A DNA stretch of 50,127 bases. It comes from an uncultured Spirochaetaceae bacterium. Its GTDB lineage: Bacteria > Spirochaetota > Spirochaetia > Sphaerochaetales > Sphaerochaetaceae. The stretch covers positions 1 to 50,127 of the forward strand of contig OMYY01000022.1 of the NCBI GenBank assembly GCA_900315435.1. Direction: 5' to 3'. Of this stretch, positions 1-50,127 are shown piece after piece; the stretch's first letter is position 1; the number at the start of each line of letters is the position of its first letter. The notes beneath the pieces were generated by a model. It was given only the letters and a program-made list of their open reading frames with translations. It was not told the DNA's origin and ran no database searches. Position numbers and translations under genes: made by a program.

Positions 1-237
1 ATCGGTCTTGTCGATGGCGAGCCCCTTGAACAGCTCACGCTTCCCTTGAAAGATCGCCTCCAACGTGGAGACCGTCAGCGTCTTCCCGAAGCGGCGGGGT
101 CGGGAGAGGAAATACATGTCCGACCCCGTCACGAGGCGATACAGGTACGCGGTCTTGTCCACGTACAGGTATCCTTCCTTCCGGATCGTCTCGAAGGAGC
201 TGTACGACGTCGTGATTTTTTGTCCTAGGGTCTGCAT
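1..237 (-). CDS. AAA-ATPase-like protein (PD-(D/E)XK-associated family), 5' part only
   Basis: The reading frame starts at the ATG at 237 and runs off the left edge, giving 79 residues. Residues about 22-27 read YLYVDKT and residues 45-54 read FLSRPRRFGK, followed by TLTVSTLEAIF and a GKRELFKGL stretch. These are the signature of the AAA-ATPase_like N-terminal domain, in which RRFGK(S/T) acts as the P-loop, found in large multi-copy proteins of spirochaetes and Bacteroidetes that carry a C-terminal PD-(D/E)XK nuclease-like domain. The cellular role of the family is not established. These genes usually occur in many copies per genome, which would fit an assembly break here. Family call is confident; function is unknown. 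Confidence 0.8.
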   Translation of the reverse strand, partial: MQTLGQKITTSYSSFETIRKEGYLYVDKTAYLYRLVTGSDMYFLSRPRRFGKTLTVSTLEAIFQGKRELFKGLAIDKTD

Positions 238-300
238 GCCTCAAGCATATCACAGCCATCCACAAATGGCAAAAGCGCGGCATTTGCGTGTATATGAAGA

Positions 301-327
301 GCCGCCCTTCCATAGGGGAAAGGCGGC
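301..327 (-). terminator. Hairpin downstream of the sugar permease gene
   Basis: GCCGCC at 301-306 pairs with GGCGGC at 322-327 and the stem extends inward to about 11 bp with one G-U pair and a 5-nt loop. It lies about 29 nt after the stop of the last gene of the sugar ABC operon. On the minus strand the tail is only TCTTCATAT, so this is a weak intrinsic terminator or an mRNA 3'-end stabiliser. Confidence 0.4.
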
Positions 328-355
328 AAAGAAAAACCATGCAAAAAATGGAGTA

Positions 356-1237
356 TCAACCCTTTCGGGACTCATAGACGGCGGCACCGCCGATGAAGTA
401 CTTGGAAAGGCAGGCGAAGAGCAGGAACATCGGGATGGAGGCGATGAAGGCACATGCCATCATGGCGCCCTCGTCGGTCTGCTTCTCCTCGCTGAACTTG
501 GTGATGTACTGCGGAATGGTCTTCATCTTCTCGCTCTGCGCGACCAGAAGAGGCCAGAGCAGGTTGTCCCACTGGTTGCGGAAGCTCAAAATTCCCAGCG
601 TCGCGACGACCGGGGTACAGTTGGGAAGCACGATGCGCGAGTAGATGCGGAACTCGTTCAGTCCATCGACACGAGCGGCATCAAGATACTCGCTGGGGAA
701 GGTGATCAGATACTGCCGCATCTGGAAGACGCCGAAGGCGCTCACCATGAAAGGAACGATCAGGCCCTGATAGGTGTTGATCATGCGCATGCCGCTGGCG
801 ACCATGTACAAGGGAATCATGATGGCCTCGAACGGAATCATCATCGTCGCCATGATCGCCATAAAGACGAAGTTGCGGCCCTTGAACTTGAACTTGGCGA
901 TTCCGTAGCCGGCAAGGGAGGCAAGCAGGACGGTGGTGACCGAGTCGGTGATGGCGACCACCAGCGAGTTCACGATGTTGCGCGGGAAGGAGAAGCTGTT
1001 GTTGTTGCCCCAGATTGCCTTGTGGAAGTTGGTGAAGAACGTCCGATCCGCACTGGTGAAATACGACTTCGAAGGAATCCAGTTGAACGGCATGCTCAAA
1101 ATCTGCTTGGCATCCATGAAAGATGCGACGAACATGAAGACGATGGGAGCCAGGGTGAAGAGCACCACCGCGACAAGGAGGATCCAGACAAGCACCTCCA
1201 TGACTGTTACTTTTCCCGTATAGGTATTGCTAGCCAT
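356..1237 (-). CDS. Sugar ABC transporter permease, MalG/UgpE type
   Basis: A 293-residue inner-membrane permease with about six membrane segments and the cytoplasmic EAA loop, here EYLDAARVDGLNEF followed by IVLPNC, which docks the ATPase subunit. Length and layout are typical of the second permease (ABC CUT1 family). The start at 1237 (MASNTYTG) is chosen over the upstream TTG at 1252 because a GAGGGGG ribosome-binding site lies just before it, and the TTG start would overlap the previous gene's stop. It is the last gene of a binding protein, permease, permease operon. No ATPase gene is adjacent, so a shared MsmK/UgpC-type ATPase encoded elsewhere is presumably used. The substrate (oligosaccharide or glycerol-phosphate-like) cannot be told from sequence. 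Confidence 0.9.
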   Translation of the reverse strand: MASNTYTGKVTVMEVLVWILLVAVVLFTLAPIVFMFVASFMDAKQILSMPFNWIPSKSYFTSADRTFFTNFHKAIWGNNNSFSFPRNIVNSLVVAITDSVTTVLLASLAGYGIAKFKFKGRNFVFMAIMATMMIPFEAIMIPLYMVASGMRMINTYQGLIVPFMVSAFGVFQMRQYLITFPSEYLDAARVDGLNEFRIYSRIVLPNCTPVVATLGILSFRNQWDNLLWPLLVAQSEKMKTIPQYITKFSEEKQTDEGAMMACAFIASIPMFLLFACLSKYFIGGAAVYESRKG

Positions 1238-1248
1238 GACACACCCCC

Positions 1249-2184
1249 TCAATAGTCCACTTCATCGGTCTTCGAGAGCGCGAACTGCACATAGGTGAGC
1301 AGCAGCATGATCACAAAGAGCACGATGGACATGGCAGACGCACGGCCGATCTTGCGCATGCGGATGCCGGTGAAATAAATGTTCATGGTGATGACGTCGA
1401 TCGGTTGCCTTGCCGCACCGTTCTGCACGAACATGTACTGGGTGCTGAAGGTCTTCAGACATTGCAGCATGGCCATGATGGAAACCAGGACGATGGTGGG
1501 CTTCAGAAGCGGAAGAGTGATCTTCCAGAACGTGTGCCAGCGAGTCGAGCCGTCGACGATGGCGGCCTCGTAGATGGTGGGAGGAATCGAAGCCAGTCCG
1601 GTAATGAACAGGATGACGAAGTAGCCGATGTATTTCCAGAAATAGACGATCATCGTGGAAACCTGCAGCATCGTGTTGTCGGTCAGCCACTGGAAGTCGC
1701 GCCCTTCGGTGTGCATCATCCAGTTGGAGAGCTGGTTCACCAGACCGCGCGGGTCAAACAGAATCATCCAGATCGATGCCGCGACGACACTGGAAAGGAC
1801 GGCGGGCATGTAGTAGGAAATCTGGAAGAAGCCCTTCTGGCGGGTACTGCGGAGCTGGGAGAGCAATACCGCAAGGATCAGGCTGATCACCACCATCGGA
1901 ATGAAGGTCCCCATGGTGAAAGTCAAAGAGGCGCGCAGGGAGTTCCACAGGGTAAAACCACCGTTGGTGCCGTATTTGTCAGGAAAGAACAGGTATGCGT
2001 AGTTTTCAAATCCGATGAATTTCCAAGATTTCTTCAACACATCCCGGTTGGTAAGGCTTGTGAAGAATGCGTTGATGATCGGATAGAAACTGAAAATGGC
2101 GAAGAACAGAAGGCAGGGAACCGTGAACAGAAAACCCCAGCGGGCCTGCTTCCGCTCGATACTATAGTGTTTTGTCTTGCTCAT
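1249..2184 (-). CDS. Sugar ABC transporter permease, MalF/UgpA type
   Basis: A 311-residue integral membrane protein starting MSKTKHYSIERKQARWG, with the first membrane helix at about residues 15-38 (VPCLLFFAIFSFYPII) and the EAA loop TIYEAAIVDGSTRWHTFWKI at about 220-240. These features match the first permease of CUT1 carbohydrate importers. Its stop codon is 11 nt before the start of the second permease, so the two are co-transcribed and should form a heterodimeric channel. The binding-protein gene is upstream, separated by a stable hairpin. Confidence 0.9.
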   Translation of the reverse strand: MSKTKHYSIERKQARWGFLFTVPCLLFFAIFSFYPIINAFFTSLTNRDVLKKSWKFIGFENYAYLFFPDKYGTNGGFTLWNSLRASLTFTMGTFIPMVVISLILAVLLSQLRSTRQKGFFQISYYMPAVLSSVVAASIWMILFDPRGLVNQLSNWMMHTEGRDFQWLTDNTMLQVSTMIVYFWKYIGYFVILFITGLASIPPTIYEAAIVDGSTRWHTFWKITLPLLKPTIVLVSIMAMLQCLKTFSTQYMFVQNGAARQPIDVITMNIYFTGIRMRKIGRASAMSIVLFVIMLLLTYVQFALSKTDEVDY

Positions 2185-2243
2185 AAAAGCGTACCACCGT
2201 TATGAAATACTGGTCGAAAGGAAAACGGGAAACAAAGGAAACA

Positions 2244-2268
2244 GGGGCCACCCGCAAAGGGCGGCCCC
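2244..2268 (-). promoter_or_regulatory. Intercistronic hairpin between binding-protein and permease genes
   Basis: Minus-strand RNA here forms a GC-rich 10-bp stem (GGGGCCGCCC with GGGUGGCCCC, one G-U pair) with a 5-nt loop, 12 nt after the stop of the binding-protein gene. There is no U-run. By analogy with the malE-malF intercistronic hairpins it probably protects the upstream message or thins transcription, so that binding protein outnumbers permease. Confidence 0.6.
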
Positions 2269-2280
2269 ATCAAGGACGAA

Positions 2281-3594
2281 TTACTGCTCGTCGATCAGTT
2301 CCTGGACCGTCTGCTTCAGCTGCTTGTACGCGTCTTCAGGAGAGACGCCCTGCAGCATGACCGACTTGACGGCGGTGTCCAGCGCAGACTGGATCGCGGT
2401 GGAGTTGGCGCCATAGTAGACGATGTGGCCCTGCTCCAGCTGGCTCTGGAAGACATCGCTGTACGGAGCCTTCTTGAAGGTCTCGCTCTCGAACAGAGCC
2501 TTGGAGGGCTGCACCAGACCGACCTTGTCCAAATACTCGTCACCATGGCTCAGCATGTAGCCGATCAGCTCCCAAGCAGCCTTGCGGGTGCGCTCATCGG
2601 CAGATGCGTTGACCATATAGTAGTGGCCATAGTAGTTGGAAGGCACGTACTTGACGGCATCCTTGAACTTCGGATACGGAACGACCATCCACTCGCCAGA
2701 GTTGTAGAAGTCCGGGTTGTCGTGGAGGATTCTGGCTTCCTGGTACAGACCAGTGGAGCACATGGCGATATCTCCGTTGTCCTTGTTGAACAGCTTGCGG
2801 GCTGCGGTATAGGTCGGAGAACCAAGGTTCTGGCCGTTCGGGCCCCAATCCTTCATGAACTGGAAGAACTTGATCCAAGCATCCTTGCCGACAACCGCTT
2901 CCTTTCCATCCTCGCTGACCAGAGCGCCACCAAGCTGCTCGACCATCGGGATGTTGTTCTCCAGGTAATACTTGTAGCGGAAGTCATAGCCACGGCGGGT
3001 AAGCACGTCACCGTCCCGCTTCACGATCTTCTTGGAGACCTCGACCATATCCTCCCAAGTCTTGGGATAATCCTTCTCGGGATCCAGACCGGCGTCGCGG
3101 AAGACCTTCTTGTTGAGGAAAATAGCCCACTGGGTCAGCTCAAGCGGAAGTCCGTAGACCTCTCCGTCCTTCATGACCGGATCGATGGAGCCGGCAGCAT
3201 ACTTGTCGACGACATCCTTCGCATCCTTGTAGCCGGCAGCCGCATAGTCCATCGGGGCGACCAGCTCGTTGTCGATCAGCGGGCGCTCGTCGTTGATGGA
3301 AAGGTTGAACATGGTCGGCCCTTGTCCGGCTGCGAATGCGGTTCCCACCAGCTCGATCAACTTCTCCGCGCTTTGGCGGGTCACATTGACCGTCACGTTC
3401 GGATGGGTCTCCTGGAATTCCTTGATATAGCGGTCCTCAAGAGCCTGGCGGTTGGCATCCTCGTGCGTCCAGAACTCAATGGTGATCGGGCTGTTGTCTT
3501 CCTTTTTCGAAGCAGCCTCCTGGCTACCCTGTGCGAAAGCCATCGAACCGACAGCCAGCAGGGAAACCAACAAAGCAAACACTTTTTTCTTCAT
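2281..3594 (-). CDS. Extracellular sugar-binding protein of ABC transporter (family 1)
   Basis: A 437-residue periplasmic solute-binding protein. The N-terminus is a signal peptide (MKKKVFALLVSLLAVGSMAFA, likely cut before QGSQEA); there is no lipobox cysteine, so it is probably soluble rather than a lipoprotein. The mature part begins with ITIEFWTHEDANRQALEDR, typical of SBP_bac_1 proteins, and contains WAIFLNKKVF and the hinge-region GDIAMCSTGLY. The start at 3594 is supported by AGGAGG ending 6 nt upstream; a longer frame to 3627 lacks support. It is first in the operon, ahead of two permeases, and has a promoter at 3650-3677. Ligand unknown; carbohydrate is inferred from the family. Confidence 0.9.
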   Translation of the reverse strand: MKKKVFALLVSLLAVGSMAFAQGSQEAASKKEDNSPITIEFWTHEDANRQALEDRYIKEFQETHPNVTVNVTRQSAEKLIELVGTAFAAGQGPTMFNLSINDERPLIDNELVAPMDYAAAGYKDAKDVVDKYAAGSIDPVMKDGEVYGLPLELTQWAIFLNKKVFRDAGLDPEKDYPKTWEDMVEVSKKIVKRDGDVLTRRGYDFRYKYYLENNIPMVEQLGGALVSEDGKEAVVGKDAWIKFFQFMKDWGPNGQNLGSPTYTAARKLFNKDNGDIAMCSTGLYQEARILHDNPDFYNSGEWMVVPYPKFKDAVKYVPSNYYGHYYMVNASADERTRKAAWELIGYMLSHGDEYLDKVGLVQPSKALFESETFKKAPYSDVFQSQLEQGHIVYYGANSTAIQSALDTAVKSVMLQGVSPEDAYKQLKQTVQELIDEQ

Positions 3595-3649
3595 AAGAAA
3601 CCTCCTGTTTGTTCTTATATCATGCATTGCACATGAACTCTATATAACC

Positions 3650-3677
3650 AGTATAATGCGTTATTGCCCTATAGCAA
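3650..3677 (-). promoter_or_regulatory. Sigma70-type promoter for the sugar ABC operon
   Basis: On the minus strand TTGCTA (3672-3677) and TATACT (3650-3655) are separated by 16 nt, placing the transcript start about 45-50 nt before the ATG at 3594. It lies in the 364-nt gap between the divergent sugar and amino acid transporter operons. Confidence 0.5.
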
Positions 3678-3846
3678 GAAAACAGAATTTTCGTTTATCA
3701 AATGTTTTTATCCATTCAGTTTGCTGAAAAGATTCCATATCTATTGTCCATATTGACAGTTACACGCAAATTCCCGATGTCTGACAGAAACAAGGATTTT
3801 GTCTGTTTCCTTTGAAATCGCATTTCACAATCTTGTTTTCTTCCCA

Positions 3847-3874
3847 TTGCCTGAATATGCACCAAGCGTATATT
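3847..3874 (+). promoter_or_regulatory. Putative promoter for the amino acid ABC operon
   Basis: TTGCCT (3847-3852), a 16-nt spacer and TATATT (3869-3874) lie about 85 nt before the ATG at 3959. The -35 match is only moderate. A perfect TTGACA nearby (about 3752) has no matching -10. Confidence 0.35.
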
Positions 3875-3958
3875 TATGCAGATGCCACTAGGCAAGAAGT
3901 GGAGAGTTGCATTACACTCACGACAGCAATTGCTTTGCTGTTGAAGGAGAAAAAAGAT

Positions 3959-4771
3959 ATGAAGAAAGCTGGTTTGCTTGTCGCCCTGCTCGCCGCAGGC
4001 GCCATGGTGTTCGCCGGTGGCTCCAAGGAATCAAAAAGTTCCGGAGACCAGAGCCTGAACAAGGTGCTCGAGGCGAAGAGGTTCGTCCTTGGTCTGGACG
4101 ATTCCTTTCCGCCGATGGGCTTCCGTAACGAGAAGAACGAGATCGTCGGCTTCGATATCGATGTGGCCCGCGAGGTCTGCAACCGGCTCGGCGTCGACCT
4201 GGTTCCCCAGCCGATTGACTGGAACAGCAAGGAGCAGGAGCTGAATACCGGAAAGATCGACTGCATCTGGAACGGGTTCACCATCACCGATGAGCGCAAG
4301 GCCAACATGGAGTTCTCCGACCCCTACGTCAACAACGCCCAGGTGGTGGTCGTCAAGGCGGACAGCCCGGTCAAGACCCTTGCCGACCTCGCCGGCAAGG
4401 AAATCGGCGTGCAGGCCGGCTCCTCCGCCGAGGAAGCGATTGACGATACCCCGGATTTCAAGAACAGCGTCAAGCAGATTGTCGAATATAAGGAAAACCT
4501 GACCGCCCTGATGGATCTCGAGGCTGGCGGTGTCGATGGCGTCGTCATGGACCTGATTGTCGCGAACGACAACATCAATCGTTCCGGCAAGCCGTTCCGC
4601 ATCCTGGACGAGAACCTTGCCCCGGAGTCCTACGGTGTCGGTTTCCGCAAAGGCGATGTCGCCCTGCGCAACGCGGTCAACGACCAGATGATCGCCATGG
4701 CCAAGGATGGAACAATGGCGAAAATCGCCGAAAAGTGGTTCGGCGCCGACATCACCGTCATCGGCAAATAA
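3959..4771 (+). CDS. Polar amino acid ABC transporter binding protein
   Basis: A 270-residue periplasmic binding protein of SBP_bac_3 type (GlnH/FliY-like). A short signal peptide (MKKAGLLVALLAAGAMVFA) is followed by GGSKESKSSG. Residues about 40-75 read LGLDDSFPPMGFRNE, then IVGFDIDVAREVC, the classic ligand-pocket region, and FSDPYVNNAQVVVVK is the conserved hinge. The start at 3959 has AAGGAGA upstream; the frame extends further 5' but without a ribosome-binding site. It is followed by an intrinsic terminator, then permease and ATPase genes, so all parts of one importer are present. The specific amino acid is not evident; the neighbouring D-aminoacylase makes D-amino acids or N-acyl amino acids a possible but unproven link. 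Confidence 0.92.
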   Translation: MKKAGLLVALLAAGAMVFAGGSKESKSSGDQSLNKVLEAKRFVLGLDDSFPPMGFRNEKNEIVGFDIDVAREVCNRLGVDLVPQPIDWNSKEQELNTGKIDCIWNGFTITDERKANMEFSDPYVNNAQVVVVKADSPVKTLADLAGKEIGVQAGSSAEEAIDDTPDFKNSVKQIVEYKENLTALMDLEAGGVDGVVMDLIVANDNINRSGKPFRILDENLAPESYGVGFRKGDVALRNAVNDQMIAMAKDGTMAKIAEKWFGADITVIGK

Positions 4772-4789
4772 CCCTGACACATGATTTCC

Positions 4790-4825
4790 AAGCACCCGGG
4801 CGCCTGCCTTGGGTGCTTTTCTTTT
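4790..4825 (+). terminator. Intrinsic terminator after the amino acid binding-protein gene
   Basis: AAGCACCC (4790-4797) pairs perfectly with GGGTGCTT (4811-4818) and is followed by TTCTTTT. It sits inside an otherwise continuous transporter operon, so partial termination would give more binding protein than membrane components. Confidence 0.75.
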
Positions 4826-4844
4826 GCTCTTGAGCTCTTCTTTG

Positions 4845-4873
4845 CTGACAGGAATCCCTCAATCGGGTAGACT
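4845..4873 (+). promoter_or_regulatory. Internal promoter for the permease-ATPase genes
   Basis: CTGACA (4845-4850) and TAGACT (4868-4873) have a 17-nt spacer. It directly follows the terminator at 4790-4825 and lies 29 nt before the permease ATG. An inverted repeat CCCTCA (4856-4861) / TGAGGG (4873-4878) overlaps the spacer and -10, and could be an operator. Confidence 0.4.
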
Positions 4874-4902
4874 GAGGGAAGTTTTTCTAGAAGGACCGTG
4901 TT

Positions 4903-5538
4903 ATGGGACAAATGCTACTGCAGATGCTGGAGGCGACAGTCACCACGCTGGAGATTTTCTTTCTGACTTTGATTTTCGCACTCCCCCTCGCTTTTCTGAT
5001 CGCCAAGGGACGTATGTCCAAGAACAAACTGGTCAGCGGCTTGGTCAACATCTATATCATGATCATGCGCGGTACTCCGCTCATCCTGCAGCTGATTTTC
5101 GTCTACTTTGCCCCCTATTATCTGTTTCGGGCGTCCTATGACCGTTTCACTGCCGTCATCATCGCCTTCGCGATCAACTATGCCGCGTATTTTGCCGAGA
5201 TTTACCGCTCGGGTTTCCAGAGCATCCCGAAGGGACAGTACGAGGCGAGCCAAGTGCTTGGCTTCTCTCGCACCCATACCTTCTTCCGCATCGTCCTCCC
5301 CCAGGTCTTCAAAAGGATTCTTCCGGCCCTCGCCGGCGAGGTCATCACCTTGGTCAAGGATACCGCCCTGGCCCAGACCATCGGAGTGGCCGAACTGTTC
5401 CGTCTGGCGCAGAATGCCTCAGCCCGTCAGTTTTCCACCACCCCGATCTTCATCGCCGGCATCTTCTACTTCATCATGAACGGCGCCGTGTCGAAGTTCT
5501 TCGACTGGATCGAGAAGCGGATGGACTATTACAACTGA
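4903..5538 (+). CDS. Polar amino acid ABC transporter permease (HisM/GlnP family)
   Basis: A 211-residue inner-membrane protein with about five membrane segments. It contains [14 protein letters not shown] and the EAA loop [13 protein letters not shown] followed by [14 protein letters not shown], both diagnostic of the HisMQ family. Length is typical for permeases that act as homodimers. AAGGAC upstream of the ATG at 4903 serves as ribosome-binding site. It lies 13 nt before the ATPase gene and is expected to form the transporter with the products of the flanking genes. Confidence 0.92.
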
Positions 5539-5551
5539 GGAGGAGAAGACC

Positions 5552-6316
5552 ATGGATACCATCATCAACGTCAGCCACCTGCAGAAAAGGTTCGGAGACC
5601 TAGAGGTCCTGAAGGACATCTCCTTCAACGTCGAGCGCGGCCAGGTCCTTTCCATCATCGGTCCCTCCGGAAGCGGGAAAAGCACACTGCTACGCTGTAT
5701 CACCCACCTCGAGACAGTCACCGGCGGTTCCATCGACATCTGCGGCCGCAATCTGGTCCATACCGGAAGCGACGGGAAAGTGGAATACGCGCCCAAGGAA
5801 CAGCTCAGGGAAATCAGGCTCTCCTGTGGCCTTGTCTTCCAGAATTTCAATCTCTTTCCGCATTTCTCGGTCATGACCAACATCACCGAAGCCCAGCGCT
5901 TCGTGCTCAAGCGGAAGAAGGAAGAAGCCGAGGAGAAAGCCCGGGGACTGCTGAAGAAGATGGGTCTTGAGGACAAAGCCGACGCCTATCCGTGCCAACT
6001 CTCCGGAGGCCAGCAACAGCGTGTCTCGATTGCCAGGGCATTGGCCTTGGAACCCACCGTGCTCTGCTTTGACGAGCCTACCAGCGCCCTGGATCCCGAG
6101 CTCACCGGGGAAATCCTCAAGGTCATCAAGAACCTGGCAAAGGAGAAGATGACCATGGTGGTCGTGACCCATGAGATGAGCTTCGCCAGGGATATCAGCG
6201 ACCAAGTCATTTTCATGGATGGAGGCGTCATCGTCGAGCAAGGCAGCCCGGAAGAGGTCTTCGGCAATCCCCAAAACCCACGCACCAAGCAGTTCCTGCG
6301 CCGGTACGAGGAGTAA
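5552..6316 (+). CDS. glnQ: Polar amino acid ABC transporter ATP-binding protein (GlnQ type)
   Basis: A 254-residue cytoplasmic ABC ATPase. Walker [10 protein letters not shown] is at residues 37-45, the Q-loop in [10 protein letters not shown] at about 95-104, the signature LSGGQQQR at 150-157, Walker [12 protein letters not shown] at about 171-181, and the switch histidine in VVVTHEM. These and the length match the GlnQ/HisP subfamily. Upstream GAGGAGAAG gives a good ribosome-binding site. The gene ends 19 nt from the convergent deacylase gene. The symbol denotes the subfamily, not proven glutamine specificity. Confidence 0.93.
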
Positions 6317-6335
6317 CGGACGCCATCCGTGTGCG

Positions 6336-7913
6336 CTAGAGAGAAAGCAACAACTGTCCGCTGGCCGTACCCGTGGCGATTCCCTCTTCCGCGGCCAGCA
6401 CGCCATTGACGAACACCATATGGAGTCCGATCGGCGTGGAATCCGGATGCTGGAGGGTGCTGGTATCCCTGATGGTCAGGGGGTTGAACAAGACCAAGTC
6501 GGCCTTTTTTCCGACGGCGATGGTGCCACGGTCATGCAGGCGGAGCCGGAGGGCCGTTTCGCCCGTCATGCGCCGGATCAGTTGTTCCCACGCCACCACC
6601 TTCAGCTGTCGGCCATAGCGGTCAAGAAGGTGCACGGCGGCATTGTAGGACCGGGGATGGCAGAGGGAGCCTGCATACAGTGCATCAGTGCCGAAGCACA
6701 TCATCGGATGCTGCAGGATCTCGACCAAGGATTTCTCCGACTGGGTCACGTCGGCCATCAATGCGGTACCTGGCTCTCCCGCCAAAAGGTCGAAGAAGCA
6801 GTCGAACGGGTCGACACCCTGCTGTTCTGCAATCTGGGCGATGGTCCGCATTTCATATTCCGGATGGCTCTCCAGAACCAGAATGGAAATCTGGTCCCAT
6901 CCTGCGGTCTCATAGATCGAGTCCCACCCGGCCGGGTGGGCCATCTCCTCTTTGATTGCCGCACGGACCGAGGGATCCTTCAGGTGTTCCCGCAGTTCGT
7001 TCCGCGCAAGCTTCAGATAGGCGGGAGGAAGCAGGCTGAACAGGCTGGTAGACCCATACGTATACGGATATTGGTCGAAGTGGACGTCAACTCCCTCTTT
7101 CTGCGCTTCTTCCAACAGGGAGAGCATCTTCTTCACCTTGTGCTGGTTCTGGGGGCCGAGCGCCTTCAGATGGCTCACCTCAAGGCGCACACCACTCTGC
7201 CGTGCAAGATCCAGCACCTCTTTCAGGCTCTCCAGGACGGAATCCCCCTCACAGCGATGGTGGACGGCAAAGAACCCGCCATGAAAACGGGTAGTCAACA
7301 GCAGGGCTTTCAGTTCCTTTGCTTCGGCATAGAGGCAGGGAGCATAGTACAAACCTGAGGAGAAACCGATGCAGCCTTGGTTGAAGCACTCGGCAAGCAG
7401 GGCGCACATGTCCTGGATCTCGCTGTCGGTCGCCGCCCTGTTCGGATTGCCGGACAGGACCGCACAACGCAGTGCGCTATGGCTTGCCAGGAAGGCCATG
7501 TTGCAGCCGGTACCGTGCAGGCGCAGCGCATCCGTATAGTCCTTGAAGCTCCGCCAATAGTGGCCATTCCACTGGCCGAGGATATCCTGGGTCAGGGTCT
7601 TGATCGGGGTATCGTCTGCCTTGCAGGGAAACGGGCCGATACCGCAGTTGCCGGAAACTTCAGTGGTGATGCCCTGCTGGACCTTCGCCTTCATGACGGG
7701 ATCGCGGAGCGCCATCAGCTCGCTATGGGCATGGATATCGATGAACCCCGGAGTCAGGAACATTCCCCTGGCATCGACCACACGCTCTGCCTTGGAGGGG
7801 TCAAGAGACCCGATGGCGGTAATCCGGTCTCCGTCAAGCGCGACATCGGCAACGTATCGTTCCGAGCCCGTGCCGTCGATGACGGTCGCATGGGCAAACA
7901 GGTAGGAATACAT
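6336..7913 (-). CDS. N-acyl-D-amino-acid deacylase (amidohydrolase)
   Basis: A 525-residue zinc amidohydrolase of the D-aminoacylase family, which removes the acyl group from N-acyl-D-amino acids in the cytoplasm. TPGFIDIHAHSE around residues 54-65 holds the HxH metal pair; TTEVSGNCG holds the conserved cysteine (about residue 90); SSGLYYAPCLYA, VSHLKALG and the HPRSYNAAVHLL segment are characteristic of the family. The C-terminus forms the usual beta-sandwich (GTIAVGKKADLVLF). It ends 19 nt from the amino acid ABC ATPase gene on the other strand and starts 4 nt after the Fic-like gene, with which it is probably co-transcribed. Dihydroorotase-like or hydantoinase functions are less likely given the EVSGNCG motif. 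Confidence 0.85.
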   Translation of the reverse strand: MYSYLFAHATVIDGTGSERYVADVALDGDRITAIGSLDPSKAERVVDARGMFLTPGFIDIHAHSELMALRDPVMKAKVQQGITTEVSGNCGIGPFPCKADDTPIKTLTQDILGQWNGHYWRSFKDYTDALRLHGTGCNMAFLASHSALRCAVLSGNPNRAATDSEIQDMCALLAECFNQGCIGFSSGLYYAPCLYAEAKELKALLLTTRFHGGFFAVHHRCEGDSVLESLKEVLDLARQSGVRLEVSHLKALGPQNQHKVKKMLSLLEEAQKEGVDVHFDQYPYTYGSTSLFSLLPPAYLKLARNELREHLKDPSVRAAIKEEMAHPAGWDSIYETAGWDQISILVLESHPEYEMRTIAQIAEQQGVDPFDCFFDLLAGEPGTALMADVTQSEKSLVEILQHPMMCFGTDALYAGSLCHPRSYNAAVHLLDRYGRQLKVVAWEQLIRRMTGETALRLRLHDRGTIAVGKKADLVLFNPLTIRDTSTLQHPDSTPIGLHMVFVNGVLAAEEGIATGTASGQLLLSL

Positions 7914-7917
7914 GGCT

Positions 7918-8865
7918 CTAGCCTTCCATCTCCTTCAATGAACCGATGAGCGAATGCTCGAAGAAACCAATCAACCGTTGGTAATTTCCATGGCCGGAAG
8001 TCAGTGCCAAGTCGGCACGTACCTCTTCGCACTGGTCGCTGGCAATGATGGCTGGCGGATAGCCAAAGGCCAATAGTTCCATGTCCATGGCAAGCAGGGC
8101 GAACAGGCCGTCGTGCCCGCCGAATGGACAGAGACGAATCAGCTCCCCGAACAGGAACGACGCGCGGACCAGCGGATGCAGCATCTGCCACTCCTTCTCG
8201 TACTGCATCATCAGAATCGCCATCTGGGCGGCAATGGTGAAGACCTTGTCGTCGTCAGATCCTCCGGCAGGCAAGGAAGCGTCCCGATAGCGCAAGGAGG
8301 GCGTGTCGTCAATACCGGCGAGAAGATCCCGTTCCAGGAGCCTGAGTTTTTGCTCGGAAAGGAACGGGGTATCCACCGCTCCCCTTTCTATCGGTCCCAG
8401 ACCGGTAACCGCAAGGGTGCGGAGCAGGATAGTCCGGCAGTTCAAGGCGAGCAAGGTTTCCTCGAAGGACAAAGACGGGACAAGCTTTCCCCGATACAGA
8501 GCCTCGATGTCGGTGGCAGACACCACCACGCCATCGAAGGCGAGTGCGCCGGAAACCAGACGCGGAATCTGGGAACGAACCGCAGACCATACTTCGTCAG
8601 GGTCACGCTCCATTTCCGCCAGGCGCTCCCGCAGGGCGTCCAGTTCCTTGTAGTTGACCGCCCCGGGGCGCATGTTGGTGTTCTTGATATGGCGGAGCGT
8701 CCTTCCATCCTGAGGTTTCGGAGTCCCGGCAGGGATATTCCACGCCCATCCGTTCCGGATCACTCCATCGACCCTGCCTTCACTGCAGAGGATGCGCACC
8801 CTGCGCTCGGTCAGCCCCCACTGGAGGGCTGCCGTCTTGACATTCATGTACTGTACGGTTGCCAT
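7918..8865 (-). CDS. Degenerate Fic-domain protein with N-terminal helix-turn-helix
   Basis: A 315-residue protein. Residues 5-50 form a DNA-binding-like domain (MNVKTAALQWGLTERRVRIL, then a GWAWNIPAGTPKPQDGR wing) of the kind that precedes some Fic proteins. The middle carries a remnant of the inhibitory motif (FDGVVVSATDIEALYRG, where functional members have S/TxxxEGN). The C-terminal half has a Fic fold (HPLVRASFLFGELI, then MELLAFGYPPAII), but the catalytic HPFxxGNGR loop is replaced by CPFGGHDGL: the catalytic histidine, the asparagine and the arginine are all lost. AMPylation activity is therefore unlikely, and a regulatory or ligand-sensing role is inferred. It is upstream of and probably co-transcribed with the deacylase, and divergent from the FAD dehydrogenase. 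Confidence 0.75.
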   Translation of the reverse strand: MATVQYMNVKTAALQWGLTERRVRILCSEGRVDGVIRNGWAWNIPAGTPKPQDGRTLRHIKNTNMRPGAVNYKELDALRERLAEMERDPDEVWSAVRSQIPRLVSGALAFDGVVVSATDIEALYRGKLVPSLSFEETLLALNCRTILLRTLAVTGLGPIERGAVDTPFLSEQKLRLLERDLLAGIDDTPSLRYRDASLPAGGSDDDKVFTIAAQMAILMMQYEKEWQMLHPLVRASFLFGELIRLCPFGGHDGLFALLAMDMELLAFGYPPAIIASDQCEEVRADLALTSGHGNYQRLIGFFEHSLIGSLKEMEG

Positions 8866-8872
8866 GGTTCCC

Positions 8873-8901
8873 AGTATACCCTTTCATTCCGCAAGGAACA
8901 A
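8873..8901 (-). promoter_or_regulatory. Promoter of the Fic-deacylase operon, possibly leaderless
   Basis: On the minus strand TTGTTC (8896-8901), a 17-nt spacer and TATACT (8873-8878) are followed by only 7 nt before the ATG at 8865. Transcription would begin at or next to the start codon, and no Shine-Dalgarno sequence is visible. Confidence 0.5.
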
Positions 8902-8953
8902 TACTTCTCTCCGACGGTGACCGCACGCACGCTTCCCTCGGCGATGGCTCCAT

Positions 8954-8982
8954 TTGACCCCCTATTCCATATTTGCGATAAT
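8954..8982 (+). promoter_or_regulatory. Sigma70-type promoter for the FAD dehydrogenase gene
   Basis: TTGACC (8954-8959), a 17-nt spacer and GATAAT (8977-8982) give a near-consensus promoter. The start would fall near 8989, just before the GGAGG at 8993-8997, leaving a very short leader. Confidence 0.6.
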
Positions 8983-9004
8983 GGCTTCTCGTGGAGGCTG
9001 GATG

Positions 9005-10285
9005 ATGGACCAGTATGATGTCGTGATTGTGGGCAGCGGACCTGCCGGTATGGGAGCAGCGTTCGGGCTGAAGAAGCGGAGACCGGAGCTTTCGATCCTG
9101 ATGATCGACCAGGAGCCCTACTCGACCGGCGGCATGCGCAATGACTGCAAGATGAACTTCACCTACCCTATCGGTTTTCCCACTGAATACTGGGATGCGG
9201 AAGAAGCGAACAAGTACCTTGATGAAGTCATTTCCTTCCTCCACCCGCATTTCCTGGACAAACTGAATGTCGAGGTCTACCAGAACCGCGCCCAAAAGCT
9301 GGATTGCAGCCTGCTTTCCATCAGGCAGACCCATCTGGGGACCGATGGCGGCCTTCTGCTGATCAAGGAGCTGCAGGAAAAGCTCCGGGAGGAAGGGGTC
9401 GCCCTTTCCTTGGGGGAAAAGATGGTCAGCGCGGACCAAGGCCAGCAAATCATCCGTACCGACAAGCGGGAAATCGGTTATCAGGCCCTGTTGGTCGCCC
9501 CTGGCCGCCATGGTTTCCAGTTCCTGCAGGACGTGATGCATCAGATCGACGTCCCCTTCATCGACAACATCGTCGACATCGGCATGCGCATCGAGACCCG
9601 TATCGAGCACTACCCTATCGTCAAAGACTATTACGACCCGAAGTTCTATTTTCCGGAAAAGGTGCGTACCTTCTGCACCAACAGCGGCAATGCCCATGTC
9701 GTGCAGGAACGCTATGTCACCTCCAGCGGCGAAAAATGGTTCAGCGTCAATGGACACGCATTCAGCGCCCATACGGAAACCAACAACGGACTGGTCAACT
9801 TCGCCATCCTGAAGACGGTCAGGCTGACCGAGCCGCTGGCAAGCGGCCAGTTGTTCGCCGAGCATCTCGGCCTGCAGGCGGCATTGCTTGGCGGGGGCAA
9901 GCCGATCATGCAGCGCGTCGGGGATTTCCGCATGGGCTCACGCAGCAAGGCGGAGACCTTCAACCAGGATCTCTACGACTTCAAGCCGACCCTCAACGCC
10001 ACACCCGGGGACATCTCGCTTGCCATGCCCAGCAAGATCCTCCGTTACATCTGGAAGGCCATGAAAAACCTGGACACCATCGTCCCGGGAGTGCTTCACC
10101 CTTCCACCATCATGTACTACCCGGAAATCAAGTTCTACGCGAACAAGCCCCAGTACATCGACGACAACTTCAGGGTGAAGGAACACATCTGGTTCGCAGG
10201 GGATGGCGCTGGCACCAGCCGCGGCATCACCGGCGCGTGGGCGAGCGGGCTGAGAGCTGCTGATGGAATCGTCAGGGCCCTGTAA
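9005..10285 (+). CDS. FAD-dependent dehydrogenase (COG2509-like)
   Basis: A 426-residue flavoprotein. Residues 3-13 read YDVVIVGSGPAG, the dinucleotide-binding GxGxxG motif, and the C-terminus reads WFAGDGAGTSRGITGAWASG, the second FAD contact typical of this family of uncharacterised NAD(P)/FAD dehydrogenases related to pyridine-nucleotide oxidoreductases. GGMRNDCKMNF near residue 40 corresponds to the region after the FAD ribose-binding acid. Either ATG at 9002 or 9005 is possible; 9005 has the better 7-nt spacing from GGAGG. The gene is monocistronic, with its own promoter, and convergent with the esterase gene. Substrate unknown. Confidence 0.8.
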   Translation: MDQYDVVIVGSGPAGMGAAFGLKKRRPELSILMIDQEPYSTGGMRNDCKMNFTYPIGFPTEYWDAEEANKYLDEVISFLHPHFLDKLNVEVYQNRAQKLDCSLLSIRQTHLGTDGGLLLIKELQEKLREEGVALSLGEKMVSADQGQQIIRTDKREIGYQALLVAPGRHGFQFLQDVMHQIDVPFIDNIVDIGMRIETRIEHYPIVKDYYDPKFYFPEKVRTFCTNSGNAHVVQERYVTSSGEKWFSVNGHAFSAHTETNNGLVNFAILKTVRLTEPLASGQLFAEHLGLQAALLGGGKPIMQRVGDFRMGSRSKAETFNQDLYDFKPTLNATPGDISLAMPSKILRYIWKAMKNLDTIVPGVLHPSTIMYYPEIKFYANKPQYIDDNFRVKEHIWFAGDGAGTSRGITGAWASGLRAADGIVRAL

Positions 10286-10306
10286 CCAATAGGGCGCGCC
10301 CGGCAA

Positions 10307-11104
10307 TCAGCCGCCAAGACCGTAATCAAACTGGTCCCGCAGCCATCGCAGGCAAAGGGCGATCCATGCATGGACGGCTTCGTCTGGCGTGTTCACCTCG
10401 CTGTCGCAGGTCGAGAGTCCATGCCCGCCATGGGGAAACAAGTGCAGTTCGAATGAGACATGGTGGGCATGGAGGGCCTGCGCATACCACATGCTGTTCT
10501 CCACCGGCACCGAGGCATCCGTGACCGTATGCCAGATAAAGGTCGGCGGGTGGTTGTCGGTCACCTGGTCTTCCAAGGACAACAACCGCATCAGCTTCGC
10601 ATCTCCACCGGTGACATTGTCCACGCTCCCTTGGTGGCAATGGCCCTTCTTGGTGGTGATGACGGGATAGCAGAGCATCAATGCGTCCGGACGGTTCAGG
10701 TGGTCCTCCGTGGCGATTTCCGGCAAATCAAACAGACAGGCAAGGGAAGCCGCCACATGCCCACCGGCCGAGAATCCAAGCAGGGCGATCCGGTTCGGGT
10801 CGCAGAGCCACTCGACAGCATGGCTGCGGATGGCGACAAGCGCGTCGGAAGCCTCCTTCAGCGGTTCGAGATCCGCGCAATCGGGAAATACCGAGTATTC
10901 CAAGACAAAGACATGGTAGCCTTCCGCCAGAAATTGCATGGCCACATGGTCTCGCTCCCGCCAAGAGCGGAATTTGTAGCCACCACCCGGGCAGACAACC
11001 ACCGATGGACGGATGTTCTTGATACCTCCGTCATCCACGTAATCCTGCAGATACCCCACAAGCGGGACCCGTTTGGGCCCCACGCTCATTTGTATGATTT
11101 TCAT
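10307..11104 (-). CDS. Alpha/beta hydrolase, acetyl-xylan-esterase-like
   Basis: A 265-residue cytoplasmic hydrolase of the BD-FAE/esterase-lipase class. VVVCPGGGYKFRSWRE contains the oxyanion-hole region, LGFSAGGHVAASLA the GxSxG nucleophile elbow, WHTVTDASVPVENS the acid and LFPHGGHGLS the catalytic histidine. Such proteins usually deacetylate xylo-oligosaccharides or other sugar esters. The ATG at 11104 is chosen, but neither it nor the GTG at 11122 has a clear ribosome-binding site. A terminator at 11149-11178 separates it from the upstream dat-ddc operon. Confidence 0.8.
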   Translation of the reverse strand: MKIIQMSVGPKRVPLVGYLQDYVDDGGIKNIRPSVVVCPGGGYKFRSWRERDHVAMQFLAEGYHVFVLEYSVFPDCADLEPLKEASDALVAIRSHAVEWLCDPNRIALLGFSAGGHVAASLACLFDLPEIATEDHLNRPDALMLCYPVITTKKGHCHQGSVDNVTGGDAKLMRLLSLEDQVTDNHPPTFIWHTVTDASVPVENSMWYAQALHAHHVSFELHLFPHGGHGLSTCDSEVNTPDEAVHAWIALCLRWLRDQFDYGLGG

Positions 11105-11148
11105 GAAACCAGATGGTAGCACAACACGAGCATAGAGACAAACGCAAG

Positions 11149-11178
11149 AAAAGGCCGACAGTACAAACCATCGGCCTT
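11149..11178 (-). terminator. Intrinsic terminator of the dat-ddc operon
   Basis: On the minus strand AAGGCCGA and TCGGCCTT (11171-11178 and 11151-11158) form a perfect 8-bp stem with a 12-nt loop, ending in TTTTCTT. It lies 26 nt after the ddc stop codon. Confidence 0.75.
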
Positions 11179-11203
11179 CTTGCTACGAGAAGCACCTTGC
11201 TGT

Positions 11204-12637
11204 TCAGCTCTTCTTGATCAGGGCGAACAACTCGTCAAGATGCTCGTGGCTGACACGCGGATTGAGCAACGTGAACTTCAGGCAGACCTTCCCCTCATAC
11301 ACTGTCTGCCCCATGACGGTACCGGCAAGCAAAAGTTTCCTTCGAACCTGCTTGTTGCGTTCGTCACTTCCCTTCAGGCGGAAGACAACCGAGCTGAGTT
11401 CGGGCTCGTTGACCACCTCATAGTCCGGATCCTTCTTCAAGGCTTCGTAGGCATAGCGGGCATTGCCGATCACCTTGTCGATAATGGCGGCAAAACCATC
11501 TTTTCCCCTTGTCTGGAAGGCGACCCAAACCTTCAAGGCGTCGAAGCGGCGGGTCGTCTGGATGGACTTGCCAACCAGGTTGGTATAACCGTCCTCTTCG
11601 TCCTCCTCCCTGTTCAGATAATCGGCATGGAGCATGCAAGGCGCAAGGTCATTCTTGTCCTTGACAAGCACGGCACTACCGCTGATGGGGATCAGGAACA
11701 TCTTGTGGAAGTCCAAGGTGATGGAATCACACAAGGAAAGGTCTCCAAGACGGTTTTTGTACGTACCGGACAGGATGGCTGCCGAGCCATAGGCGGCATC
11801 CGCGTGCAGCCACAGTCCGTACGTGTCGGCGATTCGCTTCAAAGCCTGCACATCATCAATCGAACCAAAATCGGTCGTTCCAATGGTGGCGACAACACAG
11901 AAGGGCCTTTTCCCATCGGCAACGTCTTCCTTGATCATCGCCTCCAGCTTGGCTGCATCCATCTTGCAGCGCTTGTCAACCGGCACCTTGCGGACCGCCT
12001 GGTAGCCAAGTCCGAGCAAATGGCAGCTCTTCTCCATCGAGAAGTGGCTGATTTCGGACGTGTACAACCGGAAGTCCGCATAACAGGACGGCAAGCCAAG
12101 CTTCTTCACATCGTGGGAGAGCACCTCATTGCAGTACCAGTCACGGGCGAAGAGGATGGCGGAAAGGTTGGATTGGGAACCACCGGAGGTGAACGTACCA
12201 TCGGCATTCCCATCATAGCCATACAGCTTGCAAAGCTGGCCAACCACCTCGACCTCGACCTCGGTTGCGATAGGGCTCTGGTCCCAGGAATCCATCGATT
12301 GGTTGAAAGCCGCGATCATCTGTTCGGCGGCAAGGCTTTCCAGAAGGCCGGGGCTATGCAGATGCGCCATGTAGTTGGTCGAGGAGACATGGACGAACCC
12401 GGGAATAATCTCCTGCTCCATCTCCTTCAGCACGTGGGCATAGCCTTTGCCATGCTCCGGAAGCATGGTGTGGTGGATGCGGGCTTTGAGCTGGTCGGGA
12501 GTTAGGCCTCCATAGGCCTTTTCCCCCTGCATGCCACGGAGAATCGCCTCCGTCGTCGCCTCGACCATCTGCTTGTATTCGATCTGGCTTGCCGTATCCT
12601 CGGAAAGCAGGATTGCGTCCTTATTTGCCACAGACAT
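11204..12637 (-). CDS. ddc: L-2,4-diaminobutyrate decarboxylase (PLP, group II)
   Basis: A 477-residue PLP enzyme that should decarboxylate L-2,4-diaminobutyrate to 1,3-diaminopropane in the cytoplasm. HADAAYG at 278-284 supplies the aspartate that contacts the PLP ring nitrogen, and LDFHKMF holds the Schiff-base lysine (K312). SSTNYMAHLHSPG and TFTSGGSQSNLSA are conserved group II decarboxylase segments. By sequence alone glutamate or tyrosine decarboxylase could be considered, but its start overlaps the end of dat by 17 nt, and this pair is the known Acinetobacter/Haemophilus arrangement. GAGG within the dat 3' end provides the ribosome-binding site. Confidence 0.85.
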   Translation of the reverse strand: MSVANKDAILLSEDTASQIEYKQMVEATTEAILRGMQGEKAYGGLTPDQLKARIHHTMLPEHGKGYAHVLKEMEQEIIPGFVHVSSTNYMAHLHSPGLLESLAAEQMIAAFNQSMDSWDQSPIATEVEVEVVGQLCKLYGYDGNADGTFTSGGSQSNLSAILFARDWYCNEVLSHDVKKLGLPSCYADFRLYTSEISHFSMEKSCHLLGLGYQAVRKVPVDKRCKMDAAKLEAMIKEDVADGKRPFCVVATIGTTDFGSIDDVQALKRIADTYGLWLHADAAYGSAAILSGTYKNRLGDLSLCDSITLDFHKMFLIPISGSAVLVKDKNDLAPCMLHADYLNREEDEEDGYTNLVGKSIQTTRRFDALKVWVAFQTRGKDGFAAIIDKVIGNARYAYEALKKDPDYEVVNEPELSSVVFRLKGSDERNKQVRRKLLLAGTVMGQTVYEGKVCLKFTLLNPRVSHEHLDELFALIKKS

Positions 12638-13976
12638 CGGCGTTTACCTCGGCGACAGCCTCTTCAAAAGCCTTCAGCATGGTGTCAATCTCGTCCATGG
12701 AGACGTTCAGCGCACCCAGACAGCGCATCGTGGCGCCGTCGCGACCGCCACGCTCCATGATGACCTTGCGAAGGAAGCAACCCTGCTGCACTTTTGCCGC
12801 GATGGAACCATCGTACAGCGGAGTGCCGTTCAAATCCTTTGGTCCGTTGGGATTGATGAACTCGATACCAATCATCAAGCCACGGCCACGGACATTGCCG
12901 ATGACAGGATACTTGGACTTCATCGCTTCGATGGAAGCCATGATGTAATCGCCCTTTCTGGCAACATCGGCAAGGAACTTCGGATCCGAGACGCGGCGCA
13001 TGACAATGGTGCCGGCTTTCATGGCAAGCTGGTCGCCACGGAACGTGCCGGTATGTGCCCCAGGCTTCCACTGGTCGAGTTTCTCGTCATAGACCACTAC
13101 AGACAACGGCAACGAACCACCGATTCCCTTGCTCATCGTAATCACATCCGGACAGATGTCTCCGTAACTGAACGCGAAGAACTTGCCCGAACGTCCCATG
13201 CCTGCCTGGACTTCATCGCAGATCATCGGAATCCCCAGTTCCTTGGTCACACGGCGGACCGTCTGCAGGAACTTGGCGGGAGCGGGAATCGCGCCACCCT
13301 CGCCCTGGATCGCCTCGAGAATGACCGCGGCTGGCTTGGGAACACCACTTTCGGGATCTTTCAGCATGGACTCGAAATAGTTGCAACAGGCATTGATGCA
13401 ACCCTCGTCGCTTCCGGTTCCGAAGGGATCGCGGTAGACATAGGGATACGGCATGAACTGCACACCCGGCATCAGGTTGGAAATCGGGCTCTTCTCGCCA
13501 AGGTTTCCTGTCAGGGAAAGAGCGCCATGGCCCATCCCATGGAACGCACCGCTGAAAGCGATGACGGAGGAACGGCCGGTAGCGGTCTTGCAAAGCTTGA
13601 TGGCGGCATCGGTGGCATCTGTTCCGCTTGGGGAGCAGAACTGCACCTTCGCATGCCCTTTCAGGGGCGCGGGAAGCAGACTGAACAACGTCTGGACAAA
13701 CTCATCTTTGGTCGGAGTGGTCAAATCAAGCGTATGCAGCGGAGCATCAGACTGAATCATCTCCACCATCGCCTTGTTCACTTCATCATCATTATGGCCA
13801 AGGACCAAGGTGCCGGCTCCACACAGGAAGTCGAGGTACCTGTTGCCTTCCACATCCTCAACCCAAGAACCCTTTGCCCTCTTGAGCGATACCGGGAATT
13901 TCCTTGGATAGGTTCTCGCATTCGACTCTGTCTGATTCTGGTGATCAAGATAATAGCGGTTGGTTTCGTTCTGCAT
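12621..13976 (-). CDS. dat: Diaminobutyrate-2-oxoglutarate transaminase
   Basis: A 451-residue class III aminotransferase that transfers an amino group from glutamate to aspartate 4-semialdehyde, giving 2,4-diaminobutyrate. FLCGAGTLVLGHN, FCSPSGTDATDAAIKL, AFHGMGHGALSLTG and ICDEVQAGMGRSGKFFA are typical of the EctB/Dat family; the PLP lysine is K283 in MSKGIGGSLP. The start at 13976 is preferred over 13997 because AGAAGG lies 8 nt upstream. No ectA or ectC lies nearby, and the overlapping decarboxylase directs the product to 1,3-diaminopropane (a polyamine precursor) rather than ectoine. Confidence 0.88.
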   Translation of the reverse strand: MQNETNRYYLDHQNQTESNARTYPRKFPVSLKRAKGSWVEDVEGNRYLDFLCGAGTLVLGHNDDEVNKAMVEMIQSDAPLHTLDLTTPTKDEFVQTLFSLLPAPLKGHAKVQFCSPSGTDATDAAIKLCKTATGRSSVIAFSGAFHGMGHGALSLTGNLGEKSPISNLMPGVQFMPYPYVYRDPFGTGSDEGCINACCNYFESMLKDPESGVPKPAAVILEAIQGEGGAIPAPAKFLQTVRRVTKELGIPMICDEVQAGMGRSGKFFAFSYGDICPDVITMSKGIGGSLPLSVVVYDEKLDQWKPGAHTGTFRGDQLAMKAGTIVMRRVSDPKFLADVARKGDYIMASIEAMKSKYPVIGNVRGRGLMIGIEFINPNGPKDLNGTPLYDGSIAAKVQQGCFLRKVIMERGGRDGATMRCLGALNVSMDEIDTMLKAFEEAVAEVNADVCGK

Positions 13977-14660
13977 TGTCTTCTGCCTTCTCTGCATTCA
14001 GTACGGGCCCTTTCCGGGTAGCCGTGTCTTGTTATCTTTGTCCCTGCCCTCAAGGGCATATAAAGTCTCTGTTCCGTAAAAGCGAAACAAGCAATTTATA
14101 TAGCACAAAAGGGAAAAAGGAAAGCCTTTTCCTCAAGTTTTTTCACAATCTTACTAATTCATTTTTCTGATTTGAATTACATGACACGTCAGGCCCAATG
14201 TAGTGTCTATTATGGTTTTCATTTTGTATTCCAACGCCCTTTTGGAAATACAAGGAAAAGGAATTCCTGACATTAAAGAAACAGGGAATCTAGGATGTAT
14301 GGTCCATCCTCTAGTTTCACGAGAATGCAATCAGGAAGCTCCCGTATCAGGTATCACGCAGGAAGACGGAAGTCGGGGAAACGAACGATATATCCCAATA
14401 CCGTTTGACAAGACGGACACCCGTTCCAACATCAGGAAAATCGTACTAGATTGTTGTTTTTGACCCAAGGCCCGCAAACAAACCGACAAAACGGAATTAT
14501 TTTCCCATTAGATTGCTATTTCATGCATTCGTTCTCCATTATATATGCATTTCTCCAAACAAACAGACATTCTCTCCGTCTGTTTTCCCGTTGCCATTGC
14601 GATTTTCCTCGTAGAGAGATACCCTCTTCCTACTGATGCTTTTCCTAGGTCGAGTTTAAT
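13977..14660. other. Long intergenic region without a convincing gene
   Basis: This 684-nt gap lies between divergently transcribed dat and the glycan operon. It is AT-richer than its surroundings. Short frames (for example 14203-14463) lack ribosome-binding sites and protein-like composition. A weak minus-strand promoter for dat may lie near 14090-14130 (TTTCCT, 17 nt, TATAAA). An 8-bp hairpin is noted separately at 14561-14585. A short untranslated RNA or regulatory leader cannot be excluded. Confidence 0.5.
14561..14585 (+). promoter_or_regulatory. Hairpin upstream of the glycan operon
   Basis: AAACAGAC (14561-14568) pairs perfectly with GTCTGTTT (14578-14585) around a 9-nt loop, 75 nt before the first gene of the operon. 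The run after the stem is TCCCG, so it is a poor terminator; it may be a leader structure. Confidence 0.35.
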
Positions 14661-16355
14661 ATGAAAAAAAGATTATCAATCCTTCAATTTTTCTGGATTC
14701 TTGCCGTCTTGTTTGCCTTTTCTTGGGTAATCCCTGCGGTAGACAAGGTTCTTTTTGCGACCGGCATGCGAATCCTTGGCAAACAAGTTGCCTTTTCTCC
14801 CCTATGGAGAAGTCGTTTCCTCAAGCATAGTCTGAGAGTTTTAATCTTGCTCTTCGTACTTCCGCCTGTTCTTCGATACAAAAGATCAGAATCTTTCTGT
14901 TATTCATTGCCAACAAATGGTCTTTCGCGGTTAACCATGTTCTGGTGTTTCGGTACTGCATGTGTGGTCCTTGGTCTCTGCTCTACCTGCTCACCTCTGT
15001 ATCCCATCCATATCTGGGACGACTCCAATTGCTTCTTTACCGTAGGAAAATCTCTCTGGACTGGGAAACTTCCTTATAGGGACCTCTATGAACAAAAAGG
15101 CGCTCTCCTCTATCTGCTTCACAGCTTTGCAGCCTTGATTTCCTATCGGTCATTTTTCGGGATTTTTCTTGTCGAAGTCGTTGCAACGACAGCCTTTCTT
15201 TGGTATTCAGTACGGACGATTCAGCTGTTCTCCCGCAGAAACATTTTACCCTTGGTTCCTTTTCTAGCGGCATGCGTCTACAGCTCATTCAATTTTGTTC
15301 TAGGGGATAGTGTTGAGGAATTCGCACTTCCAATGCTGACCTATGTCATCTTTGTCACGATGAAGCACACTAAGGAACAAAGCATGTATCGCCCCAAGGA
15401 ATTGGTAGTCATCGGCATGATGGCGGGAGCCATCTTCTGGTCGAAATTCAGCATCGTCGGCTTCTTCGTTGGCTGGGCTATCGGGCCGGTGGTACAGTAC
15501 GCCAGGCAGAGAAAGCTACAGGATATTTTTAAAAGTCTTTTTTGGGTACTTGAAGGTCTGACAATTGTGACAATCCCCATTCTAGTGCTCTATCTGGTCA
15601 TGGGGGGGATTTCTGACCTGTTAAAAGTATATTTCTATACCAACTTAGTCCTTTACCCCCAGCATGTCACCCTGATAGAACGGATGGGGACCCTTGTTCG
15701 ACTTCTAGCGACCACCTACTGGTACAACTATGCCATGGCCATCCTGCAGATACTCTCCCTTTTCGTTTGGGGAAAATTGGGTAAGCTATTCTGGGGACAG
15801 TTTGCCTGCATGTACATCTTCACTGCAGCTACTATTTTTTGGGGTGGTTTTGGTTACGCTTACTATTCTTTTGTATTATGGACCTTCGCACCATTAGGCC
15901 TGATACCACTGTTTTCCATCATTCCTAGACATTTGGACGCCAGAGCCTCTTGGTATAGTCTCTGCCTTGGGCTGTCCTTGTTGATTACTGGATTCGTCTC
16001 TGACAGCACCCGTCTCATTGGGGTGCCTGTACAGCAATACCCCCAATACACATTCAGTACCTATATCAAGCAGAAACCGAATGCCACGGTCATGTGCTAT
16101 GGCTGTCTGGACCAAGGCATATTCACGGTTGGCGGACTGGTTCCTTCCACCAAATATTTCTGTACAATCCATATGGATGCAGACGTAGAACAGAAGACAA
16201 CTCAATTGGATGCCTTGGAAAAAGGACTGGTTGATTTTGTTATCACGGCAAAGGCCATGGACATACCTGGATATCATCTCGTTCTCAAGCAGGAAGAACC
16301 GCTTTGGCGCAAACGACATCCAACGCTTTTTCTGTACGAGAGAGATGGGATATGA
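14661..16355 (+). CDS. GT-C membrane glycosyltransferase (GT39/PMT-like)
   Basis: A 564-residue polytopic protein with roughly a dozen membrane helices and a short hydrophilic C-terminal tail. After the third or fourth helix, around residues 117-145, WDDSNCFFTVGKSLWTGKLP and YRDLYEQKGALLYLLH are the hallmark first periplasmic loop of GT-C enzymes (acidic pair, then the PYxDLYEQKG motif). Such enzymes take a sugar from a polyprenyl-phosphate carrier and place it on an acceptor outside the inner membrane. It heads an operon with GtrA, a GtrB-like transferase and a YdjC deacetylase, so those genes plausibly build and flip its donor. Acceptor unknown; lipid A, a glycan or protein are all possible. 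Confidence 0.8.
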   Translation: MKKRLSILQFFWILAVLFAFSWVIPAVDKVLFATGMRILGKQVAFSPLWRSRFLKHSLRVLILLFVLPPVLRYKRSESFCYSLPTNGLSRLTMFWCFGTACVVLGLCSTCSPLYPIHIWDDSNCFFTVGKSLWTGKLPYRDLYEQKGALLYLLHSFAALISYRSFFGIFLVEVVATTAFLWYSVRTIQLFSRRNILPLVPFLAACVYSSFNFVLGDSVEEFALPMLTYVIFVTMKHTKEQSMYRPKELVVIGMMAGAIFWSKFSIVGFFVGWAIGPVVQYARQRKLQDIFKSLFWVLEGLTIVTIPILVLYLVMGGISDLLKVYFYTNLVLYPQHVTLIERMGTLVRLLATTYWYNYAMAILQILSLFVWGKLGKLFWGQFACMYIFTAATIFWGGFGYAYYSFVLWTFAPLGLIPLFSIIPRHLDARASWYSLCLGLSLLITGFVSDSTRLIGVPVQQYPQYTFSTYIKQKPNATVMCYGCLDQGIFTVGGLVPSTKYFCTIHMDADVEQKTTQLDALEKGLVDFVITAKAMDIPGYHLVLKQEEPLWRKRHPTLFLYERDGI

Positions 16356-16465
16356 TGGAATATTGCTAGTTGAATATATGACTGATACATTTATATACTA
16401 GTGAAATGAATGCTAGCTCTTGCTTGCTATTAATGGCGGTATAAGGAGAAAGGGACTACATATAC

Positions 16466-16876
16466 ATGGGGAGTAAGTTACATATCGAAACGTGGAAGAA
16501 ACGGGTCATCCCTTTCTGTTTCTGGGGAGTGCTTACAACAATAATGAACGTTGCAGTCTACCTGCTTTGTCGCAAAACGGGGATTGTCGTTTCTATTTCC
16601 ACAGCTCTCGCATGGTTTCTCAGTGTCCTGTTCGCCTACATAACCAACAAACTCTACGTCTTTGACTCCCATGAGCATGGGCGGAAAGCAATTTGGAGGG
16701 AACTCTGGATGTTCTACAGTTCCCGCCTTCTTTCCGGTCTCTTGGATATCGCCATCATGTACGTGCTGGTGATGTTGTTCAAAAGCAATGAACTGCTTGC
16801 CAAGATCATTGATGAATTCGCAGTGAGCGCGATGAACTTCTTGCTAAGTTTCCTAGTTATTTTCAGAAAAAGGTGA
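16466..16876 (+). CDS. gtrA: GtrA-family flippase
   Basis: A 136-residue protein with four membrane helices, starting FCFWGVLTTIMNVAVYLLC and including FLSVLFAYITNKLYVF, the conserved GtrA/DPMS_TM motif. Proteins of this family are thought to flip polyprenyl-phosphate-linked sugars across the inner membrane. It lies 6 nt before the GtrB-like gene and 110 nt after the GT-C gene. AAGGAGAAAGGGA upstream provides a ribosome-binding site. Family assignment is firm; the flipped sugar is inferred from the neighbours. Confidence 0.85.
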   Translation: MGSKLHIETWKKRVIPFCFWGVLTTIMNVAVYLLCRKTGIVVSISTALAWFLSVLFAYITNKLYVFDSHEHGRKAIWRELWMFYSSRLLSGLLDIAIMYVLVMLFKSNELLAKIIDEFAVSAMNFLLSFLVIFRKR

Positions 16877-16882
16877 TTTTCT

Positions 16883-17803
16883 ATGAATCTTGTTTCTTTA
16901 ATTGTTCCCTGTTTCAACGAAGAAGCCAACATCGAACCTTTCCACAAGGCCATTGTCGACGTGTTCAAAGAACTTCCCGAAGCAGATTTCGAGCTGATGT
17001 TCGTGGACGATGGGTCCAAGGATAAGACATTTGCCAAAATCAAGGAAATCCACGCCCAGGATAGACGGGTCAAATGTATCTCTTTCTCCCGAAATTTTGG
17101 CAAGGAGGCCGCTTTGTTTGCCGGCCTAAGAAACGCTACTGGAGACTGTGCCGTCATCATGGATGCCGACCTGCAACATCCACCTAAAACCATCATCGAC
17201 ATGTACAAGCAGTGGAAGGCCGGTTACGAAGTGGTTGAAGGAGTAAAAACCGACCGCGGGAAGGAAGGCCTCATACACAAACTGATGACCAAAATCTTCT
17301 ACGACCGGATCAGCAAGGCAGTTGGTATGGACATGCGTAACTCTTCCGACTTCAAACTGCTCGACAGGAAGGCAATCGACACGCTCGCCAGTCTCAAGGA
17401 ACGGAACACGTTCTTCCGGGCCCTCTCCTTCTGGGTCGGATTCAACAAGACGACGGTGTATTATGAAGTACAAGAGCGGGCTTCCGGTACTACAAAATGG
17501 TCTTCAAAAGCCTTGGTCCGCTATGCCATCAACAACGTGCTTTGCTTCAGTTATTCCCCATTGCAAATCGTGACCACGCTGGGAATCCTCTTCTCGTTGG
17601 TTGGTATCGCTTTTGGCATTGACGCTCTCTACAGTTGGATTAAAGGAAATGCAATCTCCGGCTATCCCTCGTTGCTCTTCATCATGTGTCTTGGATTCGG
17701 CTGCATCATGTTCAGTCTTGGAATTACCGGTATGTATATCGCCCAGATTTATGATGAAGTGAAACAGAGACCCCAATACATCGTTGGAAGGACAATCGAA
17801 TGA
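16883..17803 (+). CDS. Polyprenyl-phosphate glycosyltransferase, GtrB/DPM-like (GT2)
   Basis: A 306-residue GT2 enzyme. SLIVPCFNEEANIEPF begins the Rossmann-like domain, FVDDGSKDKT and MDADLQHPP carry the nucleotide- and metal-binding acids, and two C-terminal membrane helices span about 230-258 and 265-292, ending with IAQIYDEVKQRP. This layout is that of GtrB, FlmF2, ArnC and CsbB, which join a UDP-sugar to undecaprenyl phosphate on the cytoplasmic face. It follows gtrA by 6 nt and overlaps the deacetylase gene by 4 nt (ATGA), implying translational coupling. Sugar specificity cannot be read directly; the coupled deacetylase suggests an N-acetylhexosamine. Confidence 0.87.
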   Translation: MNLVSLIVPCFNEEANIEPFHKAIVDVFKELPEADFELMFVDDGSKDKTFAKIKEIHAQDRRVKCISFSRNFGKEAALFAGLRNATGDCAVIMDADLQHPPKTIIDMYKQWKAGYEVVEGVKTDRGKEGLIHKLMTKIFYDRISKAVGMDMRNSSDFKLLDRKAIDTLASLKERNTFFRALSFWVGFNKTTVYYEVQERASGTTKWSSKALVRYAINNVLCFSYSPLQIVTTLGILFSLVGIAFGIDALYSWIKGNAISGYPSLLFIMCLGFGCIMFSLGITGMYIAQIYDEVKQRPQYIVGRTIE

Positions 17804-18684
17804 CCGGCATTGATTTCCATGCGGACGACTATGCGCTCTCCGAACATTCGGATAACGACATCATCGCCCTGTGCCACAAAGGAAAGCTGGATGGCATCAG
17901 CATCATGGTCAACATGCGCCGCGCCCCTAAGGCGGTCAAACGTTTGAGGGACGCAAAATTTCCACATCCTGTCCGTGCTTCCATCCACTTGAACTTCATG
18001 GAAGGCTATCCCTGCGCAAAGAAAGAAGAGGTAAAGGACCTGGTGGATGACAAAGGACTCTTCCATGTCAGTTGGCGGCAACTAGTGCTTTGGTCATGCA
18101 ACCCCGTGAAACGGAATCACATCAGAAAACAGCTTGCAATGGAAATCAATGCCCAGATTGAAAAGGCGATACTGCTAGGAATTGCCGACCCAAAACACTT
18201 GCGGCTAGACAGCCATCAGCACCCCCATATGATTCCTATCGTGTTTGACGCTTTGATCGACGTCATCAAGCAACACAACTACGGTGTCGACTATATCCGT
18301 AACTCCGAGGACCCAATACGCTTTTATGGGAAACATCCCAGTCTCTATCGCACGCTTCGGCCCGTCAATCTGGTGAAATGCATGATACTCAACCACTACT
18401 CCCGTCATGTGAAGCATGTGTTGCAAAAGATGCGAATACCCGCGACCTATCTCTGCGGCGTCTGTTTCAGCGGGCATATGGATACGACACGAATCAGGGT
18501 GATGATTCCCGATTTTCTCAAAGCTGGTGACAGACATCATCGCCCCGTAGAATTTCTCTTCCATCCTGGAACCATGCTCAAGGATGAACAAACCGAGGAA
18601 TTCACCAAACTTGGATTCAACGACTTTCACTTCAATGAAGGACGTCGAATCGAATATCGGACAGTTGAAGAAGTAAACAGCTAA
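17800..18684 (+). CDS. ChbG/YdjC-family carbohydrate deacetylase (NaxD-like context)
   Basis: A 294-residue soluble hydrolase. FHADDYALSEHSDND at residues 6-20 holds the DD metal pair, and RLDSHQHPHMIP at about 131-142 the metal-binding histidines, as in YdjC/ChbG. Family members remove N-acetyl groups from sugars such as diacetylchitobiose or, for NaxD, from undecaprenyl-phosphate N-acetylgalactosamine. The 4-nt overlap with the GtrB-like gene and presence in a GT-C/GtrA/GtrB operon argue for a lipid-linked sugar substrate here rather than chitin disaccharide. The exact substrate is an inference. NodB-type deacetylases have different motifs and are excluded. Confidence 0.82.
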   Translation: MTGIDFHADDYALSEHSDNDIIALCHKGKLDGISIMVNMRRAPKAVKRLRDAKFPHPVRASIHLNFMEGYPCAKKEEVKDLVDDKGLFHVSWRQLVLWSCNPVKRNHIRKQLAMEINAQIEKAILLGIADPKHLRLDSHQHPHMIPIVFDALIDVIKQHNYGVDYIRNSEDPIRFYGKHPSLYRTLRPVNLVKCMILNHYSRHVKHVLQKMRIPATYLCGVCFSGHMDTTRIRVMIPDFLKAGDRHHRPVEFLFHPGTMLKDEQTEEFTKLGFNDFHFNEGRRIEYRTVEEVNS

Positions 18685-18700
18685 ACACTCCAATTTTCCA

Positions 18701-19123
18701 TCAATAGTCCACATGTGTTGCTTCGGGCAGAGGCCCGGTATACCTTGCCCAGTTTGCAGGATTGTAGATGTCGTCCTTCACGGTGAACCACTCTGACGGG
18801 GCAATTGAGAATTCGCTGTTCTTACGGATACGGGTGGCTTCCGCAGGAGCATCCACCAGTTTCATCCAGGCATTCTTGTCCTCAACCTTGAGCGGATTCT
18901 GGGTAAACGGATTTCTGGCATCTGCAATCAGGCCCTCGGAGGCCAAGGCGGGAGTATCCGCATTGGTCATGAAGGCATCATCCTTCCGAATCGCGCCATG
19001 GCTTGCAAAATCCTTCACCAGCAGGGTCGCCACAAAGCAGTCCTTGGTGAGGCCTACGCCCTTGGTTTGGGTAAAAAGGCCAGAATCAAAACCCATGCCA
19101 TGGTCACTGACAATGATGTCCCC
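18701..19123 (-). pseudogene. 3' remnant of a membrane sulfatase/LTA-synthase-like gene
   Basis: The minus-strand frame encodes the last ~140 residues of the protein family found at 45208-47887 and 47982-50127: DIIVSDHGMGFD (the conserved metal-binding DH), then LLVKDFASHG, FMTNADTPAL, NPFTQNP, and EWFTVKDDIYNPANWARY at the end. Nothing upstream matches. Homology begins about 30 nt after the stop codon of the dehydratase-activator gene, and the only possible start is a TTG at 19153 without a ribosome-binding site. The N-terminal membrane region and the catalytic threonine are missing, so it cannot be functional. It marks a deletion or replacement event. Confidence 0.8.
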
Positions 19124-19153
19124 AACCTTACTCCGAACTACCGACAAATACAA

Positions 19154-20776
19154 TCAATCAAGGGCGAACAATGCGGCTCCGATAGCCCCACAGATCTGGG
19201 CTTCGGGCAGGACGACCAGCTTGATGCCAAGCTTTTCGTTGATAGCCTTCACCACCCCCTTGTTCAGGGAAACACCACCGGTAATCATGCATTTCTCCTC
19301 CAGGCCGACACGGCCGACGAGGGCGGCGACCTTGTTGGCTACCGAACGGTCAAGGGCATGGACGATATCTCCGACCGATTTGTTCTGGGCGACCAAGGAA
19401 ACCACTTCGCTCTCGGCAAAGACGGTACACATGCTGCTGATTGTCAGTTTTTCCGTGCAGGTTTCGCCGAGAACGGCAAGCTGGGAAAGCGAAAGATCCA
19501 GCGTGCGGGCCATGGCTTCCAGGAATTTTCCTGTACCCGCAGCACATTTGTCGTTCATGGCGAAGTTCACCACCTGCCCTTTGCCATCGATCTTGATGAC
19601 CTTCGAATCCTGGCCGCCGATATCGATGACGGTACGCACCGAAGAATCCAGGAACCACGCGCCACGGGCATGGCAGGAAATCTCGGTGACCGCCTCTTCC
19701 TTGTGTTGCAGATAGTCCCGCCCATAGCCGGTGGCAACAATACCCCCAATCTGGTCCATGGAGAGATGCGCCCGCGCAAGTGCCTGCTTCAGACACTCGT
19801 CCGCACTTTTCTGGGCACCTCCACCAGTCGGGATGATCATCGAAGCGACAATCGTTTTTGAACGGTCCATGATCACCACGTCCGTCGACGTGGAGCCGCT
19901 ATCAATGCCAGCGACAAACGGTTTCGATTGGTCACTCATAGGTTTGGTATGCTCCTGTACGGATATCGTTTCACGGAATGCTTCCAGACGTGTCGAAAGC
20001 TGGCCCTCGCTCTGCTGGGTGAAGTCAGTCTGGACCTGCACATACGGTACCGTGATGTTGTCCTTCTGCTCGGGAAATTCCGACTGGGCGAAATCACAGA
20101 ATTTGATGGAATGATAGACAATACCCTTGAGGCGTGGGTCGGTGTACAGGACGGAACGTCCGGCAAGGTTGCCCATGCGTCTGCAGGGAACCTGCTCCAG
20201 CAAGCGGGATGCATAAGCAGTCCAAAAGCCAGCGCCAGAAGGAACCGGCACATTGCGTGTTCCGATGCAGGTATGGTTGACGACCTTCTCGCCAACCTTG
20301 GTGGCGATGTACGCTTCAAGCTCCGGATTCACCCGGGCGCCGATGATGCCGATATAGCGTCCAGAGAAAACCTGCGGCTTCCTGAATGCCGCAAGACAGG
20401 CATCCAAGTCAAACGGTTTTCCCGAATAGGCGGCGTATGCATCCTTTAGCTGTGCGAGACTTTTGCCAAAACGCTCCTTCGCGCAGTCGTTGTCCGCATG
20501 GGGCAAATCTAAGAAATAGACGAACTTGCATGTGCCGCTGTTCCTGGCGATGTCATAGACGCGGCGCATGACATCGCAGCAGTTGGTCAATACCAGTTCG
20601 CTTACCTCGCCTCGATACACGGCCTCAATGACGGACTTGCCGAATCCACAGATGTTCTGGTGGCCGTACTTGTCCGCAAGGGGATAATCACGACGCATGG
20701 TCTCCAAGGGAACACACTGCTCGCCGAAACCGGCAAACAGCTCGGTCGGAGTATATTTGCATACGTAGCTGATCAC
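19154..20776 (-). CDS. 2-hydroxyacyl-CoA dehydratase subunit fused to its ATP-dependent activator
   Basis: A 540-residue fusion. The N-terminal ~280 residues are HgdB-like (COG1775), with cysteine-containing segments such as LTNCCDVMRRVYD that could hold a [4Fe-4S] cluster. The C-terminal ~255 residues are a BadF/BadG/HgdC activator (COG1924): FVAGIDSGSTSTDVV is the ASKHA phosphate loop, IDIGGQDSK the second, and the bridging-cluster cysteines lie in NDKCAAGTG and SSMCTVFAESEV. Together these perform ATP-driven electron injection and radical dehydration of an (R)-2-hydroxyacyl-CoA. The GTG at 20776 is the start: GGAGG lies 7 nt upstream and GTGA overlaps the previous stop. The natural substrate is unknown. 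Confidence 0.85.
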   Translation of the reverse strand: MISYVCKYTPTELFAGFGEQCVPLETMRRDYPLADKYGHQNICGFGKSVIEAVYRGEVSELVLTNCCDVMRRVYDIARNSGTCKFVYFLDLPHADNDCAKERFGKSLAQLKDAYAAYSGKPFDLDACLAAFRKPQVFSGRYIGIIGARVNPELEAYIATKVGEKVVNHTCIGTRNVPVPSGAGFWTAYASRLLEQVPCRRMGNLAGRSVLYTDPRLKGIVYHSIKFCDFAQSEFPEQKDNITVPYVQVQTDFTQQSEGQLSTRLEAFRETISVQEHTKPMSDQSKPFVAGIDSGSTSTDVVIMDRSKTIVASMIIPTGGGAQKSADECLKQALARAHLSMDQIGGIVATGYGRDYLQHKEEAVTEISCHARGAWFLDSSVRTVIDIGGQDSKVIKIDGKGQVVNFAMNDKCAAGTGKFLEAMARTLDLSLSQLAVLGETCTEKLTISSMCTVFAESEVVSLVAQNKSVGDIVHALDRSVANKVAALVGRVGLEEKCMITGGVSLNKGVVKAINEKLGIKLVVLPEAQICGAIGAALFALD

Positions 20777-22041
20777 CGTCTTGCCTCCAGCATCTCCAAA
20801 AACGCCCCCAGGCGAGTCTCGGTCTGCCCGTCGCTCTGGTTGCGCATATCCGCGCCATCGCCATCGAGCAACAGGACGGGGATCCCCTTCTCTTCCAATG
20901 CCTGCTTGACCAAAGCGGAAGCGCCGATGGTCATCTTGCACCCCCAGTGATTGAACATGATGGCGCCATGAGGCTTGACCATGTCGGCAAGAGCAAGGTC
21001 CATTTCAATCCTGCGTCTGGCCGCTCCGTTGAAACCGCAATAGACCATACGGCGAGCCATGGTTTCATACGGTTTGGCCGGGTCGACCGGCATCATCATC
21101 CAGTCATGCGCCAAGTCGACCGAAACGATATGCGCCTTTTCCGTATAGTTCAGCAGCTCCCGCACCGGTGCATGGCTGAAAGGAATCGCATGAATCCAAA
21201 GCAACCTGAGCCCGGTATCCGGCTTACCCCGCAGATAGTCCTGGGCAAGCAATGAATAGTACTGGGCAGTCTCCTTGGTGCCGAGCATCATATGGCCAAG
21301 CAACACTTCATACATGCCGCTAGTCACGTCAGTCGGCACATACCGGCTTCCCGCCAACCGCATGTACTGGGAAAAGGATTCGTGGGCATACCGGCTTTGC
21401 GCCTGCACGTTCGCAAGCATGTCGTCCGTAATCTTCACATGGGCCTGGTCCTCGATGAAATGGACCATGCCACGTAGTTGCTCCTCGACATACTGGAGTG
21501 CATCATCGGACGGCTCATACGGCACATCGACGAAAAAAGTCGGCATGTGGTGCTTGGATGAAAGCGCAGGAAAGGAAACCATGTTGGCGTCACATGCCAC
21601 GTTGGTATAGAGCCCAAACGGGGATACCGGCAGAAGTCCGAGCTTCGAGGCACCAAGGAAAATACGATGATAGGAACACAAGTTCTGGTCGTTGTCCTCG
21701 GCATCCAACAGCGGCATCTCGCACCGAGTACCCGTCATGAAAGCAGAAAAGCCTTCAATCGAGAACGCCTTGTATCCGATGGCGATCAAGGGATCGCAGG
21801 GAATGAACAGGCTGGTCATGGCCGTCTTGTCGGGATGGAGCAATGCCGTACGCATGTACTGCATGACAATCCAGGCAAGATACTGGCGCGAAGGGGTGAG
21901 CAACTTGCTGGCAAAGTGCTTCAGCCGGAACTGCTGGGCGGCATAACCAGCCAGCATCAATTTCCGGGCCTTCTGCCCGTCGCGCTCCGCAACCCTCCCC
22001 ACTTTTCCGCCAAACTTTTCCACAACACCCATACTTGACAT
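20773..22041 (-). CDS. 2-hydroxyacyl-CoA dehydratase family subunit (HgdB-like)
   Basis: A 422-residue protein of the COG1775 family, the catalytic D-component of 2-hydroxyacyl-CoA dehydratases. Recognisable segments are FIPCDPLIAIGYKAF, MPLLDAEDNDQNLCSYHR (cluster-cysteine region), a VPYEPSDDALQYVEEQL stretch and GAIMFNHWGCKMTIGASALVK near the C-terminus. It is translationally coupled (GTGA) to the fused subunit-activator gene, so the two polypeptides together supply both D-component subunits and the activator. The start at 22041 has only a weak ribosome-binding site. No CoA-transferase or acyl-CoA dehydrogenase lies nearby, leaving the pathway open. Confidence 0.8.
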   Translation of the reverse strand: MSSMGVVEKFGGKVGRVAERDGQKARKLMLAGYAAQQFRLKHFASKLLTPSRQYLAWIVMQYMRTALLHPDKTAMTSLFIPCDPLIAIGYKAFSIEGFSAFMTGTRCEMPLLDAEDNDQNLCSYHRIFLGASKLGLLPVSPFGLYTNVACDANMVSFPALSSKHHMPTFFVDVPYEPSDDALQYVEEQLRGMVHFIEDQAHVKITDDMLANVQAQSRYAHESFSQYMRLAGSRYVPTDVTSGMYEVLLGHMMLGTKETAQYYSLLAQDYLRGKPDTGLRLLWIHAIPFSHAPVRELLNYTEKAHIVSVDLAHDWMMMPVDPAKPYETMARRMVYCGFNGAARRRIEMDLALADMVKPHGAIMFNHWGCKMTIGASALVKQALEEKGIPVLLLDGDGADMRNQSDGQTETRLGAFLEMLEARR

Positions 22042-22131
22042 ATATATCCGTTCTTGTCAGAAAAGAAAAGCGGTCCAAGTACCCCAAAACCAGCTGACTG
22101 TTACAATTACCATACCTCGCAAAAGGGAAAG

Positions 22132-22160
22132 TTGACTAATGGGGGCAAATCGCCTACAAC
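22132..22160 (+). promoter_or_regulatory. Promoter for the GT2-YfhO pair
   Basis: TTGACT (22132-22137), a 17-nt spacer and TACAAC (22155-22160) lie 28 nt before the ATG at 22188. Confidence 0.45.
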
Positions 22161-22187
22161 GTCACTATCCGGATTCAAGGAGTACCT

Positions 22188-23051
22188 ATGGTTTCCGTTA
22201 TCATTCCTTCCTACAATCGCGCACGCACGATTCTTCCTGCGGTAGAGAGCGTCCTGAAGCAGACGTACAGCGATCTTGAGCTATGGGTGGTTGACGATTG
22301 CTCGACGGACAACACCGAACAGGTATTGGCACAACTTCAGGATCCTCGCCTCCACTATTTCCGGCTGAAGAAGAACTCTGGCGCCTGCACGGCACGCAAC
22401 AAAGGAATCGAGCTCGCCACGGGTGAATACATTGCCTTCAATGACAGTGACGACCAATGGCATGCGGACAAGTTGGAAAAACAGCTGGCGTTTCTCAAAA
22501 AAACCTGTTCAGACGTTGTCACCTGCGTAATGACCGTGAAGGACGAAGAAGGCAACGCGCTTCACGTCTTTCCCGACCATGGAGAGGAAGGCCCGCTCAC
22601 TTACGAAGATCTTCTTCTCTACAACTGTTGCAGTACCCAACTGATTCTAGGGAAAGCGGAATGTTTCAAACAATATCCGTTCGACCCTTTCATGCCCCGC
22701 CTGCAAGACTGGGACGAAATGCTTCGGCTCTCCCAGCACTTCAAGATTTGTTTCCAGAAAGAAATACTTGTGGATGCCTTCGTGCAGAGGGACAGCATCA
22801 CCAACCATCCGGAAAGGGGCGTAATCGCTATGGACAAGCTCTTTGAGAAACATCGGGATGTAATTGCCAAAAACCCACGCATTGCCGAAAGTTTCTTCCG
22901 CAAAAAAGCGGCATTCGTCTGCCAGACGGGCAAGAATCCCACCGAGGAGTTCAAGGCACTCAGGAAATATGCCCCTTCTGCCACCACCACGCTGAAGTAC
23001 CTGCTCTGTAAAACGGGACTGTATCTACCCCTGTCCAGGAGCAAACAATGA
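22188..23051 (+). CDS. Glycosyltransferase family 2
   Basis: A 287-residue soluble inverting glycosyltransferase. VSVIIPSYNRARTI opens the fold, VVDDCSTDNTE binds the nucleotide, and FNDSDDQWHADKLEKQL has the D-x-D metal site followed by the GT2 W/DKLE segment. AAGGAG precedes the ATG. The 3' end overlaps the YfhO gene by 4 nt, so the two are translationally coupled. In contrast to the GtrB-like gene at 16883 it has no C-terminal membrane helices, so it probably acts on a nascent glycan or lipid-linked acceptor. Sugar unknown. Confidence 0.87.
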   Translation: MVSVIIPSYNRARTILPAVESVLKQTYSDLELWVVDDCSTDNTEQVLAQLQDPRLHYFRLKKNSGACTARNKGIELATGEYIAFNDSDDQWHADKLEKQLAFLKKTCSDVVTCVMTVKDEEGNALHVFPDHGEEGPLTYEDLLLYNCCSTQLILGKAECFKQYPFDPFMPRLQDWDEMLRLSQHFKICFQKEILVDAFVQRDSITNHPERGVIAMDKLFEKHRDVIAKNPRIAESFFRKKAAFVCQTGKNPTEEFKALRKYAPSATTTLKYLLCKTGLYLPLSRSKQ

Positions 23052-25732
23052 GCCATCCTTCAATGCATGGGGAACGTGCGGAATTGTTGCGAGACGCCAA
23101 GTTTCCTTGTTTCTCCCCTTATGTCCAATACTCCGTAGTCTTTGCCATTCTGGCGGTCTGCTGTTTTCTTCCTTTCCCTCTTTTACAGAAACGGCTCACC
23201 CGAGGTGATGGAATCACTCAACACATGACGGCATTGGCCTATTGGGGCTCGTATCTGCGCACGTGGATTGCATCCGGGTTCCGTGTGCATCCCCAATGGG
23301 ACTTCTCGCTTGGGTTGGGCTCCGACATACTCACTACCTTGCACTATTATGCCATCGGGGATCCACTCAACCTACTCAGCGTCTTCGTACCTGAGGCATA
23401 TACTGAGCATCTGTACTATTTCCTGATTTTCCTTCGCCTTTACCTTGCGGGGCTTTGTTTTATTGCTTTCTGCCTTTCCCATAAATTCCATTTTCAAGGT
23501 GCGGTAGCGGGGGCTGTCGTCTATCTCTTTTGCGGTTACACGCTGATGTGCGCACCACGTCACCCTTTCTTTCTCAATCCATTCATCCATCTTCCTTTGC
23601 TCTGTATGGGCGTCGACCGGATTCTGGATGAACGGAAACCTGTTCTTTTGGCAGTAGTTGTTGCATTAGCAGGCTCAACCAGCTTTTATTTCCTCTACAT
23701 GGAAACTTTTTTTCTGGGTCTTTACGTCCTTCTCCGCTATGGAGAGGCACTCTTTTCACGACGTTTTCCACACCCGCTCAATTCTGTACTTTTGCTTCTG
23801 GTAGCATACCTGACCGGTCTCTGCCTCGCCAGCTGGGTGTTTGTTCCCAATGTCGCTATGTTCTTCACCACCGAACGATCAACCGAGACAATCACCTATA
23901 ACTGGCACTATCCACTTCTCTACTACGTAAAGTTGCCACTTGCGTTCGCCTCACCTATCTGGCTCTATGCTTACACATTCCTCGGATTCAGTGCCCCAAC
24001 ATTGATTGCAGGGCTTTTCCTGTTCCACATCCACACCATAGAATCAAAAGTCCTCAAATGGGCACTTTGTTTCTTGCTATTGTTCCTTGTATTCCCCTTT
24101 TTCGGGCACATGCTCAATGGATTCAACTATATAACTAACCGCTGGTTGTTCGCCGGAGCATTTACCATGGGTTTGGTTACTGCCTATTCGCTTCCTCGCA
24201 TGGTAGTTGCTTCTCGAAAAGAACTGCTCATCCCCATTTTCTTTTGGATTGCTTTCAGCATTCTGGTACTTGGGGCATCGATGTTCTCTGCCACGCTCCG
24301 AAGCCATTGCGCCTCCAGTTTCGCTGTCCTGTTGGTCACCGCCATAGGACTGCTATTCATCCATCAGTCAGACAATAGGAAAATCTGGTTAGGAGCGATG
24401 CTATGCGTCTCTACGATACTCAATGCCTGGGTCTTCTATTCCCCGTGGGGAATTAATTACCTTGACGGATTTGTCAATTTCAAAACTACCTTTTCCTCTA
24501 CCATCATTCATCCGAACCATGCATCCGCACCTTCTGGATTCGCTCGATTAGAAACCTGGAGACCGTATGCGACCGAAGAGATGACAAAGTCCGAATACGA
24601 GCGAAACCAATATGTTCCCAATGTCAATGCAAGCGCCGTCAACCGAACCCATGAGACATCCTACTACTGGTCCATCGTCAACGGACTTTTAGTGAAAGCC
24701 CACGACAGTCTTGGACTTTCAACCGCCAGTTCGTTAAAACTTTGCGGTCTTAATGGACGGAGTTCCCTCATGGCCCTCTATGGTGTCAGTTCGTACTATG
24801 CGCCCTCTGATTCTCCGGATCCTCTTCCCTATGGGTATACAATGGCAGGTGATGATGGTGAATTGATAGTGTACCAAAGCGACAATACGCTACCCCTTGC
24901 CTTTGGATATACCCACCGCATAGACCCCAATGTATTCGCCATGCTCTCTCCTGTAGAAAAACAGGAAGCATTACTCCAGGGAGTAGTAACAGACAAACAG
25001 ATAGCCATACCCATACTCCAACCAATCATTCCCATCCAAGACGTTCCTTTTAGCATAGTCAGTTATGATGAAGGGGTGGAACCACTGACGGACGGCATCA
25101 AAGTCACAACAAAACAAAGCGGATTTACCATTCGGCTCACCCAAACAACCTACAATTCTGAACTGTATCTGCTCCTTCCTGGACTTATCGGACCGGGGGA
25201 AAAAACTGACATGTACATTTCCTGCGGGCAATCGGTGCACAACTACGAAATCACCGGCAGGGAAATGGAACAAGGACACAATCCAGCAATCTGCTTAGGC
25301 TACAAAGATTATCCGGCAGGAACGGAAATTCATCTGACCTTTTCCTCAAAAGGGACATATTCTTGGAAAAAGGTGCAGTTGCAAGCATTAGACCCCACCT
25401 CACATGATTGGGCAATCCAGGACCTTCAGAACCGCACTCTCACAGACCTCGATGTGAGATCCGACCGAATTACCGGTACATACCATGCACAAACTGAGAC
25501 GGTGCTTTGTCTGACCATACCTTATACGACAGGCTGGCACGCCTTCGTCGATGGGAAAAGTGTCTCGACTTTCCCCGTGCAAGGCTGTTTCACGGGAATC
25601 TCTGTAGAGTCAGGTACACACACTATTCGTCTCATCTATCGAACACCGTTTCTCGTTTTGGGCTGCATGCTTACCGTCATTGGTTTGTGTATCTTGCTTT
25701 TCCTCATCTGGCAAATGAAGAAACGAAGCTGA
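23048..25732 (+). CDS. YfhO-family membrane protein (GT-C type)
   Basis: An 894-residue polytopic protein with about a dozen helices in the first 480 residues, a large extracytoplasmic domain, and a last helix at about 865-888. RLTRGDGITQHMTALAYWGS and GLGSDILTTLHYYAIGDPLN in the first loop, and TIPYTTGWHAFVDGKSV near the end, are diagnostic of YfhO. In Bacillus and Listeria, YfhO-type proteins place a sugar from undecaprenyl phosphate onto teichoic acids on the outer face of the membrane. A similar role in decorating an envelope polymer is inferred here. Translation is coupled to the upstream GT2 gene (ATGA). Confidence 0.85.
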   Translation: MSHPSMHGERAELLRDAKFPCFSPYVQYSVVFAILAVCCFLPFPLLQKRLTRGDGITQHMTALAYWGSYLRTWIASGFRVHPQWDFSLGLGSDILTTLHYYAIGDPLNLLSVFVPEAYTEHLYYFLIFLRLYLAGLCFIAFCLSHKFHFQGAVAGAVVYLFCGYTLMCAPRHPFFLNPFIHLPLLCMGVDRILDERKPVLLAVVVALAGSTSFYFLYMETFFLGLYVLLRYGEALFSRRFPHPLNSVLLLLVAYLTGLCLASWVFVPNVAMFFTTERSTETITYNWHYPLLYYVKLPLAFASPIWLYAYTFLGFSAPTLIAGLFLFHIHTIESKVLKWALCFLLLFLVFPFFGHMLNGFNYITNRWLFAGAFTMGLVTAYSLPRMVVASRKELLIPIFFWIAFSILVLGASMFSATLRSHCASSFAVLLVTAIGLLFIHQSDNRKIWLGAMLCVSTILNAWVFYSPWGINYLDGFVNFKTTFSSTIIHPNHASAPSGFARLETWRPYATEEMTKSEYERNQYVPNVNASAVNRTHETSYYWSIVNGLLVKAHDSLGLSTASSLKLCGLNGRSSLMALYGVSSYYAPSDSPDPLPYGYTMAGDDGELIVYQSDNTLPLAFGYTHRIDPNVFAMLSPVEKQEALLQGVVTDKQIAIPILQPIIPIQDVPFSIVSYDEGVEPLTDGIKVTTKQSGFTIRLTQTTYNSELYLLLPGLIGPGEKTDMYISCGQSVHNYEITGREMEQGHNPAICLGYKDYPAGTEIHLTFSSKGTYSWKKVQLQALDPTSHDWAIQDLQNRTLTDLDVRSDRITGTYHAQTETVLCLTIPYTTGWHAFVDGKSVSTFPVQGCFTGISVESGTHTIRLIYRTPFLVLGCMLTVIGLCILLFLIWQMKKRS

Positions 25733-25737
25733 AAGAA

Positions 25738-27003
25738 TCAGACCCCTAAAATTTCTTCCACCGCTTCCAAAAGGCTGGAGACGGAGGCGATGCCAAGGCA
25801 CTCCGCCTTGCCAATCCGGTAGCCTTTGCACCCGGCGTTGATTGCCGTCTCCTCATCCCTTTTCTGGTCCCCGATCATGTAGCTGCGGGACAGGTCGATA
25901 TGGTACTTGTCCCGCGCCTTGAAAATCATGCCAGGCTTGGGCTTGCGACACTCGCAATCCATCTTCAGCTCTCTCACTTCGCCGGGAAATCCTGAGTCGG
26001 GATGGTGCGGACAGAAAAAGAGATCGTCGATATAGGCCCCTTCCCTACCGAGCAACGTTTCCATCTTCATATGGATTTCTTCCAGTCCCTCATAGGACAA
26101 TTGTCCCCGGGCGATGACCGGCTGGTTGGTGATGACAATGGCCAGATATCCCGAGTCGTTGATCTTCCTGATTGCCTTGGCAACGCCGGGAAGCAATTCG
26201 AAATCATCGATATGGGTCAAAAAACCCACCATTTTGTTGATGGTGCCATCCCTGTCGAGAAAGATAGCCTTCTGAGGATGGGACAGGTTCTTCCGCTCGA
26301 CCATTCCGCTTTCCAGGTCTTTCGCTACCTGCGCATAGCGGTCAGGGGTGCCCATGTCCTTGATATATTCAGGAGTATCGTAGGCAAACAGTTCGCCCCG
26401 ACCAATCAATGGCCGGAGGATTTCCCTGTCCAAATCGGTCTTTTTCACCTTGGCAAACTGGGAGAAAATCCTAGGAGAAACCAAATGGATCCCTGCATTG
26501 ACCCGGTTATGGTACCACAACCTCTCGTCCTCCTTGTGCAGCCATTTGGCGACCCTTCCGTCCGCATTGGCGAAAATCAGCCCGCTGTCATATGGATGGG
26601 AGTTAGGATGAGTCATAATGGTGACCGTCGCACGTTTTGCCTGATGGTAGGCGAGAAACCGTTTCACATCGACATCGAAAACCAAGTCTCCGTTGATCAA
26701 CAAAAAGTCGTCCTGGATGCGTCCTTTCAGATAAAACAGCGCACCTGCCGTACCAAGGGGCTCTTGCTCCTCGATGTAGGAAATCCGCACCCCCCATCGG
26801 GAACCGTCTCCAAAATAGGAACGGATTACCTCGCCAAGATAGCCGATGCAAAGGACAAAATCGACAATACCCTGCCGTCTCAACGAGATGACCTGGTATT
26901 CCAGGATGGGTTTTCCCAACACTGGAATCATCGGTTTCGGGATATCCGAACGAACCGAGGCGATGCGGGTACCCCGGCCGCCTGCCATGATGACACAGAC
27001 CAT
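25738..27003 (-). CDS. Bifunctional heptose-1-phosphate guanylyltransferase / heptose-1,7-bisphosphate phosphatase
   Basis: A 421-residue fusion. Residues 1-235 are a sugar nucleotidyltransferase (CVIMAGGRGTRIASV, LINGDLVFDVDV) of the HddC type. Residues about 245-421 are a HAD phosphatase of the GmhB type: IFLDRDGTINK holds the catalytic DxD, VITNQP the second motif, CPHHPDSG with CECRKPKPGM the structural zinc-binding cysteines, and MIGDQKRDEETA the last motif. It should perform the last two steps to GDP-D-glycero-alpha-D-manno-heptose. The ATG at 27003, with GGAG upstream, is chosen over an extension to 27042. It lies 2 nt after gmhA and is the last gene of the operon. Confidence 0.87.
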   Translation of the reverse strand: MVCVIMAGGRGTRIASVRSDIPKPMIPVLGKPILEYQVISLRRQGIVDFVLCIGYLGEVIRSYFGDGSRWGVRISYIEEQEPLGTAGALFYLKGRIQDDFLLINGDLVFDVDVKRFLAYHQAKRATVTIMTHPNSHPYDSGLIFANADGRVAKWLHKEDERLWYHNRVNAGIHLVSPRIFSQFAKVKKTDLDREILRPLIGRGELFAYDTPEYIKDMGTPDRYAQVAKDLESGMVERKNLSHPQKAIFLDRDGTINKMVGFLTHIDDFELLPGVAKAIRKINDSGYLAIVITNQPVIARGQLSYEGLEEIHMKMETLLGREGAYIDDLFFCPHHPDSGFPGEVRELKMDCECRKPKPGMIFKARDKYHIDLSRSYMIGDQKRDEETAINAGCKGYRIGKAECLGIASVSSLLEAVEEILGV

Positions 27004-27005
27004 AG

Positions 27006-27653
27006 TCACGCTCCAAAGAACTCGTTTTCCACCGCAAGGCAAAGGCAGTGATAGATGGGCAGATGGCGTTCCTGAATCTTGTAGGTCTCGGTCTCGGGAA
27101 CCACAATGTTGATGTCGCCCAACGCCTTCAATTTGCCACCATCACGCCCGGAGAGCGCGATGACATGCACACCAAGCGCCCGTGCCACATCAGCCGCATA
27201 GAGCACGTTTGTTGAGTTGCCCGAAGTGGAAATGGCAATCAGCACGTCACCCTTCTTTCCAATTCCGGCGACCTGCTGGGCAAAGCAAAGATCCGGCTCC
27301 TTGTCGTTCATATAGGCGGTGGTCAGGGCCGACTCGCTCACCAACGCAATGGCAGGAAGCGCCCCCTCCAGGTTCTCGATATAGTAATCGGCACGTGGGC
27401 CGCAGGCAGCACGCAAAGCTTTCTGTTTTTCCAAAGATAGTGGACGATGGGCGACAAACGACTTCATCAACTCGCCGACAATATGCAAGCTGTCGGATGC
27501 GCTACCGCCATTGCCGCAAACCAGCAGTTTGCCCCCTTCCTTATAACTTTGGATCAATGTCCCTACGGCTTGGATGACAGCTTCCTCACAGGATTGCAAA
27601 TCAGGATATCGGGCGGCCAAATCCTTGCAAATGGCCATAGTGGATGCTTTCAT
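27006..27653 (-). CDS. gmhA: Sedoheptulose-7-phosphate isomerase
   Basis: A 215-residue SIS-domain protein that converts sedoheptulose 7-phosphate to D-glycero-D-manno-heptose 7-phosphate. LLVCGNGGSASDSLHIVGEL at about residues 43-62 holds the phosphate-binding loop and catalytic residues, and LIAISTSGNSTNVLYAA the second SIS motif. DiaA is a paralogue of similar length, but the flanking heptose kinase and heptose phosphatase/guanylyltransferase settle the assignment. It overlaps the kinase gene by 4 nt. Confidence 0.9.
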   Translation of the reverse strand: MKASTMAICKDLAARYPDLQSCEEAVIQAVGTLIQSYKEGGKLLVCGNGGSASDSLHIVGELMKSFVAHRPLSLEKQKALRAACGPRADYYIENLEGALPAIALVSESALTTAYMNDKEPDLCFAQQVAGIGKKGDVLIAISTSGNSTNVLYAADVARALGVHVIALSGRDGGKLKALGDINIVVPETETYKIQERHLPIYHCLCLAVENEFFGA

Positions 27654-28660
27654 ACGTGAACCTCCCCACGGGTGGTGTCTTCTTCCGGAGTATAATACAG
27701 AATCCGGGTTCCCCCATCCTCAAAATGAAAATTGACTTCCATCAAATCCGAGAGTTCCTTGCGGACAGATTCCTGATGGTCTGTATCCGCATAGAACAGA
27801 AGGAACCCACCCCCACCGGCACCTAGGAGTTTGCCACCAAGGGCACCGGCCTTGATGGCGCGGGCGTAGAAGCTGTCAATGATATCGGTGGAAACACTGC
27901 TGTTGATGCCACGCTTCAGCTTCCAGGTGTAGTCAAGCAGTTTTCCAAACTCATCAAGCGCCCCATTTCCTTCAAGGATTTTCTCCGCCTCGTCCACAAG
28001 GGCAAGCAGTTCCACAAGTTGCCTGTCCTTCTCCTCGATGGAAACCATCATGTGCTTCTGGATGTTGGCAGAAAAGCGGGAGAAGCCAGTAAAGAACAAC
28101 AAGAGATTGTCATCAAGTTGCTTTTTCCGCTCCGGCCTGATTACGATTGGCGAGACATGAAAACCCGTCGTGGTAAAATCAATCCGGTTGAACCCGCCAA
28201 AGGCTGCCGCAATCTGGTCCTGCTCGCCCCCCTCTTCTCCGCAGAGCACCCGTTCAAGGTAGATGGCATCCTTGGCCAAATCCTCCTTGCTCCGGTATCT
28301 TCCCTTCAAGGCGTAAAAAGCATTGAGCATGCCGACAGCAAACGTACTGCTGGTGCCAAGCCCCGTACGGGCAGGCAAGTCGGCATCATAGGTCAGCCGG
28401 ATCGCATGCATATCCAGAAACCTCATCGCCTCGCGTACCGCAGGGTGTTCAATCCGGGAGACATCGGTGACCCGTTCGGTCTTCGAATAGACAATCTCGT
28501 TGGTGTAATGGAAATACGGTGGCAGATGCCGTACCGAGACATAGCAGTATTTGTCGAACGTCGTGGAAATCACGGCACCGCCATGTTTCTGATAAAATTG
28601 GGCGATATCCGTTCCACCACCAAAGAACGACATGCGGAACGGAGTCTTGGTAATGATCAT
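27650..28660 (-). CDS. hddA: D-glycero-alpha-D-manno-heptose-7-phosphate kinase
   Basis: A 336-residue GHMP kinase. TPFRMSFFGGGTDIAQFY at the N-terminus is the substrate-binding start typical of HddA, LPARTGLGTSSTFAVGML is the glycine-rich ATP loop, and GGKLLGAGGGGFLLFYA is the third GHMP motif. It phosphorylates heptose 7-phosphate at C1. AGAGGA precedes the ATG and a near-consensus promoter is at 28681-28709. First gene of the GDP-heptose operon. The use of HddA instead of HldE points to the GDP-alpha (S-layer or capsule) branch rather than the ADP-beta (LPS core) branch. Confidence 0.9.
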   Translation of the reverse strand: MIITKTPFRMSFFGGGTDIAQFYQKHGGAVISTTFDKYCYVSVRHLPPYFHYTNEIVYSKTERVTDVSRIEHPAVREAMRFLDMHAIRLTYDADLPARTGLGTSSTFAVGMLNAFYALKGRYRSKEDLAKDAIYLERVLCGEEGGEQDQIAAAFGGFNRIDFTTTGFHVSPIVIRPERKKQLDDNLLLFFTGFSRFSANIQKHMMVSIEEKDRQLVELLALVDEAEKILEGNGALDEFGKLLDYTWKLKRGINSSVSTDIIDSFYARAIKAGALGGKLLGAGGGGFLLFYADTDHQESVRKELSDLMEVNFHFEDGGTRILYYTPEEDTTRGEVHV

Positions 28661-28680
28661 GCAAGGTCCTCTTTTCCGCC

Positions 28681-28709
28681 AGTATATAGGCCGGTCCTTC
28701 CTCGGTCAA
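28681..28709 (-). promoter_or_regulatory. Promoter of the GDP-heptose operon
   Basis: On the minus strand TTGACC (28704-28709) and TATACT (28681-28686) are 17 nt apart, with the predicted start about 13-15 nt before the hddA ATG. Confidence 0.6.
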
Positions 28710-28764
28710 AGGCTTCCGATGGTATGCTGCATATCAACATCAGATTGTATCACAATAGTTTTGG

Positions 28765-28794
28765 TTGATAAGCAAAAGACTTTGCGTGTATGAT
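28765..28794 (+). promoter_or_regulatory. Promoter of the glycosyltransferase/UDP-sugar operon
   Basis: TTGATA (28765-28770), an 18-nt spacer and TATGAT (28789-28794) lie 55 nt before the ATG at 28850. Confidence 0.55.
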
Positions 28795-28849
28795 GGTATT
28801 CGATACCAAACAGCTATGTTGCTGATTACCCTCCTATAGCAAGGACCGT

Positions 28850-29758
28850 ATGCGAACCATCACCCCTCGTAAAATCCGGGAAAAAATCGCCAGCATGTTC
28901 GACCAGAGAATCTCTTCCTTTCGCAAGAAGTGGATTGTCGATCGCATGAAGCGATGGAAACCAGTCTATGGACTCAACCAGACACCACGGGAAAAGCGCA
29001 TCATTGTCTCTCTGACCAGTTATCCTCCACGTTTCGCATCAATCAGCCTCGCGTTGAAAAGTCTCCTTTGGCAGACAATGAAACCAGACAGAATCATTGT
29101 TTGGCTTTCATGTGGTCCGGAAGACATCACACAGGAAATGCATTCCTATGAACAGTATGGAATTACTTTTCGATACCACGTTCCTGACTACAAGTCCCAC
29201 AAAAAGTATGTCTTCGCTTTCACGGAATTCCCTGATGATATCGTAATCACTGTGGATGACGATGTTGTGTATTCACCAGATCTCATAGCATCTCTCCTCA
29301 TGGTTCACCATCGCTTTCCGAACAGCGTGTGTGCACGTACGGTTCACAAAATGACCTGGGATACGCAAGGAAAGATGTTGGAATACCGGAAATGGAACAA
29401 GAGATGGAAACAATGCCGAACCCCTTCAATCGAGCTAGTCGCCATAGGAGTCGGAGGAGTGCTCTATCCCCCCCGTTGTTTCGATAAGCTTGTCTGTAAT
29501 TCCGACCTGTTTTTCCGTCTTACCCCTGGGCAAGATGACCTATGGTTGAAATGGATGGAGATGCTTAAGGGAATTGATGTAGTGTGGACTCCAAACAATT
29601 TGACAGCTCCCCCCGATACGGAAGGGTCTCAAGTTGTCTCCTTAAATGCAGTGAACGCAAATGGACATGGAAACGACGATGCCATCGCAGCACTATCTAG
29701 GTATTTCGGAGCAATTACCCCAGACGGATTTGTTTCAAACAAAAACACCTCTCGATAG
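28850..29758 (+). CDS. Probable GT-A glycosyltransferase
   Basis: A 302-residue soluble protein with a basic N-terminus. IIVSLTSYPPRFASI at about 51-65, SLLWQTMKPDRIIVWLS and ITVDDDVVYSPDLIASL (DDD at 136-138) form a GT-A fold with a metal-binding acidic triplet, and GQDDLWLKWM near residue 227 resembles the late acidic motif. The family resembles uncharacterised polysaccharide-locus glycosyltransferases. It is the first gene after a good promoter and lies upstream of UDP-sugar genes. Donor and acceptor unknown. Confidence 0.75.
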   Translation: MRTITPRKIREKIASMFDQRISSFRKKWIVDRMKRWKPVYGLNQTPREKRIIVSLTSYPPRFASISLALKSLLWQTMKPDRIIVWLSCGPEDITQEMHSYEQYGITFRYHVPDYKSHKKYVFAFTEFPDDIVITVDDDVVYSPDLIASLLMVHHRFPNSVCARTVHKMTWDTQGKMLEYRKWNKRWKQCRTPSIELVAIGVGGVLYPPRCFDKLVCNSDLFFRLTPGQDDLWLKWMEMLKGIDVVWTPNNLTAPPDTEGSQVVSLNAVNANGHGNDDAIAALSRYFGAITPDGFVSNKNTSR

Positions 29759-29815
29759 TGAAGGAACAATCCATTTGGATAGACCACCTATCGTTTCATC
29801 GTGTATCATAGGAAT

Positions 29816-30841
29816 ATGGCACATATCGATTTTACACAAAAGACCATCTTGGTTACTGGAGCAGCCGGCTTCATCGGCAGCCATCTTTCCAAAGCACTGA
29901 TCGAGCAGTTTCCCAGCGTCCATATCATCGGCCTCGACTCGATTACCGACTATTACGATGTCTCGTTGAAAGAAGAACGGCTTCAGATGTTGTCTGGGTA
30001 CGGGAAGTCGTTTACCTTCATCAAAGGCGACATTTCCGACAAGGCTTTGGTGGACAAACTGTTTGCCGACTATCACTTCGATCTTGTCGTCAACCTTGCC
30101 GCGCAGGCGGGCGTGCGTTATTCGATCACCAATCCGGATGCTTACATCAAGAGCAATATGCTGGGGTTCTACCACATTCTCGAAGCCTGTCGTCATCATC
30201 CCGTCCAGCATCTGGTCTATGCCTCCTCTTCCTCCGTCTACGGGTCAAACAAGAAGGTGCCCTATTCGACGGACGACAAGGTGGACAACCCGGTTTCGCT
30301 GTATGCGGCAACCAAGAAGTCCAACGAGTTGTTCGCTCATGCCTATAGCAAGCTCTACCAGATTCCCGCGACCGGGCTCAGGTTCTTCACGGTCTATGGC
30401 CCGATGGGCCGACCAGACATGGCCTATTTCAAGTTCACCAACAAGTTGGTCAAAGGCGAAACCATCCAAATCTACAACCACGGCGACATGTATCGTGACT
30501 TCACCTACATCGACGATATCGTGAAAGGCATCATCGCCGTCATGCAGAAGACCCCGGACAACACCGAAGACGGAGCCCCCTGCAAAGTCTATAACATCGG
30601 GAACAGCAAGCCGGTCAGTCTGCTCAGATTCGTCGAGATTCTCGAGCAGAGCCTGATCAACGAAGGCATCATCACCCAACCCGGCACAAAGGAACTGCTT
30701 CCCATGCAGCCGGGCGACGTGTATCAGACATATGCGGATGTCTCCGGTCTGGAAAAAGATTTTGGCTATCATCCTTCCACCCCACTCGAAGTCGGCCTTG
30801 CCAACTTTGCCAAATGGTATAAGGGGTATTACCAAAAATGA
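29816..30841 (+). CDS. UDP-glucuronate 4-epimerase
   Basis: A 341-residue NAD-dependent short-chain epimerase. TILVTGAAGFIGSHL is the Rossmann loop, LDSITDYYDVSLK is typical of GlcA 4-epimerases, LAAQAGVRYSITNPDAYI is strongly diagnostic of this subgroup, SSSSVYG supplies the catalytic serine and YAATK (Y163, K167) the catalytic pair. It should convert UDP-glucuronate to UDP-galacturonate. The UDP-glucose dehydrogenase two genes downstream supplies its substrate. The ATG at 29816 is chosen, though its AGGA is very close; an upstream GTG at 29801 is the alternative. It overlaps the next gene by 4 nt. Confidence 0.88.
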   Translation: MAHIDFTQKTILVTGAAGFIGSHLSKALIEQFPSVHIIGLDSITDYYDVSLKEERLQMLSGYGKSFTFIKGDISDKALVDKLFADYHFDLVVNLAAQAGVRYSITNPDAYIKSNMLGFYHILEACRHHPVQHLVYASSSSVYGSNKKVPYSTDDKVDNPVSLYAATKKSNELFAHAYSKLYQIPATGLRFFTVYGPMGRPDMAYFKFTNKLVKGETIQIYNHGDMYRDFTYIDDIVKGIIAVMQKTPDNTEDGAPCKVYNIGNSKPVSLLRFVEILEQSLINEGIITQPGTKELLPMQPGDVYQTYADVSGLEKDFGYHPSTPLEVGLANFAKWYKGYYQK

Positions 30842-31836
30842 CATACGTGTACGTACTGGTTTCGGGAAGCGACGACCTCTACTACGAGCAGGCATTGATG
30901 TCGGTCACGACACTCAGGATGCATATGCCGCATGCAAATGTCATCGTCCTGGTCGACGACAAAACCGAGCAATCCTTTCAGGACCCGAACCGCCAGGCGC
31001 TGCAGGCACTTGCCTCCATTGTTCCCATACCTTTTAATCCCGATGTCCCCAAAGTGGATCGTTCCCGCCTGATCAAAACGTCCATACCTTCCTACGTACA
31101 GGATTCCTTCCTCTACATCGACTGTGACACGATTGTCTGCGACGACCTCAGTGACATCGAGGACTTTCCGGCAAAAACCGCTGGCGTGCTGGACGGCCAT
31201 GTCCATCTTGCAGACCACGTCCATCGGGACATGTTCCTGGCAAGGGACAAGAAACTCGGTTTTCACGGAACCAAAGCGTTGGACGGCAACATCAACGGTG
31301 GCATCATCCTTGCCAAAGCAGGAAAGGAAAGCCAAGAACTCTTTCGGGCGTGGAACGACCGTTGGAAGTATGCCGCCTATCAAAAGCATGACAAGCATGA
31401 CCAGCCACCGCTCAACGAGGCCAACTATCTGACAGGGATGCAAATGGCATTGCTTCCCGGCGAATGGAACTGCCAACCCGCCCACGGCGGGCTTGCCTTC
31501 CTAGGCAAGGCCAAAATCATCCACTACTATTCGTCCGAGATGCAAGGGAAATATTATGCTCCCTACTATCAATTGGCCGATAGGAAATTGCAGGAACGGA
31601 TCAAACAGGCAGGAAGGATTCCTGAGGACATCATGAAAATGCTGGGAAACCCCAAATTCCAGTTCAATCCCGTCCATATCGTATCCGACAAACGGGTGGT
31701 CTCCATCATGCAGTCCCCATTGCTTTTCACCTTTGCGGAAATGAAAATGAACCATATCCATCTGTTCCATTTTTTTGAGAAACAAGCAACCTTTGTCCGC
31801 AAACTCGGCAAAGCGGTACTTGGGAAACACCACTGA
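30838..31836 (+). CDS. Glycosyltransferase, GT8-like
   Basis: A 332-residue soluble GT-A enzyme. [20 protein letters not shown] at the N-terminus, VVLD-like IVLVDD, and [10 protein letters not shown] (DxD at 95-97) are GT8-type features; [12 protein letters not shown] is the conserved mid-domain motif. Retaining transferases of this class often use UDP-Gal, UDP-Glc or UDP-GalA, and its translational coupling (ATGA) to the UDP-GlcA epimerase makes UDP-GalA an attractive donor. That substrate is an inference. Confidence 0.75.
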
Positions 31837-31867
31837 GAAGAACAGACAAAAAAGAAGGAAACCAATC

Positions 31868-33052
31868 ATGAAAATTGCAGTAGCTGGTACCGGATATGTC
31901 GGACTTTCCAATGCAGTCCTGCTTGCGCAGCACAACGAAGTCACCGCTGTGGATATCGTCCCGGAAAAGGTGGCAATGCTGAATGCCCGCAAATCCCCCA
32001 TCGTCGACAAGGAAATCGAGGAATACCTGGCAACCAGGAAGCTGGACCTGAAAGCCACCACTGATGGGAAAAACGCCTATCGGGATGCCGACTTCATCAT
32101 CATCTCCACCCCGACCAACTATGACCCGAAGTTGAATTTCTTTGACACCTCTTCTGTCGAGGCAGTAGTCGATCTGGTCAAAGAATCGGGTTCCAAAGCC
32201 ACCATCGTCATCAAGTCCACCGTACCGGTGGGCTATACACGAAAACTCAGGGAAGAAAAACAGTATCCAAACATGCTCTTTTCCCCTGAGTTCCTCAGGG
32301 AAGGCCACGCCCTGTATGACAATCTCTACCCTTCCCGCATTGTCGTCGGATATCCGAAGGGAGACGAGACGATGCGGACAAAAGCGGAGCAGTTCGCGGC
32401 TTTGTTGCAGGAAGGAGCCTTGAAAAAGGACATCACCATCCTGCATCCGAATCTCGTGGAAGCAGAGGCCATCAAGCTGTTCGCCAACACGTATCTTGCA
32501 CTCAGGGTCGCCTATTTCAACGAACTCGACACCTATGCGGAAGTCCGGGGGTTGGATTCCAAATCGATCATCCAAGGCGTCTGCCTGGATCCGCGCATCG
32601 GGGATTTTTACAACAACCCATCTTTCGGCTACGGTGGCTACTGCCTGCCGAAGGACACCAAGCAACTTCTTGCGAACTACCGCGATGTTCCGGAAAACCT
32701 GATTGAGGCGATTGTCGATTCGAACAGGACCCGGAAAGATTTCATCGCCGACCAGATTATCGCAAAGCAGCCCAAACTCGTCGGAGTTTTCCGTCTGACC
32801 ATGAAATCCGGCAGCGACAACTTCCGCCAGTCCTCCATCCAAGGCATCATGAAGCGGATCAAGGCAAAAGGCATTCCAGTCTTGGTCTATGAGCCAACCA
32901 TGCAAGAAGCTACCTTCTTCAACTCCGAAGTGACCAAGGACCTGGAAAGCTTCAAGAAGCGTTGCGATGTAATCATCGCCAACAGGTATTCGAATGAACT
33001 GGCAGACGTAAAAGACAAGCTGTACACGCGGGATTTGTTTGCAAGGGACTGA
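31868..33052 (+). CDS. ugd: UDP-glucose 6-dehydrogenase
   Basis: A 394-residue enzyme of the short Ugd type (about 390 residues) that oxidises UDP-glucose to UDP-glucuronate with two NAD+. [20 protein letters not shown] begins the NAD domain, STVPVGYT and [14 protein letters not shown] are substrate contacts, and the catalytic cysteine is C259 in [21 protein letters not shown] lies before the ATG at 31868; the frame extends upstream without support. It lies 31 nt after the GT8-like gene. Confidence 0.95.
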
Positions 33053-33138
33053 TGGCCGTTGCCAGGCGCATACACTATGCCATCGTCTATTTGTTGTCGA
33101 ACCAAATACTGCAGGAGAACAGCTATATAGGAGTCTTC

Positions 33139-34215
33139 ATGAAAATACTCTTTGCCTTTGACAAACCTGAAACCGACCCAAGTCCGTATGTACGGACAAT
33201 CATGTATGAAATACATAAACGTGCTCCAGAATGGAAAATCGATGCAGGTATCAAGCTTTTTTGGAGCGACCAATGTTTTTCTTACGACATTGTGCACATC
33301 ATGTTTCCCCATTTTCTCCTTCTTCAGCACAATTCTCCTAGCGAACGCCATTCGTCCGAAGAGTTGGCAAACCATCTTCGACTGCTGCAACAAAAAGGCG
33401 TCCTGATTGTCTCCACCTGTCATAACCTACGCCCGCACTACAACGATGACAGTGACGCCATCGCTTCTTACGACTTGGTATATCAATTTAGTACCATGAT
33501 CTTCCACCTGGGGCCCTATAGTTTGGAACAAGGGAAAAAATTATATCCCCAAGCACAACATGTGCTTCTGGAACACCCTGTCTATGACTATGAATTCCCA
33601 TACATTCCCACCCAAAAGGAAGCACAGGAAAAACTTGGACTTAATCCGTCCTACCGATACATCCTTTGTTTTGGAGCCTTCCGGAGTGATGAGGAAAGGA
33701 ACCTTGTCGTCAAGGTGTCCAAGGCGTTCAAGAGCCAGCGCGTTCGGATTCTTGCCCCATCCTTCTATCGGGTACGGAACAGGCGGAATAAAGTGATTGT
33801 AATGGCCCAGTGGTGCAAAAAAACCTTCTACAAACTTCGATATCCCACCATTTGCAATCGAGGTGACTTTGTCCCTCCTTCACTGCTTCCTTTTTATCTT
33901 AAAGCCTGTGACATCGCCCTCCTCCAAAGGCTCCATATTCTGAATTCTGGAAACCTTCCTTTGAATTATTATTTTGGCAATGTGGTTGTTGGGCCTCGGA
34001 TTGGAAATGTTGGCCCTATCCTTCAGACTACAGGGAATCCGACATTCGAACCATACCAAGATTACTCCGTGATGAAAGCAATTCAAGATGGATTTGAATT
34101 GGTGAAACAAGGGCAAGGAAAAAGAAATAGGGAATATGCCCTACAGCATTGGACAACAGATACTATTGGCGCCCAACAGTATGCATACTATCAATTTCTA
34201 ATGAAACAGAATTAA
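33139..34215 (+). CDS. Probable GT-B glycosyltransferase
   Basis: A 358-residue protein. It starts MKILFAFDKPETDPSPYVRT, contains VSTCHNLRPHYNDDSD (end of the first Rossmann domain), YILCFGAFRSDEERNLVVKV (start of the second) and ILNSGNLPLNYYFGNVVVGP in place of the usual ExxGxxxxE acceptor-nucleotide motif. Overall shape fits GT4/GT70-like transferases, but the family is not certain. AGGAG lies 6 nt before the ATG at 33139; the frame reaches 33052 without a ribosome-binding site. The C-terminal half is AT-richer than the neighbours, suggesting a different origin. Confidence 0.65.
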   Translation: MKILFAFDKPETDPSPYVRTIMYEIHKRAPEWKIDAGIKLFWSDQCFSYDIVHIMFPHFLLLQHNSPSERHSSEELANHLRLLQQKGVLIVSTCHNLRPHYNDDSDAIASYDLVYQFSTMIFHLGPYSLEQGKKLYPQAQHVLLEHPVYDYEFPYIPTQKEAQEKLGLNPSYRYILCFGAFRSDEERNLVVKVSKAFKSQRVRILAPSFYRVRNRRNKVIVMAQWCKKTFYKLRYPTICNRGDFVPPSLLPFYLKACDIALLQRLHILNSGNLPLNYYFGNVVVGPRIGNVGPILQTTGNPTFEPYQDYSVMKAIQDGFELVKQGQGKRNREYALQHWTTDTIGAQQYAYYQFLMKQN

Positions 34216-34319
34216 CTTATAGCGGGAAAAGGTAATGGATGCCCCCTAGGAATAAAAACATTCATAACCCTTTTGGGTCTGGAACTCGATAGACCATCTT
34301 CATTAACTGCGAGGGACTG

Positions 34320-35402
34320 ATGGCAAAACCAATCATCATTGACGGAAACTTTTGTTGCAGGAATCTGACTGGGGTCGAACGGTACGCCTTTGAGATCTGT
34401 GCGAATCTGGATCCACTCATCCAGAAGGACCAGATTTGGCTGTATGTCCCAGCAAATGCCAAACATATCCCCACCTACCAGAACATCAAGGTGGTCCGGT
34501 CAAAGAAGGACTGCACCAGCTTCCCCGTGTGGGACCACGTCCATTTCTCCCATTTCGTCGGAAAAAACCATGGCATTGCCTTAAATTTTGGGAATCTCAC
34601 TCCCCTGCTCCATCCAGGCATCGTCTTCATCCACGACATCTATAGTGTCTTGCACCCAGAAGACTTCACGAGCCGGAGAGACAAGCTGGTCAATCTGTAT
34701 GACCGGATGATGTACCGCCATGCAGCCAAGCACGGAAAGCTGGTCATCACGGTCTCGGATTTCTCCCGAAAGACCATCGCCACCCAATACCATATCAAAG
34801 CCGAAAGTATCGCAGTCATTCCCAACGGGTGGGATCATTTCAAAACCATACAGCCAGAGGAATCGGTCTTTCAGAAGTTCCCCTGTATCAAGAGACATGC
34901 CTATTTCTTTACGTTGGGAAGCCTTTCCAAGCGGAAGAATCTCAAATGGATTGCCGAATATGCGGAAAAGCATCAGGACCAGCAATTTGTCATTTCAGGT
35001 AAGGCCATTTCCGGCCTTGTCCCTGACGCATTGAAAGTATTGCAGAAGCTACCCAATGTGGTTCTCGCCGGCTACCTGTCTGATGGGGAGGTCAAGGCGT
35101 TGATGCAGAGCAGCAAGGCTTTTGTCTTCCCCTCGTATTTTGAAGGATTTGGCATTCCCCCGTTGGAAGCCCTTTCCTGTGGAACAAACATCATCGTCGC
35201 CAAAGCTTCCTGCCTGCCCGAAATCTATGGAAACTGTGCCCATTACATTGACCCGGACAACACAGATGTCGACCTTGATGCTCTCCTGAAAGAACATGTG
35301 GAAGAACCTACACGAATTCTTGAGCAATACACCTATACCAGTGGGGCAAGGCACTTATACCAATTGCTCCAAACAAGGCAATTGTTGGGTAGGAGGCAAT
35401 AA
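34320..35402 (+). CDS. Glycosyltransferase family 4
   Basis: A 360-residue retaining GT-B transferase. IDGNFCCRNLTGVERYAFEI is the typical mannosyltransferase-like start (R-x-x-TGVxRY), FIHDIYSVLHPEDFT and ITVSDFSRKTIA lie in the first domain, GSLSKRKNL starts the second, and FPSYFEGFGIPPLEALSCG holds the E-x7-E nucleotide-sugar site. This subgroup often uses GDP-mannose, which the manC gene in this locus would supply. GAGGGA precedes the ATG. Confidence 0.87.
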   Translation: MAKPIIIDGNFCCRNLTGVERYAFEICANLDPLIQKDQIWLYVPANAKHIPTYQNIKVVRSKKDCTSFPVWDHVHFSHFVGKNHGIALNFGNLTPLLHPGIVFIHDIYSVLHPEDFTSRRDKLVNLYDRMMYRHAAKHGKLVITVSDFSRKTIATQYHIKAESIAVIPNGWDHFKTIQPEESVFQKFPCIKRHAYFFTLGSLSKRKNLKWIAEYAEKHQDQQFVISGKAISGLVPDALKVLQKLPNVVLAGYLSDGEVKALMQSSKAFVFPSYFEGFGIPPLEALSCGTNIIVAKASCLPEIYGNCAHYIDPDNTDVDLDALLKEHVEEPTRILEQYTYTSGARHLYQLLQTRQLLGRRQ

Positions 35403-35406
35403 GACA

Positions 35407-36231
35407 ATGAACATTTTCGCGATCATGCTGGTAAAGAACGAAGCTGATGTCGTCAAATCTGTGCTGGAAAGCGCTACAACATGGGCAACCAAAATTTTTG
35501 TTCTGGATAACGGGAGCACTGACGGAACATGGGAAATCCTTCAGTCTCTCAAAGGCAACGTCATTGTTCCTTGGAAACAGGATTTTCGTCCATACTCTAA
35601 TGGGATGCGTGCTGACGTGTTCAACCATTTCAGAAACGAATCCCAACCAGGAGACTGGTGGTGCTTCAAGTTGGATGCTGATGAGTTTTATGTGGAGGAT
35701 CCTCGAGGATTTCTCCCCAAAATCCCCCTAAAATATCAAATAGTAGCCAAGAAATCCATCGATTATTTCCTTACGGAAACGGATGTGGAGAACTATCAAT
35801 TCACAGGAGATTTCCTCACCGACAAACCCCATATCATCCATATTCACAAAACATGCTGGGCAGAACAGCGGTTCTTTCGTTATCGGCAAAACCTCGTCTG
35901 GAACAATGATCCCAATTCCCATTTTCCAAATCGCATCGGCGTATTGGCACCACAAACAATCCTTGTAAGACATTACCAGTTCAGGTCTCCCCAACAGATG
36001 CAGAAACGGTTGGACCTTCGGAACAATCTCTCTACGAAAAAGGAAGGCCTTGCCTTCCGGCATGTCACGCAAACTGATTGGCATGAACTGCTAGCTGGCG
36101 AAAACGACGTCATTGTAGACGATGGGAATCCCAATACGTATCATGCACTCCCAACAAGAAACTCGCTCAAACAAGCATGGTGGAAAAATCTTTCCATGGA
36201 AATTGGCGTCTCTCTTGGGTTCTACCATTAA
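35407..36231 (+). CDS. Glycosyltransferase family 2 (WaaE-like)
   Basis: A 274-residue soluble GT2 protein. MLVKNEADVVKSVLESATTW, VLDNGSTDGTWE and FKLDADEFYVED (metal-binding DAD) are the family motifs; LVRHYQFRSPQQMQKRL near the C-terminus is typical of this subgroup. The ATG at 35407 has AGGAGG 10 nt upstream. It begins 4 nt after the GT4 gene, so both are co-transcribed. Its stop codon overlaps the convergent wzx stop by 4 nt. Confidence 0.83.
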   Translation: MNIFAIMLVKNEADVVKSVLESATTWATKIFVLDNGSTDGTWEILQSLKGNVIVPWKQDFRPYSNGMRADVFNHFRNESQPGDWWCFKLDADEFYVEDPRGFLPKIPLKYQIVAKKSIDYFLTETDVENYQFTGDFLTDKPHIIHIHKTCWAEQRFFRYRQNLVWNNDPNSHFPNRIGVLAPQTILVRHYQFRSPQQMQKRLDLRNNLSTKKEGLAFRHVTQTDWHELLAGENDVIVDDGNPNTYHALPTRNSLKQAWWKNLSMEIGVSLGFYH

Positions 36232-37694
36232 CCATGACGTTTCCGGAAACGGGCTGGAAGGATAGGCAACAGATGCTTGTTTTGCTTTGTTATAAACAAT
36301 AATAGTATGTACACCCCGCTGAGTATGGCGCCCTTTATCACAAATGAGGTAAAAAGTACTTCAAACTGAATTGTCCGGTTAAGCAATATCCCGACGGGAA
36401 CCAGCAATAGCAGCAATGTGAAACTGGGTAGTAATTCAAAAAGGAATTTTCCAAGCGGAAGTTTCATGGTCCCTTTTATGAGAAACACATAATTGACAAA
36501 GAACTGCATATTCAGGATGCACGAGACACCCAGTGCGATTTTCTCGATGTCCCGGGTTCGCATGAATAGGCCCAAACAGATAACCAGCAATGCGATATCG
36601 ACACTGTTCGAGATAAACTGCCGCCTTGTATCGGTAAGGGCGACAAACATCGACCCACACGTTCCCCCAATCATCTGAAGCCAAATCGCCATACTCAAAT
36701 AGCGGAAACAAACAATAGCCTGCAACCATTGCCCTCCATACAGGATTAAGATGATTTCTCTAGCACAGAAGAAACATACGGTTTGGACCAAGACGCCAGA
36801 CAGCGAGAGAACCCGGACGATTTTCAGGTATTTCTCGTAGAGGACATCCCTTTGATTTTGATAATCAGAAAAGATGGGATGCAGTACCGGTGTAATGATG
36901 TTGGTCAGGTTCTGCACCGGGTACAGCATGAAATGATAAGCTTTGTTGTACTGTGCAAGTTCTTCGTTGCCAATGACCTTTCCAATAAGCAACTTGTCAA
37001 GGTTCCTTGAGAAATAGTTGCTGACATTAAACAAAAACTGGAATCCGCTATAACTTCGAATCTTGGAAAACAACTTCCAATTGACATCCCAGACACACCG
37101 GACATGGGCGCTATGCATGTTCCATACAAAAATCAAGACACTGCTGATGATGGACTGGGAAACCAAGGCATAATATTTGGCGCCCCGTAAGGCAAGTAGG
37201 ATGGTCAATCCGTATGTCAGAGTAGAAACGACAACCAACCGGATACCGATCAGCAAGAATTGCTTGTTCTTCCGTAAAATCGCTTCAGGAACAGCATTTA
37301 CCGTATTGAAGAAAACGGAAAAGGAAAGCAACACGCAGATGCCTTTGTAGACGGACTCGTGAAAAAAAGCATCAAGGGGTGCACCGAGCAAGGCAAAAAT
37401 GCATCCAAGAACCACACCCACATAGATGGTTATGGTAAAAAGGCTATCGACATCGTGCTGGGTAAAGTCCTTGTTTTGAATCACGGCAATCCCAAATCCA
37501 ATATTTGAAAGCACAAGGAAAAAAGACGTAAAGACCGTAACGATAGCAACGATTCCATAGTCATTCGGCGTCAGGATACGGGCCAGGATTGCCGAAAAGA
37601 AAACCCCAAGGAAAATATTGATGTATTTGGAGGTCGCATTAATCAATGCAGCCTTTTTCAAAGACATTTCAGCCATACCATTGTTATCCATCAC
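36228..37694 (-). CDS. Polysaccharide flippase (Wzx/WzxC, MOP superfamily)
   Basis: A 488-residue inner-membrane protein with about 12-14 helices. INATSKYINIFLGVFFSAIL, ILARILTPNDYGIVAIVTVF and FGIAVIQNKDFTQHDVDSLF are the classic N-terminal motif of lipopolysaccharide-type flippases; QFLFNVSNYFSRNLDKLLIG and YNKAYHFMLYPVQNL are the mid-protein signature. It moves undecaprenyl-pyrophosphate-linked repeat units to the periplasm. Translationally coupled (ATGA) to manC upstream and part of the wzi-manC-wzx operon. Confidence 0.9.
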   Translation of the reverse strand: MMDNNGMAEMSLKKAALINATSKYINIFLGVFFSAILARILTPNDYGIVAIVTVFTSFFLVLSNIGFGIAVIQNKDFTQHDVDSLFTITIYVGVVLGCIFALLGAPLDAFFHESVYKGICVLLSFSVFFNTVNAVPEAILRKNKQFLLIGIRLVVVSTLTYGLTILLALRGAKYYALVSQSIISSVLIFVWNMHSAHVRCVWDVNWKLFSKIRSYSGFQFLFNVSNYFSRNLDKLLIGKVIGNEELAQYNKAYHFMLYPVQNLTNIITPVLHPIFSDYQNQRDVLYEKYLKIVRVLSLSGVLVQTVCFFCAREIILILYGGQWLQAIVCFRYLSMAIWLQMIGGTCGSMFVALTDTRRQFISNSVDIALLVICLGLFMRTRDIEKIALGVSCILNMQFFVNYVFLIKGTMKLPLGKFLFELLPSFTLLLLLVPVGILLNRTIQFEVLFTSFVIKGAILSGVYILLLFITKQNKHLLPILPARFRKRHG

Positions 37695-38962
37695 TCCTCT
37701 TGAATGATAGCAAGAAGAGAACAGTCTGATAAAGCATAAAATATCAGAGAACTATGTTCAGGAATACAACAGGGCTCGCCCACACAAAGGGGTTTGGAAT
37801 CAAATGTTCCAGAACCTTCAAGCAATATGATCAAACGGGTGGATTCCTCAAGGGGCATCCGCATTCCCTGTTGGACAAGCATCTTGCGAGTGATGGTATG
37901 GCTATTTCCTGCACCTGATACATCGATGGTCTTCACCACTCCCCATTTCTTTTCCTCATACATGGGACTTTGCTGGAACTCCTTCAGCAGATCCTTGAGA
38001 TGGGCGCTCTCCTCCTTCGAGGAGACAAGAATGCCATCATATGCGGCAACCACCACGGTATCCTTCATACCGGAGACCACGACAGGGATGTCCAGTTCGT
38101 TGATGGCATGGGTGTTCTCGTTCTTGTCGGACATGATGACTCGGCCATGTGTGTTGGTCGACATTTCGTCGGTCAGCGTGTTCCAGGTTCCCAAATCCTT
38201 CCACATGCCGACAAAAGGCACTGCTTTCAGATTTTTTGCCGATTCCAGCACTTCATAGTCGAAACTTCTCTTGGGAAGCTTGCCATAGGCGTCAAACAAA
38301 TCCTGGTAACTGGTTGGCGCATCATAGCCCTTCAGCTTTTCCAAGACCAATCCGACCCGGAAGCAGAAGACGCCACAGTTCCAAAGCGCGCCTTTCTTGA
38401 TTAATTCCCTAGCGACCGGTTCCTCTGGTTTTTCCTTGAAACCAGCCACATCAATGTATCCTTCATGCTTCTGGGCAGGCAGGATATATCCATATTTGGA
38501 TGAAGGATAGGTTGGCTCCGCCCCCATCAGGACAATGTCGGAACCGGTGGCCTTGACCACCTGTTCCAATTTCTTCAACGTCTCGAAATAAACGTCATCC
38601 ACGTACGGGTCGACAGGAATAAAGCAGACCACGTCATCAGCATTTGCTCCCATCTTCGAGACAAGGTATGTACAGGAAAGCGCGATGGCAGGAAACGTGT
38701 CCCTCCGCTCCGGCTCCATGGCAAGAGGCACGTCACCAAGTTCGGCCTGCAGGATTTCCTGCTGGCTGCGTCCGGCACAGACCAACGCACCCTTTGCCAA
38801 GCCAGCCCGCTCCAGCTGTTTCCAAACGCGCTGGACCATCGATACCTGCCTGGTTGGATCATACGGATCCGGGAGCAGTTTGATATATTGCTTCGACCTA
38901 AGATCATTGGAAAGCGGCCAAAGGCGCTTTCCACTTCCACCGGACAATAGGACAACGTACAT
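37691..38962 (-). CDS. manC: Mannose-1-phosphate guanylyltransferase
   Basis: A 423-residue nucleotidyltransferase making GDP-mannose. VLLSGGSGKRLWPLSNDLRSKQY is the pyrophosphorylase signature, FIPVDPYVDD and the FKEKPEEPVA segment are the active-site region, and GVFCFRVGLVLEKL matches ManC. The last ~100 residues are cupin-like (MPLEESTRLIILLEGSGTF), but no full phosphomannose isomerase domain is present. It begins 8 nt after the Wzi-like gene and ends overlapping wzx. Confidence 0.88.
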   Translation of the reverse strand: MYVVLLSGGSGKRLWPLSNDLRSKQYIKLLPDPYDPTRQVSMVQRVWKQLERAGLAKGALVCAGRSQQEILQAELGDVPLAMEPERRDTFPAIALSCTYLVSKMGANADDVVCFIPVDPYVDDVYFETLKKLEQVVKATGSDIVLMGAEPTYPSSKYGYILPAQKHEGYIDVAGFKEKPEEPVARELIKKGALWNCGVFCFRVGLVLEKLKGYDAPTSYQDLFDAYGKLPKRSFDYEVLESAKNLKAVPFVGMWKDLGTWNTLTDEMSTNTHGRVIMSDKNENTHAINELDIPVVVSGMKDTVVVAAYDGILVSSKEESAHLKDLLKEFQQSPMYEEKKWGVVKTIDVSGAGNSHTITRKMLVQQGMRMPLEESTRLIILLEGSGTFDSKPLCVGEPCCIPEHSSLIFYALSDCSLLAIIQEE

Positions 38963-38970
38963 AGGACTCC

Positions 38971-40740
38971 TCAGAAGATGCTATAGGACGCACCTAGACC
39001 ACATTGTACATCCCAACCATCATTGCCGAAAACCCCATCTTTATTGCATACGTGCATGAAATCAAGCTCGCCATAGGTCTTCCATTTCTCGGTCCATTGC
39101 CTCTGGCCGTTGAAACCCAGCACCAAACGACGTGTCGCATTCCAGAAACCGCCAGACGGGGTATGGGTATGATAGGCATCCTGCCCCTTCCACCAGTAGC
39201 TGTTCTCCACCGTCAGCGTCTCCCCTTCCATCCACTTACTTCCATGAATCAGATAGAACAGACGGACCATCGCAGACCAGTCTCCAGGAACCGTGAACTT
39301 GCTGGTCATCTGGAACACGATGGAATCTCCCCCATAGGGGTATCCCATGGATTGATAGTCGTAATTGATGTGGCCATCAACCCACCGCCGGATGGCGATG
39401 ATGAAGTTCAAGTTGTCGTACTTGTCAGCATCCGCAACGCTGGCAGGATTGGAAGCCCCACTTTCCTGCCTGCGAAGGTATACATACGGATACGTATATG
39501 CAAACTCCACGGTGTTCTTCCAAAATCCCTTCTCGGTTGGAAGGATGTTTTTCGCACCGAAAATGAATCCGAACGCATCAGGATGGACAGAAGGAGAAGA
39601 CGCGCTTTCGGAAATGACGAAGCGCATCTCGTCAATGGCCATCTGATAGTACAGGTTCCACCCTGGAGCCACAGCCCAATCCAGATCGAGCTGGAGAATG
39701 GAATTCGCATCGGAATTGATGTAATAGTTGTGGTAGAAGGTAAAGGGATTCAGAATGCGGAAGTCAAACACATGGTTTTTCGGCTGATACATGATGGCTT
39801 CGGTCACGGCGAAACCAATCTTGTCATTCCACAGACGTAATTCAAAACGGTGGGCGATGAACATCTTGAACCCCTTCAAAGGGGAATCCTCGCTCCACGG
39901 ATCCTTCCCCCCTTCATCCTCGTAGGTTTCCGCAGCCTGTATCTCTTCCGGCGAAGGAAAGGAAGAAAGCACGAACGTGTACTTGAAGTTTTTCTCATAT
40001 GCGGTCAGACGCAATGCATTGAGGTACTGCACATGGCCGTCAATCACCATGTTGCCCGTCTCTCCTGCACCCCAGGAAATACGGTCACGACCAATTTCCG
40101 TAGTCCACCCCTTGCCGCCGAAGGCAAGAAACGCGCGGGTGGGATAATTCGCATCGTACGATACCTTGTCGCCACCATAGAAAAAGGCGGCGTTCGTATC
40201 CATAAGATGTTCTCCAAACCAGTATTGGTCCCAATTGTCGGTATGTGCCTCATCACCAACGAAAGTGTTCTTCGATGCACGGAAATCCGGGAAGCCCAGA
40301 TAGGTATAGAAATGGTCGACAAGGAAATTCTCGAAACTGACCGACGCCAGCGGAGCTCGCTTTTCATAGGTCAGCATCCAGTCATTGCTCGTATCAAAAT
40401 CCGTATTGGCATGCCCATAGAACTCCGGATTGAAATACGCGTCGAAATCAAACACCTTCTGCTCCGGGAACTGGTCGAGGATGAAACGGTAGATTTGCTG
40501 TTCATTGGCACTGAACAGGGACGCATCCAGCTTTCCTAACAGGAACTCGACCTCGTCTTGGCTCCAAGGCTTCGCCAACGAAGGAAGTGCCTTGCCCTGG
40601 GTGATAAAGAGGGTCTCGACCGACTCATAGACGGGAGAATCCAGATGAAAGATGTATTGATGATTAGCGCCAGATGCCATGGCCGGCAAAGCCAAGGTAC
40701 AAGCGACAATCAGGACAGATAGAGATTCCAACGTATGCAC
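38971..40740 (-). CDS. Wzi-like capsule assembly outer-membrane protein
   Basis: A 589-residue protein predicted to be exported and to form an outer-membrane beta-barrel with an N-terminal helical part. The start is placed at the GTG at 40740 (MHTLESLSVLIVACTLALPA, signal peptide ending AMASGA) because AAGGAG lies 9 nt upstream; the longer frame to 40767 would spoil the signal peptide. GKALPSLAKPWSQDEVEFLL, GRDRISWGAGETGNMVIDG, AHRFELRLWNDKIGFAVTEA and LNPFTFYHNYYIN fit the Wzi/capsule-assembly family, which anchors or organises surface polysaccharide. Aromatic-rich alternating strands fill the C-terminal half. First gene of the wzi-manC-wzx operon. Confidence 0.78.
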   Translation of the reverse strand: MHTLESLSVLIVACTLALPAMASGANHQYIFHLDSPVYESVETLFITQGKALPSLAKPWSQDEVEFLLGKLDASLFSANEQQIYRFILDQFPEQKVFDFDAYFNPEFYGHANTDFDTSNDWMLTYEKRAPLASVSFENFLVDHFYTYLGFPDFRASKNTFVGDEAHTDNWDQYWFGEHLMDTNAAFFYGGDKVSYDANYPTRAFLAFGGKGWTTEIGRDRISWGAGETGNMVIDGHVQYLNALRLTAYEKNFKYTFVLSSFPSPEEIQAAETYEDEGGKDPWSEDSPLKGFKMFIAHRFELRLWNDKIGFAVTEAIMYQPKNHVFDFRILNPFTFYHNYYINSDANSILQLDLDWAVAPGWNLYYQMAIDEMRFVISESASSPSVHPDAFGFIFGAKNILPTEKGFWKNTVEFAYTYPYVYLRRQESGASNPASVADADKYDNLNFIIAIRRWVDGHINYDYQSMGYPYGGDSIVFQMTSKFTVPGDWSAMVRLFYLIHGSKWMEGETLTVENSYWWKGQDAYHTHTPSGGFWNATRRLVLGFNGQRQWTEKWKTYGELDFMHVCNKDGVFGNDGWDVQCGLGASYSIF

Positions 40741-40997
40741 AGGATGCGTCTCCTTCCTCGAAACCACTTCAGTATTACGGAATAGAGGGAAAAAAGGAAG
40801 GCTTTCACCATACAGACATGAATGCTATCCAAACTGGCAAACACATAGGCTAGGAATGTCACGTGGGTAAACGGCAAGGATTCTACCTGGATTCAGGAAT
40901 CCAACAAATACACCCCGGAGCAACGACTAGCTCGATATGAATACTGCGTCGTGACTACGGGTTGTTGCGGTATTGGTTTCATGGGCCAATCGCATAC

Positions 40998-41411
40998 TTA
41001 AGGAACGCGTTCTCCTTTTGAGAAGCCATTGGCCCGAAAATGAGAAGTATGCCCTGCTCGCTTCGCGTTGTTCTCACTCAAAAGATACGTCGCGTACTGG
41101 TTGAGGCTCACATGCTCTTCCTTAGCTTTTCTGGCCAAAGATCGATGCAAGGATTTCGGGATGCGTAAGACAAACTTCCCACTATATTCTTCGTTATCCG
41201 TTGCATCCGGAAGCGGAATATGCTTTCCCTCCTCGAGAGCGGCAGTTATCCATGCGCGCATGGCATCCTCGACCATCCTAAGGGCCTCTTCCTGCGTATC
41301 ACCACTGGACATGCATCCAGGAAGCTCCTTGATACTGATGAAGTAAGATCCATCGACCTCCCGGACCATCTCCCTTGTGTATGGCAGCTTGAGATACTCT
41401 TCAATGTTCAT
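40998..41411 (-). CDS. hicB: HicB-family antitoxin
   Basis: A 137-residue protein. The N-terminal half (DGSYFISIKELPGCMSSGDT, then EEALRMVEDAMRAWI) is the degenerate RNase-H-like HicB fold that binds and blocks the toxin; the C-terminal half (KFVLRIPKSLHRSLARKAKE, then SLNQYATYLL) is a ribbon-helix-helix DNA-binding domain, which should repress the operon. It overlaps the toxin gene by 4 nt. Located next to an integrase remnant and tRNA-Pro. Confidence 0.87.
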   Translation of the reverse strand: MNIEEYLKLPYTREMVREVDGSYFISIKELPGCMSSGDTQEEALRMVEDAMRAWITAALEEGKHIPLPDATDNEEYSGKFVLRIPKSLHRSLARKAKEEHVSLNQYATYLLSENNAKRAGHTSHFRANGFSKGERVP

Positions 41412-41635
41412 CCTTGTCCTCCCTCTTCATTTTCTTTGATCCGGACGACAGCCCGTACATAATGCTCTTTCACCGGTTTGTGTTTCGGTACTGTCAAAAT
41501 CTGACCGGACGGACTGGTGAATACATAATGGAATCCACCCGTGTTTCTCCGTCTGAAGTCATGTGATGACAGCAATCTGTCGGCATCCTCGAAGCGATTG
41601 TCCTTTAGCCTCAGTTTCTTCTCCGCCGAACTCAC
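41408..41635 (-). CDS. hicA: HicA-family toxin (mRNA interferase)
   Basis: A 75-residue protein from a GTG at 41635, selected because AGAGG lies 5 nt upstream and because the length then matches HicA; the frame can extend to 41668. NTGGFHYVFTSPSGQILTVP contains the catalytic histidine in the GGxH motif (here GGFH instead of the usual GGSH), and KHKPVKEHYVRAVV is the typical end. HicA is a double-stranded-RNA-binding-fold ribonuclease that cleaves mRNA. It is upstream of and overlaps hicB, the common order. Confidence 0.8.
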   Translation of the reverse strand: MSSAEKKLRLKDNRFEDADRLLSSHDFRRRNTGGFHYVFTSPSGQILTVPKHKPVKEHYVRAVVRIKENEEGGQG

Positions 41636-41747
41636 CAAAACCTCTACTAGCATCACAAATAGTATCATTTATTGTTGTGTGAACCATCAAGAGAAGAAAT
41701 CTTATGAAAAACGGAACATTGAAATAGAATTCGTGGAGGAAAGAGAA

Positions 41748-42234
41748 TCACAGAATCTCTCCGATGACTTCAAGCACCTTGTCGAGGTCGTACCCGGTGA
41801 TGTGGCTGTAGTACTCCGTCATCTCCATCGTCGAGTGCCCAGTAATCTGTTGCGTGATAACGTCGGAGAGATTGGTATCTCCCCGCTGTGATCTCCTTGA
41901 GCGGCCGGTCATGGAAGGCTGGGTCGATGTACTTGAGCATCTCTGTGCGGCACATGTCCACATAGCCCCTGGTAAGCCTCCGTCCGTTGCGGACGGACTC
42001 CTTCACGTATGGACACTTGTCCCAGATCCACCAGTCCCGGACGTATGACCAGAACGAGGGATTCGCGTCATCATCGTCGAACCTTCCCTCTTCCTGCATG
42101 GCAAGCGCGACCTGCATGGCAGCCCTCCTTGTCTTTGCCTTTGTGGTGACTTTCTTGCGCTTCCCTGAAGGGGTGCGCACATCGGCATACCATATGCCAC
42201 ATCTGACGAACAAAGTGAACGTGGAACCGGACAC
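41748..42234 (-). pseudogene. Tyrosine integrase remnant with internal deletion
   Basis: The GTG at 42234 (GGGAGG 7 nt upstream) opens about 115 residues of a phage-type integrase N-terminus: GIWYADVRTPSGKRKKVTTK is the arm-binding domain and FWSYVRDWWIWDKCPYVKES, then YVDMCRTEMLKYIDP, the core-binding domain. At about 41880 the frame changes, and the next recognisable sequence (NLSDVITQQITGHSTMEMTE, then YYSHITGYD) is the extreme C-terminus with the nucleophile tyrosine. The catalytic domain between them, with the R-K-HxxR residues, is gone. The gene is dead. It lies 105 bp from tRNA-Pro, the probable former attachment site. Confidence 0.82.
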
Positions 42235-42307
42235 AAAAACACCTCCCGTGCAGGACTGTGGAACAATTTCTGTCCCAGTCCTTTTTCGACAACAGGAGGT
42301 ATTTTTT
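42235..42307. promoter_or_regulatory. Nested inverted repeat covering the integrase ribosome-binding site
   Basis: AAAAACACCTCC (42235-42246) pairs with GGAGGTATTTTT (42295-42306), 11 of 12 positions. Inside it AGGACTG (42252-42258) pairs with CAGTCCT (42276-42282). In minus-strand RNA the outer stem would bury the integrase Shine-Dalgarno sequence against ACCUCC. Read on the plus strand the structure ends in TTTTTT and could act as a terminator. Confidence 0.5.
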
Positions 42308-42338
42308 GTTATTCCTTACGAAACAAGGAATTAAACTA

Positions 42339-42410
42339 TCGGGCAGACTGGGCTCGAACCAGCGACCCCTTGGTCCCGAACCAAGTACGCTACCACTGCG
42401 CTACTACCCG
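42339..42410 (-). tRNA. tRNA-Pro (anticodon CGG)
   Basis: Seventy-two bases fold as a complete cloverleaf: acceptor CGGGTAG with CTGCCCG (one G-U), D stem GCGC/GCGT, anticodon stem CTTGG/CCAAG with loop TTCGGGA, 5-base variable loop, T stem GCTGG/CCAGT with loop TTCGAGC, discriminator A. The CCA end is not encoded. It reads CCG codons. The integrase remnant and HicBA lie on its 3' side, as expected for a tRNA used as an integration site. Confidence 0.95.
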
Positions 42411-42454
42411 ATTGCTGTAAGCACTATGGATATTATCCATTTCAGGAAAAGGTG

Positions 42455-43792
42455 TCAACAGTTGCCAGACGGATAACCATCGCATTGCTTGGAGCGACCA
42501 AATAAATACAACAGATATCCCATTGGAATGTAATACACGTAGCAGATTGGAAATGTATGCAATCTTAGATTTGACTCCACCATACCGTGAAGCACGGCAA
42601 TGGAAAGTAATGTGACAGCCAGGCAGAAAGACTCATCCATGAAGGGCCATTTCTTCCTTTGGAAGAAACTCCCAAACGGCAGTATCAACGCATAGAACAT
42701 GATTCCCAAAAACAGGAGGGCAGAGGGTATCCCGCAGAAAAGGGCCAAACTCAAGATGCTATTATGAGGATTCACAAAGACTGCAACCACCTTCGGCACA
42801 ACAGTTGCTCTTTGCTGCTTCACTTCCCAAGCGGTCCAGCCAAACCATGGCCTTTCCCGAATAAGGCTGATTGATTCCTTCCATATGCCAGAACGTTGCG
42901 AAGTATCGAACAACGACTTTCCGAGATGAGAGGTTTGCGGGGCGAGTAGTTTCTGCCCTCCAAAAATGACAAGCAGAAACAGTCCGCAGGTGGCAAGCAC
43001 GATTGCGAAGGAAACAAGGAAGGCTTTACGCGAACGGGAACGCGCATAGCACAAGCACAGAAGACAAGGATACGCAAAACAACCGGCGAGCAACAAGAAA
43101 AAGCTGGCACGGGAACCAAGCGAAAGGAGAACACGAAACGAGGCGACGAACAGAGCGAACCAGACGACGGCAATCCAACGCTTTGTCTTACATGCCAGAA
43201 GGAAATACGCCCACGAGATGACCCCAAGAATCAAAAATGACGGGCCAAGCCGATTGGGATTTTCTTGCAGGTAAAGGTAACCACCAACAGCTTTCCACGT
43301 CTCCGGCATCGGAGCACCTGTTCCCAAGAACAGCACGCCATATAACGCTGGCACCAGACCCACAATACCAATCCCGACAAGCCCCATCATCAATACGTGC
43401 ATCTCCTTTTTCACCAATTCGTGTGGAAAAGACAAGGGAATCATGCAAAACACAAATAGGTGAAGGATGCAATAGGAAGCCATGGTAAAGCTAATGTCCA
43501 TGCGACGATGGTGCACCAGCAAGGCAATAAATGCAAACACGGAAAACAACGCTATGACCGGAAATGCTGGAACCTTGTGCCAATCCTGGAACACGCACAC
43601 CCGGATGGCTACATGCATGACCACCACCAGTGTGACCGCCTTGTACAACAAGGTAACCACAAAGGGCATGGTAAACGGAAAGTACCGCTCGGGTTGTTTT
43701 ACAGCTACCTTCACCAGGATGAGCAGTTTGATGATGGTATCATATTGGACTTGACGTTCAACCGACATTCCTCGTATGGCATTCAGTTGCAT
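42455..43792 (-). CDS. O-antigen ligase / Wzy-type polymerase
   Basis: A 445-residue inner-membrane protein with about 11-12 helices. The Wzy_C region contains LQENPNRLGPSFLILGVI, LLSLGSRASFFLLL, RSGIWKESISLIRERPWFGW and FVNPHNSILSLALFCGIPSA, which match the O-antigen ligase family (RxxxW and HNxxL motifs). Either lipid A-core ligase (WaaL) or repeat-unit polymerase (Wzy) is possible; the HN motif favours ligase or a related oligosaccharyl transferase. The ATG at 43792 has AAAGGG upstream; a GTG lies at 43804. It lies 18 nt after the GT4 gene. Confidence 0.85.
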   Translation of the reverse strand: MQLNAIRGMSVERQVQYDTIIKLLILVKVAVKQPERYFPFTMPFVVTLLYKAVTLVVVMHVAIRVCVFQDWHKVPAFPVIALFSVFAFIALLVHHRRMDISFTMASYCILHLFVFCMIPLSFPHELVKKEMHVLMMGLVGIGIVGLVPALYGVLFLGTGAPMPETWKAVGGYLYLQENPNRLGPSFLILGVISWAYFLLACKTKRWIAVVWFALFVASFRVLLSLGSRASFFLLLAGCFAYPCLLCLCYARSRSRKAFLVSFAIVLATCGLFLLVIFGGQKLLAPQTSHLGKSLFDTSQRSGIWKESISLIRERPWFGWTAWEVKQQRATVVPKVVAVFVNPHNSILSLALFCGIPSALLFLGIMFYALILPFGSFFQRKKWPFMDESFCLAVTLLSIAVLHGMVESNLRLHTFPICYVYYIPMGYLLYLFGRSKQCDGYPSGNC

Positions 43793-43810
43793 TGATGTAC
43801 ACACCCTTTC

Positions 43811-45208
43811 CTATTTTTGCAAGAAGGTCTTGAACAGTATACCTATTTCCTCCCACGAATAGTAGCTGATTTTGGTCTTGTCCGCGCTGACAAACACTCC
43901 GGCCGCAACATCCCTCATCGCCTTCTCCAGATGCCCTGCCAGTACGTCAGGCGAACTGTCTTCGAAGTACCGTATCTGGTCCTTCATGATTTCCTCGAAT
44001 ACCGGAAGCCGCCTTGCAAGGATTGGTTTCCGGTAGAAGGTCGCCTCCATCAGCGGGATGCCAAAGCCTTCCGCATGCGAGCAGTTCAGGACGAACAGGC
44101 ACATCTCATACAGCTTGGAAAGCAACAGGTCGCTTGCCCCGACGGCAAGCAGCAGGTGTTTCCCATACTCGGGGTGTCTCTTGCAGTCGGCCACGAAGGT
44201 TCCGGTACTCATTCCCACCCTTCCGGCAATCACATAGGACACATCAGATCCCTGTTTCCAAAGCAATTCAAAAGCCTTGATCGCCTCGCCATAGCCCTTT
44301 CTCGGCTCGAAAGTGCCGACACTGAAAACAAATCGCTTTCCTTTCAGGACATCCACCAATGCCTGCTCGGATGCATCCAAGTCCGCCCCTTCCGGCTTTT
44401 TGAAATCGCATCCGTTGTAGAAGCAGCCGTACTGCATCTCGGAATTTACCTCATAGCCATGATCCTTGGCGCATTGTTTGATTTCCTCCACCGCCGTCAT
44501 GGAGACGGACAGCACCAAGGAAGCGTTGGCCATGATGTCCCGGAAGGCATGGATGAACCCGATGTTGCTCTTGACCATCTCCGGGTGCTGGATGGGAATG
44601 ACGTCATCCACAACAGCAACGACAGCAATTCCTTGCTCGGCAAACAACGAGAGCGACACCCCATCAGGCACTGCCGCCTGCATCAATACCAGCTTGTCCC
44701 CCTTCTGAAAGACGACGGGATCGGAATACACAGGGGCTTCCGGGAATCTTGCCTGCACGAGACGATTCGCATACTGATACCCATTCGTGCGGGGATTGCA
44801 ATAGACTGCCCGGCAGTCCAGATCCTTGTCGACAAGCAGGACCCGAAGCAATTCATAGATTCTCCGGTGCAAGCCGGTCTTGTCGTCATGCCGGTAATAG
44901 TTCGTCACGTCCAGGAAACAGACGGGATGGGGATCTGTCCCGCGATTGAAGCGCATTCTGCCGTCACGCAGATGGAAACGTTTGGAAGAAAAGTCGCTTT
45001 TCACCGCATTCCAGAAGGTTTCACAGCCATCAGTTTCAGTCCAGTCCATGGAAAGAGTCAGCAACCGGCAGACAACGACGCCATGCTTTCCTCTCAGCAG
45101 ACGATTTGCCACCCATTGGGTCTGGAACGGAAGCAGGAAACAACCCACACGGTACAGCAAGACCAGACACGACTTGGCGAAATGAATCAGGCATCCCATG
45201 CCCTGCAT
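43811..45208 (-). CDS. Glycosyltransferase family 4
   Basis: A 465-residue GT-B retaining glycosyltransferase with a ~70-residue basic, hydrophobic N-terminal extension that may bind the membrane. PVCFLDVTNYYRHDDKTGLH and RRIYELLRVLL begin the first domain, VVDDVIPIQHPEM follows, FSVGTFEPRKGYGEAIKAFE opens the second domain, and CSHAEGFGIPLMEATFYRKP is the E-x7-E site. The ATG at 45208 overlaps the sulfatase stop (TAATG), implying translational coupling to the YidC-sulfatase gene; a GTG at 45229 is the alternative. Confidence 0.83.
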   Translation of the reverse strand: MQGMGCLIHFAKSCLVLLYRVGCFLLPFQTQWVANRLLRGKHGVVVCRLLTLSMDWTETDGCETFWNAVKSDFSSKRFHLRDGRMRFNRGTDPHPVCFLDVTNYYRHDDKTGLHRRIYELLRVLLVDKDLDCRAVYCNPRTNGYQYANRLVQARFPEAPVYSDPVVFQKGDKLVLMQAAVPDGVSLSLFAEQGIAVVAVVDDVIPIQHPEMVKSNIGFIHAFRDIMANASLVLSVSMTAVEEIKQCAKDHGYEVNSEMQYGCFYNGCDFKKPEGADLDASEQALVDVLKGKRFVFSVGTFEPRKGYGEAIKAFELLWKQGSDVSYVIAGRVGMSTGTFVADCKRHPEYGKHLLLAVGASDLLLSKLYEMCLFVLNCSHAEGFGIPLMEATFYRKPILARRLPVFEEIMKDQIRYFEDSSPDVLAGHLEKAMRDVAAGVFVSADKTKISYYSWEEIGILFKTFLQK

Positions 45209-47347
45209 TATGGCTGGACTATCGACCAATTGGCAAGGTCAAGAATGCTGTCTTTCACATGCAGCCATTCATCCGGACCGACGATAAAGGTATTCGGCTT
45301 ATTGTCCCGTGGCGTATGCCGCTGAGCACTCGTCATGGTCACCCCGCCCTCCTTCTGCATGACAAGAGGCTTGCCAGTATACGGATTTACCGGATTCTGG
45401 ATCAGCTTCTTGGCCGCCAACTCGGGCACGTCAGCCACGGACATGAATGTGCCATCGCTCCGGAACGCGCCATGCTCCCCAAAATCCTTGACCATCAGCA
45501 CAGCACGGAAACTGTTCAGGTCAGCCCCGTTGGGCAACCGCAGGTATCCCGGCGCATCCGAACCCTCGCTCCAGCCATGGTCACTGACGATAATGATCCG
45601 GGTATTGTCGTACACGCCCTGCTCCTTCAGATAGGAGAACCAGTCTGCGAGTTTCCGGTAGGTAGCCGCATTGACATGGTACAAAGGACTCGTCCGGAAC
45701 GGAGTATCCAGCACGTTCTTTGGTTCGGACACCGGCACATACTCCGGCGTCTGGAGGATGGTCGGCTTATGGGTCGCTTCCGTGTCGTAGATATTCAACC
45801 GGTTTCCCCCGTCGGTCACTGCCGTAATCAACGGAAGTGCGGCAAGAGCGGAGTATTGGTTGAGAAACTCGCTATTCAGCCCCCCGATATGCATGGCGGG
45901 ATTCAGCTTGTTCAGCCAGTTGCCGTTGTCATACAGCACCTGATGGAAAACCAATGGAGAAACCCGGAAGAATGCATACCGGATCAAGTTGCAAGTCAAT
46001 GCGGCCGATGGCTTGGCGACCTCGCCATCATACTCGTTCGCCAACCACCAGGCATTGTACCGGCCCTTCAAGGAATCCACCTTCACATGTTCCATCCCGA
46101 TAAAAGGAGTCGGGTCGAAGTCCCAGTTGTAGTTGCTCCACGCCGGGTCGGTAAACTCCACTTCATAGCCATGGTCGGCAAACAGTCTGGGCATCACCTT
46201 CAGCGCTTCGTTCTGTTTTTTCCGCAGAGGTTCCGCATCCCTTCGGTTCAGTTCCACAGGGGTATACTCGTATCCTCCGTACAAGGCAGGAGTCCCGTAG
46301 ATGGTATTGCCTCCGAAACTGATGGTGTTCGGGTAATAGGTGAACCCAGAAAACGCCTCTCGCAATTCCGGCTTCTCCTCAAAGATGTATGGCACATAAC
46401 AGCTCATGCCACGGTCAATCATGATCACCAGCACGTTCTTTCCGTTCCGGCTGAATGAAAAGACCGGTCTCAGGTCCGATGTCTTCGTCTCGTTGTTCCG
46501 GACCATCTCCTCATGGCGGGGAATGAACCGCCGGTAGGCGATTTCCGTCCGGACCATGTCGGCCAGACCAAGCAGAACCAAACCCAGCACGGCAAAAACG
46601 AGGAGATGCACTATCACCCGCCCCTTCCAGCGACCAACCAGGAGCAACATGAAGAAACAGACAAGCGGAATCACCAAAAGGTCAAAGACCGTATGCAGGG
46701 TGATTCGGCCCAGAGCGGAAATATCCGTGAATTGCAGGTTGACCAGAACCGAACCATAGGAACGCGAGAAGACAAACAGGTTCAGCAACGCCATGCAGAA
46801 TGCCACTGTCGAAGCAATGGCGAGGAACGCCTGGATGCGTTTGTCGAAGAGCCGGTATAAGCAGAAAGGCCAGACCAGGCACAAGCCCACAGCCTGGCAG
46901 AACGTGATGCCGACAAACGCCAAGGGATTGCGATAGGGTTCCAAGAACGCGAACTCGGTCGGAGAAGAAACAATCAAGCCCGAAGGAACCACCACGCCAA
47001 GCAGAAGCGCACAACCGGTCATGTTGAGGAAAAACAGACAATCCCGGAACCGAGGGGAATTGGCCAAGGGGGTCAGCCACCTGCGGTAGACCCACTTCAG
47101 GAACGCAAGCTCCAACGGGATACAGACAACCAAGGCGGCACCAAAGAGCAAGAACGCCTGGGTGGAAGGTTTGCCGGTATGGGTGGCCAGCATCAGGATG
47201 ACTAATGCGATGCTTGCGGTCGCACAGAGGAAATACAACACTTTGGCGGGGTGTCTGAGCTTGTAGAAGATGTTCTTCACTAGGCTGAGGATGTTGTTCA
47301 TCGTCCAGTACACCAGCAGCCCCGACGGACTGCCATACAGCACGACC
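45208..47347 (-). CDS. Membrane sulfatase/LTA-synthase-like transferase, main part of a YidC-sulfatase fusion (copy B)
   Basis: About 712 residues. The first ~30 (LYGSPSGLLVYWTMNNILSL) are the last membrane segment of a YidC/Oxa1 domain, followed by further helices to about residue 262 and then an extracytoplasmic alkaline-phosphatase-fold domain. In it VLVIMIDRGMS (D310) and SDHG (D588, H589) supply metal ligands, and T347 in FGGNTIYGTPALYGG is the likely nucleophile, by comparison with EptA/LtaS. Such enzymes move phosphoglycerol or phosphoethanolamine from lipids to glycans. The frame has no proper start at 47343 (a GTG in mid-domain); the real N-terminus is the YidC part at 47348-47887, out of frame by one position at 47347/47348. 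Paralogous to the gene at 47982-50127. Confidence 0.8.
47249..47347 (-). repeat. 99-nt perfect repeat, inner copy
   Basis: Identical base for base to 50029-50127 (constant offset 2780), while the sequences to the left of both copies diverge at once. It encodes the end of the YidC-like segment (SPSGLLVYWTMNN, then a KNIFYKLRHP stretch). Its upstream edge coincides with the frame break. Confidence 0.95.
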
Positions 47348-47887
47348 CTCCCGAAGCGGATGCCCCTTCGTGTACAGGTACCCGGCCACGCAGTTCGCCA
47401 CCGTCATCACCACCGGCAGCACGTTCACCCGCATCCCCCAGACATGCAGCAGCCCGTCCGGCGAGCCCAGGTCGTCCAGAAACCAGAACGGGCACCCCTT
47501 CAGCGCAGGCAGGTTGGACAGGAACGCGTACGCCGCCAGAAAGAACGGTATCTGCACCAGAATCGAGAACGCCGAGCGCAGCGCGTAAACCGGCTTGTAG
47601 CCCTGCTCCCGGTAGTACGCGCTCAGCATCATGAACCGCTCGTCCCCCCGGAACGCCTTCCTGATCCGCCCCACCTTCGGCGCCATCGCCATCTCCTTGT
47701 CCCGTTCCACCCCCTGCCAGCGCTCGGCTACCATGTAGATCGGCAGCGTCAAGAGCGTCACCGCAAACGACAGCCCTACCGTCGCTATGCCGTAGTCGTC
47801 GACAACACGGTAAAGAATCGTGTAGATGATTTCAATGGCTTCCGCGATGGGGAAAATACACAGCCAATACAGGATATGTCCAATCAT
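47348..47887 (-). CDS. YidC/Oxa1-like N-terminal part of the fusion protein (copy B)
   Basis: About 180 residues from the ATG at 47887 (MIGHILYWLCIFPIAEAIEI). DYGIATVGLSFAVTLLTLPI is the first conserved YidC helix, ALRSAFSILVQIPFFLAAYA the second, and VNVLPVVMTVANCVAGYLYT the third; GMAPKV-like MAMAPKVGRIRKAFRGDER is the cytoplasmic hairpin. The groove arginine of true insertases (VRLLxLP) is replaced by threonine (TLLTLP), so insertase activity is doubtful. After HPLREG the frame ceases to match; the continuation is in another frame at 47347. Compared with the family about 13-14 residues (roughly 41 nt) appear missing. The open frame past 47347 is meaningless. Confidence 0.78.
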
Positions 47888-47939
47888 ACGCTCTCTTTTC
47901 TCGCAGCAGGAATTCCAAGAAAGAACCCGACCCCACGAT

Positions 47940-47975
47940 GTGGGGAAGTATAGCATACGAAGGTGTATCGTATGG
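47940..47975 (-). promoter_or_regulatory. Intergenic region between the tandem fusion genes, with extended -10 and hairpin
   Basis: The 94-nt gap 47888-47981 contains, on the minus strand, an inverted repeat CATACGA/TCGTATG with a 7-nt spacer, then TGCTATACT (an extended -10 element) and a CCCCAC/GTGGGG hairpin. It may carry a terminator-like structure for copy A and a promoter for copy B. Confidence 0.3.
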
Positions 47976-47981
47976 GTCCTA

Positions 47982-50127
47982 TCATTTTCTCACCTGTTTC
48001 CAGTTTTCAATCTGGAAGATATCGTCATGCACCTCAAGCCACTGGTCCGGGTCGATGGTCAACGTGTATTTTCCGTTCTCTTCCGGTTTCCATTTGTTGG
48101 CAGTGGTGATGGTCACGCCATCCTGTTTCCCTTCCATGGTAATTTTCTGACCGGTGTACGGGTTTACGGCGTAGGCGAGCAAATCCCGGGTCAGCAAGGC
48201 AGGGGTATCCGCATTGGTCATGAACGAGGAATCCTCCTGCATCGGCCCGCTTGCGCCAAAATCCTTCACCATCAGCAACGCGCGGTACTGGTCGAGATGC
48301 TTTCCTAAAGGAAGCGCCAGGTTCTCGGCCGCAGAGCGACGCGACTGGGCGCCATGGTCGGAGACCAGAACGATGCGGGTATTGTCATAGACGCCCTGCT
48401 CTTTCAAATAATCGAACCACCTTGCAAGCAGGCGGAAGGATGCGGCATTGACATGGTACTGTTTCACATTCTCCACCGGTGCCACATGGTCGCCCTCTTC
48501 GGGATTTTCCACCGGGATGTAATCGGGAAGGTGGAGGATTACCTCTTCATGGGGGAGTTCCGTGTCGAAACTGTTGTACCGGTCTGTCGGGTCATCGGTG
48601 GTTTCCGTGATGAACGGCAACGCGTCCACCGTCGCGTACTGGCGGACGAACAGGTCGTCCAAGCCCCCTGTGGTATTCAGTTCAGGATGCAACTCGTTGA
48701 GCCAGGTCCCGTTGTCGTACAGGATCGCATGGGTTGCAAGCGGCGCAGTCTCCAGGAACGCATAGCGGAGCATGTTGCACTCAAGCAGTTTGGAATACTG
48801 GATCGTCTTGCCGCTGAAGCGGGTGCTTTTCCACCATGATGCGTAGCGGGAAGTGATCCCTTCCGCCTGGACATGGTCCATCCCCTCAAACGGGGTGCCA
48901 TCGAAATACCATTTGTAGTTGCTCCAGGGAGGATTGGTGATCACCACCTCATACCCATGGTCGGAAAACAGTTTCGGAAGCACCTTCAGCGCCTCGTTGT
49001 GCTTCTCTACCATCGGGATATTGGATTTGGCCTGCATCTCAAGCGGCGTGTACTCATATCCCCCGTACAGGGAAGCGGCGCCATGGAGCGTATCCTCGCC
49101 GAAACTGATGGTGTTCGGATACCAGGTGAAACCACTGAACTGTTCCCGCAGTTCGGGTTTTTCATCGAGCAGGTACGGGACATAGGCGCTCATGCCACGG
49201 TCAAGCATGACCAGCAGCACGTTCTTGCCGCTTCGGGTAAAGGTAAAGACCTTTGCAAGATCCCCGGTTCCCCCTTCCTGCTCTGCGACAGCCTTCTGAT
49301 GCTCGGGAACATATTCCCGGTAGCCACGCTGGATGGCGAAGATGCGGATCACGCCCATGCCAACAAGCGAGCCCAAAAGCAACGAGCAGACGGACATCAG
49401 GACATTGCTCCATTTCAGCGTGAAAAGCAGTCCCACAAGCATACAGGCCAGAAGCAAAACTACCAGATTTCCCAGTTGCCGCGCCCCATGGCCGCCCATC
49501 GACGCGTTGGAGAACTGGAGTCCCACCAGCATGGAGCCATAGGAACCTTGGAACAAAAACGTATCCAGGAGTCCGACGACAAACAGGCAGACGGCACCTA
49601 CCGTGAAGCAAGACTGCATGTTCACCGGGAACATCTTGTACAGGGCGGTTGCCCACAGGAAGAATCCAAGCGCCTGCAGGAAGGCGAATCCGGCAAAGAC
49701 CAACGGGTTGCTGTACGGCTCAAGGAACGCAAACTCAGTCGGGGAACTGCTGATCAGGTTCAAGGGAATCAGGCCGCCCAGCAGGAACAAGTACCCCCCT
49801 ATTCCCACAAAAAAGAGACCATCCCGGATCTTCCCTGCCGAATCCAGCCACCTGATACCTCTCCGGTAATACAGGCGAAGCAGGTAATACCACAGGGGAA
49901 CCAAGGCAAGGAACAGGGAACCGCCATAGATGATGAACAGGGTGGAAGCCCGGCCAGTCCCCCGTCTGGTCACGGCAACGCAAATTGCGGCGAGGCAGAC
50001 GTACAGCACCCCCAACAGTACTTTGACCGGGTGTCTGAGCTTGTAGAAGATGTTCTTCACTAGGCTGAGGATGTTGTTCATCGTCCAGTACACCAGCAGC
50101 CCCGACGGACTGCCATACAGCACGACC
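47982..50127 (-). CDS. YidC-sulfatase fusion protein, copy A, N-terminus beyond the window
   Basis: About 715 residues are visible; the frame is open to the window edge, inside the YidC-like domain (VVLYGSPSGLLVYWTMNN). Membrane helices continue to about residue 265, followed by the sulfatase-type domain: VLLVMLDRGMSAYVPYLLDE, FGEDTLHGAASLYGGYEYTP (likely nucleophile threonine in EDT), LVSDHGAQSRRS (metal-binding DH) and the FMTNADTPALLTRDL segment near the end. It is colinear with copy B at roughly half identity, so the pair arose by an old duplication. Catalytic residues are conserved in both. Predicted to transfer a phospho-substituent to an envelope glycan; substrate unknown. Confidence 0.85.
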   Translation of the reverse strand, partial: VVLYGSPSGLLVYWTMNNILSLVKNIFYKLRHPVKVLLGVLYVCLAAICVAVTRRGTGRASTLFIIYGGSLFLALVPLWYYLLRLYYRRGIRWLDSAGKIRDGLFFVGIGGYLFLLGGLIPLNLISSSPTEFAFLEPYSNPLVFAGFAFLQALGFFLWATALYKMFPVNMQSCFTVGAVCLFVVGLLDTFLFQGSYGSMLVGLQFSNASMGGHGARQLGNLVVLLLACMLVGLLFTLKWSNVLMSVCSLLLGSLVGMGVIRIFAIQRGYREYVPEHQKAVAEQEGGTGDLAKVFTFTRSGKNVLLVMLDRGMSAYVPYLLDEKPELREQFSGFTWYPNTISFGEDTLHGAASLYGGYEYTPLEMQAKSNIPMVEKHNEALKVLPKLFSDHGYEVVITNPPWSNYKWYFDGTPFEGMDHVQAEGITSRYASWWKSTRFSGKTIQYSKLLECNMLRYAFLETAPLATHAILYDNGTWLNELHPELNTTGGLDDLFVRQYATVDALPFITETTDDPTDRYNSFDTELPHEEVILHLPDYIPVENPEEGDHVAPVENVKQYHVNAASFRLLARWFDYLKEQGVYDNTRIVLVSDHGAQSRRSAAENLALPLGKHLDQYRALLMVKDFGASGPMQEDSSFMTNADTPALLTRDLLAYAVNPYTGQKITMEGKQDGVTITTANKWKPEENGKYTLTIDPDQWLEVHDDIFQIENWKQVRK
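50029..50127 (-). repeat. 99-nt perfect repeat, copy at the window edge
   Basis: Exact duplicate of 47249-47347. The window ends at precisely the base where the inner copy meets its frame break. Confidence 0.95.

Follow-up and report, generated by a model that had tools for sequence, protein, structure and literature searches.

The window analysed here, 50,127 nucleotides, is the whole of one contig (C27) of a 2.8-Mb draft genome and carries on its minus strand two sulfatase-type reading frames in tandem, at 45208-47343 and 47982-50123. Both frames open in frame with the last helix of a YidC-type module (VLYGSPSGLLVYWTMNN), and the other YidC helices of the downstream gene lie directly ahead of it in a different frame. 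The features considered are as follows.

47349..47887, minus strand: YidC/Oxa1 module of the downstream fusion, reaching as far as the loop that precedes the fifth core helix; ATG at 47887; PF02096 41.4 bits (cut-off 35); in relatives the module folds like YidC (6al2, Z 17.7)
47347..47348, minus strand: junction at which a net 35 bp is missing and the frame breaks, probably through faulty assembly of a YidC segment that occurs as a repeat; the sister protein L040 reads through, and the repeat ends at the contig end
45211..47346, minus strand: C-terminal part of the downstream fusion, running from the last YidC helix, which carries SPSGLLVYWTMNN, through the linker helices and a membrane domain of five helices to the catalytic domain, with the layout as modelled for the relative L012; stop codon ends at 45208
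45211..46437, minus strand: catalytic (alkaline-phosphatase superfamily) domain of the downstream fusion; alignment with invariant D, T, H, DH, KD and D
47985..50126, minus strand: upstream fusion gene, C-terminal part, running off the contig; PF00884 31.0 bits; its YidC half is probably C22:3707-4256, on a second contig
47985..49220, minus strand: catalytic domain of the upstream fusion, from the family alignment
18701..19153, minus strand: 3' end left over from a third fusion gene; at its junction (19116-19118) the sister genome carries an additional 2.27 kb, and the 909-aa frame is intact there
43814..45229, minus strand: group 1 glycosyltransferase just downstream of the fusions; PF00534 E 2.4e-18
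42458..43804, minus strand: O-antigen ligase family (Wzy_C) protein; PF04932 E 1.7e-14
23048..25729, plus strand: YfhO family membrane protein; PF09586 E 7.4e-99

The initial annotation had proposed that both tandem genes join a YidC/Oxa1 fold to a sulfatase-type domain within a glycan locus containing YfhO and an O-antigen ligase. The setting was recovered by the profile searches, as were the YidC-type helices and, in both copies, the SPSGLLVYWTMNN motif leading through further helices into a sulfatase-superfamily domain with conserved D, T and DH residues; the upstream copy scores above the PF00884 cut-off of 25 bits and the downstream copy below it (20.1 bits). The fusion itself is displayed by uninterrupted relatives, whereas in the window the two halves of the downstream gene lie in different frames as assembled and the YidC half of the upstream gene lies off the contig.

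The tandem genes are members of a widespread and apparently undescribed family in which a YidC fold is joined to an LtaS/EptA-type enzyme that is predicted to face outward. More than 100 long uninterrupted relatives, mostly of 850-950 residues, were found in Spirochaetota, Bacillota, Actinomycetota and one Mailhella MAG; the family thus reaches beyond diderms, and the diderm setting stressed initially is not a family trait. A search of the literature outside subscription papers found no report joining YidC with a sulfatase, LtaS, LTA synthase or phosphoglycerol transferase. In plasmid and phage collections, the matches listed covered at most about a quarter of the protein, namely its YidC part.

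The architecture was modelled with AlphaFold on L012, a reference member from the same genus as the window genome, using 106 sequences (pLDDT 92.1, pTM 0.88). The model comprises a YidC core (residues 1-219), two linker helices (224-280), five membrane helices (289-477) and a catalytic domain (490-911), in agreement with the proposed order of a YidC fold preceding an LtaS/EptA-type catalytic domain. L012 scores 91.4 bits against TIGR03592 (YidC; curated cut-off 84.3). Folded alone, its YidC module matched 3wo7 in Foldseek (E 1.6e-7, TM 0.71-0.73) and, in VIA alignments, E. coli YidC 6al2 with an rmsd of 3.1 over 199 residues and B. halodurans YidC 3wo7 with Z 17.6, the best match outside YidC/Oxa1 reaching Z 5.8. 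The five-helix YidC core fold is kept in the model, with module helices 31-77 and 80-93 corresponding to the cytoplasmic hairpin.

Over the membrane and catalytic parts of the full model, the best PDB matches in Foldseek were PbgA/YejM, MCR-1 and EptA. VIA aligned PbgA over residues 284-906 (Z 19.8, 404 residues) with an rmsd of 15, a high value that presumably reflects differing placement of the two domains. In the titles of its PDB entries PbgA, the top structural match, is called LPS- or cardiolipin-related, not a transferase, a point against a transferase role for the fusion. Residues D501, T538, H716, D779, H780, K810 and D829 of the catalytic domain are invariant in 106 proteins, and the D, T and DH residues are found in both window copies. 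In an alignment with 2w8s, a phosphonate monoester hydrolase, D501 and the DH motif have counterparts; T538 is the probable equivalent of the Thr nucleophile, judging by residue order and its position at a helix start in the model. Counting helices from the YidC topology would place the catalytic domain outside, as in EptA and LtaS. The fusion is not an LtaS orthologue, given that it reaches at best 13.8 bits against the LtaS equivalog NF053595 (cut-off 970).

The neighbourhoods of the fusions were surveyed at 76 loci. At 42 of these there is a gene for a TagF/TarL-like protein (PF04464; about 415 residues) whose nearest solved structure is Cps3D (E 2.5e-8). This count is a lower bound because contig ends cut many loci, and the gene mostly lies about 1 kb from the fusion. 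Across 151 genomes (the window genome and 150 relatives), 20 of the 22 that have a long fusion match carry this gene, vs. 3 of the 129 that have none (Fisher p 9e-20, shared ancestry uncorrected). The latter count omits strong full-length PF04464 matches (e.g., in G031, G046, G063, G065 and G071), which were taken as ordinary teichoic-type polymerases; with these included, about 8 of the 129 fusion-less genomes carry a match. Against the general link, no PF04464 match for the partner was obtained in G001, although a shortened relative adjoins the fusion in that genome. The window genome's own TagF/TarL-like copy lies two genes upstream on C22, where the order is TagF/TarL-like gene, large protein, YidC module; a Pfam search gave no match for this large protein (C22 1865-3700) or for the one at 38974-40767 of the window.

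Additionally, LicC-like nucleotidyltransferases occur in 18 of the 76 loci, joined to an aminotransferase in 11 cases and to a choline kinase in 2, and a PEP mutase occurs in 5; LicC-like, choline-kinase or phosphonate genes, with CTP-transferase-like matches included, are present in 21. The gene order in one relative (G004) is fusion, TagF/TarL-like gene, fusion, PEP mutase, decarboxylase, nucleotidyltransferase-aminotransferase, and the window genome carries a corresponding phosphonate set of PEP mutase, decarboxylase and nucleotidyltransferase-aminotransferase on contig C83. A LicD-like seed search returned nothing in the 76 loci, and LicD-like starts are visible by eye in L132 and L133. 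Phosphoglycerol, which the initial annotation had singled out as the substituent, has no special claim from these neighbours: headgroups of phosphocholine or aminoethylphosphonate are indicated no less strongly by the TagF/TarL-like, LicC-like fusion and PEP mutase genes.

Combined, the folds and the neighbourhood lead us to favour, by a modest degree, a reading in which the fusion transfers phospho- or phosphono-headgroups to a surface glycan on the outer side of the membrane, with the YidC module acting as a lipid-handling groove or scaffold rather than in protein insertion. The TagF/TarL-like partner and LicC/PntC-type enzymes would make or load the headgroup on the cytoplasmic side in CDP- or CMP-activated form; the Thr nucleophile, with a metal held by D and DH, would then accept the headgroup, a phospho- or phosphono-alcohol, from a membrane lipid for transfer to the surface glycan. 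The donor could alternatively be soluble or Und-P-linked. The least certain part of the scheme is the YidC module, which may serve to bind the donor lipid, to scramble it, or as an integral membrane scaffold.

Proteins of the Oxa1/YidC type are known as insertases. In the HMMER alignment, E. coli R366 falls on L012 residue 43, where the window has T, as had been noted initially. Across 106 fusions this residue is N in 49, T in 29, S in 20, G in 3 and Q in 3, with two gaps, so that R or K occupies none of the 104 filled positions. The window genome's own stand-alone YidC keeps K at the groove position, as do the stand-alone YidCs of the Spirochaetota genomes examined; those in several Lachnospiraceae genomes have Y or N. 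The positive groove residue has been called strictly conserved in the YidC family (PMC8920935), a description that these Lachnospiraceae proteins fail, so groove charge is not strictly defining for the family. On the alignment, the family-wide loss of the charge is real, but it does not by itself demonstrate loss of insertase function, because stand-alone YidCs lose it too. The earlier proposal that the fold is reused agrees with the absent charge; its corollary of no insertion does not follow, given these stand-alone proteins and E. coli YidC, which functions without the groove charge if residue 517 is polar or aromatic (PMC8920935).

The chief competing explanation, to which we give a minority share of belief, is that the enzyme half is a transferase and the YidC module a working, dedicated insertase or chaperone that folds its own membrane part or neighbouring glycan-assembly proteins. 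The tolerance of E. coli YidC and the uncharged stand-alone proteins are consistent with it, as is the retention of the whole YidC core with its cytoplasmic hairpin, which surpasses the enzyme half in conservation (53% vs. 37% mean aa identity) and keeps polar residues at S39, N/T/S43, Q/E111, T161, N164, Y204 and N208. Set against it are the complete absence of R/K in the fusions while Spirochaetota stand-alone YidCs keep K, and the invariant W of the fusions at the position aligned with E. coli 517, which is the context in which S. mutans YidC2 has an essential arginine (PMC8920935). A one-to-one covalent fusion would also be unexpected if the module were a general insertase. Nor is the fusion the housekeeping insertase, since an ordinary YidC is encoded besides it in the window genome and in the other genomes examined, with up to about six fusions per genome.

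For the enzyme half, LtaS/EptA-type transferases use a Thr nucleophile, and hydrolytic sulfatases use Cys or Ser. In VIA, scores for the catalytic domain lie at Z of about 19-21 both with LtaP/LtaS and PbgA and with sulfatases and phosphonate monoester hydrolases. Choline sulfatase, at Z 20.7, and the phosphonate monoester hydrolases, at about 20, are thus no more distant in fold than LtaS/PbgA. This proximity would fit the trimming of surface polymers by a phosphodiesterase, phosphonate esterase or sulfatase in place of a transferase, but the Thr at the nucleophile position in all members, the resemblance of the five-helix membrane part to EptA/PbgA and the linkage of the fusion to biosynthetic genes make such an activity unlikely, and a transferase is preferred.

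The frame break in the downstream gene was compared with the nearest relative of the window genome, a sister genome (G002, which matches the MAG contig JAQYHB010000004, labelled Spirochaetales bacterium). Its protein L040, with 98% protein identity to the downstream gene, runs through the junction in one frame, reading REKVQVYGMAGLFLLVLYGSPSG, and the sister-genome sequence across the junction (...HPLREKVQVYGMAGLFLLVLYGSPSG...) is unbroken; compared with it, a net 35 bp is missing from the window at 47347/47348. Positions 47240-47347 match 50020-50127 at 98%, and base 47347 and the contig end at 50127 are the same base of this repeat. This YidC segment also forms the end of contig C22, where the first of the missing bases are retained; all of them are present in the sister genome. 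Since the positions of the break and of the contig end in the other copy agree exactly and the sister reads through, the break is most likely an assembly gap at the repeat. The upstream copy shows no further YidC part in the window because the contig ends there; a matching YidC half ends C22, broken off near the same place, and C22 is likely the continuation of C27, holding the YidC half of the upstream fusion. A true frameshift in this strain, as a pseudogene or programmed frameshift yielding no fusion protein from this gene, would account for the broken frame as assembled and finds a parallel in the truncated third copy, but it is quite improbable given the base-exact agreement with the contig end, the missing bases retained in part on C22 and in full in the sister genome, and a junction at which no homopolymer or slippage motif was seen. 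Programmed frameshifting or two separate genes as the main reading was rejected, as relatives read through and the break coincides with a contig end in the other copy.

When 44 fused modules were placed in a tree with 14 stand-alone YidCs, the fused modules fell on one side of a branch with support of 100/100 and a long stem, in a single clade spanning Spirochaetota, Bacillota and Actinomycetota; on this tree the fused YidC module is of one origin. Between the downstream copy and C22, the first 32 YidC codons are identical at 65/96 nucleotides and the next 146 codons at 413/438. The two window copies agree at 98/99 nucleotides over the first 33 codons after the gap and then at 80/201 over the next 67. 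At fourfold-degenerate sites, 79/89 are identical in the YidC part (vs. C22) and 77/165 in the rest (between the window copies); protein-level selection does not explain this pattern. Three unrelated tandem pairs behave similarly in the YidC vs. the catalytic part (L065, 0.72 vs. 0.32; L069, 0.64 vs. 0.29; L098, 0.73 vs. 0.40), and most other paralogue pairs show no clear excess of YidC-part identity. As judged from these comparisons, gene conversion, or the swapping of enzyme halves beside a shared YidC cassette, explains the near-identical YidC cassettes of some tandem paralogues.

Purified E. coli YidC scrambles lipids (PMC10491306). As a large bacterial clade in which the fold is fused to a probable lipid-using transferase and the groove charge is lost, the fusions would offer a natural test of whether this reported activity has a physiological use. 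More speculatively, an Oxa1-superfamily member might have been recruited as a built-in lipid scramblase or groove that moves the headgroup-bearing donor lipid across the membrane to the fused outward transferase, a one-protein flip-and-transfer machine for surface phospho- or phosphono-decoration whose donor would be loaded inside by the TagF/TarL-like partner and LicC/PntC, with some tandem copies sharing a recombination-homogenised YidC cassette and varying the enzyme half. The reason for an insertase fold on a probable glycan-decorating enzyme is a testable question, and fusion proteins are at risk of plain annotation as membrane protein insertase YidC.

The component families are all known; the combination, its single origin, the partner gene and the cassette homogenisation appear to be new. 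Over their N-terminal 220 residues the fusions resemble YidC/Oxa1/Alb3 insertases (TIGR03592; 6al2, 3wo7) in fold, helix order, cytoplasmic hairpin and end motif, and they differ in the groove N/T/S instead of R/K, the specific S39, N164 and N208, the transferase-like half and the separate clade (100/100). With LtaS/EptA/MCR/PbgA-type proteins (6xlp, 6v8q, 9nww, 5fgn, 4uor) they share five membrane helices followed, on the predicted outer side, by a catalytic domain in which D, T, H and DH occur in this order; a YidC core and two linker helices are added in front, and the LtaS cut-off is far from reached. A subset of fusion loci resembles the Pnt and lic loci (PntC, LicC; PMC6697681) in having LicC-like cytidylyltransferases fused to an aminotransferase or choline kinase together with PEP mutase, whereas the account of those loci names LicD-like transferases and glycosyltransferases and mentions neither YidC nor sulfatases. 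The late steps of phosphonate and phosphocholine surface decoration have been termed enigmatic (PMC6697681), and the fusion is a candidate for such steps in spirochaetes and gut Clostridia; by analogy with the Pnt and lic loci, it would be an added or alternative late step.

The YidC cassettes of some tandem fusion paralogues are near-identical, silent sites included, and the enzyme halves of the same paralogues have diverged (loci L065, L069 and L098; window 47240-47887 with contig C22 of the same genome). Separately, the end of the downstream fusion is present at 99% identity on L051 (CACWIO010000109, labelled as a Clostridiales MAG), which is probably a mis-binned contig from the window's spirochaete lineage or a very recent transfer.

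The window also holds a remnant, and nucleotidyltransferase genes occur elsewhere:

Window 18701-19153: third YidC-transferase gene, remnant, junction 19116-19118
L128 4829-9097 (contig C83, window's own genome): phosphonate gene set
L073 1476-3251 and L069 11-1429 (Coriobacteria): LicC-like nucleotidyltransferase and choline kinase genes adjoining fusion genes

At the junction, the sister genome carries 2.27 kb extra and an unbroken 909-residue frame. The phosphonate set comprises a cytidylyltransferase-PEP mutase fusion, a phosphonopyruvate-decarboxylase-like gene and a nucleotidyltransferase-aminotransferase fusion. For both Coriobacteria fusion loci, the LicC-like and choline kinase neighbours point to phosphocholine.

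A positive charge at the YidC groove position has been called strictly conserved (PMC8920935); four stand-alone YidC proteins from Lachnospiraceae genomes (L140, L141, L144, L145) carry Tyr or Asn there.
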